DNA from: a virus
Strand: one strand, 5' to 3'
Length of the DNA stretch: 31,942 bases
IMG/VR virus record: IMGVR_UViG_3300025652_000300
Location: 1-31,942 of that record
Part shown: positions 1 to 31,942 of the stretch, in pieces
Layout of the letters: every line of letters begins with the position of its first letter
Position numbering within the stretch: the first letter of the stretch is position 1
Notes under the pieces: generated by a model
Database searches by the model: none
Told to the model about the DNA's origin: nothing
Seen by the model: the letters and a program-made list of their open reading frames with translations, nothing else
Made by a program: the position numbers and the translations under genes

Positions 1-41
1 CATCTTGAACATGTTCCGTGACTACGCGGTAAGGAGGATTG

Positions 42-227
42 ATGTCAGCCCCTTCCACTGATCCCAGACTGATGCATGTGGCCGACGAGGTTCGTCGGCT
101 CATGCGCGAGTTCGGTGATCTCTGTTTTGACGAGGCACCGCAGGATGAAATCGATGCGGCTTGGCGACAGTACATGTACGTCAAGCGGCTACAGCAGGAG
201 GGGGTTCAGTATGTCCCAAGATTCTAA
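42..227 (+). CDS. Unrecognised small early-type protein (61 aa)
   Basis: The ATG at 42 is preceded by a strong Shine-Dalgarno AAGGAGG at 31-37, which selects it over an in-frame TTG at 39. The product is an acidic, helical-looking protein with no motif I recognise; it carries a Met-His-Val-Ala-Asp-Glu-Val stretch near residue 11 and ends in Val-Pro-Arg-Phe. It overlaps the next gene by 17 bases, so the two are probably translated from one message. Tight overlap, small size and lack of known domains fit the early accessory genes of phages. Function unknown. Confidence 0.7.
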   Translation: MSAPSTDPRLMHVADEVRRLMREFGDLCFDEAPQDEIDAAWRQYMYVKRLQQEGVQYVPRF

Positions 228-624
228 GGCTGTTGTTTGCAGCAAAAAACTGAAGTTCAGCGACTGGGATGAGTTCAAAGAAAGAGTCGCGCATGTGGCT
301 GAGAACCCCGACGCCATGACATCGCAAGAGATGTTGTCCTCGTACTTTTTGGACAAGGTGTTTTGGGAAAAGTTTGGCAAGGGTCGGCACGAATTGTTTG
401 TGCGTCACTGGGTGATCCGAAAGAAGCTACACAACGGCACCTACAAGAGCAACAGCGGTAAACGGATGGGAAACTACACACCGTTTTTCCGGATAAAAAA
501 CAGACAAACAGGGAAGATTCGGCACATTGGCATGGGACTTCTAACAATGGTTCTGGAGCGTGAGATGAAATATCGTCCGAACAGGCGCAACGATCCGGAT
601 CGTAATTGGGGGCTACCCGAATGA
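211..624 (+). CDS. Unrecognised basic protein (137 aa)
   Basis: I place the start at the ATG at 211 because a G-rich ribosome binding site (AGGAGGGGG, about 196-204) lies six bases upstream; the frame is open further upstream, but that part overlaps the previous gene and lacks such a site. The protein has an acidic N-terminal half and a Lys/Arg-rich second half (RKKLHNG, RRNDPDRN), which could contact nucleic acid, but I recognise no family. The stop overlaps the next start as ATGA (621-624), so translation is coupled. Confidence 0.7.
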   Translation: MSQDSKAVVCSKKLKFSDWDEFKERVAHVAENPDAMTSQEMLSSYFLDKVFWEKFGKGRHELFVRHWVIRKKLHNGTYKSNSGKRMGNYTPFFRIKNRQTGKIRHIGMGLLTMVLEREMKYRPNRRNDPDRNWGLPE

Positions 625-800
625 CCCTCGATTCTGATTATGACGAGGAGTCTAAGAAGATCGAGGACGACTACCAAGGCGTCGAGTGTGACTGGTGTGG
701 ACATACATGCTGGGAGCACACGACATTTTTCGGGGACATTCGTTGCGACGAGTGTGCCTATGAAGACGAAACCTACAGAAGGGAGATTCTAGGTGACTAA
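621..800 (+). CDS. Mini zinc-ribbon protein (59 aa)
   Basis: The start is the ATG at 621 inside an ATGA overlap with the upstream stop. The protein is strongly acidic and has two Cys pairs, Cys-Asp-Trp-Cys and Cys-Asp-Glu-Cys, about 20 residues apart, with a His just after the first pair. That spacing is typical of a single zinc-ribbon knuckle pair. No other domain fits in 59 residues. It is one of five such mini zinc ribbons in this arm. Metal binding is inferred from the Cys pattern; the partner is unknown. Confidence 0.7.
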   Translation: MTLDSDYDEESKKIEDDYQGVECDWCGHTCWEHTTFFGDIRCDECAYEDETYRREILGD

Positions 801-1044
801 AAAAGACAAACGAGTGACGCGCGACATGCGTCTGACGATGCTGAAGATTCACAACGATCTGAAGGACATCAAGAACACCATCGAGGAGTGCAATGACATC
901 TGGCTGTCTGATCTACAGAAGCTGAATAAGATCATTCACACATTGCACCACGAGTTCGAGTTCAAGGCGCCCAAGGAGGGTCATGGGTATTGGTCGGACT
1001 GGGTGTTCGCCGAGGATGTAAAAGAGGAGGACGACGATGAGTGA
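793..1044 (+). CDS. Unrecognised helical protein (83 aa)
   Basis: It starts with GTG at 793, inside the end of the previous gene, with a purine-rich site (AAGGGAG) about seven bases upstream. Residues 10-60 look like one or two long amphipathic helices with regularly spaced Leu, Ile and Met, consistent with a small coiled coil. The C-terminus is a run of acidic residues (KEEDDDE), whose codons also provide the AGAGGAGG ribosome binding site for the next gene. No family recognised. Confidence 0.65.
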   Translation: MTKKDKRVTRDMRLTMLKIHNDLKDIKNTIEECNDIWLSDLQKLNKIIHTLHHEFEFKAPKEGHGYWSDWVFAEDVKEEDDDE

Positions 1045-1402
1045 GGGACCATTTACCGGTGATCCGATCCAAGACATGTTCACATTGCGGGACAGGTACG
1101 GCATGTACCAAGACGAGGAGTACGACGTGAAGTTCGTAAAGTCTGGTCTTTCGAACCTGATCTCGGGCGATGTGTTCGAGGGCTGCGACGTGACGTTTGA
1201 TCCTGAGTTTCAAACAGTCAGTGTCACCGCCAGAGGTTTCGATGTGATCATCGAGCTAGGCAACACGGACTCGTGGAAGAACCCCTGCGCCAATGGTGGG
1301 CGTGACGAGGCCATGAGAATTCTCGTAAAGGAAGTCGAGTCCTTCGAGGAAGAAGACTTTTTTGCAGACATTCATGTCCCCAAGAAGAGGGACGAAGAAT
1401 GA
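1037..1402 (+). CDS. Unrecognised acidic protein (121 aa)
   Basis: The ATG at 1037 follows an excellent ribosome binding site (AAAGAGGAGG, 1021-1030) and overlaps the preceding stop. The protein is acidic, with an alternating hydrophobic middle (VTFDPEFQTVSVTARGFDVIIEL) that suggests a small beta sheet, followed by a helix and an acidic tail. I recognise no conserved motif. Its stop overlaps the next start as ATGA, continuing the chain of coupled genes. Confidence 0.65.
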   Translation: MSEGPFTGDPIQDMFTLRDRYGMYQDEEYDVKFVKSGLSNLISGDVFEGCDVTFDPEFQTVSVTARGFDVIIELGNTDSWKNPCANGGRDEAMRILVKEVESFEEEDFFADIHVPKKRDEE

Positions 1403-1593
1403 AGGTCGTCTGGGTTCTGTTGCTAGTCACAGGGTATGGTGTCGATGAATTCGACACCAAATCCCTCGGCGGCTACGATACTATGGCACAATGTTATGTG
1501 GCATCGACTCAAATCTTCTGGGAGCGCATGCCTATCAACCAAGAGGCGTTGTGTATCCGCGTGGAGTATGAGGGAGATGACGGTGACGATTGA
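1399..1593 (+). CDS. Small protein with hydrophobic N-terminus and paired Cys (64 aa)
   Basis: The start overlaps the upstream stop (ATGA at 1399). The first 13 residues (MKVVWVLLLVTGY) are strongly hydrophobic after a single Lys, like a short membrane anchor or export signal. The rest has the pattern Gly-Tyr-Asp-Thr-x3-Gln-Cys, about 20 residues, then Cys-x-Arg-Val. The protein at 2211-2423 has the same order of features, so the two look like diverged paralogues. Two Cys in a protein with a hydrophobic leader suggest a disulphide outside the cytoplasm. Role unknown; a host-envelope function is only a guess. Confidence 0.6.
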   Translation: MKVVWVLLLVTGYGVDEFDTKSLGGYDTMAQCYVASTQIFWERMPINQEALCIRVEYEGDDGDD

Positions 1594-1786
1594 AGAAGGT
1601 GACGGCACGATGCAGCGGCGTTTGGACTTGGGCCTATGCCCGAAGTGTCGAACAGCCTTGGACCCTGGACCGAGGACCGTGTGCCGATGTTGTGGATTAC
1701 ATATCGGCGGTGTACTGGACCCCCATGGTTGTACACCGTTGATCGATCCTGAGACGGTAATCAGCATGACAGGAGCGTTGAAGTGA
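1577..1786 (+). CDS. Mini zinc-ribbon protein (69 aa or slightly shorter)
   Basis: The protein carries Cys-Pro-Lys-Cys and Cys-Arg-Cys-Cys about 19 residues apart, plus a later His and Cys, which is a compact zinc ribbon. The exact start is uncertain: ATG at 1577 is given, but GTG at 1583 has better spacing from the AGGGAG at 1571, and ATG at 1610 would still keep the whole zinc region. It overlaps the upstream gene and its 3' end overlaps the next GTG start. Partner and role unknown. Confidence 0.6.
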   Translation: MTVTIEEGDGTMQRRLDLGLCPKCRTALDPGPRTVCRCCGLHIGGVLDPHGCTPLIDPETVISMTGALK

Positions 1787-2007
1787 TTCACCACCACAGC
1801 GGCTATTGGACAGGAGGGGTTCTCGATACGGACTTTGACTACATGTTCGACGCGCGAGAGCGGATTGATACCTCGTTTCAGGAAGAGCCGTACCGAGGAC
1901 CGTACAACCACAACGGTTCGGTCAACGGAACAACGGTTCGAGGAACGCAGGTGAACGACAGAGAGCCTATCGGCAAGACGATGCCGATGCGCGGAGTCAA
2001 ACAGTGA
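1783..2007 (+). CDS. Unrecognised small protein (74 aa)
   Basis: It begins with GTG at 1783, preceded by AGGAGCG at 1771-1777, and overlaps the upstream stop. The sequence is rich in Gly, Asn, Arg and aromatic residues (His-His-His near the start, a Gly-Tyr-Trp-Thr-Gly-Gly stretch, a Tyr-Asn-His-Asn-Gly stretch). It has no hydrophobic core of normal size and may be partly disordered. No family recognised. The composition differs from the acidic neighbours, so confidence that it is expressed rests on the ribosome binding site and the tight packing. Confidence 0.5.
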   Translation: MIHHHSGYWTGGVLDTDFDYMFDARERIDTSFQEEPYRGPYNHNGSVNGTTVRGTQVNDREPIGKTMPMRGVKQ

Positions 2008-2023
2008 TGGAAGGAGGTTGGTC

Positions 2024-2209
2024 ATGAACCAAACAGAGTTAATGCCAGACGCAAACACCGAGCCAGACATGGAGTGGAGCACCGCCGTGCAAGTTATCGA
2101 CTGGTGCGTTAGCGAGATGCTCGATAAGATTCAGGAATGGCCGGATGACTATGGTCCGGGCAGGGCTGACGAGGTCATGGAAGCGTGGGAACGTATTTTA
2201 AGAGGTTAG
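2024..2209 (+). CDS. Unrecognised acidic helical protein (61 aa)
   Basis: A near-perfect ribosome binding site (AAGGAGG, 2011-2017) lies six bases before the ATG at 2024, ruling out the in-frame TTG at 2018. The product is acidic and predicted helical, with Trp residues at regular intervals (MEWSTA, VIDWCV, QEWPDD, EAWERI). No known domain. It ends one base before the next start. Confidence 0.65.
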   Translation: MNQTELMPDANTEPDMEWSTAVQVIDWCVSEMLDKIQEWPDDYGPGRADEVMEAWERILRG

Positions 2210-2210
2210 G

Positions 2211-2423
2211 ATGGAAGCGATCATCGCAATGGTATCATTCTGTGTGATGTCCACCACTCCTCCAGAGTGTGGGTACATCGAAGACAATCGCGGGCCGTAT
2301 GAAACCGTGAAGCAGTGTGAGGTTCGGATAGACGAGATGTTCGGCTTGTTGCGTATTATGTTTCCGCCGGAACTGGTAAGGGCCGAGGGTAAATGTTTTA
2401 GGGTTAAGGGAGAACAATTGTGA
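2211..2423 (+). CDS. Small protein with hydrophobic N-terminus and paired Cys (70 aa), paralogue-like
   Basis: The start ATG at 2211 follows the purine-rich AAGAGGTTAGG. The N-terminus (AIIAMVSFCVM) is hydrophobic and could serve as a short anchor or leader. Downstream is Gly-Pro-Tyr-Glu-Thr-Val-Lys-Gln-Cys, then about 26 residues, then Cys-Phe-Arg-Val, the same layout as the 64-residue protein at 1399-1593. The pair therefore looks like a small family duplicated within this early region. Function unknown. Confidence 0.6.
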   Translation: MEAIIAMVSFCVMSTTPPECGYIEDNRGPYETVKQCEVRIDEMFGLLRIMFPPELVRAEGKCFRVKGEQL

Positions 2424-2644
2424 AACAGCGTGATCCAAATTGGAAAGCTATCCGCCGCCACAATGTGGTGCCGGATAAGCGCGATAAGTTAATGGAAGAG
2501 ATCCACAACAACATAGTTCGTGACATGCAAAACCGGTGCCCCCGCTGCGGTGGTTCGGGCAAGGTCGAGGTTCACGGACATTATCAATGCGCTGCATGTG
2601 CCAGCGTGATCGACGACTGCTGCCAAGGAGAGTGTGCAACATGA
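2420..2644 (+). CDS. Mini zinc-ribbon protein (74 aa)
   Basis: It starts at GTG 2420, overlapping the upstream TGA, with AAGGGAG about eight bases before it. The N-terminal half is basic and helical. The C-terminal half has Cys-Pro-Arg-Cys-Gly-Gly-Ser-Gly, then Cys-Ala-Ala-Cys, then Cys-Cys and a final Cys. The Cys-x2-Cys-x-Gly-x-Gly form recalls one knuckle of a DnaJ-type zinc finger. It ends with an ATGA overlap to the next gene. A nucleic-acid or protein adaptor role is plausible but not shown. Confidence 0.65.
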   Translation: MKQRDPNWKAIRRHNVVPDKRDKLMEEIHNNIVRDMQNRCPRCGGSGKVEVHGHYQCAACASVIDDCCQGECAT

Positions 2645-2868
2645 CCGACAACATACTGAGTTTCCCCATCAACCGAGTCGAGAAGGCCCGTGCTCCGGTG
2701 CCTGACGTATGCGCGACAGCAGCCGAGAACTTCGAGGAGATCATCATTCTCGGGCAGAACAAGGAAGGTGCCATACAGATGATCACCACGGTTCACGATC
2801 CGGCGGAAATCTTCTGGTATTTCGAGGCCGCACGATTCGGCATCATGCTGGGTGCGACAGACGAATGA
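2641..2868 (+). CDS. Unrecognised small protein (75 aa)
   Basis: The start is the ATG at 2641 (ATGA overlap), with AAGGAGAG about eight bases upstream; the open frame further 5' is a shadow of the zinc-ribbon gene. The sequence has an N-terminal polar segment, then a mixed alpha/beta pattern around a helix at Asp-Pro-Ala-Glu-Ile-Phe-Trp-Tyr-Phe-Glu-Ala-Ala. The ending ATGA overlaps the SNF2 helicase start, so it may be co-translated with the helicase. No family recognised. Confidence 0.65.
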   Translation: MTDNILSFPINRVEKARAPVPDVCATAAENFEEIIILGQNKEGAIQMITTVHDPAEIFWYFEAARFGIMLGATDE

Positions 2869-4322
2869 AGTTCAATTACAAAACGGAGCCGTACGCGCAC
2901 CAGCACGAGGCATTGGTCCGCAGCTACGACAAACGTAACTATGCCTACTTTATGGAGATGGGTTGTGGGAAATCAAAGGTACTTATTGACAACATCGTGT
3001 GGCTCTTCGAGGAGGGTCGAATTGACACGGCGGTTATTGTTGCGCCGAAAGGTGTTTACCGCAACTGGGAAACGTCGGAGATTCCAATTCATTTCCCCGA
3101 GAATATTCCGCACGAGATTTATGTATGGAATCCGAGTCCCAACAAGTCACAAGCAGAAAGACTCAAAGCCGGTCTTCAAGAGCGTGGCGTCCTCCGCATA
3201 CTACTGGCAAACGTGGAAGGGTTTGCGACTAAGAAGCTACCAGCTTATGTGGATAGGTTCATTCAAGGCAGGCAAAGCCTACTTGCTGTTGATGAGTCCA
3301 CTACTATCAAGAACCCCAAGGCCAAGCGCACTAAGAACTTGGTCATCCTCGGTTCGAAGGCGGCATATAAAAGAATCCTAACAGGATCGCCTGTCACCAA
3401 ATCACCGCTCGACCTCTATGCTCAGTGCGGATTCATGGACAAGCGGCTTCTGGGGTTCGACTCGTATTACTCGTTTCAGGGACGGTACGCGATCACTCGC
3501 ACACAGCGTATGGGATCGCACTCATTCAATCAGGTCGTGGGCTACCGGAATCTTGAAGAGCTATCGAACAAGCTACTGACGTTCTCGTATCGCGTGACAA
3601 AGGACGAGGCGCTGGACCTACCGGAGAAGATATACACCACCCGGCGGGTGATGCTGACGAAGGAACAGATCGAGTATTACCACTCGCTGAAGAAGGCTGC
3701 TATCGCGATTCTCGACAACGGTGAGTTAGTCTCGGCGCCGGCTGCTATGACGCAGCTTATCAGGCTCCAGCAGTTACTGTGCGGTCATCTGGTAACCGAC
3801 GACGGAGAACTGGTGGAGGTGCCAAGCTATCGGATCGACGCACTCATGGAGTGTATCGAGGAGATGGATGGCAAGGTCATAATTTGGTCACGATTCCGAT
3901 ACGACATCCGCAAGATCGAGGCTGCGTTGAAGAAGAAGTACGGACCCGAGAGCACGGTCACGTACTTCGGTGACACCACCAGCGACCAACGCGAAGAGGC
4001 GAAGAAGCAGTTCCAAGAAGGTGATGTTAGATTCTTTGTCGGCAACCCGCAGACCGCAGGCATGGGCCTGACGCTACACGCGGCGACCAACGTGATCTAC
4101 TACGCCAACGACTTCAACCTCGAGAGTAGGGTGCAATCAGAGGACCGAGCGCATCGGATTGGTCAGCATCATCCGGTTCTGTATGTGGATCTGATGGTCC
4201 CGCAGACGATTGATGTTCACATTGTGAAGACGTTGCAGAAGAAGATCGAGTTGTCGGCTGCTGCTCTGGGTGAAGAAGTCCGGAAATGGTTGGAACTTTC
4301 CCCCCGCCGAACCGACGATTAG
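2865..4322 (+). CDS. SNF2-family (superfamily 2) DNA helicase/translocase
   Basis: A 485-residue single-polypeptide SF2 motor that would use ATP to move along duplex DNA in replication or repair. I take the ATG at 2865 (ATGA overlap) because the conserved fold begins right there. Visible motifs: Walker A Gly-Cys-Gly-Lys-Ser at 33-37, motif Ia Ala-Pro-Lys-Gly near 60-63, motif II Asp-Glu-Ser-Thr at 143-146 (in place of DEAH), motif III Leu-Thr-Gly-Ser-Pro at 172-176, motif V with Gly-Met-Gly-Leu-Thr, and motif VI Glu-Asp-Arg-Ala-His-Arg-Ile-Gly-Gln near 425-434. The last is diagnostic of the SNF2 group. The length fits the short phage versions, which lack chromatin domains. The 3' end is overlapped antisense by the nuclease gene. 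Confidence 0.93.
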   Translation: MKFNYKTEPYAHQHEALVRSYDKRNYAYFMEMGCGKSKVLIDNIVWLFEEGRIDTAVIVAPKGVYRNWETSEIPIHFPENIPHEIYVWNPSPNKSQAERLKAGLQERGVLRILLANVEGFATKKLPAYVDRFIQGRQSLLAVDESTTIKNPKAKRTKNLVILGSKAAYKRILTGSPVTKSPLDLYAQCGFMDKRLLGFDSYYSFQGRYAITRTQRMGSHSFNQVVGYRNLEELSNKLLTFSYRVTKDEALDLPEKIYTTRRVMLTKEQIEYYHSLKKAAIAILDNGELVSAPAAMTQLIRLQQLLCGHLVTDDGELVEVPSYRIDALMECIEEMDGKVIIWSRFRYDIRKIEAALKKKYGPESTVTYFGDTTSDQREEAKKQFQEGDVRFFVGNPQTAGMGLTLHAATNVIYYANDFNLESRVQSEDRAHRIGQHHPVLYVDLMVPQTIDVHIVKTLQKKIELSAAALGEEVRKWLELSPRRTDD

Positions 4323-4662
4323 AGGCTTTGCCGATGATCGCTTGGTGTTGCACTGTCATGGAGGCGTAGAGTTGATGCGGGTACAAGGCGCAAGACCCAG
4401 TTTCGAGGTCCACATACAGAAGGCGTATACCCATCTTACGCTGCTTTTGTTTCAGCTTGCGCGAGATGTAGGTTCCGTTCTCTCGCTTGCTGGCCTTCTT
4501 GACATCAAACAGGTGCATCTGGCCGTCAGGTGCAAGGGCGATAAGGTCAATCGGACCCTGCGCCATCACTGGCTGGTAGACATAACACCCCTGTGCCACG
4601 AGCCAGGCCGCAGCAATCAGTTCAGCTTGGGATCCATCTCGGATTCTGTGATCAACTCCCAT
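4114..4662 (-). CDS. PD-(D/E)XK nuclease, Holliday-resolvase-like (182 aa)
   Basis: The only minus-strand gene in the left arm. Its first ~80 residues match the minimal PD-(D/E)XK fold: Glu14 in an N-terminal helix after Gly-Ser-Gln-Ala, Asp39 in a Gly-Pro-Ile-Asp-Leu strand, then Asp53-Val-Lys55, followed by basic residues and a Gln-Lys-Gln-Arg helix. This arrangement resembles archaeal Hjc-type resolvases and small restriction-like nucleases; branched-DNA cleavage during replication is an inference. There is no stop until 4114, so about the last 70 residues are encoded antisense to the helicase and look low in complexity (Ser/Pro/Gln/Asp-rich). The ribosome binding site is weak. The motif triad makes the minus strand the likely true reading here. 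Confidence 0.75.
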   Translation of the reverse strand: MGVDHRIRDGSQAELIAAAWLVAQGCYVYQPVMAQGPIDLIALAPDGQMHLFDVKKASKRENGTYISRKLKQKQRKMGIRLLYVDLETGSCALYPHQLYASMTVQHQAIIGKASNRRFGGGKVPTISGLLHPEQQPTTRSSSATSSQCEHQSSAGPSDPHTEPDDADQSDALGPLIAPYSRG

Positions 4663-4734
4663 TGAATACTTGACTTTCCCGAGTTATGTGGGGTAAGTTT
4701 CCATCAGTTCACGAATAAAATCAAGGAGAAGAGC

Positions 4735-4878
4735 GTGGATACGACGAAGTACAAATCAGTTGCCGTTCCCATCGATATTCACAAGAAGCTACAGCAACTA
4801 GCCAAGGAAAGCGACAGAAGTGTTGGTCGTCAGATAGCGCACATGATTAAGATACACGAGCAAAAGAAAGTCGCTTGA
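4735..4878 (+). CDS. Ribbon-helix-helix (Arc/CopG-like) regulator (47 aa)
   Basis: GTG at 4735 has AAGGAG at 4723-4728 at six-base spacing. The 47 residues read as a beta strand (Tyr-Lys-Ser-Val-Ala-Val-Pro-Ile), then a helix (Ile-His-Lys-Lys-Leu-Gln-Gln-Leu-Ala-Lys-Glu-Ser), a turn, and a second helix (Val-Gly-Arg-Gln-Ile-Ala-His-Met-Ile). This is the ribbon-helix-helix plan of small dimeric DNA-binding repressors, with the strand entering the major groove. Its stop codon lies inside the -35 box of a candidate promoter whose -10 sits in a 19-bp inverted repeat, so it may control the replication operon downstream. The fold is inferred from pattern only. Confidence 0.75.
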   Translation: MDTTKYKSVAVPIDIHKKLQQLAKESDRSVGRQIAHMIKIHEQKKVA

Positions 4879-4903
4879 CCCAAAAAGTTTGCCGGTGTAT
4901 CAC
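4875..4903 (+). promoter_or_regulatory. Candidate sigma70-type promoter before replication operon
   Basis: TTGACC (4875-4880) and TATCAC (4898-4903) are separated by 17 bases, a reasonable match to the bacterial -35/-10 pattern (5/6 and 4/6). It sits just after the RHH gene and about 85 bases before the ATG at 4989, in one of only two sizeable gaps on this strand. Unproven; the -10 match is partial. Confidence 0.4.
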
Positions 4904-4909
4904 ACTGGC
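4891..4909. promoter_or_regulatory. 19-bp inverted repeat, candidate operator
   Basis: GCCGGTGT-ATC-ACACTGGC: two 8-base arms around a 3-base centre with one mismatched position. It covers the -10 box of the candidate promoter and begins 13 bases after the RHH gene. Dimeric RHH proteins bind such short inverted repeats, so repression by the adjacent protein is a direct hypothesis. Confidence 0.45.
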
Positions 4910-4910
4910 C

Positions 4911-4943
4911 GCAGCCCGCGCTTACCTCCGTGGGCAGGGCTGC
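4911..4943 (+). other. Hairpin in 5' leader of the replication operon
   Basis: GCAGCCC (4911-4917) can pair perfectly with GGGCTGC (4937-4943) around a 19-base loop. An outer pairing of AAAGTTT (4884-4890) with AAACTTT (4963-4969) is also possible. There is no U-run after the stem, so it is not a typical terminator; mRNA stability or translation control are options. The remaining part of this gap (4944-4988) holds only the ribosome binding site AAGGAG at 4977-4982. Confidence 0.35.
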
Positions 4944-4988
4944 ACCACCACCCGAAGGGGTTAAACTTTGTACTAGAAGGAGAGAGTG

Positions 4989-5558
4989 ATGAGCGATGTG
5001 TTCTCGCTATTCGAAGAAGAGGCAGTCAACGCCGACAAGTTTGACAAGGTACAGAAGGAGGGGGCAAGTGACCTCTCTAATCTGATCCGTCGGTCGCTCG
5101 AGATCGACAAGCAGATCGCAGATGCAGAACAGTTTCTGAAAGATCTGAAATTCAAAAAGCGCAAGATCAACGAAGAAGACATTCCGATGCTCATGGAAGA
5201 GATGGGCATGGACAGCGTCACCGTGGACGGTAACAAGGTTACCCTGCGGCAGTTCGTTCACGCGCGAATCGCAGAGGACAAGCGCGAGGAAGCGTTCGGT
5301 TATCTGCGTTCCATTGGCGAGGCTGACATCATCAAGAATGATGTGACCGTCTCGTTCTCAGCAGGACAAGACAATATGGCTGGCTCGGTGGTCGATGATC
5401 TCCGGCAACAGTACGGTCTTGACCCTGCTCAGAAGACTCATGTCCATGCATCTACCCTGAAGGCGTGGGTCAAAAACAGAATCGAAGCCGGCAAGGAGTT
5501 GGACTTCGACACATTTGGGGTTTTCGTTGGCACAGAAGCCAAGATTACAAGGAGCTAA
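4989..5558 (+). CDS. Conserved-looking coiled-coil protein of the replication module (189 aa)
   Basis: The ATG at 4989 has AAGGAG at 4977-4982 and is preferred over the GTG three bases earlier. Residues about 25-62 form a strongly heptad-like helix (LIRRSLEIDKQIADAEQFLKD region) rich in Lys and Glu; the middle has a short Val-Thr-Val-Asp-Gly-Asn-Lys-Val beta hairpin; the C-terminal part is helical and ends in a Phe-Gly-Val-Phe-Val strand. I do not recognise a named family, although the first-gene position in the operon that encodes SSB, primase, helicase and polymerase suggests a role in replication. It could equally be a DNA-end or SSB partner protein. Confidence 0.7.
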   Translation: MSDVFSLFEEEAVNADKFDKVQKEGASDLSNLIRRSLEIDKQIADAEQFLKDLKFKKRKINEEDIPMLMEEMGMDSVTVDGNKVTLRQFVHARIAEDKREEAFGYLRSIGEADIIKNDVTVSFSAGQDNMAGSVVDDLRQQYGLDPAQKTHVHASTLKAWVKNRIEAGKELDFDTFGVFVGTEAKITRS

Positions 5559-5560
5559 AA

Positions 5561-5788
5561 ATGAGTGTTGCTAGTTTCACGGCAGACGAAGAGCTAGAAG
5601 TGTTTGGAGATAAGTGCCTCTACGACGTTGCAGTGCGGCTCAAGGTGGTAGTGGATTTTTCCGAGACTGGATTGGATTGGAAAGATGCACTGCAAGAAGA
5701 GGTGCGGAAACAAATGATTGAGTATGTGAGTGAAGACCATTTTGCGTTCGATTACGCCGGACCGTTTTCACCAAAGGAGGAAAACTAA
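5561..5788 (+). CDS. Unrecognised acidic protein (75 aa)
   Basis: The ATG at 5561 is preceded by AAGGAG at 5549-5554, which sits in the last codons of the upstream gene. The product is acidic with an N-terminal alternating pattern (Tyr-Asp-Val-Ala-Val-Arg-Leu-Lys-Val-Val-Val) followed by an amphipathic helix. It ends in Pro-Lys-Glu-Glu-Asn, whose codons contain AAAGGAGG, the ribosome binding site of the next gene. No family recognised. Confidence 0.65.
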   Translation: MSVASFTADEELEVFGDKCLYDVAVRLKVVVDFSETGLDWKDALQEEVRKQMIEYVSEDHFAFDYAGPFSPKEEN

Positions 5789-5789
5789 C

Positions 5790-6053
5790 ATGGCTAGTAA
5801 AGTTCGTTTCGATATAGAAAACGACTACAGCCGGCATGAGGTTGATCCGTGGGATCCTGTTCCCTTCCGGATTCTTGCAGAGAAGAAGCTGCAAGATGTG
5901 GGGTGGGAGATGTCACACACCAACCTAGTGGCCGGTCTTCTACAAAGACTCTATCACTGTGAAGCGGCATCTCGTATCGAGACTGACGATTTCTGGTGGA
6001 GTTACACACATGAACTTGACTTCGATATCGAAGAACAAAACAAGGGGAACTAA
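5790..6053 (+). CDS. Unrecognised acidic protein (87 aa)
   Basis: The ATG at 5790 follows AAAGGAGG (5773-5780). The protein is rich in aromatic and acidic residues (Trp-Asp-Pro-Val-Pro-Phe, Phe-Trp-Trp-Ser-Tyr) and appears mainly helical in its middle. No known motif. It lies directly before the SSB-like gene with a one-base gap, so co-expression with replication genes is expected. Confidence 0.65.
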   Translation: MASKVRFDIENDYSRHEVDPWDPVPFRILAEKKLQDVGWEMSHTNLVAGLLQRLYHCEAASRIETDDFWWSYTHELDFDIEEQNKGN

Positions 6054-6054
6054 C

Positions 6055-6867
6055 ATGGCTGGTACAGCAGTAGCAGATAAGAAGCAAACTGCCCCCGCCG
6101 AGATCTTTGCCGATATGGCAGAGTTCGCTGGTGAGGGTATGGATTCAATCGGCACCGAGGATATGCAGATTCCGTTCTTGCGGATTCTCCAGCCTCTGTC
6201 GCCAGAGGTGCAGAAGGGTGACGCCAAGTTCATCAAGGGCGCATCCGCAGGTGACCTGTTCAACACTGTTACCCAGCAGGTCTGGGACGGCGAGGACGGC
6301 GTTGTCCTGATCCCGTGTGGGTACACCGTCAAGTATCTCGAGTTCGGCCTGCGTGAGGCTGGTGGCGGCTTCTTCGGCGAGTTGGATCCCAACTCCCCGG
6401 ACGTAAAGAACACCACCCGCAACGGTACGTCAGAGATCCTGCCATCGGGTAATGAGCTTGTCCGCTCGGCACAGCACCTCGTGCTGATCGTCGATACCAA
6501 GACCGGCCAGACGCAGCAGGCGATCTGTGACATGAAGAAGACACAGTTGAAGGTGTCCCGTCGCTGGAATACGCAGATGCGTATGGTGCAGTACGAAGGT
6601 CCGAACGGACTGTTCAACCCGCCGATGTGGGGCACCGCCTGGAAGATGACTGTGATCTCGGAGAGCAATGACAAGGGGACGTGGTACAACTACGGCGTAT
6701 CTCGTGTTGAGCCGACCGAAGTTCCGAGTTCCGCGTTTCACGCTGCGAAAGAATTCTTCCAGTCTTTCCGGTCCGGTGACGTACAGACACAGGCTGGAAC
6801 ACAAGACGAGATGAACAAGCAGTCAAAGGCTGCATCCAGCAACGCGGACGACGATATCCCATTCTAG
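6055..6867 (+). CDS. Single-stranded-DNA-binding-like protein with acidic DDDIPF tip (270 aa)
   Basis: The ATG at 6055 follows AAGGGG. The N-terminal and central regions have many aromatic and beta-type residues (Tyr-Thr-Val-Lys-Tyr-Leu-Glu-Phe, Trp-Lys-Met-Thr-Val-Ile-Ser, Trp-Tyr-Asn-Tyr-Gly-Val), as expected for an OB-like sheet, but I cannot map a standard OB fold. The last 40 residues are polar and disordered and end exactly in Asp-Asp-Asp-Ile-Pro-Phe, the tip by which bacterial SSB recruits partner enzymes. Location just before primase, helicase and polymerase supports an SSB role at the fork. The call rests on this tail and on context, not on a seen DNA-binding motif. Confidence 0.7.
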   Translation: MAGTAVADKKQTAPAEIFADMAEFAGEGMDSIGTEDMQIPFLRILQPLSPEVQKGDAKFIKGASAGDLFNTVTQQVWDGEDGVVLIPCGYTVKYLEFGLREAGGGFFGELDPNSPDVKNTTRNGTSEILPSGNELVRSAQHLVLIVDTKTGQTQQAICDMKKTQLKVSRRWNTQMRMVQYEGPNGLFNPPMWGTAWKMTVISESNDKGTWYNYGVSRVEPTEVPSSAFHAAKEFFQSFRSGDVQTQAGTQDEMNKQSKAASSNADDDIPF

Positions 6868-6990
6868 TCCACCGGGACTTTCACCGTGGTACAGGGGGCT
6901 GCGGAAAGATCAACAGGTCCGGTGGGTGTGCTTCTCCGCACATAGATATTGCTTGTTGATCACCCCCTGCCTTTTTTTATGGGGGCAGGT
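6868..6990 (+). ncRNA. Candidate structured, pseudoknotted leader RNA before the primase gene
   Basis: A 123-base gap in an arm where genes otherwise overlap. On paper it folds compactly: stem A 6892-6898/6963-6969 (CAGGGGG/CCCCCTG); stem B 6908-6918/6951-6961 (11 pairs, two of them G-U); hairpin C 6926-6931/6938-6943; and a perfect 7-bp pseudoknot D 6869-6875/6919-6925 (CCACCGG/CCGGTGG). Strands of B, D and C abut without spare bases. Seven T follow at 6972-6978. The CCCCCTGCC strand can alternatively pair with the GGGGGCAGG ribosome binding site at 6981-6989. I do not recognise a known riboswitch or ribozyme class. Pairings are seen; folding and function are inference. Confidence 0.5.
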
Positions 6991-8520
6991 ATGAACCTAG
7001 CAGAACGGTTCATGGCTGCGTTTGAAGGATTCAGCGCAGCACATGGACAGACACAAATATCAGAAGAACGTCGAGCCGGTAAGCAGAAGGCCAAGTCCTT
7101 TATCGTACGTCAGCCGCTCACGCTCGAGCTTATCGAAGGGCATCTTGCCGGCGACAAGGGTGTTGGCTCGATCCCGATTAAAGAAAACAACAAGTGCTCC
7201 TTCGGAGCACTCGACATCGATCAGTATCCGCTCGACCTTGCAGCGATAGACAAGAGGCTACAAGACAATGACATTCCCGCTGTGGTCTGCCGTTCGAAAT
7301 CAGGTGGCGCACATATCTTCTTCTTTTTCACAGAGGAGATCGGTGCTGGCGAGTTCCGTGACAAGGCGGGTGAGATCAGTGCCTTTCTTGGCTACGGTGG
7401 TTGCGAAGTGTTTCCAAAGCAGGAGCAGCTTCTGGTCGAGCGTGGTGATGTTGGTAACTTTATCAACCTTCCGTACTTTGATTCGGAACAAACGCTCCGT
7501 TACGCAGTTAAGGAAGATGGCGATGAGGCGGAGATCGAGGAGTTCCTAGAGCTTGTCGAAGCGCGGCGGTGTACTCCAGAGGCTTTCGTTACACTGTCTC
7601 TTGGGCGCAGTCTCGACGAGTTCATGGAATACCCACCGTGTATGCAGAGTATGTTCTCTGACGGCGTGCCGGAAGGGACGCGGAACATCGTGATGTTCGG
7701 CACGGCTATCGCCTGTAAAAAGGAGCAGCCGGAGAACTGGAAGTCTCGACTCGAAGAGATCAACATCGCGCACGTTCAGCCTCCGCTGCCGGCGTCAGAG
7801 ATCGTCATCATTCAGCAGCAGCACGAGAAGAAAGAGTACGGCTACCTGTGCCAACAGGAGCCGTTCAAGTCACGCTGCAACAAAGCTCTATGTAAAACAA
7901 AGCAGTTTGGTATCGGTGGGGGTAGTGCCTCCGCTGACATCACTGGCCTGTGCGTGGTCAAGTCGGAGCCTCCGGTCTGGTTCTGCGACGTTGACGGCAA
8001 GCGCGTGGAGTTGATTACCGAGGAGCTACAGACACCGCAGAAGTTTCAGAAGGCATGTATGGAACAGATCCACCTAATGCCACCGATGATGAAGCTGGGT
8101 GACTGGCAGGCTATGGTCACGGTACTGATGTCCGACATGAGCGAGATCGAGGTGCCGGAGGAACTGACATACAAGGGTCAGTTCATGGACTTCCTCGAAG
8201 AGTTCTGCACCGGCAGGGTTCAAGCTGCGAGTCCCGAGGAACTAGCACTGGGCAAGCCGTGGACCGATGACGGACTGACCTACTTCCGTATCGAGTCTTT
8301 GATCAAGTACCTGCGGAACAACCGCTTCGACACTTATAGCCGTGGTCAGATACAGGAGCGCCTGAAGGAACTGAATCCAGATGCGAAGGCATCTGGGGCG
8401 AAGAGCTTTAAGGGTTCTGATGGTCAGTGGAAAAAGATCCGCGTCTGGCACATACCTGCCTTCAATCCCGAGGTCGAAGCTCCGGACATCGACATACAAG
8501 GAGAGGAGGTTCCGTTCTGA
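6991..8520 (+). CDS. Archaeo-eukaryotic-type primase with PriL-like Cys region (509 aa)
   Basis: Synthesises primers for the phage polymerase. The ATG at 6991 has a G-rich site (GGGGGCAGG) just upstream; an in-frame ATG at 6979 has none. The catalytic domain shows motif I Leu-Asp-Ile-Asp (Asp75 and Asp77), motif II Ser-Gly-Gly-Ala-His108, and a following Glu-Val-Phe-Pro strand for motif III. Further on are Pro-Pro-Cys217, an Arg-Asn at 231-232, and Cys287, Cys296 and Cys301, which fit the four-Cys iron-sulphur region known from primase large subunits; thus small- and large-subunit functions appear fused. No helicase domain is present. The C-terminus ends in Gly-Glu-Glu-Val-Pro-Phe, resembling the SSB tip. 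The 5' leader is structured. The stop overlaps the next start (TGATG). Confidence 0.85.
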   Translation: MNLAERFMAAFEGFSAAHGQTQISEERRAGKQKAKSFIVRQPLTLELIEGHLAGDKGVGSIPIKENNKCSFGALDIDQYPLDLAAIDKRLQDNDIPAVVCRSKSGGAHIFFFFTEEIGAGEFRDKAGEISAFLGYGGCEVFPKQEQLLVERGDVGNFINLPYFDSEQTLRYAVKEDGDEAEIEEFLELVEARRCTPEAFVTLSLGRSLDEFMEYPPCMQSMFSDGVPEGTRNIVMFGTAIACKKEQPENWKSRLEEINIAHVQPPLPASEIVIIQQQHEKKEYGYLCQQEPFKSRCNKALCKTKQFGIGGGSASADITGLCVVKSEPPVWFCDVDGKRVELITEELQTPQKFQKACMEQIHLMPPMMKLGDWQAMVTVLMSDMSEIEVPEELTYKGQFMDFLEEFCTGRVQAASPEELALGKPWTDDGLTYFRIESLIKYLRNNRFDTYSRGQIQERLKELNPDAKASGAKSFKGSDGQWKKIRVWHIPAFNPEVEAPDIDIQGEEVPF

Positions 8521-8702
8521 TGGGGTATCTAGCTTACTTTTTATGCGACATCTGCGGGCACAAGTGGGAGACCTATTATGCCCGGCTCAAGTCAGTTGAA
8601 CGTGGGGATGTTTGTGAGAACTGCCTTAATCGTCCCCCGTACCGGGAACACTATTCGGGCTGCGTTGCAGAACCCTACTCCTATGAGGAGGATAAGTCCT
8701 GA
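8520..8702 (+). CDS. Mini zinc-ribbon protein (60 aa)
   Basis: The ATG at 8520 overlaps the primase stop (TGATG), with GAGAGGAGG at 8501-8509. The protein begins with a hydrophobic strand, then Cys-Asp-Ile-Cys-Gly-His-Lys-Trp and, 20 residues on, Cys-Glu-Asn-Cys, giving a classical zinc ribbon. A further Cys lies near residue 50. Placement between primase and helicase, with overlaps on both sides, suggests a replication accessory factor. Confidence 0.7.
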   Translation: MGYLAYFLCDICGHKWETYYARLKSVERGDVCENCLNRPPYREHYSGCVAEPYSYEEDKS

Positions 8703-10213
8703 TGGAAAAGGCAATCTTTGGCCCACCGGGCACAGGCAAGACAACCACCCTCCTCAACATCGTGGACGAGGCGCTGCAAGGCGGCATGGATCCGACACGG
8801 ATTGCGTTTGTTTCGTTTAGCCGCAAGGCAGCAGACGAGGCACTGGCTCGTGCAAAAGAGAAGTTCGGCTACGACGAGAAGCAGCTTGTCTGGTTCCGCA
8901 CCCTGCACTCGATGGCGTTTCGGTATCTGGGACTGACGACAACAGACGTGATGAAGGGCGCTGACTACAACGACCTTGGCAAGGCGCTCGGACTCGAGTT
9001 CCGGTCACACGCTGCACTGAAGATGGAAGACGGTCCGATGTTTGTTACTGGTGTCGGTGGAGATGCGTACATCAACATCATCAGCAAGGCACGGGCAGCA
9101 GAGATCCCTGCCGAGAAAGAATACGACATGTCTGCCCACTGGAGCATGAGCAGGCAGCAACTGCGTCTGGTTGAGAGTGCGCTGGCACGATACAAGGACG
9201 TGCACGACAAGGTGGACTTCGTCGATATGATCGAGCAGTTCATCCTCGGCGGCGAAGGCCCGAACCTCGACCTGCTGATTGTGGACGAGGCGCAAGACCT
9301 GACACCGTTGCAGTGGCGCATGATCCGAGAGGTTCTAGTTCCACGGTCCAAGGTCGTCTATTACGCGGGCGACGATGACCAGTGCATCTATTCGTGGATG
9401 GGTGTGGATGTGAAGGACTTCATGAACGCATCTGAGAACGTCACCGTTCTGGACAGATCGTACCGTCTCCCCAAGCCGATCTACGATGTGGCTCAGAGCA
9501 TCATCCGTCGTGTAGCAGTGCGACAAGATAAAAGCTGGGATCCGAACGATCACGCTGGCACCGTCAAGTTCCATCATGATATCATGAACGTGGACCTGCG
9601 AACTGGCGAGTGGCTTATCCTTGGCCGTACGAATCACATCGTTAACAAAATCGCCTCTGACCTCAAGGACCAAGGCTTCGTGTTTTGGCGTGAGGGTTCG
9701 GGTTGGTCCATCTCCCCGAAAACTCTGAACGCGCTGGAGGTATGGATCCGATTATGCAGAGGCGAAAAATTTACCCCAATGGAAATGAAGACTTTTGGCT
9801 CGTACTTGAGGAAGGAAGTTATCAACCGCCAGGGGAAAAAACGCTTCAACAATTTAGACCCAGAGATCGCTTACTCTCTCGACGAACTTGTCGAGAACTG
9901 CAACATGCTCGTATCGCGCGAGATGCACTGGACCAAAGTGCTGCGGGCGTCGGAGAAGGAGGCACTGTACATAGCCTCCATCCGGAGGAGCGGCGAGAGG
10001 ATTCTGGGGGATGCGAAGCCGAGGATCCGTCTCTCGACGATTCACAAAGCAAAAGGTGGCGAGGCGGATAACGTCCTCCTCCTCACCGAAACCACAAAGA
10101 CCTGTGAGAAGAACGATCCGGACGACGAGGCACGGGTGTTTTATGTCGGCGCCACTCGCGCCCGGCAGAACCTGCACGTCGTTGAATCCGGCAAAGTGAG
10201 GTATGCAATATGA
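8702..10213 (+). CDS. UvrD/Rep-like superfamily 1 DNA helicase (503 aa)
   Basis: An ATP-driven 3'-5' type helicase by family. Motifs in order: Walker A Gly-Pro-Pro-Gly-Thr-Gly-Lys13-Thr, motif Ia Val-Ser-Phe-Ser-Arg-Lys-Ala-Ala near 37-44, motif Ib Thr-Leu-His-Ser near 67-70, motif II Asp-Glu-Ala-Gln-Asp at 195-199, motif III Gly-Asp-Asp-Asp-Gln-Cys-Ile-Tyr from 223, motif IV Tyr-Arg-Leu-Pro at 254-257, motif V His-Lys-Ala-Lys-Gly-Gly-Glu and motif VI Val-Gly-Ala-Thr-Arg-Ala-Arg. At 503 residues it is shorter than cellular UvrD (about 720), implying reduced 1B/2B subdomains, as usual for phage versions. The start overlaps the previous stop (TGATG). It is probably the replicative or recombination helicase acting with PolA. 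Confidence 0.93.
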   Translation: MEKAIFGPPGTGKTTTLLNIVDEALQGGMDPTRIAFVSFSRKAADEALARAKEKFGYDEKQLVWFRTLHSMAFRYLGLTTTDVMKGADYNDLGKALGLEFRSHAALKMEDGPMFVTGVGGDAYINIISKARAAEIPAEKEYDMSAHWSMSRQQLRLVESALARYKDVHDKVDFVDMIEQFILGGEGPNLDLLIVDEAQDLTPLQWRMIREVLVPRSKVVYYAGDDDQCIYSWMGVDVKDFMNASENVTVLDRSYRLPKPIYDVAQSIIRRVAVRQDKSWDPNDHAGTVKFHHDIMNVDLRTGEWLILGRTNHIVNKIASDLKDQGFVFWREGSGWSISPKTLNALEVWIRLCRGEKFTPMEMKTFGSYLRKEVINRQGKKRFNNLDPEIAYSLDELVENCNMLVSREMHWTKVLRASEKEALYIASIRRSGERILGDAKPRIRLSTIHKAKGGEADNVLLLTETTKTCEKNDPDDEARVFYVGATRARQNLHVVESGKVRYAI

Positions 10214-10506
10214 AGAACAGAGAAGACTTCCTGCGTGAAGCAGAAGAACTAATCAACGGTCCGAGGGCCGAGGACTACGGTCCGGCGCTGTTGAACCACG
10301 AGCGGATTGCCACGATCTGGAGCGTCCTGCTTCGTTCCAAGTTACTGGACAAGATCACGCCGACAGAGGTGACGGCTATGATGATCGGCCTGAAGCTGGC
10401 CCGACTTGCCGAGGACATGCACAAGGACGATTCGTGGGTAGACATCATCGGCTACGCAGCACTCGGAGGAGAGATTTCGTACGATGGCAAAGACACACCA
10501 GTTTGA
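10210..10506 (+). CDS. DUF6378-like phage protein (98 aa)
   Basis: The start overlaps the helicase stop (ATGA). The sequence follows a pattern common in phages: Asn-Gly-Pro-Arg-Ala-Glu-Asp-Tyr-Gly near the N-terminus, an Ile-Trp helix, Thr-Ala-Met-Met-Ile-Gly-Leu-Lys-Leu-Ala-Arg, and Asp-Asp-Ser-Trp-Val-Asp-Ile-Ile-Gly-Tyr near the C-terminus. I believe this is the DUF6378 family, from memory. It is all-helical with acidic clusters that might hold a metal, so an NTP-pyrophosphatase-like role is conceivable, but no function is established here. The 3' end overlaps the polymerase start by 23 bases. Confidence 0.8.
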   Translation: MKNREDFLREAEELINGPRAEDYGPALLNHERIATIWSVLLRSKLLDKITPTEVTAMMIGLKLARLAEDMHKDDSWVDIIGYAALGGEISYDGKDTPV

Positions 10507-12397
10507 CATATTCGATGCGGAAGAACTCAAGCGCGTAGCAGCGTCAGGGGTTGAGGGCACGTGGTCACCGCCATCGAGCTTCCCTGACCTGACGAGATTT
10601 GACCGCATCGCTATTGACCTCGAGACTCGAGACCCGAACCTGATAAGGCTCGGCCCCGGTTGGTGCCGCGACGACGGCTACGTCATCGGCTACGCTGTCG
10701 CGGCTGGGGATTTTGTGGGGTATTATCCCGTACGTCATGAAGGCGGTGGGAATATCTCGGAGAAGAAGGTCGTCAACTGGCTGCAAAAACAGTTAGCCAC
10801 GCCGCACATCGACAAGATTATGCACAATGCGCTGTACGATCTGGGCTGGCTGCGCTGGGCCGGCATCGAAGTACAAGGACGGGTGATCGACACGATGGTA
10901 GCGGCGCCTCTGCTCGACGAGAACCGCCGGTACTACAACCTGAACAGCCTGGCTCGTGACTATCTGAGCGAGTTCAAGAATGAAAGGCTGCTGCGTCAGG
11001 CGGCAGAGGTGTTCGGTGTAGACCCCAAGTCTGGCATGTGGCAACTGCCCAGTCAGTTTGTAGGCCCGTACGCGGAGCAGGATGCTGCGGTTACTTTGCG
11101 CCTGTGGGATCGACTGGAACAGGAATTGCGTGACGACGAGTGCACCGGCATATTTGAACTGGAGTCGTCACTTACTCCGCTGCTGCTGGACATGAAACAG
11201 ACTGGCGTCCGTGTTGATATTGACCGCGCCGAGCAGGTGAAGAAGGAACTGAAGTCTCGCGAGAACGTACTACTTAAAGAAATAAAGGCAGAGACCGGCG
11301 TCCTTGTGGAGCCATGGGTTGCCACATCGATAGCAAAGGCGTTCGACGCGCTTGGGCTGACGTACGAAAGGACAGAGAAGTCTAATGCTCCCGCCTTTAC
11401 AAAAGCATTTCTTGCGAATCACGAGCATCCTGTCGCGCAGAAGGTCGTACGCCTTCGCGAGTTTAACAAAGCCAACACGACATTTATTGAAACCATTCTT
11501 GAACATTCGCATAACGGTCGTATCCATTGTGATTTTCACCCTCTTCGTTCAGATGAAGGGGGCACAGTTACCGGACGATTTTCTTCGTCCAACCCGAATC
11601 TCCAGCAAATCCCGGCGCGTGACCCAGAAATAAAGAAGATGATTCGTGGCCTCTTTATACCAGAAGAGGGGCACAAGTGGGGATCTTTCGATTACGCCTC
11701 GCAAGAGCCAAGGTGGCTGGCCCACTATTGCGCGTCCCTGAAGGATCCGCATCCGATGATCGCCGAGGTTGTCGAGGAGTATCGCGGGGGCAGTGCCGAC
11801 TTCCACCAGAAGGTAGCGGACCTTGCGGGGATCAGCCGCAAGGAAGCCAAGACCGTGAATCTCGGGATCATGTATGGCATGGGCAAGAAGAAGCTGGCCG
11901 GTGTCATGGACATCGAGGTGGACGAGGCGACCGAACTGCTGGGCAAGTACCACGACAAGGTGCCGTTCGTGAAAGGCATGGCAGATCTTGCCATGCGTCA
12001 GGCAGAGAAGAACGGATTCATTCGCACTGCTCTGGGACGCAAGTGCCGGTTCAATATGTGGGAGCCAAAGATGTTCGGATACCACAAGCCTCTCCCACTT
12101 GAAGAAGCTGCCAAGGAATATGGCGGTCGTGGGGCAATCAGGCCGGCCTTCACATACAAGGCACTGAACAAGCTGATCCAAGGTTCGAGTGCCGACCAGA
12201 CCAAGAAGGCCATGGCCGTGTGCTATTCAGAAGGATTCACACCAATCCTGACGGTGCATGACGAATTGTGTTTTAACGTGAACTCTGATGAACAGGCTGC
12301 GCGGATCAGTGAAATAATGTCAACTTGCGTGAAGGGGCTGAAGGTTCCCTTCGATGTGGACACCGAGCTTGGCGACAACTGGGGAGAAGTCGGATGA
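10484..12397 (+). CDS. polA: Family-A DNA polymerase with 3'-5' exonuclease (637 aa)
   Basis: The phage replicative polymerase. The start ATG at 10484 has GGAGGAGAG upstream. The exonuclease domain shows Asp45-Leu-Glu47, His-Asn-Ala-Leu-Tyr-Asp119 and Tyr196-x3-Asp200, all proofreading residues present. The polymerase domain shows the Thr-Gly-Arg-Phe-Ser-Ser-Ser-Asn-Pro-Asn-Leu-Gln-Gln-Ile-Pro signature (363-377), motif A with Asp403 and Glu408 in the variant DYASQEPR, motif B with Lys456 and Tyr464, and motif C His592-Asp593-Glu594. There is no 5' nuclease domain. The residue matching E. coli Phe762 is Leu460. The stop overlaps the next start (ATGA). Confidence 0.96.
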   Translation: MAKTHQFDIFDAEELKRVAASGVEGTWSPPSSFPDLTRFDRIAIDLETRDPNLIRLGPGWCRDDGYVIGYAVAAGDFVGYYPVRHEGGGNISEKKVVNWLQKQLATPHIDKIMHNALYDLGWLRWAGIEVQGRVIDTMVAAPLLDENRRYYNLNSLARDYLSEFKNERLLRQAAEVFGVDPKSGMWQLPSQFVGPYAEQDAAVTLRLWDRLEQELRDDECTGIFELESSLTPLLLDMKQTGVRVDIDRAEQVKKELKSRENVLLKEIKAETGVLVEPWVATSIAKAFDALGLTYERTEKSNAPAFTKAFLANHEHPVAQKVVRLREFNKANTTFIETILEHSHNGRIHCDFHPLRSDEGGTVTGRFSSSNPNLQQIPARDPEIKKMIRGLFIPEEGHKWGSFDYASQEPRWLAHYCASLKDPHPMIAEVVEEYRGGSADFHQKVADLAGISRKEAKTVNLGIMYGMGKKKLAGVMDIEVDEATELLGKYHDKVPFVKGMADLAMRQAEKNGFIRTALGRKCRFNMWEPKMFGYHKPLPLEEAAKEYGGRGAIRPAFTYKALNKLIQGSSADQTKKAMAVCYSEGFTPILTVHDELCFNVNSDEQAARISEIMSTCVKGLKVPFDVDTELGDNWGEVG

Positions 12398-12582
12398 ACA
12401 TTAAGTGCTTTGGCTGCGGCGGTGATGTGATCTGGGGCGGGGACCATGATGTCGAAGACGATGAGGAGTATTTTATCGTATCGAATCTACACTGCACCGA
12501 CTGCGGTATATTCTACCTTATGTATCACCCAACGCCGCCATCCGATGAGACAGACGAGACGCCCGATTCGGGGTCTGTTTAG
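12394..12582 (+). CDS. Mini zinc-ribbon protein (62 aa)
   Basis: The ATG at 12394 overlaps the polymerase stop and uses GGGGAGAAG as ribosome binding site. Cys-Phe-Gly-Cys-Gly-Gly and Cys-Thr-Asp-Cys-Gly lie about 25 residues apart around an acidic stretch, a normal zinc-ribbon layout. The C-terminal tail is Pro/Ser/Thr/Asp-rich and its last 65 bases overlap, in the opposite direction, the 3' end of the lysozyme gene. It is the last gene of the left arm. Confidence 0.65.
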   Translation: MNIKCFGCGGDVIWGGDHDVEDDEEYFIVSNLHCTDCGIFYLMYHPTPPSDETDETPDSGSV

Positions 12583-12967
12583 CCCACTTCGAGTCCAACA
12601 TCTGACGGCTGGCCTCGCGCCAGTCCCTAGAATCGACCGCCGCCTTCATTTTTTTGAAGCCGGTTAGCCGAGGACGGCCTAGTTGGAAGCACATGTTCGC
12701 AATGATCAATTGTGCCTCTTCTGGCAAGTCGTTGAAATCACTGTACAATAATTCGCAATCTCGTACAGTTCGTTGCACATCGTCGTGGAATAGGTCATCG
12801 ACGTGCTCCTGAGAGACCTCTGAGCCTACTTCGAAGCCGTAAAGCTCGTCATCTTCGGTGATTAGGTGCCCAATTCCGACGGTGGGGTAGCCGAGATGGT
12901 CCAAATAGATCTCGAGCTTGCATCCTTCGTCGGCGGCTAGTTCAATCTGTAGCTGTTCCAAGTTCAT
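12518..12967 (-). CDS. T4-type lysozyme (glycoside hydrolase 24), endolysin
   Basis: Cleaves the glycan strands of peptidoglycan for host lysis. The catalytic arrangement of T4 lysozyme is visible: Glu14, Asp23 and Thr29, within Asp-Glu-Gly-x-Lys-Leu-x-x-Tyr and Thr-Val-Gly-Ile-Gly-His. At 149 residues it is close to the 164 of T4 lysozyme. A Phe-Gln-Leu-Gly motif near 92-97 and a Lys-Met-Lys-Ala-Ala segment match the C-terminal lobe. No signal peptide or signal-anchor is seen, so a holin would be required; none is obvious nearby. The start at 12967 has CGAGGA just upstream. The 3' end overlaps the convergent zinc-ribbon gene. Confidence 0.9.
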   Translation of the reverse strand: MNLEQLQIELAADEGCKLEIYLDHLGYPTVGIGHLITEDDELYGFEVGSEVSQEHVDDLFHDDVQRTVRDCELLYSDFNDLPEEAQLIIANMCFQLGRPRLTGFKKMKAAVDSRDWREASRQMLDSKWAKQTPNRASRLSHRMAALGDT

Positions 12968-12977
12968 GGGATCCTCG

Positions 12978-13076
12978 TTACATACAAAGGTCTTCGTATC
13001 GGGTGGTGTACTGTCGGTGCTGACTCAGGTCAACGACGTGAACAGGGCGCAATAGGTTACGCAGCCAGCGAATCAT
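12978..13076 (-). CDS. Possible small gene between ejection protein and lysozyme (32 aa)
   Basis: The ATG overlaps the stop of the 1308-residue gene as TGATG, and the frame runs 32 codons to a TAA ten bases before the lysozyme start, filling the gap almost exactly. The peptide starts with a basic amphipathic stretch (Ile-Arg-Trp-Leu-Arg-Asn-Leu-Leu-Arg) and then becomes polar. It has no membrane segment long enough for a holin. Coupled start and perfect fit argue for a gene; the short length and lack of recognisable relatives argue for caution. Confidence 0.45.
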   Translation of the reverse strand: MIRWLRNLLRPVHVVDLSQHRQYTTRYEDLCM

Positions 13077-16000
13077 CACGGGCCTCGCTGTGCAAGTTGC
13101 TGCGTGGCGGGGTTGTTGCCGGCCAGCGCGGCACGGCGCTGCTGCTGTTGAGGTGTGAGTTGAATGCCGGCGAATAGACCGCCTGTGGCTGGAGTAGGTG
13201 CGGGGGCAGTCGCTGCTAATGGAGGAGTAGCTGCGACGGGAGATAGTGCCCCCGCGTTCGGTGCCGGCGTCGATGCCGGAAGATCCAAGGTCCGAGTTTC
13301 GCGAGGCTCCTCGAAAGAAGATAGCTTCCTGTCGCTTAAATCGAACCGCATATCGTTCAACTTGAAGATGGGCAGCAAGTTACCGTTGTCACGAACCTCA
13401 CGACGAGTTTCCTTGCTGATCTTCATTGGCACAAAATTGCCACTCATCAACTGGCTGACGTTGCCAATCTTGTACTTCTTCAGAGCTTTGCGAATCTCGA
13501 AGTCATCCATACCCAAAGCCCGCATATCTTTCACGGTCTGGTGCATTTTGCTCTGTACTCGGAACAGGGCTTCGTTTGCGTTCTGGTAGGCATTCAGGGC
13601 TTCGTCCTCGGTCAGCGAACCTCGGGTCTTCACCGCCGTGTTAAAAAGCTGTCGCGCTCCCGTGATGTTGCCCGCGTAATCGAAGGACGAGTACATGACG
13701 ATGTTGTCCGGCTTCACTTCGACTTCTGTCAAACCTGTCAGCGCCCGCAAGAATTCACCAGCAGCCTTGCGCTCATTGCCCGCCGGATCCGGTCCGGGGT
13801 TAAACATGCCGCGAATAAACCGTCCCGGCTCTAACCCCGGAGCCTGAGTTGTTTTTTTCTGTGCCTTCAACTCGAACGGCGAACCACCGGGGTTGAATGC
13901 TTCCATCGTGTGAACGAAGCTCTTCAGCAGTTTGTCACCACTTGTATCCACATCACGGTAAATTCGAGCACCAGTCTTGGTTCGCCCACCTCGGATCGTG
14001 GTGTCCACCAGCTTTTCCGTTACAATCGACTCGCTGGCAAACGGGTTGAAGATTTCGTTCAGCGCCTGGAATCCAGCGTTAGCAGCTATCGAGGCGCTGT
14101 CCTTGCCGAGATCCTGCCCGTCAGAGATGGCGTTGTAGATACCCATGATCGGACGTTGCAGGTAGTCGTACGGGTTGGTGTAGCTGAAATCGACGTAGCC
14201 CTTCAGGTTTCCTTTGTCGTCAACCGACACTGGAATCAGACGGCTGTTACGAGACCACTCGGGTCCAGCGCGACGGGCGGCATCAAGCTGGTCCTGTGTG
14301 ACGCCGGTCAGCATCTTGGCTGTTTCTTGCAGAGCCACCGGCAGCGCCGTCGTAGCAAAAGCAAGGCCGGTCAGACGACGCATGCCGATCTCGTTCAGAG
14401 ATTGTGCTGCTTGTTGCGCTGCCTTCAGACGTTCACCCTCATCGGCGATGTCGCTGAACCGAGCAAGGAAGTCCGGGTCATCAGCACGGACAGCGATCTC
14501 ATCCAGAGACTTCTGCAAAGTGTTAACGCTCGTGCGAATAATTTCTGCCGGGAAGGCGATGAAGTTACCAACCGGCAGCTTGCGAATCTCTTTAATGATC
14601 TGCGGAACACGTTCGTAGTTCGGCACGTTGTTCTTGACGATGTTCGCTGCGTACTCATCGATGTTCATTCCAATGGCACGTTCAGCGTTCTTGGCGCTTC
14701 CGAACTTTGATAGCAGCTTGCTCTTCTCGAACTCGAAGTTGTAGATCTTCCACACATCGTCACCGCCTTGGTAGCCCTGACGTGCGAGGTTGAGAATCTT
14801 TGACCGCGAGAATATGTTACCGGGCTTTCGTCCCACCTGAACTCCGGCGATGACCTCGTCGGCTTCTCGAGTTACACCAAGACCCTCGCTCAGAAGGCGG
14901 TCGATCTCACGAAGCTGCGCTTGGTTTCCGATAACACCCAACTCTTGCAGCTTGCCGTAGTAGCCAATGCTGTCTCCGCGTTTGCGAATATTGTTGGCAA
15001 CAATCGCGAAGGATTCACCAAGGCCGGCGCCCCTACCAATATTGCCCTGTGCTACAGCAAACATCGCGGCAGATGTCACGTTGCGAATCTGTGTGATTGG
15101 AGAAAGAACGGTCTTGGTAAACTGAGAAGCACCCTTGGCCTTCAAGAACCCGCTATACAGACCCCTCGCAACATTCTTAACAGTCTCGTCTTCCGTAGCA
15201 ACAACCCGAGTCAGGTCCGTATACATTCGGTTGCTGACGGCAACATCCTTTGCGGTGCCCCAATAGTCTTCACTTAGAACCGTGTACTCCCGACGAAGCT
15301 CCGGGGGCAGTGCTTTGTAAGCGTCACTTGTCAGAACGCTGCCTGTGTCTTTTGCACTCCGCGCGATGTTGAACATGAACTCATCGTTAGCAACGAATTC
15401 GGCCATGTCTGTGACGGTTGAGATAAACGCTTCTTGCGGATCCTTGATCTCACCCAGCATCCGACGGATGGCAGGACTGCCAACTCTTTTTGCCTTGAAC
15501 AGGTCCGTCTTGAGGCGATCAACGGCGACGCGGTTGTTACCCTTCGGCGAAGAGTACGCTCCTCGCTTCTGTGATCCGATACGAAGAAAGTCCTCGACGA
15601 GGGACTCGGCCTCTGAACGCTTTACTTTTTGACCGGCGCCTACACCAAAGAAGTGTTCCTCGGGTGCTGTAACAGGGAGTTCATCCGCTGCTTTGCCGCT
15701 GTTGTAGACACGGTCGTAGAAGGAGCGATAAACGTCCGGCGACTGCTCGAACATCTTGATCGTATCTTCCTTAGCCTCTGCAAACTCAGTAGTTTTCTTA
15801 AAGCCCTCGTCCTCGAAGAACCTGTATTTGCGCCGAAGGTAGGAGCCGATGTTGGACTTGATCTCATCCGCGATGTCCTGCGACTCCTTGTTGTTCAGGA
15901 AATCAGACTTCAGGATCTGGTTCGACATGCGATCCACCTGCCGACGCATCCGCATGACGGGCCGACGAATAGCTTCGGGAATCATGTCGATTGCAGTTTC

Positions 16001-17002
16001 GCCCGTGAGGTACGAATAAATCTCGTTGTTAAGATCAGCACGAGTCAGGGAAGTTTGCCCCACCATAATCTCGGACAGCTTACCCTTGCCGAGACCAGCA
16101 TCGTATAAATCATCTATGCCGCGTTCTACATCTTTTAAGGTTCTCGCGGCGTAGTTAATTTGCTTGTCGATCTTACCGCGAATCTGTGACCGTGCCTCGG
16201 CCATCTCCTCGGTAAGGTTGCCACGAAAACGGAAGGCCGAAGCCACCTTTTCCAGAGTTTCTTCGCTGACTCCTGGAATCTTCTGAAGAAGTTTTGACCC
16301 GCTTGTTGCCAACGCAGTTCCAGCTTCGAGCGTGGCTTGTGCGGCCCGTGCACTTGTCGGCCCTGCAACAGCACCAATCGCGCGACTGGTTCCTGCGCCG
16401 AGAACCTTAAATAGAGGCTCTGCTAGAGCAGTGGCTCCAGCGGCTTCTACACCAAAGCGCAGCTTGTTGCCGATCCGAGCAAGTGCAGCATCGCGGCCTT
16501 CGAGACCGATCAGGTCTACTGTCTGTGTAGGTCCACCCTCGAAGAAGTCGCCGATGGTGGTGTTCCCTGTTGTGGAAACAGCAGCATCTACAAGACCGGC
16601 GGAGCCGATCTGCGCGAGGCGTTCCATACCCTTGCTGAGATTCTTCGCTTTTGAGAACTTGCTAACAAGCGCGACACTGCCGATGCCGGGAGCAAGGACA
16701 GGGGCCAAGAACTGAGTGGCGGCTTCGGCAATCTCACCGGCGGCGCCTTCAGGATCGATGCCTGCGGCTTCCCGGAATCCCTCAAATAAGTTAGTGACAT
16801 CTTGCGCGTAGTTGGTGTCCGCAGCCAGATCAACAAGGGACGCGCCAAGCTCACCCACGCCCTGCGGTATGGCGATAAGACCGGAGGCCACACCTTCAGC
16901 TATTTCCTGAAAGGTGCCTTCCTTCTCATCCCCACCAGTAAGACCAAGCTCTCGCCGCCTCTTCTGCTCTTCGGTGAGTTGAATGCCCTGAAACAAGCTC
17001 AT
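13076..17002 (-). CDS. Giant internal virion / DNA-ejection-type protein (1308 aa)
   Basis: One of the longest proteins of such phages, last of the structural series. It is mainly helical, with Ala/Gly-rich segments near residues 30-115 and 155-220 (possible membrane-interacting stretches) and long charged helices in the middle. Around residues 650-870 there are hydrophobic segments and an Ala-Glu-Ile-Ile-Arg helix. I see no lytic transglycosylase motif. Size, position next to Ala/Gln-rich virion proteins and gene order recall ejection proteins such as T7 gp16, but no sequence similarity is claimed; large polyvalent proteins are an alternative. The same motif LFxGIQLT...RR occurs at both termini (residues 3-17 and 1276-1290). 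The C-terminal linker before the second copy is Pro/Ala-rich. Confidence 0.75.
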   Translation of the reverse strand: MSLFQGIQLTEEQKRRRELGLTGGDEKEGTFQEIAEGVASGLIAIPQGVGELGASLVDLAADTNYAQDVTNLFEGFREAAGIDPEGAAGEIAEAATQFLAPVLAPGIGSVALVSKFSKAKNLSKGMERLAQIGSAGLVDAAVSTTGNTTIGDFFEGGPTQTVDLIGLEGRDAALARIGNKLRFGVEAAGATALAEPLFKVLGAGTSRAIGAVAGPTSARAAQATLEAGTALATSGSKLLQKIPGVSEETLEKVASAFRFRGNLTEEMAEARSQIRGKIDKQINYAARTLKDVERGIDDLYDAGLGKGKLSEIMVGQTSLTRADLNNEIYSYLTGETAIDMIPEAIRRPVMRMRRQVDRMSNQILKSDFLNNKESQDIADEIKSNIGSYLRRKYRFFEDEGFKKTTEFAEAKEDTIKMFEQSPDVYRSFYDRVYNSGKAADELPVTAPEEHFFGVGAGQKVKRSEAESLVEDFLRIGSQKRGAYSSPKGNNRVAVDRLKTDLFKAKRVGSPAIRRMLGEIKDPQEAFISTVTDMAEFVANDEFMFNIARSAKDTGSVLTSDAYKALPPELRREYTVLSEDYWGTAKDVAVSNRMYTDLTRVVATEDETVKNVARGLYSGFLKAKGASQFTKTVLSPITQIRNVTSAAMFAVAQGNIGRGAGLGESFAIVANNIRKRGDSIGYYGKLQELGVIGNQAQLREIDRLLSEGLGVTREADEVIAGVQVGRKPGNIFSRSKILNLARQGYQGGDDVWKIYNFEFEKSKLLSKFGSAKNAERAIGMNIDEYAANIVKNNVPNYERVPQIIKEIRKLPVGNFIAFPAEIIRTSVNTLQKSLDEIAVRADDPDFLARFSDIADEGERLKAAQQAAQSLNEIGMRRLTGLAFATTALPVALQETAKMLTGVTQDQLDAARRAGPEWSRNSRLIPVSVDDKGNLKGYVDFSYTNPYDYLQRPIMGIYNAISDGQDLGKDSASIAANAGFQALNEIFNPFASESIVTEKLVDTTIRGGRTKTGARIYRDVDTSGDKLLKSFVHTMEAFNPGGSPFELKAQKKTTQAPGLEPGRFIRGMFNPGPDPAGNERKAAGEFLRALTGLTEVEVKPDNIVMYSSFDYAGNITGARQLFNTAVKTRGSLTEDEALNAYQNANEALFRVQSKMHQTVKDMRALGMDDFEIRKALKKYKIGNVSQLMSGNFVPMKISKETRREVRDNGNLLPIFKLNDMRFDLSDRKLSSFEEPRETRTLDLPASTPAPNAGALSPVAATPPLAATAPAPTPATGGLFAGIQLTPQQQQRRAALAGNNPATQQLAQRGP
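13155..13168. repeat. Direct repeat copy encoding C-terminal GIQLT motif
   Basis: GTGAGTTGAATGCC, identical to the copy at 16974-16987 and in the same coding phase, near the 3' end of the giant virion gene. It encodes part of the motif shared by the protein's two ends. Confidence 0.6.
16974..16987. repeat. Direct repeat copy encoding N-terminal GIQLT motif
   Basis: GTGAGTTGAATGCC, second identical copy, near the 5' end of the giant virion gene; see the copy at 13155-13168. Confidence 0.6.
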
Positions 17003-17013
17003 GGCGCTACTAC

Positions 17014-18945
17014 CTAGCTGCTTTGAGGCTGGTAGTTGATGAAGGCATCATAAAGAGTATTAAGACCTTGAACGATTTGTTCCTGTGTCACTTCCGTGGG
17101 TTCGACCTTAGCATCCTTTGTTGAAAGAGATGCAGCGATATCTCGACGAAGAGACATCATCATGTCTTCGTCATCCATGCGCTTGCCAGTCCAATCTGCA
17201 CGACTTGGTGTTGCCGATGTGGTCTTACCCGTGATCGACTTTACGATAACGTCGCCGATCTCGTCCGACGAGAGGTACTTCTCGTACAGTCTCTGAGTCT
17301 CACCCGGCAGCGATGCCGTAAACTCGGCAAGGCGGATACGGAAATGTTGTTCGTCTATTCCCATTTCTTTCGCATGTGCTTGCGCGGCCATTGTTTTGCC
17401 GAGGTCGTAGATCCGTCCCTTAGAAGCCTCCGTCGCCTGCCACCTCTGAGTCATGATCAGATTATTAACCGCAGCTTCCCTATCCAGACGGCTCTGTTCG
17501 CCCTGGAACTTTTGATTGATCTCGGTCAACTGAACACGCAACTGCTGCTCGGAGTTAGCCAAGAAAGCTGCGGCATCTCGACCAAGAGCACTTTCTGCTG
17601 CCTGGAAAGCCTGGCTGTTTACCTGCATAGCCTCTCGCGTTGCAAGTTCCGTATCTTGCATCGCGGCCCTAGCGATTTCACCACCAATCCGCTCACTGGT
17701 TGTGAAGGCACGAGCCTCTTCGGCAGCGATCTCTTCGCCAACCTCTGTGGTGGCAAGCATCTTCAGTTCACGTTCTTGCTGCTGCTGTTGCTGCTGGAGA
17801 GCGCCCTTGACCTCACCAAACTCAGCAAGCTGCTGACCGGCACCCGCCGCGATATTCGACAGGGCGTCTTCAGACTGACCGGCAGCGATGCGAAGACCCA
17901 GCATCATCAGGTTGTAGTTCTTGTCGGTGCGAACATCCTTGGCTTCTTCCTCGCCAAGAAGATCCTTCAGCGTCTGATACCGCTGCTCAACGCGCTCTTT
18001 GCGAGAGAGCTTCGGATCGATACCGAGATCTTTGTCGTTCTGCTCTGCCTGATCTTGTGTCTTACTGACACCTTTGCCGGGGCTGCGCTTCCGTTCAGGA
18101 CCGAGACCGTCAGTTGCAAAAGGATCTCGGCGGGTAGGTTGTGGCCGAGCTTTCTTTGTGTCTTCCGCTAGTTTGACAAGATCTTCTGCGGCAGTTGTTT
18201 TAACAGATGCCGTTTTTTTGCCCGCTTCCGCCTTTGCGTCGGGCGCTGACTCTTGGTTACGCATGCTCTGCAACTCAGCAAGGCGCATACGCTCGAGCGG
18301 ACCTAGCGGTACGCCGCTTCCGCCGGTGGCATCCTCTGCGGTACGCCCGTACGGAACGTCCTCGTCAGTGGCTCTAAACCTTTCTGACACCGGCATTACA
18401 GGACCAGATGTAGGAATGCTAGAAGCAGCGGGCATGGCGGCAGCGGCAACAAGATCCGGAGGATCAAACCTCGAAGTGTAACTTGTTCTTTGGACCTCTG
18501 CCTGACGTGCGAGTTCAGCATCCGCAGCCTGCCGGGCTGGACTTTTGACCGACGAGCGTTTGAAAGCGTCTGTAAGAATGTTTTGAGGTATGAAATTACC
18601 GATACGCAAAAACGGATTATCTGTTGGACCCGCCAAAGACGGATCCATGCTCATGGCACGATACTGCTCCAAATAGCCGAACGGCCCGCGATCCACTGCG
18701 GGAGGACGACGCGCCTCAGACACTGAAACAGAGGGACCCCCGATAATCGGCATTCTTTTGTAGCGGGGATCATCGGGGTAGAGATCGTTGAGGTTCACAC
18801 TGGCACCCGTCTGCGCCCGCATCGGCTGACCCTGTGCCATAGCCTTTTGTGCTGCCGTCATCAACGGAGCAGAAGAGGCCAAGATCCCAGTTGCACGTCT
18901 CGCGGCTCGTGGATCACGAAACATTCTACGGTTCATGGGGTTCAT
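17014..18945 (-). CDS. Probable internal virion protein with long coiled coil (643 aa)
   Basis: The ATG at 18945 overlaps the upstream stop (TGATG). The N-terminal third is Arg/Pro/Ser/Ala-rich and looks disordered; the middle has Lys/Ala/Thr-rich linkers; from about residue 300 to 590 it is a highly charged helical region with a run of seven Gln followed by Glu-Arg-Glu-Leu-Lys, and many Ala, Gln and Glu, consistent with an extended coiled coil. No enzyme motif is seen. Its position between the Ala/Gln-rich protein and the giant ejection-type protein suggests that it is packaged or forms part of the ejection channel. That is inference from gene order. Confidence 0.7.
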   Translation of the reverse strand: MNPMNRRMFRDPRAARRATGILASSAPLMTAAQKAMAQGQPMRAQTGASVNLNDLYPDDPRYKRMPIIGGPSVSVSEARRPPAVDRGPFGYLEQYRAMSMDPSLAGPTDNPFLRIGNFIPQNILTDAFKRSSVKSPARQAADAELARQAEVQRTSYTSRFDPPDLVAAAAMPAASSIPTSGPVMPVSERFRATDEDVPYGRTAEDATGGSGVPLGPLERMRLAELQSMRNQESAPDAKAEAGKKTASVKTTAAEDLVKLAEDTKKARPQPTRRDPFATDGLGPERKRSPGKGVSKTQDQAEQNDKDLGIDPKLSRKERVEQRYQTLKDLLGEEEAKDVRTDKNYNLMMLGLRIAAGQSEDALSNIAAGAGQQLAEFGEVKGALQQQQQQQERELKMLATTEVGEEIAAEEARAFTTSERIGGEIARAAMQDTELATREAMQVNSQAFQAAESALGRDAAAFLANSEQQLRVQLTEINQKFQGEQSRLDREAAVNNLIMTQRWQATEASKGRIYDLGKTMAAQAHAKEMGIDEQHFRIRLAEFTASLPGETQRLYEKYLSSDEIGDVIVKSITGKTTSATPSRADWTGKRMDDEDMMMSLRRDIAASLSTKDAKVEPTEVTQEQIVQGLNTLYDAFINYQPQSS

Positions 18946-19868
18946 CAGGCTCTCCCGAAGTTGAACAGGTTACCAAAGCCCTTCGCTTCACCAGCAGCAC
19001 CCAGACCAGCAATACCGAGACCAAGAAGTTGAGACGTGGCGCTCGGACCGGGGGTCGTGGTTGTGGAGGTCGTCTGTTGCAGAGCCGGAACACCACGGAA
19101 GATGTCAGACAGGAAGCCAATCTGCTGGAACGGAAGCTGCTGCTGGGCAAGTACGTTCTGCTGACCGATGTTGAGGCCCGTCTGTTCCTGCTGCTGTTGC
19201 AGCCCACCAATACCAAGGAGCGTGTTGATGTCCTGCGTACCCATTGCTTGACCCAACTGACCAAGGCCGGCAACTCCCTGAGACAAGGCTCCACCAAGTT
19301 GCGCCTGCCTCAACTGTTGCTGCGCTGCGTCCTGCGCTAACTTCGAGGCTTGCGAGAATCCTGCGCTGCGAAGACGCTCTCCAGTCCGAGCCTGCTGCTC
19401 AAGAACATTCCTGCCAAGTTCCCCCTGCACAACAGCGGCCCGACTTCCGCCAAACGCGCCCGATCCCACAGCCCGAGCATTTGCTGCCTGCTCTTGTATC
19501 TGACCTTGGCGACCAATGTCTGCCTGCGCTCGTTGAACTACGTCCTCAAGATACGGATCCATGTACTGCTGGTACGCAGTCGGATCCATACTAGCACCGG
19601 CGGCAGTGTCCATCGCACCGGTGAGACCAGCTTGCGCCTGCTGCAAGAAAGGCTGGAAGGCACCCACACCAGAAAGAGCAGAAGAGATAGCTTGCTGTTG
19701 ACCTTCGGAAAGCGCCGCCTGCTCTGCTGGAGCAAACGGCATCGTCAAGCCAAGACCGCCGTCGGCAGTCGGCTTGAAGAGACCTTGAGCCGAGGTCAAC
19801 AGGTTTGCCAGATACTGTTCTTGGAACTCGGGAAGACGAGCTACTTGTTCTACAGTTTGTGTTGCCAT
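18945..19868 (-). CDS. Ala/Gln/Gly-rich internal virion protein (307 aa)
   Basis: The start overlaps the previous stop (TAATG). More than a third of residues appear to be Ala, Gln or Gly. A central region, Met-Asp-Pro-Tyr-Leu-Glu-Asp-Val-Val then Gly-Ser-Gly-Ala-Phe-Gly-Gly-Ser-Arg, is a pattern I associate with marine-phage virion proteins found next to nozzle genes. The C-terminal third has several Gln runs and ends in a Gly/Leu/Ala-rich hydrophobic helix (LLGLGIAGLGAAGEA). Composition resembles podovirus ejection proteins that assemble into a tube; function is inferred. Confidence 0.75.
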   Translation of the reverse strand: MATQTVEQVARLPEFQEQYLANLLTSAQGLFKPTADGGLGLTMPFAPAEQAALSEGQQQAISSALSGVGAFQPFLQQAQAGLTGAMDTAAGASMDPTAYQQYMDPYLEDVVQRAQADIGRQGQIQEQAANARAVGSGAFGGSRAAVVQGELGRNVLEQQARTGERLRSAGFSQASKLAQDAAQQQLRQAQLGGALSQGVAGLGQLGQAMGTQDINTLLGIGGLQQQQEQTGLNIGQQNVLAQQQLPFQQIGFLSDIFRGVPALQQTTSTTTTPGPSATSQLLGLGIAGLGAAGEAKGFGNLFNFGRA

Positions 19869-20623
19869 TATGCCTGGGCCTCCAGTTCGGCCATCATATC
19901 ATACATGCGGGCAGCGCCGATATCCCTATCTCCACCACCTGCACCACGGACAGCCGCTGCTGTTATTACAAATTCCCCATCAGACAGACGGGCGGGCACG
20001 GAATCAGAAGTGCCGGTCCCCGGACCGGTGACCTCGCCTCCATGCATGTAGTTGAAGTCAGAAATCTCGCGGCGATAATCTGCCAGATCCTCTGGATCAT
20101 TCAGTTGGTACACATCACCAGTCTCACGCGACCGAGCAGTAAAGTCAAACATCTCACCTTTCGGGAATGGGCGGCGCTCTCCTCCTTCTTCCTCTTCTTC
20201 TGTCTGGCCGAGCAAGGCCAGAGATCCGAGGCCCAGACCGGCTGTGAGCATTTTGTTCTCACTGGCAAAATCACCGAGAGTGCTAAGAATACCCTTGTTC
20301 TCCAGACCCGTAGATTGCCCGATCTTACCGGAAACTGAATATGTATCGGTGGGCACTCGAGCAGCGGCTGTAGGTATCGGGCCTCGCGGCAAGAAGCCGC
20401 CGGAGCCAGCCGGCCTGAATCCCGCTGATTGTGCGCCATACCCTAACGCCCCGCCAATAAGTGCTGTCTTCATGGCGTCATCTACATCCTGACCAGCAAC
20501 CAAGCCTCCGATACCAGAGCCAATACCAGCGCCCATCGGACCACCCAGACCAAAACCAACAACGCCGCCAATGACCGGCGCGGCGTCTTTGATAGCATCC
20601 GTTAATTTATTAAAGATTCCCAT
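19868..20623 (-). CDS. Glycine-zipper virion protein (251 aa)
   Basis: I use the ATG at 20623 (TGATG overlap with the upstream stop) rather than a TTG one codon earlier. Residues 15-45 are almost only Gly, Ala, Val, Ile and Leu with Gly at regular steps (a glycine zipper, membrane-active in many proteins), continued by a second Gly/Ala-rich helix. A very acidic Glu run lies near residue 140. The C-terminus has a pattern frequent in phage virion proteins: Gly-Gly-Glu-Val, Gly-Pro-Gly-Thr-Gly-Thr-Ser-Asp-Ser-Val-Pro-Ala, Leu-Ser-Asp-Gly-Glu-Phe-Val. It may belong to the ejection apparatus; membrane insertion is an inference. Confidence 0.75.
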   Translation of the reverse strand: MGIFNKLTDAIKDAAPVIGGVVGFGLGGPMGAGIGSGIGGLVAGQDVDDAMKTALIGGALGYGAQSAGFRPAGSGGFLPRGPIPTAAARVPTDTYSVSGKIGQSTGLENKGILSTLGDFASENKMLTAGLGLGSLALLGQTEEEEEGGERRPFPKGEMFDFTARSRETGDVYQLNDPEDLADYRREISDFNYMHGGEVTGPGTGTSDSVPARLSDGEFVITAAAVRGAGGGDRDIGAARMYDMMAELEAQA

Positions 20624-20853
20624 CAAGTCACCACTTTTACAGTGCCGCTATCATTATACAGAGCACCGGTTTCTAGTCCAGTCGCGCTGGTCGGCAGGTT
20701 TGTCAGAGTCAGCTTCGTGCCGCGCATTTCGCCGGGTGTTCTTTCTTGCGAGATGAATATCTCCAAAGCTCGAAGCAAGTCCGCCATGTACTGCGAATCG
20801 TAATCTTCGGGCGCCTCCGGGAGTCGGGGTGGTGGGTTTTGTACCTGTGCCAC
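20623..20853 (-). CDS. Small virion-associated protein (76 aa)
   Basis: It starts with GTG at 20853, overlapping the upstream TAG (TAGTG). The N-terminus is Pro-rich; the middle has a helix with Tyr-Met-Ala-Asp-Leu-Leu-Arg-Ala-Leu; the end has Thr-Gly-Leu-Glu-Thr-Gly-Ala-Leu-Tyr-Asn-Asp-Ser-Gly-Thr-Val, a phrase often seen at the C-terminus of short phage structural proteins. Its exact role is not known. Overlaps on both sides tie it to the nozzle and ejection genes. Confidence 0.7.
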   Translation of the reverse strand: MAQVQNPPPRLPEAPEDYDSQYMADLLRALEIFISQERTPGEMRGTKLTLTNLPTSATGLETGALYNDSGTVKVVT

Positions 20854-22988
20854 TATTGTCTCCCGTCAGGCCGCAGATCAACGCGCGGACTTCCTAGCTT
20901 CCATTTCGTCCCAAGAGCCGTACTCTCCACACGAACTGCGAAAGCCCTGCCTCTTGAACGAAGGTGTAACTGTTCTGTAAATGTTTCGACATCTCCTGAT
21001 ATCGAACCAATCGCGGTTCCAGCATCCGTGTTGTCGAATGATGCGCCGGGGAATCGACGAGACTTTACTGTAAACACAGCTTGTGGGCTACTTAAATTAG
21101 TAGACCCCAAGAATGTCAGGTCAGGAATAACGCGCCTGATATACGTGAACTTGTCACCATCACCGATGTCGATAGCAGCAGACTCGATAAACGAAGTCAT
21201 AGCTGACCCGTCATCGTCGAAGCCAATCTCGTGGTTAAAGATGTACTGACTGCCAGCAGCCAAAGGGTTGGCCCGCGTTCCACGGTCCAACCATGCTGTT
21301 CTAGCTAGACTACCGAAGTACCAGACCTTTTCACCGTAGTTATATATGACGTACTTGTCGTTTTCCGTGGATGATGCAGATGGATAGAACCAGAATATCT
21401 CGCTGAACTCTGAGTTGATGCCCGAGGTGACTTTGTCGGATTCCGCAATGTTGAAATCACCAAACACCTTCTGCCTCACACTGCATGGAAGCTGCTGTGT
21501 GCGACCAGCGTAGACATAAAAATTATCTATACCCATCCAATACACAACATCCTCTGTCGCTACGGCTGCATTCGGACCCATGATCGTGATGTTCGAGGCA
21601 AGCTGTGACAGGCCAAAGGTAAAGGGTGGCCCGATGAACCGCAGAGAAAATAGGGCCGTATCGGTCCAAACAAGGATCTCACGTTTTGTTTCAACCGCCT
21701 GGACAAAGGTGGACCCTGATCCAAGCCGCAAGTCTCCAGCAGTGTTTGTTGCAAGTGGATACCAAGTGACTGGATCCTCTTGTGACGAAAACCGGATCAA
21801 TAGCGGATCTTGTACGCCGTCACCCTGCGTATCGGATGCTCCCCCCAAGCCGTCACAACCGAAAGCCAAGACATGTCTGTCTTGATCAGAAACCAAAACC
21901 TGCTTGGCTATGGTCGGCACACTTCGCTTTGTGCCTGTCCGTGTGGATAATTCGACGGCGCGGGTGGATAGATTGTTAGTGCGGTCCCAATAGAATATGC
22001 CACCATCTCGTGCGTTGATCAGCAAGTCTTCGCCAAAGTTGTCATGCGACCACAGGCGAATCTGCGTTGTGGTTGTCAGACCGCCCGATGCGGCATCACC
22101 CCAACCAAAGTAATCGTTTGCTGCACTTGCATTGCCAGATATCAGCGTCACGGTAGCGCCGTCAGCATGTGTCGATGCTTCTGTGCCAGACTGCGCCCGT
22201 GTCACGGTCAGGTCATTGGTCGATACGTTGGTGACTTTCAGTATTTCATTGTCAATCAGGATCAGATCGTTGTTGGCTATGCCTGTACCGCTGGTAACCG
22301 TAAGTGTTGTGTCAGAGTCAGAGAACGTGCCGCCCTCGTTGATTGTGGTTTCAAGTGCGCCTGCCGCTACACCACCGTACAAACCCGCACCCCAGCCTGT
22401 GCCACCGACAGTCGAGTCCAGACCGACGTTGATCTGATATGTGCCAACGGTGCTTGATCCACCATTACCTGTGTCGGACGAGTTGGCCGCGACACTGGCA
22501 GTGATGGTATAACTGTTGGCGTTGACGATGCTGACGATCTGATATTCTATGTTCAAGACTGCGGCAGTGATCAGACCACCTAAAGACGCCGCGCCAGAAA
22601 ATGTAACGAAATCATTTTCGACAGCGCCATGCCCCGCTTCTGTAACGGTGATCGTTGTGCTGCCGTTGGTGGCTGCAAAAGTTACATCGCCGGACCCCGT
22701 GGTCAGTCGTATAGGCGTGATGTCGTTAAACGATCCACCCTCTTCGATGTAGTATTTCAGATGCGTGCCGATGCCAAGGTAGTTCGACCCGTCAAGTGCG
22801 ATCCAGTTATGCAGCGCACGAGCGGAACCGAGATAGGTGGACGAGCTAAACTTCTCCCATCCGCCCAGCTTTTCCGGGTATCCAAACCGAAACCGTATCT
22901 TGTCACAATCACGCCAGCCACCTTCGTTAGAATACGACGTGACCTCTTGATTTATGCCGGGACGGAATTGTAATTTTGTCAGTGGCAT
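20853..22988 (-). CDS. Tail nozzle / packaged-DNA stabilisation-like protein (711 aa)
   Basis: A large beta-rich protein. The N-terminus (Phe-Arg-Pro-Gly-Ile-Asn-Gln-Glu) followed by Gly-Gly-Trp-x-Asp-Cys-Asp-Lys-Ile-Arg-Phe and Lys-Leu-Gly-Gly-Trp-Glu is typical of a family common in marine podoviruses and is reminiscent of P22 gp10-type stabilisation proteins. The C-terminal half has repeated Trp/Tyr/Phe strands (Val-Tyr-Trp-Met-Gly, Phe-Tyr-Val-Tyr-Ala-Gly, Trp-Tyr-Phe-Gly-Ser) as in a beta propeller. Residues about 95-285 are a Gly/Ser/Thr/Val-rich inserted region, probably one or two small beta domains. It would close the DNA channel below the portal. The P22 link rests on pattern and context. 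Confidence 0.8.
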   Translation of the reverse strand: MPLTKLQFRPGINQEVTSYSNEGGWRDCDKIRFRFGYPEKLGGWEKFSSSTYLGSARALHNWIALDGSNYLGIGTHLKYYIEEGGSFNDITPIRLTTGSGDVTFAATNGSTTITVTEAGHGAVENDFVTFSGAASLGGLITAAVLNIEYQIVSIVNANSYTITASVAANSSDTGNGGSSTVGTYQINVGLDSTVGGTGWGAGLYGGVAAGALETTINEGGTFSDSDTTLTVTSGTGIANNDLILIDNEILKVTNVSTNDLTVTRAQSGTEASTHADGATVTLISGNASAANDYFGWGDAASGGLTTTTQIRLWSHDNFGEDLLINARDGGIFYWDRTNNLSTRAVELSTRTGTKRSVPTIAKQVLVSDQDRHVLAFGCDGLGGASDTQGDGVQDPLLIRFSSQEDPVTWYPLATNTAGDLRLGSGSTFVQAVETKREILVWTDTALFSLRFIGPPFTFGLSQLASNITIMGPNAAVATEDVVYWMGIDNFYVYAGRTQQLPCSVRQKVFGDFNIAESDKVTSGINSEFSEIFWFYPSASSTENDKYVIYNYGEKVWYFGSLARTAWLDRGTRANPLAAGSQYIFNHEIGFDDDGSAMTSFIESAAIDIGDGDKFTYIRRVIPDLTFLGSTNLSSPQAVFTVKSRRFPGASFDNTDAGTAIGSISGDVETFTEQLHLRSRGRAFAVRVESTALGTKWKLGSPRVDLRPDGRQ

Positions 22989-22996
22989 GTCTGTCT

Positions 22997-23692
22997 CTAA
23001 GCCCCCGGTGTGCCGGGTGCGTTAAAAATATTCATGTTGATCGTACCAGAGGCGGGAACATTTGTATTGAATGTGCCGGTTACCGCTGGGTGCGACCACG
23101 ACCAAGAGTTAGATGACTGATTGTCTGCGGTTTTGACTTCGCCATTTGTGAAGGTGCTGTCGTTTCCCCACGGCGAAGATGTCAGGTTGAGCGTCTGCCC
23201 CGTGTTGTTTGTGAGCGTCATGTCATAAACCCGTGTCAGTCTAGGATAACTAAAAACAGGATTTGCATTTCCTGACCCCGACATAGTCAAAGAGTCACCA
23301 TCATTCACAGTTGCCGTAACCGTCGAACCAACCGTAGCCAGTATCTGACTACCACCACGAAACAAAGTAGCTTGTCCTTCACCCGCGTTATTATTGGTTA
23401 AAGATATTGTGACGGTTGATCCTCCGGCAGATCCAGTGTCAATCGTAAAGCTCACAGCGCCAGCACCTGTGATTGTGCTGCTTGTGCTGTCGTTTGAAAC
23501 TACCGCTGCAACGCTACCGCTTGTTGCACTCGTGGTTCCGCTGTCAGAATTGGATGCCACTACAGTGGCCGTGGAAGGAACCTCTGATCCACCGCGATAA
23601 TACTCTGACATGGATATAGGATTCGATCCGCCGTAGAAGGTCTGAACTTCAGAAAGCGAGATCGCGTTTCCTGCGCCACCATCAACACCCAT
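22997..23692 (-). CDS. Beta-rich tail appendage protein (231 aa)
   Basis: The N-terminus has two copies of an Ile-Ser-(Leu/Met)-Ser-Glu phrase with Tyr-Gly-Gly/Tyr-Arg-Gly-Gly, which I associate with short phage tail-appendage proteins. The rest is Ser/Thr/Asn/Gly-rich with alternating Val and Ile, typical of beta helices or Ig-like repeats, and contains few charged residues. A Trp-Ser-Trp-Ser-His element lies near 195. Adjacent genes are nozzle and fibres. It could be a fibre tip or decoration; receptor binding is not demonstrated. Confidence 0.7.
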   Translation of the reverse strand: MGVDGGAGNAISLSEVQTFYGGSNPISMSEYYRGGSEVPSTATVVASNSDSGTTSATSGSVAAVVSNDSTSSTITGAGAVSFTIDTGSAGGSTVTISLTNNNAGEGQATLFRGGSQILATVGSTVTATVNDGDSLTMSGSGNANPVFSYPRLTRVYDMTLTNNTGQTLNLTSSPWGNDSTFTNGEVKTADNQSSNSWSWSHPAVTGTFNTNVPASGTINMNIFNAPGTPGA

Positions 23693-23701
23693 TTATACCT
23701 C

Positions 23702-24583
23702 CTATATGCTGCCGAAGGCTGTCACGTCGCCTGTGACCTTGAGGTTGCCACTGGTATCTAACTCCATCTTGGCAGTGCCTGCATATGAAATGACAAGTTT
23801 GTTAGACGAGACAGAGAACACCCAGTCGTTAGAGCTATTGTCTAGCGTGAACGAATCACCTTGTACCGTGCCGGTAACATCAACACCCGCTGATGTGGTC
23901 TCAATCTTTTTGCTGTCATTGTGATAAAGTTCGGCAGCACCGCCATCGACAAACTTTGCCATTTCGTGACCATCAGCACCGTCAATGTTCAACGTGCCTA
24001 ACGTGGTGATGTGACCGTCTGTGCCATCCCAATACACAGAAACATCATCACCGGCACCAAACTTCAGTCTGTTAACCTCTGCGCCGGAGCTATCTGGAAA
24101 CTCAATGTTGTTGCCGTTGGTAGCAAGTACACCACCAAGCTGCGGCGTGGTATCATCAGCTACTTCCGGTATGAAGCTGGCTTTTTGCACCGCCGCGCCA
24201 CTGCCAGCACCGTCAGCGAAAATCCACGCCGTCTCGCCGTTTAGAATAGATACGTCGCTGCCAGAGCCTTGTGTAAAGGTGGCCGTCTGACCAGAACCGT
24301 TCTTGACCAAATACACCTTGTCTTGATCATTCGGGCTGATGGTAATCGTGTTAGTGCCGGATGGAGATCCAGCAAGCACCAGAACCTTGTGACCGCCGTC
24401 AGACAACGTCCCGTCCGTGGTGGTCAGTGTGGTCGTTGTACCCGACAGAGACAGAGACAGAACACCGTTGATGGCACGATCAATGATGTCGAAGTTCGCA
24501 TTGGTGGTCGTACCCCAAGTACCCGCCTGTTCACCAGATCCGGGTTTCTCAATGCCTATATTAGCTGTGTATGAAGATGCCAT
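23702..24583 (-). CDS. Tail-fibre-like protein (293 aa)
   Basis: The N-terminal 60 residues (Gly-Ile-Glu-Lys-Pro-Gly, Gly-Thr-Trp-Gly, Asn-Phe-Asp-Ile-Ile-Asp) form a conserved head common in marine-phage fibres and may be the virion attachment part. The centre is Gly/Ser/Thr/Asp-rich beta structure with Tyr-Trp-Asp-Gly-Thr-Asp-Gly-His; near the end, Leu-Tyr-His-Asn-Asp-Ser-Lys-Lys and Leu-Asp-Thr-Ser-Gly-Asn-Leu are elements often preceding S74 chaperone domains in longer fibres. Here the protein ends without that domain, so it may be a shortened relative. No enzyme motif. Confidence 0.75.
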   Translation of the reverse strand: MASSYTANIGIEKPGSGEQAGTWGTTTNANFDIIDRAINGVLSLSLSGTTTTLTTTDGTLSDGGHKVLVLAGSPSGTNTITISPNDQDKVYLVKNGSGQTATFTQGSGSDVSILNGETAWIFADGAGSGAAVQKASFIPEVADDTTPQLGGVLATNGNNIEFPDSSGAEVNRLKFGAGDDVSVYWDGTDGHITTLGTLNIDGADGHEMAKFVDGGAAELYHNDSKKIETTSAGVDVTGTVQGDSFTLDNSSNDWVFSVSSNKLVISYAGTAKMELDTSGNLKVTGDVTAFGSI

Positions 24584-25069
24584 TTAGTTCACCACTTCTG
24601 TCCATGTTTCTGCCGTGCTGCCAGCATTGATCTCGGTCCAAGTATCACCAGTATGGGTGATCTCTGTCCACGTCTCGGCAGTCTCCCCGGCGTTAACTTC
24701 CACGAACTTAATATCACCGCTTGTGGATTGTACCACCAAGAACTCAATATCAGAAGACCCACTAGCAATTCGTGTTCCAACGGTGCTTTGCGTCAGGTTG
24801 CTGCTTAATGTGCCAGTGGTTGCAAGTCTTATTCGTGTGCCCGCCGATGTCTGCGTCAGGTTGGTACTAAGGTTACCCGGCACACCTACCATGATACCGC
24901 TTGCCACTGATGCCTGACTGCTTATGCCTGTCATCTCTGACGAGCCAGAAGCTATATGTATGCCTGCCGTCGTCTGTGTGGCGTTAAAAGAAAGCGAACT
25001 TACGCCGGTCCTTACAATGCCTTGCGTGGCAGCAAAAGGCTCTTGTGCAAAGGCGGCAGTCGCAAACAT
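24584..25069 (-). CDS. Repeat-built tail protein (161 aa)
   Basis: The start overlaps the previous stop (TGATG). The protein is made of short repeats. Three units of about 26 residues share Leu-Ser-x-Asn-x-Thr-Gln-(Thr/Ser)-x-x-Gly-x-(His/Arg)-Ile. The C-terminal 35 residues contain three Thr-Trp-Thr-Glu-(Ile/Val) units linked by Gly/Ser/Thr turns. Such Trp-containing repeats occur in phage tail adaptor or collar proteins. The first residues (MFATAAFAQ) look superficially like a signal peptide but are too short. Function unknown; probably virion. Confidence 0.7.
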   Translation of the reverse strand: MFATAAFAQEPFAATQGIVRTGVSSLSFNATQTTAGIHIASGSSEMTGISSQASVASGIMVGVPGNLSTNLTQTSAGTRIRLATTGTLSSNLTQSTVGTRIASGSSDIEFLVVQSTSGDIKFVEVNAGETAETWTEITHTGDTWTEINAGSTAETWTEVVN

Positions 25070-25251
25070 CAGTCAGCGTCCGCAATGGTCAAGTCACCCG
25101 ATGCAACTTGCTTTTGGATTTCGTCGTAGTGGCGGTTGCCGGGGGCGAGAGGTACAGACAATGTTTCGCCATCAATGACGCATTTAATTCCTGCATTTTG
25201 ACCTGAAAAATTCACGAAATACTGTGCGCTTGTAATATTCATTTCGTTCAT
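25069..25251 (-). CDS. Small tail-cassette protein (60 aa)
   Basis: The ATG at 25251 is used; an in-frame ATG three codons later is possible. The sequence has a Tyr-Phe-Val-Asn-Phe strand, Ile-Lys-Cys-Val-Ile-Asp-Gly, Val-Pro-Leu-Ala-Pro-Gly-Asn-Arg-His-Tyr and a C-terminal Leu-Thr-Ile-Ala-Asp-Ala-Asp. I have seen this pattern in marine-phage tail regions, but I know of no proven role. It overlaps the next gene by one base and lies two bases after the CBM-like fibre. Confidence 0.7.
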   Translation of the reverse strand: MNEMNITSAQYFVNFSGQNAGIKCVIDGETLSVPLAPGNRHYDEIQKQVASGDLTIADAD

Positions 25252-25253
25252 AT

Positions 25254-26336
25254 CTACAACTCCGCATCCATCTTAAATGTGCCGTCTTTACCGTCATTGT
25301 ATATACATATCGGTTTGCTTTGTGCTGTAGTACCTGACGCAACAGTGGCGTCAACTTCCACAGAGTGCGGCTCTGAATAAGTATTGCTAACAGATGTTAT
25401 GGTTCCAGTGCTTGCGCCGTCGTACCACTGACAGGTTCCGCTGAAAGTTACTGTTGGTGCGACCCTCATAATCACAGGCAACACAGCCGCCAGCCTATTT
25501 AGGCTAGTGCCACTTGAGGCTGTACCCCGCAAAGGATGCTCATTCAAAGACTGATAATACCTCTGACACCTCTGCAACTCATCGCCAAACGACCGATGCT
25601 CAAACGGCGTCTCTTGTTCGCCAAGTTCCATCTGCACTCCGGTGATTTGAAACGTACCATTTGTCGTCATAAACGGGCTTGTTACAGTATGACCGTTTGC
25701 AAATTTTGCGTTGGCATAAGTGTCATCCCAAGCACCTTGTGCGCCACTGTCTGACGTAAAGTCTGTTCCCGCCAGAATAATCCAGTTCAAAGACAGTCCG
25801 AACCCGTTATCGTTTGCGATTGCTGTTGTAGTATGTTCTGGGAAAGTGATGGTTTTGTATTCCCATGTGTTCGTGGAACTTACAGAATATGTTTTGTTGA
25901 CAAGGTCAGAGCCGTCATCTTGGAACAAAGTTAAAGTATACTGACCGGCGGAAGATGCCTTTACCCAAAATGAGGCTGTTACTTTCTGTGCTGCGGATGT
26001 TCCGTAGTTTAGATGCTGAAGATTTTGTGCTTCTAGTTTTGTTCTTACATAGGCAAGGTCATTTGCACCTAGCGCAGATTCTGCGGTTGTGGCTTCAATC
26101 TTATATGAATTTGAAAACCCATCAGGGCTATCAGTAGATTGCGACGTAGTTACAACGAGGTTATCTACGCCAGACTTGCTGAACATAAATCTGTCAACAA
26201 TAAAACTGTTAGCAGCGGCAGCACTATCACTCGTCCCCCGCTGCGCCACCTGCATCGCACCGTTGATAACAAGGTTCCTGTTCGACAACGCTGACTGCGA
26301 ACCAATCAGTGCGGCGAGTTCTGCTGCCTTACTCAT
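25254..26336 (-). CDS. Tail fibre with carbohydrate-binding-module-like domain (360 aa)
   Basis: The N-terminus has a short helix and then Arg-Asn-Leu-Val-Ile-Asn-Gly-Ala-Met-Gln-Val-Ala-Gln-Arg-Gly-Thr, a phrase typical of phage receptor-binding fibres. Residues about 45-240 have jelly-roll-like strands (Ala-Ser-Phe-Trp-Val-Lys, Trp-Glu-Tyr-Lys-Thr-Ile), as in carbohydrate-binding modules. Then comes Gln-Met-Glu-Leu-Gly-x2-Glu-Thr-Pro-Phe-Glu-His-Arg-Ser and Gln-Arg-Cys-Gln-Arg-Tyr-Tyr, the usual close of this domain. The C-terminal 100 residues are a separate beta region. It is translated from a ribosome binding site inside the GDLA repeat of the upstream gene. Sugar binding at the host surface is inferred. 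Confidence 0.8.
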   Translation of the reverse strand: MSKAAELAALIGSQSALSNRNLVINGAMQVAQRGTSDSAAAANSFIVDRFMFSKSGVDNLVVTTSQSTDSPDGFSNSYKIEATTAESALGANDLAYVRTKLEAQNLQHLNYGTSAAQKVTASFWVKASSAGQYTLTLFQDDGSDLVNKTYSVSSTNTWEYKTITFPEHTTTAIANDNGFGLSLNWIILAGTDFTSDSGAQGAWDDTYANAKFANGHTVTSPFMTTNGTFQITGVQMELGEQETPFEHRSFGDELQRCQRYYQSLNEHPLRGTASSGTSLNRLAAVLPVIMRVAPTVTFSGTCQWYDGASTGTITSVSNTYSEPHSVEVDATVASGTTAQSKPICIYNDGKDGTFKMDAEL

Positions 26337-26728
26337 GCGAGGTCTCCGTGTGTTTGTGTGAAGCCATGAGTGTTGTCTGTGGATGAGTCATCAGACCTTG
26401 AAATAAATCTCACCTGCGTAGCAGAGGCTGTGAAAGTGTCATCAGCATCATAAATTATTAATTTAGAAGTGCTTTCTCCCACATCTCTACTGCCAGTAGC
26501 TCCTATTGAATAATTTGTATTACCCATCGCACTTGTGTAGGACAGGGTGTACTTACCCGCAGCATCATCAGATATAGAACTAAGATTTAAACTGTCTCTT
26601 AAAGCGGGAGTGCTAGTGCCGTTGAAATTTGACCAAGCCTTCGCACTACCACCCGCCACAAAGCTGGTGGCAATGCTGTTGTTCCCGCTGGCATCCTTCA
26701 GGGTGTTTACTCGCAGTTCACTAGCCAT
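26333..26728 (-). CDS. GDLA-family tail-fibre protein, copy 1 (131 aa)
   Basis: It belongs to a set of five paralogues in this cassette. Shared layout: a short N-terminal strand (Leu-Arg-Val-Asn-Thr-Leu), Ala-Lys-Ala-Trp-Ser-Asn-Phe-Asn-Gly-Thr, a Leu-Arg-Asp-Ser-Leu-Asn-Leu-Ser-Ser-Ile segment, Tyr-Thr-Leu-x4-Ala-Met, a variable second half, and the C-terminus Gly-Asp-Leu-Ala. The conserved first half looks like a collar or trimerisation unit and the variable half like a tip; both are inferences. The variable half here ends in Gly-Phe-Thr-Gln-Thr-His-Gly-Asp-Leu-Ala. Confidence 0.75.
   Translation of the reverse strand: MASELRVNTLKDASGNNSIATSFVAGGSAKAWSNFNGTSTPALRDSLNLSSISDDAAGKYTLSYTSAMGNTNYSIGATGSRDVGESTSKLIIYDADDTFTASATQVRFISRSDDSSTDNTHGFTQTHGDLA
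26337..26347 (-). repeat. GDLA junction repeat, copy 1
   Basis: GGAGACCTCGC on the minus strand, encoding Gly-Asp-Leu plus the first bases of Ala at the end of copy 1. The GGAG serves as ribosome binding site for the CBM-like fibre, whose ATG is at 26336. Confidence 0.75.
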
Positions 26729-27117
26729 TATGCGAGGTCTCCATGAATTGCCTGATTGTTTCTAGCATTGTCATTAGTCAAGCTATCAGTCCTAGCAAAA
26801 ATCCTGACGTTATAACTTGAGGCTGCTCTTTCAGGTTCGTCAAACGACAAGATAGCTGCATAAGAAGCGCAAGCGGTAATTGAGTAGTCGTCATTGCTCA
26901 TTACGTTGGTAAAGGCATAGGTGTAGTCGCCGGTTCCATTGTCCGTTCCTGATGCCGTGTTGAACGAGTCAAATGGCTGTGCGTCTGTAAAAGCGGCAAC
27001 CCACATTTTTGTCAGCCCCTGCTGCAACCGCATCGTAGCCGTACCTTCGCCGGTAATCGTGATATCACCTGCGCTGGTTACACCCTGCATGCTATCTACT
27101 TTAAGTATGCTTGCCAT
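26728..27117 (-). CDS. GDLA-family tail-fibre protein, copy 2, divergent (129 aa)
   Basis: The most divergent of the five paralogues: Ile-Leu-Lys-Val-Asp-Ser at the start, Met-Trp-Val-Ala-Ala-Phe in place of the Ala-Lys-Ala-Trp element, then the recognisable Phe-Asp-Ser-Phe-Asn, Asp-Asn-Gly-Thr-Gly-Asp-Tyr-Thr and Met-Ser-Asn-Asp-Asp-Tyr-Ser. The second half is unrelated to the other copies, and the C-terminus is again His-Gly-Asp-Leu-Ala. The stop and next start form TAATG. Probably another fibre subunit. Confidence 0.75.
   Translation of the reverse strand: MASILKVDSMQGVTSAGDITITGEGTATMRLQQGLTKMWVAAFTDAQPFDSFNTASGTDNGTGDYTYAFTNVMSNDDYSITACASYAAILSFDEPERAASSYNVRIFARTDSLTNDNARNNQAIHGDLA
26732..26742 (-). 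repeat. GDLA junction repeat, copy 2
   Basis: Identical 11-base core, at the end of the copy 2 gene, followed by ATAATG, where the copy 1 gene begins. Confidence 0.75.
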
Positions 27118-27551
27118 TACGCGAGGTCTCCTGTGATATTTGCGGAGATATAGTTTCCGTCTGACGAACCAAAAGCACCATCAGACCCATTGTTAAAAAT
27201 GTGACTTATGCGGTAGGTGGTTGTAGTTGGTGTCTGACCATCTTTAAACACAGCAAAATAAGTTCTAGCAGTAAAAACGTGAGAGTAGTTGGCGTTGGAC
27301 ATCGCTGATGTCATTGTATGCGTATAATCGCCAGTGCCATTGTCTGTAACGGAAGAAATATTAAAAGAGTCATACAAGCTGATGGTTCCAGTGCCATTCA
27401 ACTTGCTCCACGCCTTCGCCAGCCCCTGCACAACATTAGTTGTTGCACTCCCACCTTCAGCAACAGCGACAGCGTTGTTGGCAACCTTAACATTCGTGCC
27501 ACCAGAGCCAGCCTTGTCTACAATGGTATCTACGTTAAGTTGGCTGGTCAT
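27117..27551 (-). CDS. GDLA-family tail-fibre protein, copy 3 (144 aa)
   Basis: The longest paralogue, with a Gly/Val/Asn-rich insert after the start. It shows Ala-Lys-Ala-Trp-Ser-Lys-Leu-Asn-Gly-Thr-Gly-Thr, Tyr-Asp-Ser-Phe-Asn-Ile-Ser-Ser-Val, Gly-Thr-Gly-Asp-Tyr-Thr, and Ala-Met-Ser-Asn-Ala-Asn-Tyr-Ser. The second half is distinct and ends in Ile-Thr-Gly-Asp-Leu-Ala. It overlaps the preceding fibre gene by four bases (ATGA). Confidence 0.75.
   Translation of the reverse strand: MTSQLNVDTIVDKAGSGGTNVKVANNAVAVAEGGSATTNVVQGLAKAWSKLNGTGTISLYDSFNISSVTDNGTGDYTHTMTSAMSNANYSHVFTARTYFAVFKDGQTPTTTTYRISHIFNNGSDGAFGSSDGNYISANITGDLA
27121..27131 (-). repeat. GDLA junction repeat, copy 3
   Basis: Identical 11-base core at the end of the copy 3 gene, followed by GTAATG. 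Only the base after the core differs from copy 2. Confidence 0.75.
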
Positions 27552-28006
27552 ACGATGCTCCAGTATCCGTTAACAGTGACGGTAGCACTCTGCGTAATCG
27601 GCCCTGCCGACACACCGTTCTCGTCGCTGTCAATCGTGATGTCTGCGCTGATGGTCTGGCCGTTCAGGCGGATGATGCTGTTGTTGCCCTTGAAGGGATA
27701 TCGCGTGTCGGAATCCGTCTTGGTGTAGCTGTTGTTAACGGCGAACACATCGTAGACCACCATCTCAACTACGTCATTCAGGCTGGCCCCAGTGACAAGC
27801 ACAACAGTCGTACCCGTTGTGGCTGTGTAGTCCGTACCGGGTTTCAGCAGCACACCGTTCTGGTAAACATCCATGTATAGGCTGTCAGAGTAGGACAGCA
27901 CTAAGGAGTCGGAGTCAGATCCGCTGAAACTCGTTTGCCCCGCCGTGGCTTGGTACACGAAGCGGTTGCGGACGCCAAACTCTGGAGATTTACCTATGTA
28001 GGGCAT
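27548..28006 (-). CDS. Tail-fibre-like protein (152 aa)
   Basis: The N-terminal two thirds (Tyr-Ile-Gly-Lys-Ser-Pro, Gln-Thr-Ser-Phe-Ser-Gly, Met-Asp-Val-Tyr-Gln-Asn-Gly-Val-Leu-Leu-Lys-Pro-Gly-Thr-Asp-Tyr) match a beta-domain pattern very common in marine-phage fibres, often read as a virion-proximal part. The last 45 residues are a separate beta segment with Ile-Arg-Leu-Asn-Gly-Gln-Thr and Asp-Ser-Asp-Glu-Asn-Gly. It does not end in GDLA. Start overlaps the S74 fibre stop (TAATG). Confidence 0.75.
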   Translation of the reverse strand: MPYIGKSPEFGVRNRFVYQATAGQTSFSGSDSDSLVLSYSDSLYMDVYQNGVLLKPGTDYTATTGTTVVLVTGASLNDVVEMVVYDVFAVNNSYTKTDSDTRYPFKGNNSIIRLNGQTISADITIDSDENGVSAGPITQSATVTVNGYWSIV

Positions 28007-28794
28007 TATGCGTCCTCTAGTGTTTTGACACGAGCCTCAAGCGTTTCAATCTTGGCGATGCTTTCCTTCAGGGCTGCGGTCAACAGAGGCACCAGCTTAG
28101 ATTGGTCGATGCCCTGCATGACCGCGTTGCCGTCATCATCGACTTCATCCTTAGTGCCAGTTACAGCCTCCGGCACGACTGCTTGCGCCTCGTGAGCAAG
28201 GAAGCCGTCAACCGTTGTGTCGGCGTCTGCTATAAACTGGAACCGCTTGGGGGCAAGCGCCTTAACACGGTCAATTGCGCCGGTCATGTCCACGATGCCG
28301 TCCTTGAGGCGATAGTCTGACGATGTGTTAAAAGCTGTCGCAGAGCCGTTTGTTGTGATGCCACCTACTTGACCGTTAGGATTGCCAAACGCCATGTGGG
28401 TTCTGGCCGCCGTATTGTCACGTCCGCTGTTAATTTGGAATTTGTTAACTTGGGTTTCAGTGTTTGTAAAACTGAAGGTATCCATACTACCGAAATTCAA
28501 ATCGCCGCCATTTTGATTGACGAACCTCATTCCCTCAGAACCGCCACCGTGCTTGAACGTCAAAGCACCACCGGATGTGCCGAAAATTCTTGGACTGCCG
28601 TTATTGCCACCCCAAGCAATGCCGTAACCGTTCTGCGTGAACACAAGGTCGCTGGTTTTAGCCAGTGTCAGTTGGCTTACAGGGCTGCTCGTCCCAATGC
28701 CCACATTTTCTGACGAGTTAATAGTAATAGCGGTGGCATCACTAGAATTGGAAATGCCAGTAATGCCTTCTTTGCCAACCTTAGTTAATGCCAT
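28006..28794 (-). CDS. Tail fibre with C-terminal Peptidase_S74 chaperone domain (262 aa)
   Basis: Residues 1-45 include Asn-Val-Gly-Ile-Gly-Thr-Ser-Ser-Pro, a standard fibre repeat. Residues about 150-262 are the S74 intramolecular chaperone: Ser159-Asp-Tyr-Arg-Leu-Lys164 holds the Ser/Lys dyad used for self-cleavage, then Pro-Lys-Arg-Phe-Gln, Gly-Phe-Leu-Ala-His-Glu-Ala-Gln and a C-terminal leucine-zipper-like helix (Ile-Glu-Thr-Leu-Glu). By family, the domain trimerises the fibre, cuts itself off before the Ser, and leaves. The fibre proper would be only about 158 residues, so this is a compact version. It shares the end of the helix with the second S74 fibre at 30052-31350. Confidence 0.88.
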   Translation of the reverse strand: MALTKVGKEGITGISNSSDATAITINSSENVGIGTSSPVSQLTLAKTSDLVFTQNGYGIAWGGNNGSPRIFGTSGGALTFKHGGGSEGMRFVNQNGGDLNFGSMDTFSFTNTETQVNKFQINSGRDNTAARTHMAFGNPNGQVGGITTNGSATAFNTSSDYRLKDGIVDMTGAIDRVKALAPKRFQFIADADTTVDGFLAHEAQAVVPEAVTGTKDEVDDDGNAVMQGIDQSKLVPLLTAALKESIAKIETLEARVKTLEDA

Positions 28795-28806
28795 TGCCTA
28801 TGTTCC

Positions 28807-29178
28807 TTATGCGTATGGGCTGTCGCCCAGCACAGATGTATCCCAAGCTGCCTTGAGTGCTGCAATGTCAGCAGCGTTGGTGATTGCAGATGCCGCTGGT
28901 GCATCACGCAGGGCAGTCTTCTTAGCTACTGAGGCAGTCTTGGCAGACGCATCGTCAGCCTCAAGTGCCTTCATGTATACCACGTCCTCTGCTGCAAGCA
29001 GTGGGGTGCGTACTTCACGGATTTTGTCCTTGAAGATTTCTTTAGCCTTCGTCATGTCTTCAGAGATGACGCTTCCGGACAGAGACCACGCACCACGAAA
29101 GTGACGGTCAGATGGAACGGTAGCCGTGGAAGCGTCAATCTGGTTCCCGTCCTTGTCTACGATATATGTTGTTGCCAT
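28807..29178 (-). CDS. Putative tail-fibre assembly protein (123 aa)
   Basis: A short beta N-terminus (Tyr-Ile-Val-Asp-Lys-Asp-Gly-Asn) and Arg-Gly-Ala-Trp are followed by a long Ala/Lys/Asp-rich helical region: Lys-Ile-Arg-Glu-Val-Arg-x2-Leu-Leu, then Lys-Lys-Thr-Ala-Leu-Arg-Asp-Ala-Pro. The last two phrases match the 'R-x2-R-x2-LL ... LRD-x-P' plan of fibre-assembly chaperones near the ends of phage fibre operons. Position between two fibre genes supports this. No catalytic residues visible. Confidence 0.65.
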   Translation of the reverse strand: MATTYIVDKDGNQIDASTATVPSDRHFRGAWSLSGSVISEDMTKAKEIFKDKIREVRTPLLAAEDVVYMKALEADDASAKTASVAKKTALRDAPAASAITNAADIAALKAAWDTSVLGDSPYA

Positions 29179-29189
29179 CAGGTTGCTCC

Positions 29190-29669
29190 TTATGCGGCTA
29201 CAGTTTCATCAGTGGCTAGATCTTCACTAATCTTCCAAGCATTGCGCCACTCACGAGTCGCTGGAAGCTGTTCCTTTCGACAGATTAACATCTTGGGCTT
29301 GTTGCCGCTATCATAGTCACGCCACACGGATTGCGGCACGTCTTTCATGATCAGATACTCAATAGCCTGTTCTTCGGTCATTGCATCGACAGGCTTGGTG
29401 TTGTGCAACAGGTAGCCACGAGTGTGCTTGGTGAAGCCCTCTTCGGCCTCGTCCTTGGCAAGCTCCCAATACACTTCTACCGGCGGCAATATCCCACCTT
29501 GCAGCGCACAAGCCATCCAGTTGGGGTCTGGCACCAGTATCTTGGCGCACTCGTCTACCTTGTCTTCATACACGACACGATAGTCTGACTGCACACCCTC
29601 AAGGTTCTCTTTGGCCCAGCAGAGCCTGTCCCATAGATGTGTGCCTTGAAACTCTGGGGTCACTGTCAT
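29190..29669 (-). CDS. Putative tail-fibre-associated or chaperone protein (159 aa)
   Basis: Mostly soluble alpha/beta, unlike the beta-rich fibres. Recognisable phrases are Glu-Val-Tyr-Trp-Glu, Glu-Glu-Gln-Ala-Ile-Glu-Tyr-Leu-Ile-Met-Lys-Asp-Val-Pro, Val-Trp-Arg-Asp and Leu-Pro-Ala-Thr-Arg-Glu-Trp-Arg-Asn-Ala-Trp-Lys. I recall the latter half from short proteins in marine-phage tail regions, with no proven role. It is expressed from the GDLA-repeat ribosome binding site of the upstream gene. Assembly function is inferred from neighbours only. Confidence 0.6.
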   Translation of the reverse strand: MTVTPEFQGTHLWDRLCWAKENLEGVQSDYRVVYEDKVDECAKILVPDPNWMACALQGGILPPVEVYWELAKDEAEEGFTKHTRGYLLHNTKPVDAMTEEQAIEYLIMKDVPQSVWRDYDSGNKPKMLICRKEQLPATREWRNAWKISEDLATDETVAA

Positions 29670-30052
29670 GCGAGGTCTCCTAAAAAACTTGTAGATACTT
29701 CAGCTTGATCTAGCGCACTACCTGTACTTGTTTGAAATCCAAAAAAATCAGCGGCTCCGGTAGTTTTGCCATCCGCTTCGGCTATTACATTGTATCTGCC
29801 AGAAGTATCTGCACCTCCAGAACAGGGGGTCGCATAGCTGGAGTTTGACATACTACTTGTTAGTGTAGCTGTGTAGTCTCCGGTTCCATTATCAGTTATA
29901 GAAGTAAGATTAAAGGAACTTCGTAGTGCAGCAGTGCTTTCACCATCCAGATTCATCCACGCCTTCGCACTACCATTCACGACATAATTCGTAGCCAGCG
30001 AACCCGCAGTCGAGTGCGTCAGGGTATCTGCTTTGAGTGTACCGAATGCCAT
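29666..30052 (-). CDS. GDLA-family tail-fibre protein, copy 4 (128 aa)
   Basis: It has Leu-Lys-Ala-Asp-Thr-Leu at the start, Ala-Lys-Ala-Trp-Met-Asn-Leu-Asp-Gly, Leu-Arg-Ser-Ser-Phe-Asn-Leu-Thr-Ser-Ile-Thr-Asp-Asn-Gly-Thr-Gly-Asp-Tyr, and Met-Ser-Asn-Ser-Ser-Tyr; the second half is its own (Cys-Ser-Gly-Gly-Ala-Asp, Ala-Asp-Phe-Phe-Gly-Phe) and ends Leu-Gly-Asp-Leu-Ala. The downstream gene is not a fibre paralogue, so the repeat at its end is not merely tandem duplication. Confidence 0.75.
   Translation of the reverse strand: MAFGTLKADTLTHSTAGSLATNYVVNGSAKAWMNLDGESTAALRSSFNLTSITDNGTGDYTATLTSSMSNSSYATPCSGGADTSGRYNVIAEADGKTTGAADFFGFQTSTGSALDQAEVSTSFLGDLA
29670..29680 (-). repeat. GDLA junction repeat, copy 4
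   Basis: Identical 11-base core at the end of the copy 4 gene; the next gene, starting at 29669, is the unrelated putative chaperone-like protein. Confidence 0.75.
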
Positions 30053-31350
30053 TACTCACCTGCCTCCAGGGCTGCGACCTTAGTTTCAAGCGTTTCAATC
30101 TTGGCAATCAACTGCTGAATGACGGAAACATACATCGCATCCTTCTGACCCAGCTTTGACGTTTTTGCGAAGCGTGCTACTCGTTGTGTGTCCGTCTCAG
30201 CAGCATCATCAGGCTTGTATATGTTGTTTGGGCCATAGGGAATGTCTGTATCGGGCAGATATTGATAGTCGTCACTGTCTGACTGCACTTCAATTTCGTT
30301 CACCCAGTATGAATCTATAGCTTCTAATTCCTGTGCGACAAATCCTCGTACCTCCGACTTTTCTCCGTGCAGCGTTGGCTGCTTCCAGTTGAATGTGCGG
30401 GTCTGAAACTGTTTGAACTTGGCAAGATCATAAGCATAGTCTGCGATATTCTCCTTCAATCTCTGGTCGGAGTTAGAGGCGATAGAGGTGTCTGTCGCCG
30501 TCAGATCCCCGTTCGGCGCAACACGAAATTTTTCAGAAATCTCACCATCACCGCTGTTTGATGAGCTATCAACATTGGTGCTTGTTCTGATTACAAATGC
30601 GCCGGGAGCGTTTCCGTCAGCCGTCCTAACAACGCCGATTCCTGCCATAACACCGGCGCTATTCTCGTTGCGCCAATCAAGGCGCTGACTTTGCAAGCCC
30701 TGAGATGTTTCGTTCGTGATCGTCTGAAACTCAAGTCGCCCAGTTTCTGACAGGCGCATACGCTCACCTCTGTCGCCCCCATCAGCTTTGGTGAAAAAAC
30801 TTAACTTGCCCCCGCTGTTATTTCCTGTTCCGACCATTTTTGCTTGGATACCAGTGACATCGTTCACGAAAGATGTGCCACTTCCTGAACCGGCATTGGT
30901 CCTATTGTAAAATACAAGTTCACCTAAATCGCCGCCGTCAGAATTAACCGTGGAAGAGATAGCCAAATCTCCACTATCCACATTCAACTTTGATACAGGC
31001 GAAGTCGTGGAGATGCCGACGTTGCCGCTGGTATCAATCAAAAACCTATTTGCACCACCCGTTTCATCACGCACGACATAGGCGTTACTCTGGTCTGTGC
31101 GGATTTGTGTGGAATAGTGACGGCTTGAGTTTTTAACACTCATGGTCGCATAGTTAGCGCCAGTGCTTTCAACCCTAAGTTCTGGGTTTCCGCTTGCTGT
31201 TTGGATGTGGGTTTCAACCGCTGGTGATGTCGTCCCCACACCCAGCTTATGACCAGACGCAACTACAACATCGCCAGTGCCATCCGGGTCGATGGTGATG
31301 TCGTTGTTACTCGCAAGGCTGGAGATTTTGTTTGTCTTTACTTCACTCAT
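30052..31350 (-). CDS. Long tail fibre with Peptidase_S74 chaperone domain (432 aa)
   Basis: The main fibre of this cassette. Residues 35-45 and 109-120 have Val-Gly-(Val/Ile)-x-Thr-Thr-Ser-Pro repeats characteristic of S74 fibres; the stalk to about 290 is Gly/Ser/Thr/Asp-rich beta structure. Ser294-Asp-Gln-Arg-Leu-Lys299 holds the self-cleavage dyad, followed by Gly-Phe-Val-Ala-Gln-Glu-Leu-Glu and a C-terminal coiled coil (Ile-Glu-Thr-Leu-Glu-Thr-Lys-Val-Ala-Ala-Leu-Glu). The released chaperone would be about 139 residues, larger than in the other S74 fibre because of an acidic insert (Ser-Asp-Ser-Asp-Asp-Tyr-Gln). Its start uses the GDLA-repeat ribosome binding site. Confidence 0.9.
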   Translation of the reverse strand: MSEVKTNKISSLASNNDITIDPDGTGDVVVASGHKLGVGTTSPAVETHIQTASGNPELRVESTGANYATMSVKNSSRHYSTQIRTDQSNAYVVRDETGGANRFLIDTSGNVGISTTSPVSKLNVDSGDLAISSTVNSDGGDLGELVFYNRTNAGSGSGTSFVNDVTGIQAKMVGTGNNSGGKLSFFTKADGGDRGERMRLSETGRLEFQTITNETSQGLQSQRLDWRNENSAGVMAGIGVVRTADGNAPGAFVIRTSTNVDSSSNSGDGEISEKFRVAPNGDLTATDTSIASNSDQRLKENIADYAYDLAKFKQFQTRTFNWKQPTLHGEKSEVRGFVAQELEAIDSYWVNEIEVQSDSDDYQYLPDTDIPYGPNNIYKPDDAAETDTQRVARFAKTSKLGQKDAMYVSVIQQLIAKIETLETKVAALEAGE

Positions 31351-31742
31351 GCGAGGTCTCCCTGCAAATTGTGCGTAATATATTTTGAATCAAATACAGT
31401 TTCACCCACATCAACTGTTTGAACTTGTTGTGCAGACGTAGAATTATCTATTTCAGCAGAATTGTTTCCGTGCATGATTTGAAGATTGATACTAAACTTA
31501 ACGCCGTAATTCGGAGCGCAATTTCCAACGATACTGTAATCGTTATTACTCATAGCCGAAGTAACAGTGGTTATGTAATCCCCCGTTCCATCGTCTGCGA
31601 TTGACGATATGTTAAAGCTATCTCTTGTTGCAATTGTCCCTGTACCATTAAAATTAATCCAAGCCTTCGCAGCGTGCTGCTTTGTCAGCGTGGCCGCTCC
31701 GCCGCTGGTGCTTTGGATGGTATCTGCCTTCAACGTGCTCAT
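31347..31742 (-). CDS. GDLA-family tail-fibre protein, copy 5 (131 aa)
   Basis: It shows all family marks: Thr-Leu-Lys-Ala-Asp-Thr-Ile, Ala-Lys-Ala-Trp-Ile-Asn-Phe-Asn-Gly-Thr-Gly-Thr, Arg-Asp-Ser-Phe-Asn-Ile-Ser-Ser-Ile, Gly-Thr-Gly-Asp-Tyr and Met-Ser-Asn-Asn-Asp-Tyr-Ser-Ile. The second half is distinctive (Ser-Ala-Gln-Gln-Val-Gln-Thr-Val) and it ends Gln-Gly-Asp-Leu-Ala. The start overlaps the upstream gene by four bases (ATGA). Confidence 0.75.
   Translation of the reverse strand: MSTLKADTIQSTSGGAATLTKQHAAKAWINFNGTGTIATRDSFNISSIADDGTGDYITTVTSAMSNNDYSIVGNCAPNYGVKFSINLQIMHGNNSAEIDNSTSAQQVQTVDVGETVFDSKYITHNLQGDLA
31351..31361 (-). repeat. GDLA junction repeat, copy 5
   Basis: Identical 11-base core at the end of the copy 5 gene; the next gene, starting at 31350, is the long S74 fibre. 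Confidence 0.75.
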
Positions 31743-31942
31743 AGTGTCACCAATGTCCCGCCGCTTTCAACGGTCAGGGTCACGCCACTGGCTACAGTGA
31801 ACGGGCCAGTCACGTTTGCGTTCTCGGTTGCAAGGATGGTTGTGTTGGCCGTCAACGACTGTGCGTTGGTGCGAAACAGGCCACCGCCTTTGAAGTTGCC
31901 CTTGTTCTGATCGGCTGGTGTGATCGTTGCGCCTTGCGGTGC
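31739..31942 (-). CDS. C-terminal end of a tail-fibre-like protein (partial, 67 aa seen)
   Basis: The frame is open from the window edge to a TGA at 31739 that overlaps the next start. The visible part is Gly/Thr/Asn/Val-rich, with Gly-Gly-Gly-Leu-Phe-Arg-Thr-Asn and Val-Ala-Ser-Gly-Val-Thr-Leu-Thr-Val-Glu-Ser-Gly-Gly-Thr-Leu at the end, the kind of closing strand found in phage fibre proteins. The start is outside the window. It does not end in GDLA. Confidence 0.65.
   Translation of the reverse strand, partial: APQGATITPADQNKGNFKGGGLFRTNAQSLTANTTILATENANVTGPFTVASGVTLTVESGGTLVTL

Follow-up and report, generated by a model that had tools for sequence, protein, structure and literature searches.

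A predicted compound pseudoknot RNA between the SSB-like and primase genes of uncultivated phages

What does a structured RNA do when it lies between the genes of an SSB-like protein and a primase? The question is raised by IMG/VR record IMGVR_UViG_3300025652_000300, the whole of which (31,942 nt) was analysed and is hereafter called the window. In this virus, 123 nt separate the SSB-like stop codon (6865-6867) from the primase ATG at 6991, and the RNA element occupies positions 6868-6990. A first-pass annotation, made from the letters of the DNA, had drawn attention to this gap, correctly as to its length and position, and had proposed that it encodes a compact pseudoknotted RNA with the logic of a riboswitch or attenuator.

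The upstream product is probably an SSB-like protein, a designation based on its C-terminal tip and on gene order; comparison with the PDB by sequence and by structure (model pLDDT 71) gave no significant match. Both this protein (DDDIPF, 6850-6867) and the primase (EEVPF, 8505-8520) end in an acidic-Pro-Phe tip. These tips resemble the tip of bacterial SSB, and their final residues are kept in relatives. Relatives were collected by a protein scan of IMG/VR, which gave 61 loci and was enlarged later.

Architecture and conservation of the spacer RNA

The gap is predicted to fold as a compound pseudoknot, the parts of which are listed in Table 1. In the 5' to 3' direction, the order is A, a joiner, B, 2 nt, C, B', the A-rich joiner, D, A', the optional hairpin E, D', one A and C'. 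The loop of stem B has 9 nt and contains the G-rich strand of the long-range helix C; since it consists of 2 nt plus strand C, B and C together form a classical H-type pseudoknot. Helix D is inserted into the third loop of this core, and the partner strand of A lies in the loop of D. Helix A starts within a few nucleotides of the SSB-like stop codon, and C' ends ~20-25 nt upstream of the primase ATG, so that the B/C core lies upstream of the ribosome-binding site of the neighbouring gene. All four pairings that had been noticed initially (A, C, D and E) were recovered, as were the seven T residues that follow them. Stem B had been overlooked, and hairpin E is not a conserved helix, as several relatives lack it.

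Table 1. Coordinates of the genes and RNA features discussed in the text.
Feature	Position	Strand	Remarks
SSB-like gene	6055..6867	+	Pam3 gp34-like, PF23977, phrog_2402; acidic end DDDIPF; stop codon adjoins the RNA
Strand A	6869..6875	+	with 6919-6925; pseudoknot crossing D and C; two-sided changes in 6/7 pairs
Strand B	6884..6889	+	6-bp stem with 6899-6904
Strand C (CAGGGGG)	6892..6898	+	within the B loop; partner 6963-6969; 100% of cells paired
Strand B'	6899..6904	+	pairs with B
A-rich joiner	6905..6907	+	precedes D; final base A in 35/35 parsed sequences
Strand D	6908..6918	+	11 bp (two G-U) with 6951-6961; two-sided changes in 8/11 pairs
Strand A'	6919..6925	+	directly abuts strand D; pairs with A
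Optional hairpin E	6926..6943	+	6926-6931/6938-6943; pyrimidine-rich loop; missing in some relatives
Strand D'	6951..6961	+	pairs with D
Linker A, unpaired	6962	+	between D' and C'; in 35/35 parsed sequences (also the parsing anchor); invariant in the 22-sequence alignment
Strand C' (CCCCCTG)	6963..6969	+	pairs with C
Competing hairpin 6966-6974/6981-6989	6966..6989	+	closes the primase ribosome-binding site; shares 6966-6969 with C'
Seven-T run	6972..6978	+	only in the clade of the window
Archaeo-eukaryotic-type (AEP-type) primase gene	6991..8520	+	PF22548; phrog_21866

The pseudoknotted RNA is confirmed by very strong comparative evidence, and the case for it is stronger than when it was first stated. 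Two controls were used, both of which lean toward the fold, given that the window supplied the structure and that the parser looked for well-paired strands: in the alignment of 22 divergent relatives, 96.4% of the pair cells hold and 118 cells carry two-sided changes, against 38-54% and 8-24 cells when the partners are slid by 1-3 columns; and among 35 parsed gaps, pairing is 100% for native strands of helix A, 97% for B and 97% for D, against 60, 63 and 70%, respectively, when the strands are swapped between types. Neither the size of the effect nor the two-sided changes seen in A, B and D depend on this lean. None of 500 shuffles reached a covariation score as high as that observed, and stem B is conserved to the same degree as A and D. 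Helix C is mostly invariant in sequence, with concerted changes in L038 (CGGGGGG/CCCCCCG), in L212 (CGGGGG/CCCCCG) and, by inspection, in L164 (TGGAGGT/ACCTCCA).

The nested fold of the window by itself is only moderately unusual (z = -2.4, from nested energies that ignore pseudoknots). Most gaps fold better than their own shuffles (median z = -2.7), and some pseudoknot gaps, when folded without pseudoknots, are no more stable than shuffles. The first-pass annotation would have counted against itself either a lack of compensatory changes or a related phage in which the gap is deleted with no structure left; covariation is clear, yet relatives without the pseudoknot do exist. L032 and L033, for instance, have a 32-nt gap with no pseudoknot, and only a hairpin over the ribosome site is kept.

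Occurrence and exchange for other structures

The element was found at a single kind of locus. A sequence-free descriptor of B + C + D (24 pairs, no mismatch), applied to 663 kb of sequence from loci that had been gathered either as relatives or through pattern matches, returned this gap and one chance match on the minus strand of L081, and shuffled sequence gave no match. When 39 records were searched whole with a covariance model, 15 matched, with one convincing match per positive record, located in the SSB-like/primase gap; a weak second match in one relative (E = 0.007), antisense to a frame matching the large virion-protein ORF of the window, was taken as chance. A pattern scan of all IMG/VR contigs located the motif only in the SSB-like/primase gap, apart from chance matches; the other pattern matches (L065, L078, L081, L083, L084, L090 and L093) were discarded on inspection for lack of the flanks and the full structure. 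A genome collection search added only three distant primase loci. The gap has no match in Rfam 15 at the gathering threshold or at E ≤ 10, which upholds the earlier view that it cannot be assigned to a known class, and no description of the pseudoknot RNA was found in the literature searched. It adds to the known repertoire an RNA family absent from Rfam, with very strong covariation support, which occurs in many uncultivated phages at a replication-gene junction.

Several classes were rejected. A metabolite riboswitch finds no family match in Rfam 15, and as a ligand pocket the RNA has few conserved unpaired residues (linker A and the A before D), with near-identical flanks that occur without the fold. 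A self-cleaving ribozyme (pistol, twister or HDV-like) was dismissed in the absence of a known-family match in Rfam; the helix order of the element also differs from that of HDV. As for a readthrough or frameshift fusion of the SSB-like protein and the primase, the two are in frame in the window, but relatives have gaps of 124 nt and of other lengths that are no multiple of three; with the frame not maintained across the gap, the element is not a recoding signal.

The pseudoknot is present in about half of the gaps sampled, counted as distinct gap sequences among the best-scoring matches listed. On the primase tree (n = 101), the pseudoknot is found in 47 gaps and a plain hairpin in 51, and at least nine changes between these classes, which were partly assigned by eye, are forced by well-supported branches. 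The structures seen in the spacer comprise compound pseudoknots, bare H-type pseudoknots (as in L287, where B/C occurs without A and D), plain hairpins and a 226-nt multi-hairpin. The plain hairpins are strong and lack the T-run, and one is found at the same place in the distant named phages DSL-LC04, 023Pt_psg01, R26L and HTVC027P. In L295 and L301, the plain hairpin of the L294 type is kept with an insert of 120-155 nt in its loop, which is itself predicted to be structured. In L263 (MW202510.1), the gene annotated directly upstream of the primase is on the opposite strand, and the gap of 24 nt has no hairpin.

Structures are swapped even between phages whose flanking genes are 90-99% identical. 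Very similar flanks enclose different structures in L021/L203, L179/L180, L323/L325, L014/L016 and L217/L287, and in the first three of these pairs SSB-like proteins that are ~96-99% identical accompany unrelated gap structures. L021, which has the pseudoknot, and L203 share 99% identity in both flanking proteins, and their gaps are unrelated. The 226-nt multi-hairpin gap of L203 is 97% identical to that of L238, with flanks that are 55% (SSB-like) and 75% (primase) identical; this identity begins exactly at the upstream stop codon and extends a few codons into the primase. Similarly, the pseudoknots of L051 and L235 are 90% identical and their flanks 50 and 72%. Several swaps change the structure and leave the ribosome-site tail with the primase, and the element shows only weak partial correlations with either flanking gene. 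The spacer offers a natural experiment, in which near-identical flanks come with a pseudoknot, a plain hairpin or almost nothing between the two genes; owing to these flanks, the effect of an intercistronic fold on phage gene dosage is testable by direct swaps.

Pairing at the primase ribosome-binding site

The C-rich strand had also been proposed to pair with the ribosome-binding site of the primase. Such a pairing exists, although the strand involved is 6966-6974 rather than 6963-6971, and its partner is 6981-6989 (CCUGCCUUU/GGGGGCAGG). The resulting hairpin has a predicted energy of -13.8 kcal/mol, which becomes -2.3 kcal/mol when C' is held in the pseudoknot; through the shared positions 6966-6969, the pseudoknot and the sequestered state are mutually exclusive in the window. 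Thus, the two exclusive partners of C' hold for this phage, but they do not constitute a general rule. A ribosome site sequestered in a stable hairpin is found in the window and not in all relatives: eight pseudoknot types have local hairpins that are weak (-0.7 to -3.4 kcal/mol), and strong hairpins in L021 and L032 are built from different sequence. Across 20 types, native partners show no better complementarity of C' to the ribosome site than swapped ones do (permutation p = 0.89), which disposes of a general ribosome-site switch; since selection is undetectable family-wide, the coupling appears to be a clade-specific addition. Pairing between the E loop and the ribosome site gave p = 0.10.

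Hairpins of -11 kcal/mol (timP) and -9 kcal/mol (MS2 coat) have been called prohibitive (PMC11228461). Judged by this benchmark, a hairpin as stable as that of the window should block initiation, and the pseudoknot would therefore be the natural ON state here, which makes the clade of the window a clean candidate for pseudoknot-gated translation.

The Shine-Dalgarno (SD) region of the primase is unusual (GGGGGCAGG, 6980-6990), and GGAG-type sites precede many of the window's other genes. Structures of this gap that otherwise have nothing in common repeatedly contain a pyrimidine motif (UUCCUUUCC, CCUCC) in loops: in hairpin loops of L041, L242, L261 and others, in the E loops of L005, L014 and L030, and in a single-stranded joiner of L162. 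It could be an anti-SD-like or protein (S1) site.

Candidate functions of the intercistronic element

The repeated replacement of the pseudoknot by a plain hairpin suggests that the element sets the expression of the two adjoining replication genes. We give not quite an even chance to a cis-acting intercistronic element that separates SSB-like from primase expression, with gating of the ribosome site added in this clade. The RNA would act in cis within a message spanning both genes, where its fold would most likely be a stable barrier between their expression, for example by keeping 3' exonucleases away from the SSB-like message and by insulating initiation at the primase. In this phage, the ribosome site would be open with C' in the pseudoknot, and release of C' would allow the hairpin to close it. 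A barrier is suggested by the fold and its covariation, the constant placement directly after the SSB-like stop codon, the interchange with plain hairpins and the gaps that fold better than shuffles; because unrelated structures serve with near-identical flanks, most likely any stable fold can fill the function. Gating in the clade is suggested by the drop from -13.8 to -2.3 kcal/mol together with a primase that lacks a GGAG-type SD. However, a simple barrier leaves the exact 11-bp D, the 6-bp B, the 2-nt loop and linker A unexplained, L032 and L033 do without one, and the stability of some pseudoknot gaps, folded without pseudoknots, does not exceed that of their shuffles; the swap test further speaks against gating as a trait of the family. 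Stabilizing hairpins, intercistronic or 3', in bacterial operons offer a parallel to the plain hairpins found at the same place in many relatives, whereas the pseudoknot is far more elaborate and tightly conserved.

A dedicated translational switch of the primase, with the pseudoknot as ON and the C'/ribosome-site hairpin as OFF, is possible but on balance unlikely. Its trigger might be a ligand, a small RNA, ribosome traffic at the SSB-like stop codon, or ribosomal protein S1, which would recognise a stand-by site in the pseudoknot in the way suggested for the timP and tisB messages. There, pseudoknot and ribosome-site hairpin are likewise exclusive states, and the pseudoknot is needed for translation from a sequestered start (PMC11228461); here, the strong hairpin is confined to some clades, no antitoxin RNA is known, and the element is intercistronic instead of 5' terminal. 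The energy of the SD hairpin, which exceeds both prohibitive values and largely vanishes when C' is in the pseudoknot, the atypical SD of the primase, and the strong hairpins that L021 and L032 form from different sequence all fit a switch, but the lack of co-variation between C' and the ribosome site over 20 types, the merely weak local hairpin of eight pseudoknot types and the exchange of the structure while the ribosome-site tail stays do not. The riboswitch or attenuator logic proposed at first thus survives only in the two exclusive partners of C' in this phage; it fails in that there is no co-variation across types and that near-identical flanks carry a plain hairpin, and the interchange at 90-99% identical flanks disfavours a riboswitch and a specific operator alike.

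It is rather improbable that the spacer is an RNA-cassette locus, in which structured RNAs are exchanged horizontally as units with precise limits, reaching from the upstream stop codon toward the primase start, under selection for change, e.g. to escape or counter RNA-acting factors of hosts or rival phages. We regard as improbable a translational operator for the SSB-like or another phage protein in the manner of T4 gene 32. The gene 32 operators of T4 and RB69 resemble our element in that their H-type pseudoknot precedes a ribosome-binding site close to an SSB-like gene of a phage and in that structure is kept more than sequence, relaxed sequence and strict structure being the rule in T4 operators (PMC535899). 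Nevertheless, the T4 pseudoknot precedes the autoregulated gene 32, whereas ours lies downstream of the SSB-like gene, in the spacer before the primase; it adds helices A and D, and no UUAAA repeats were seen. The protein, itself only a putative SSB, remains conserved across replacements of the structure by other folds; since near-identical proteins (~96-99%) accompany unrelated structures, the element is probably not a specific operator for it.

A free small RNA or mobile RNA cassette that acts in trans (e.g. in counter-defence) and is parked between the genes is very improbable: the gap moves as a unit in L203/L238 and L051/L235, and its content changes faster than the genes, but its location never varies, the 39 records searched whole gave no convincing copy elsewhere, and plain hairpins substitute for the pseudoknot. 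Least of all do we credit a leaky intrinsic terminator or attenuator after the SSB-like gene. In this clade, the GC-rich C/C' helix is followed by CC and seven T, but most types that share the fold lack the T-run, as do the plain hairpins, and a terminator scan (loops over 8 nt lie outside it) raised no flag. A stem with a U-run is not kept in relatives, and since the run is clade-specific, termination is not the shared function.

Other pseudoknot RNAs show partial likeness. Three-stem H-type pseudoknots, which occur in some riboswitches and frameshift signals, also have an H-type core with an extra loop stem (PMC11262651); in our case, A additionally crosses the inserted stem D, and the element lies downstream of a stop codon. 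STAXI (RF01728) is a pseudoknot RNA often found near SSB, integrase and topoisomerase genes (PMC2864571), but it occurs in two to three tandem copies, whereas the element of the window is single and has no Rfam match.

Elsewhere in the window, the minus strand carries a run of small, paralogous-looking ORFs ending in GDLA (26333-27551, 29666-30052 and 31347-31742), which are consistent with repeated tail or fibre-associated proteins.
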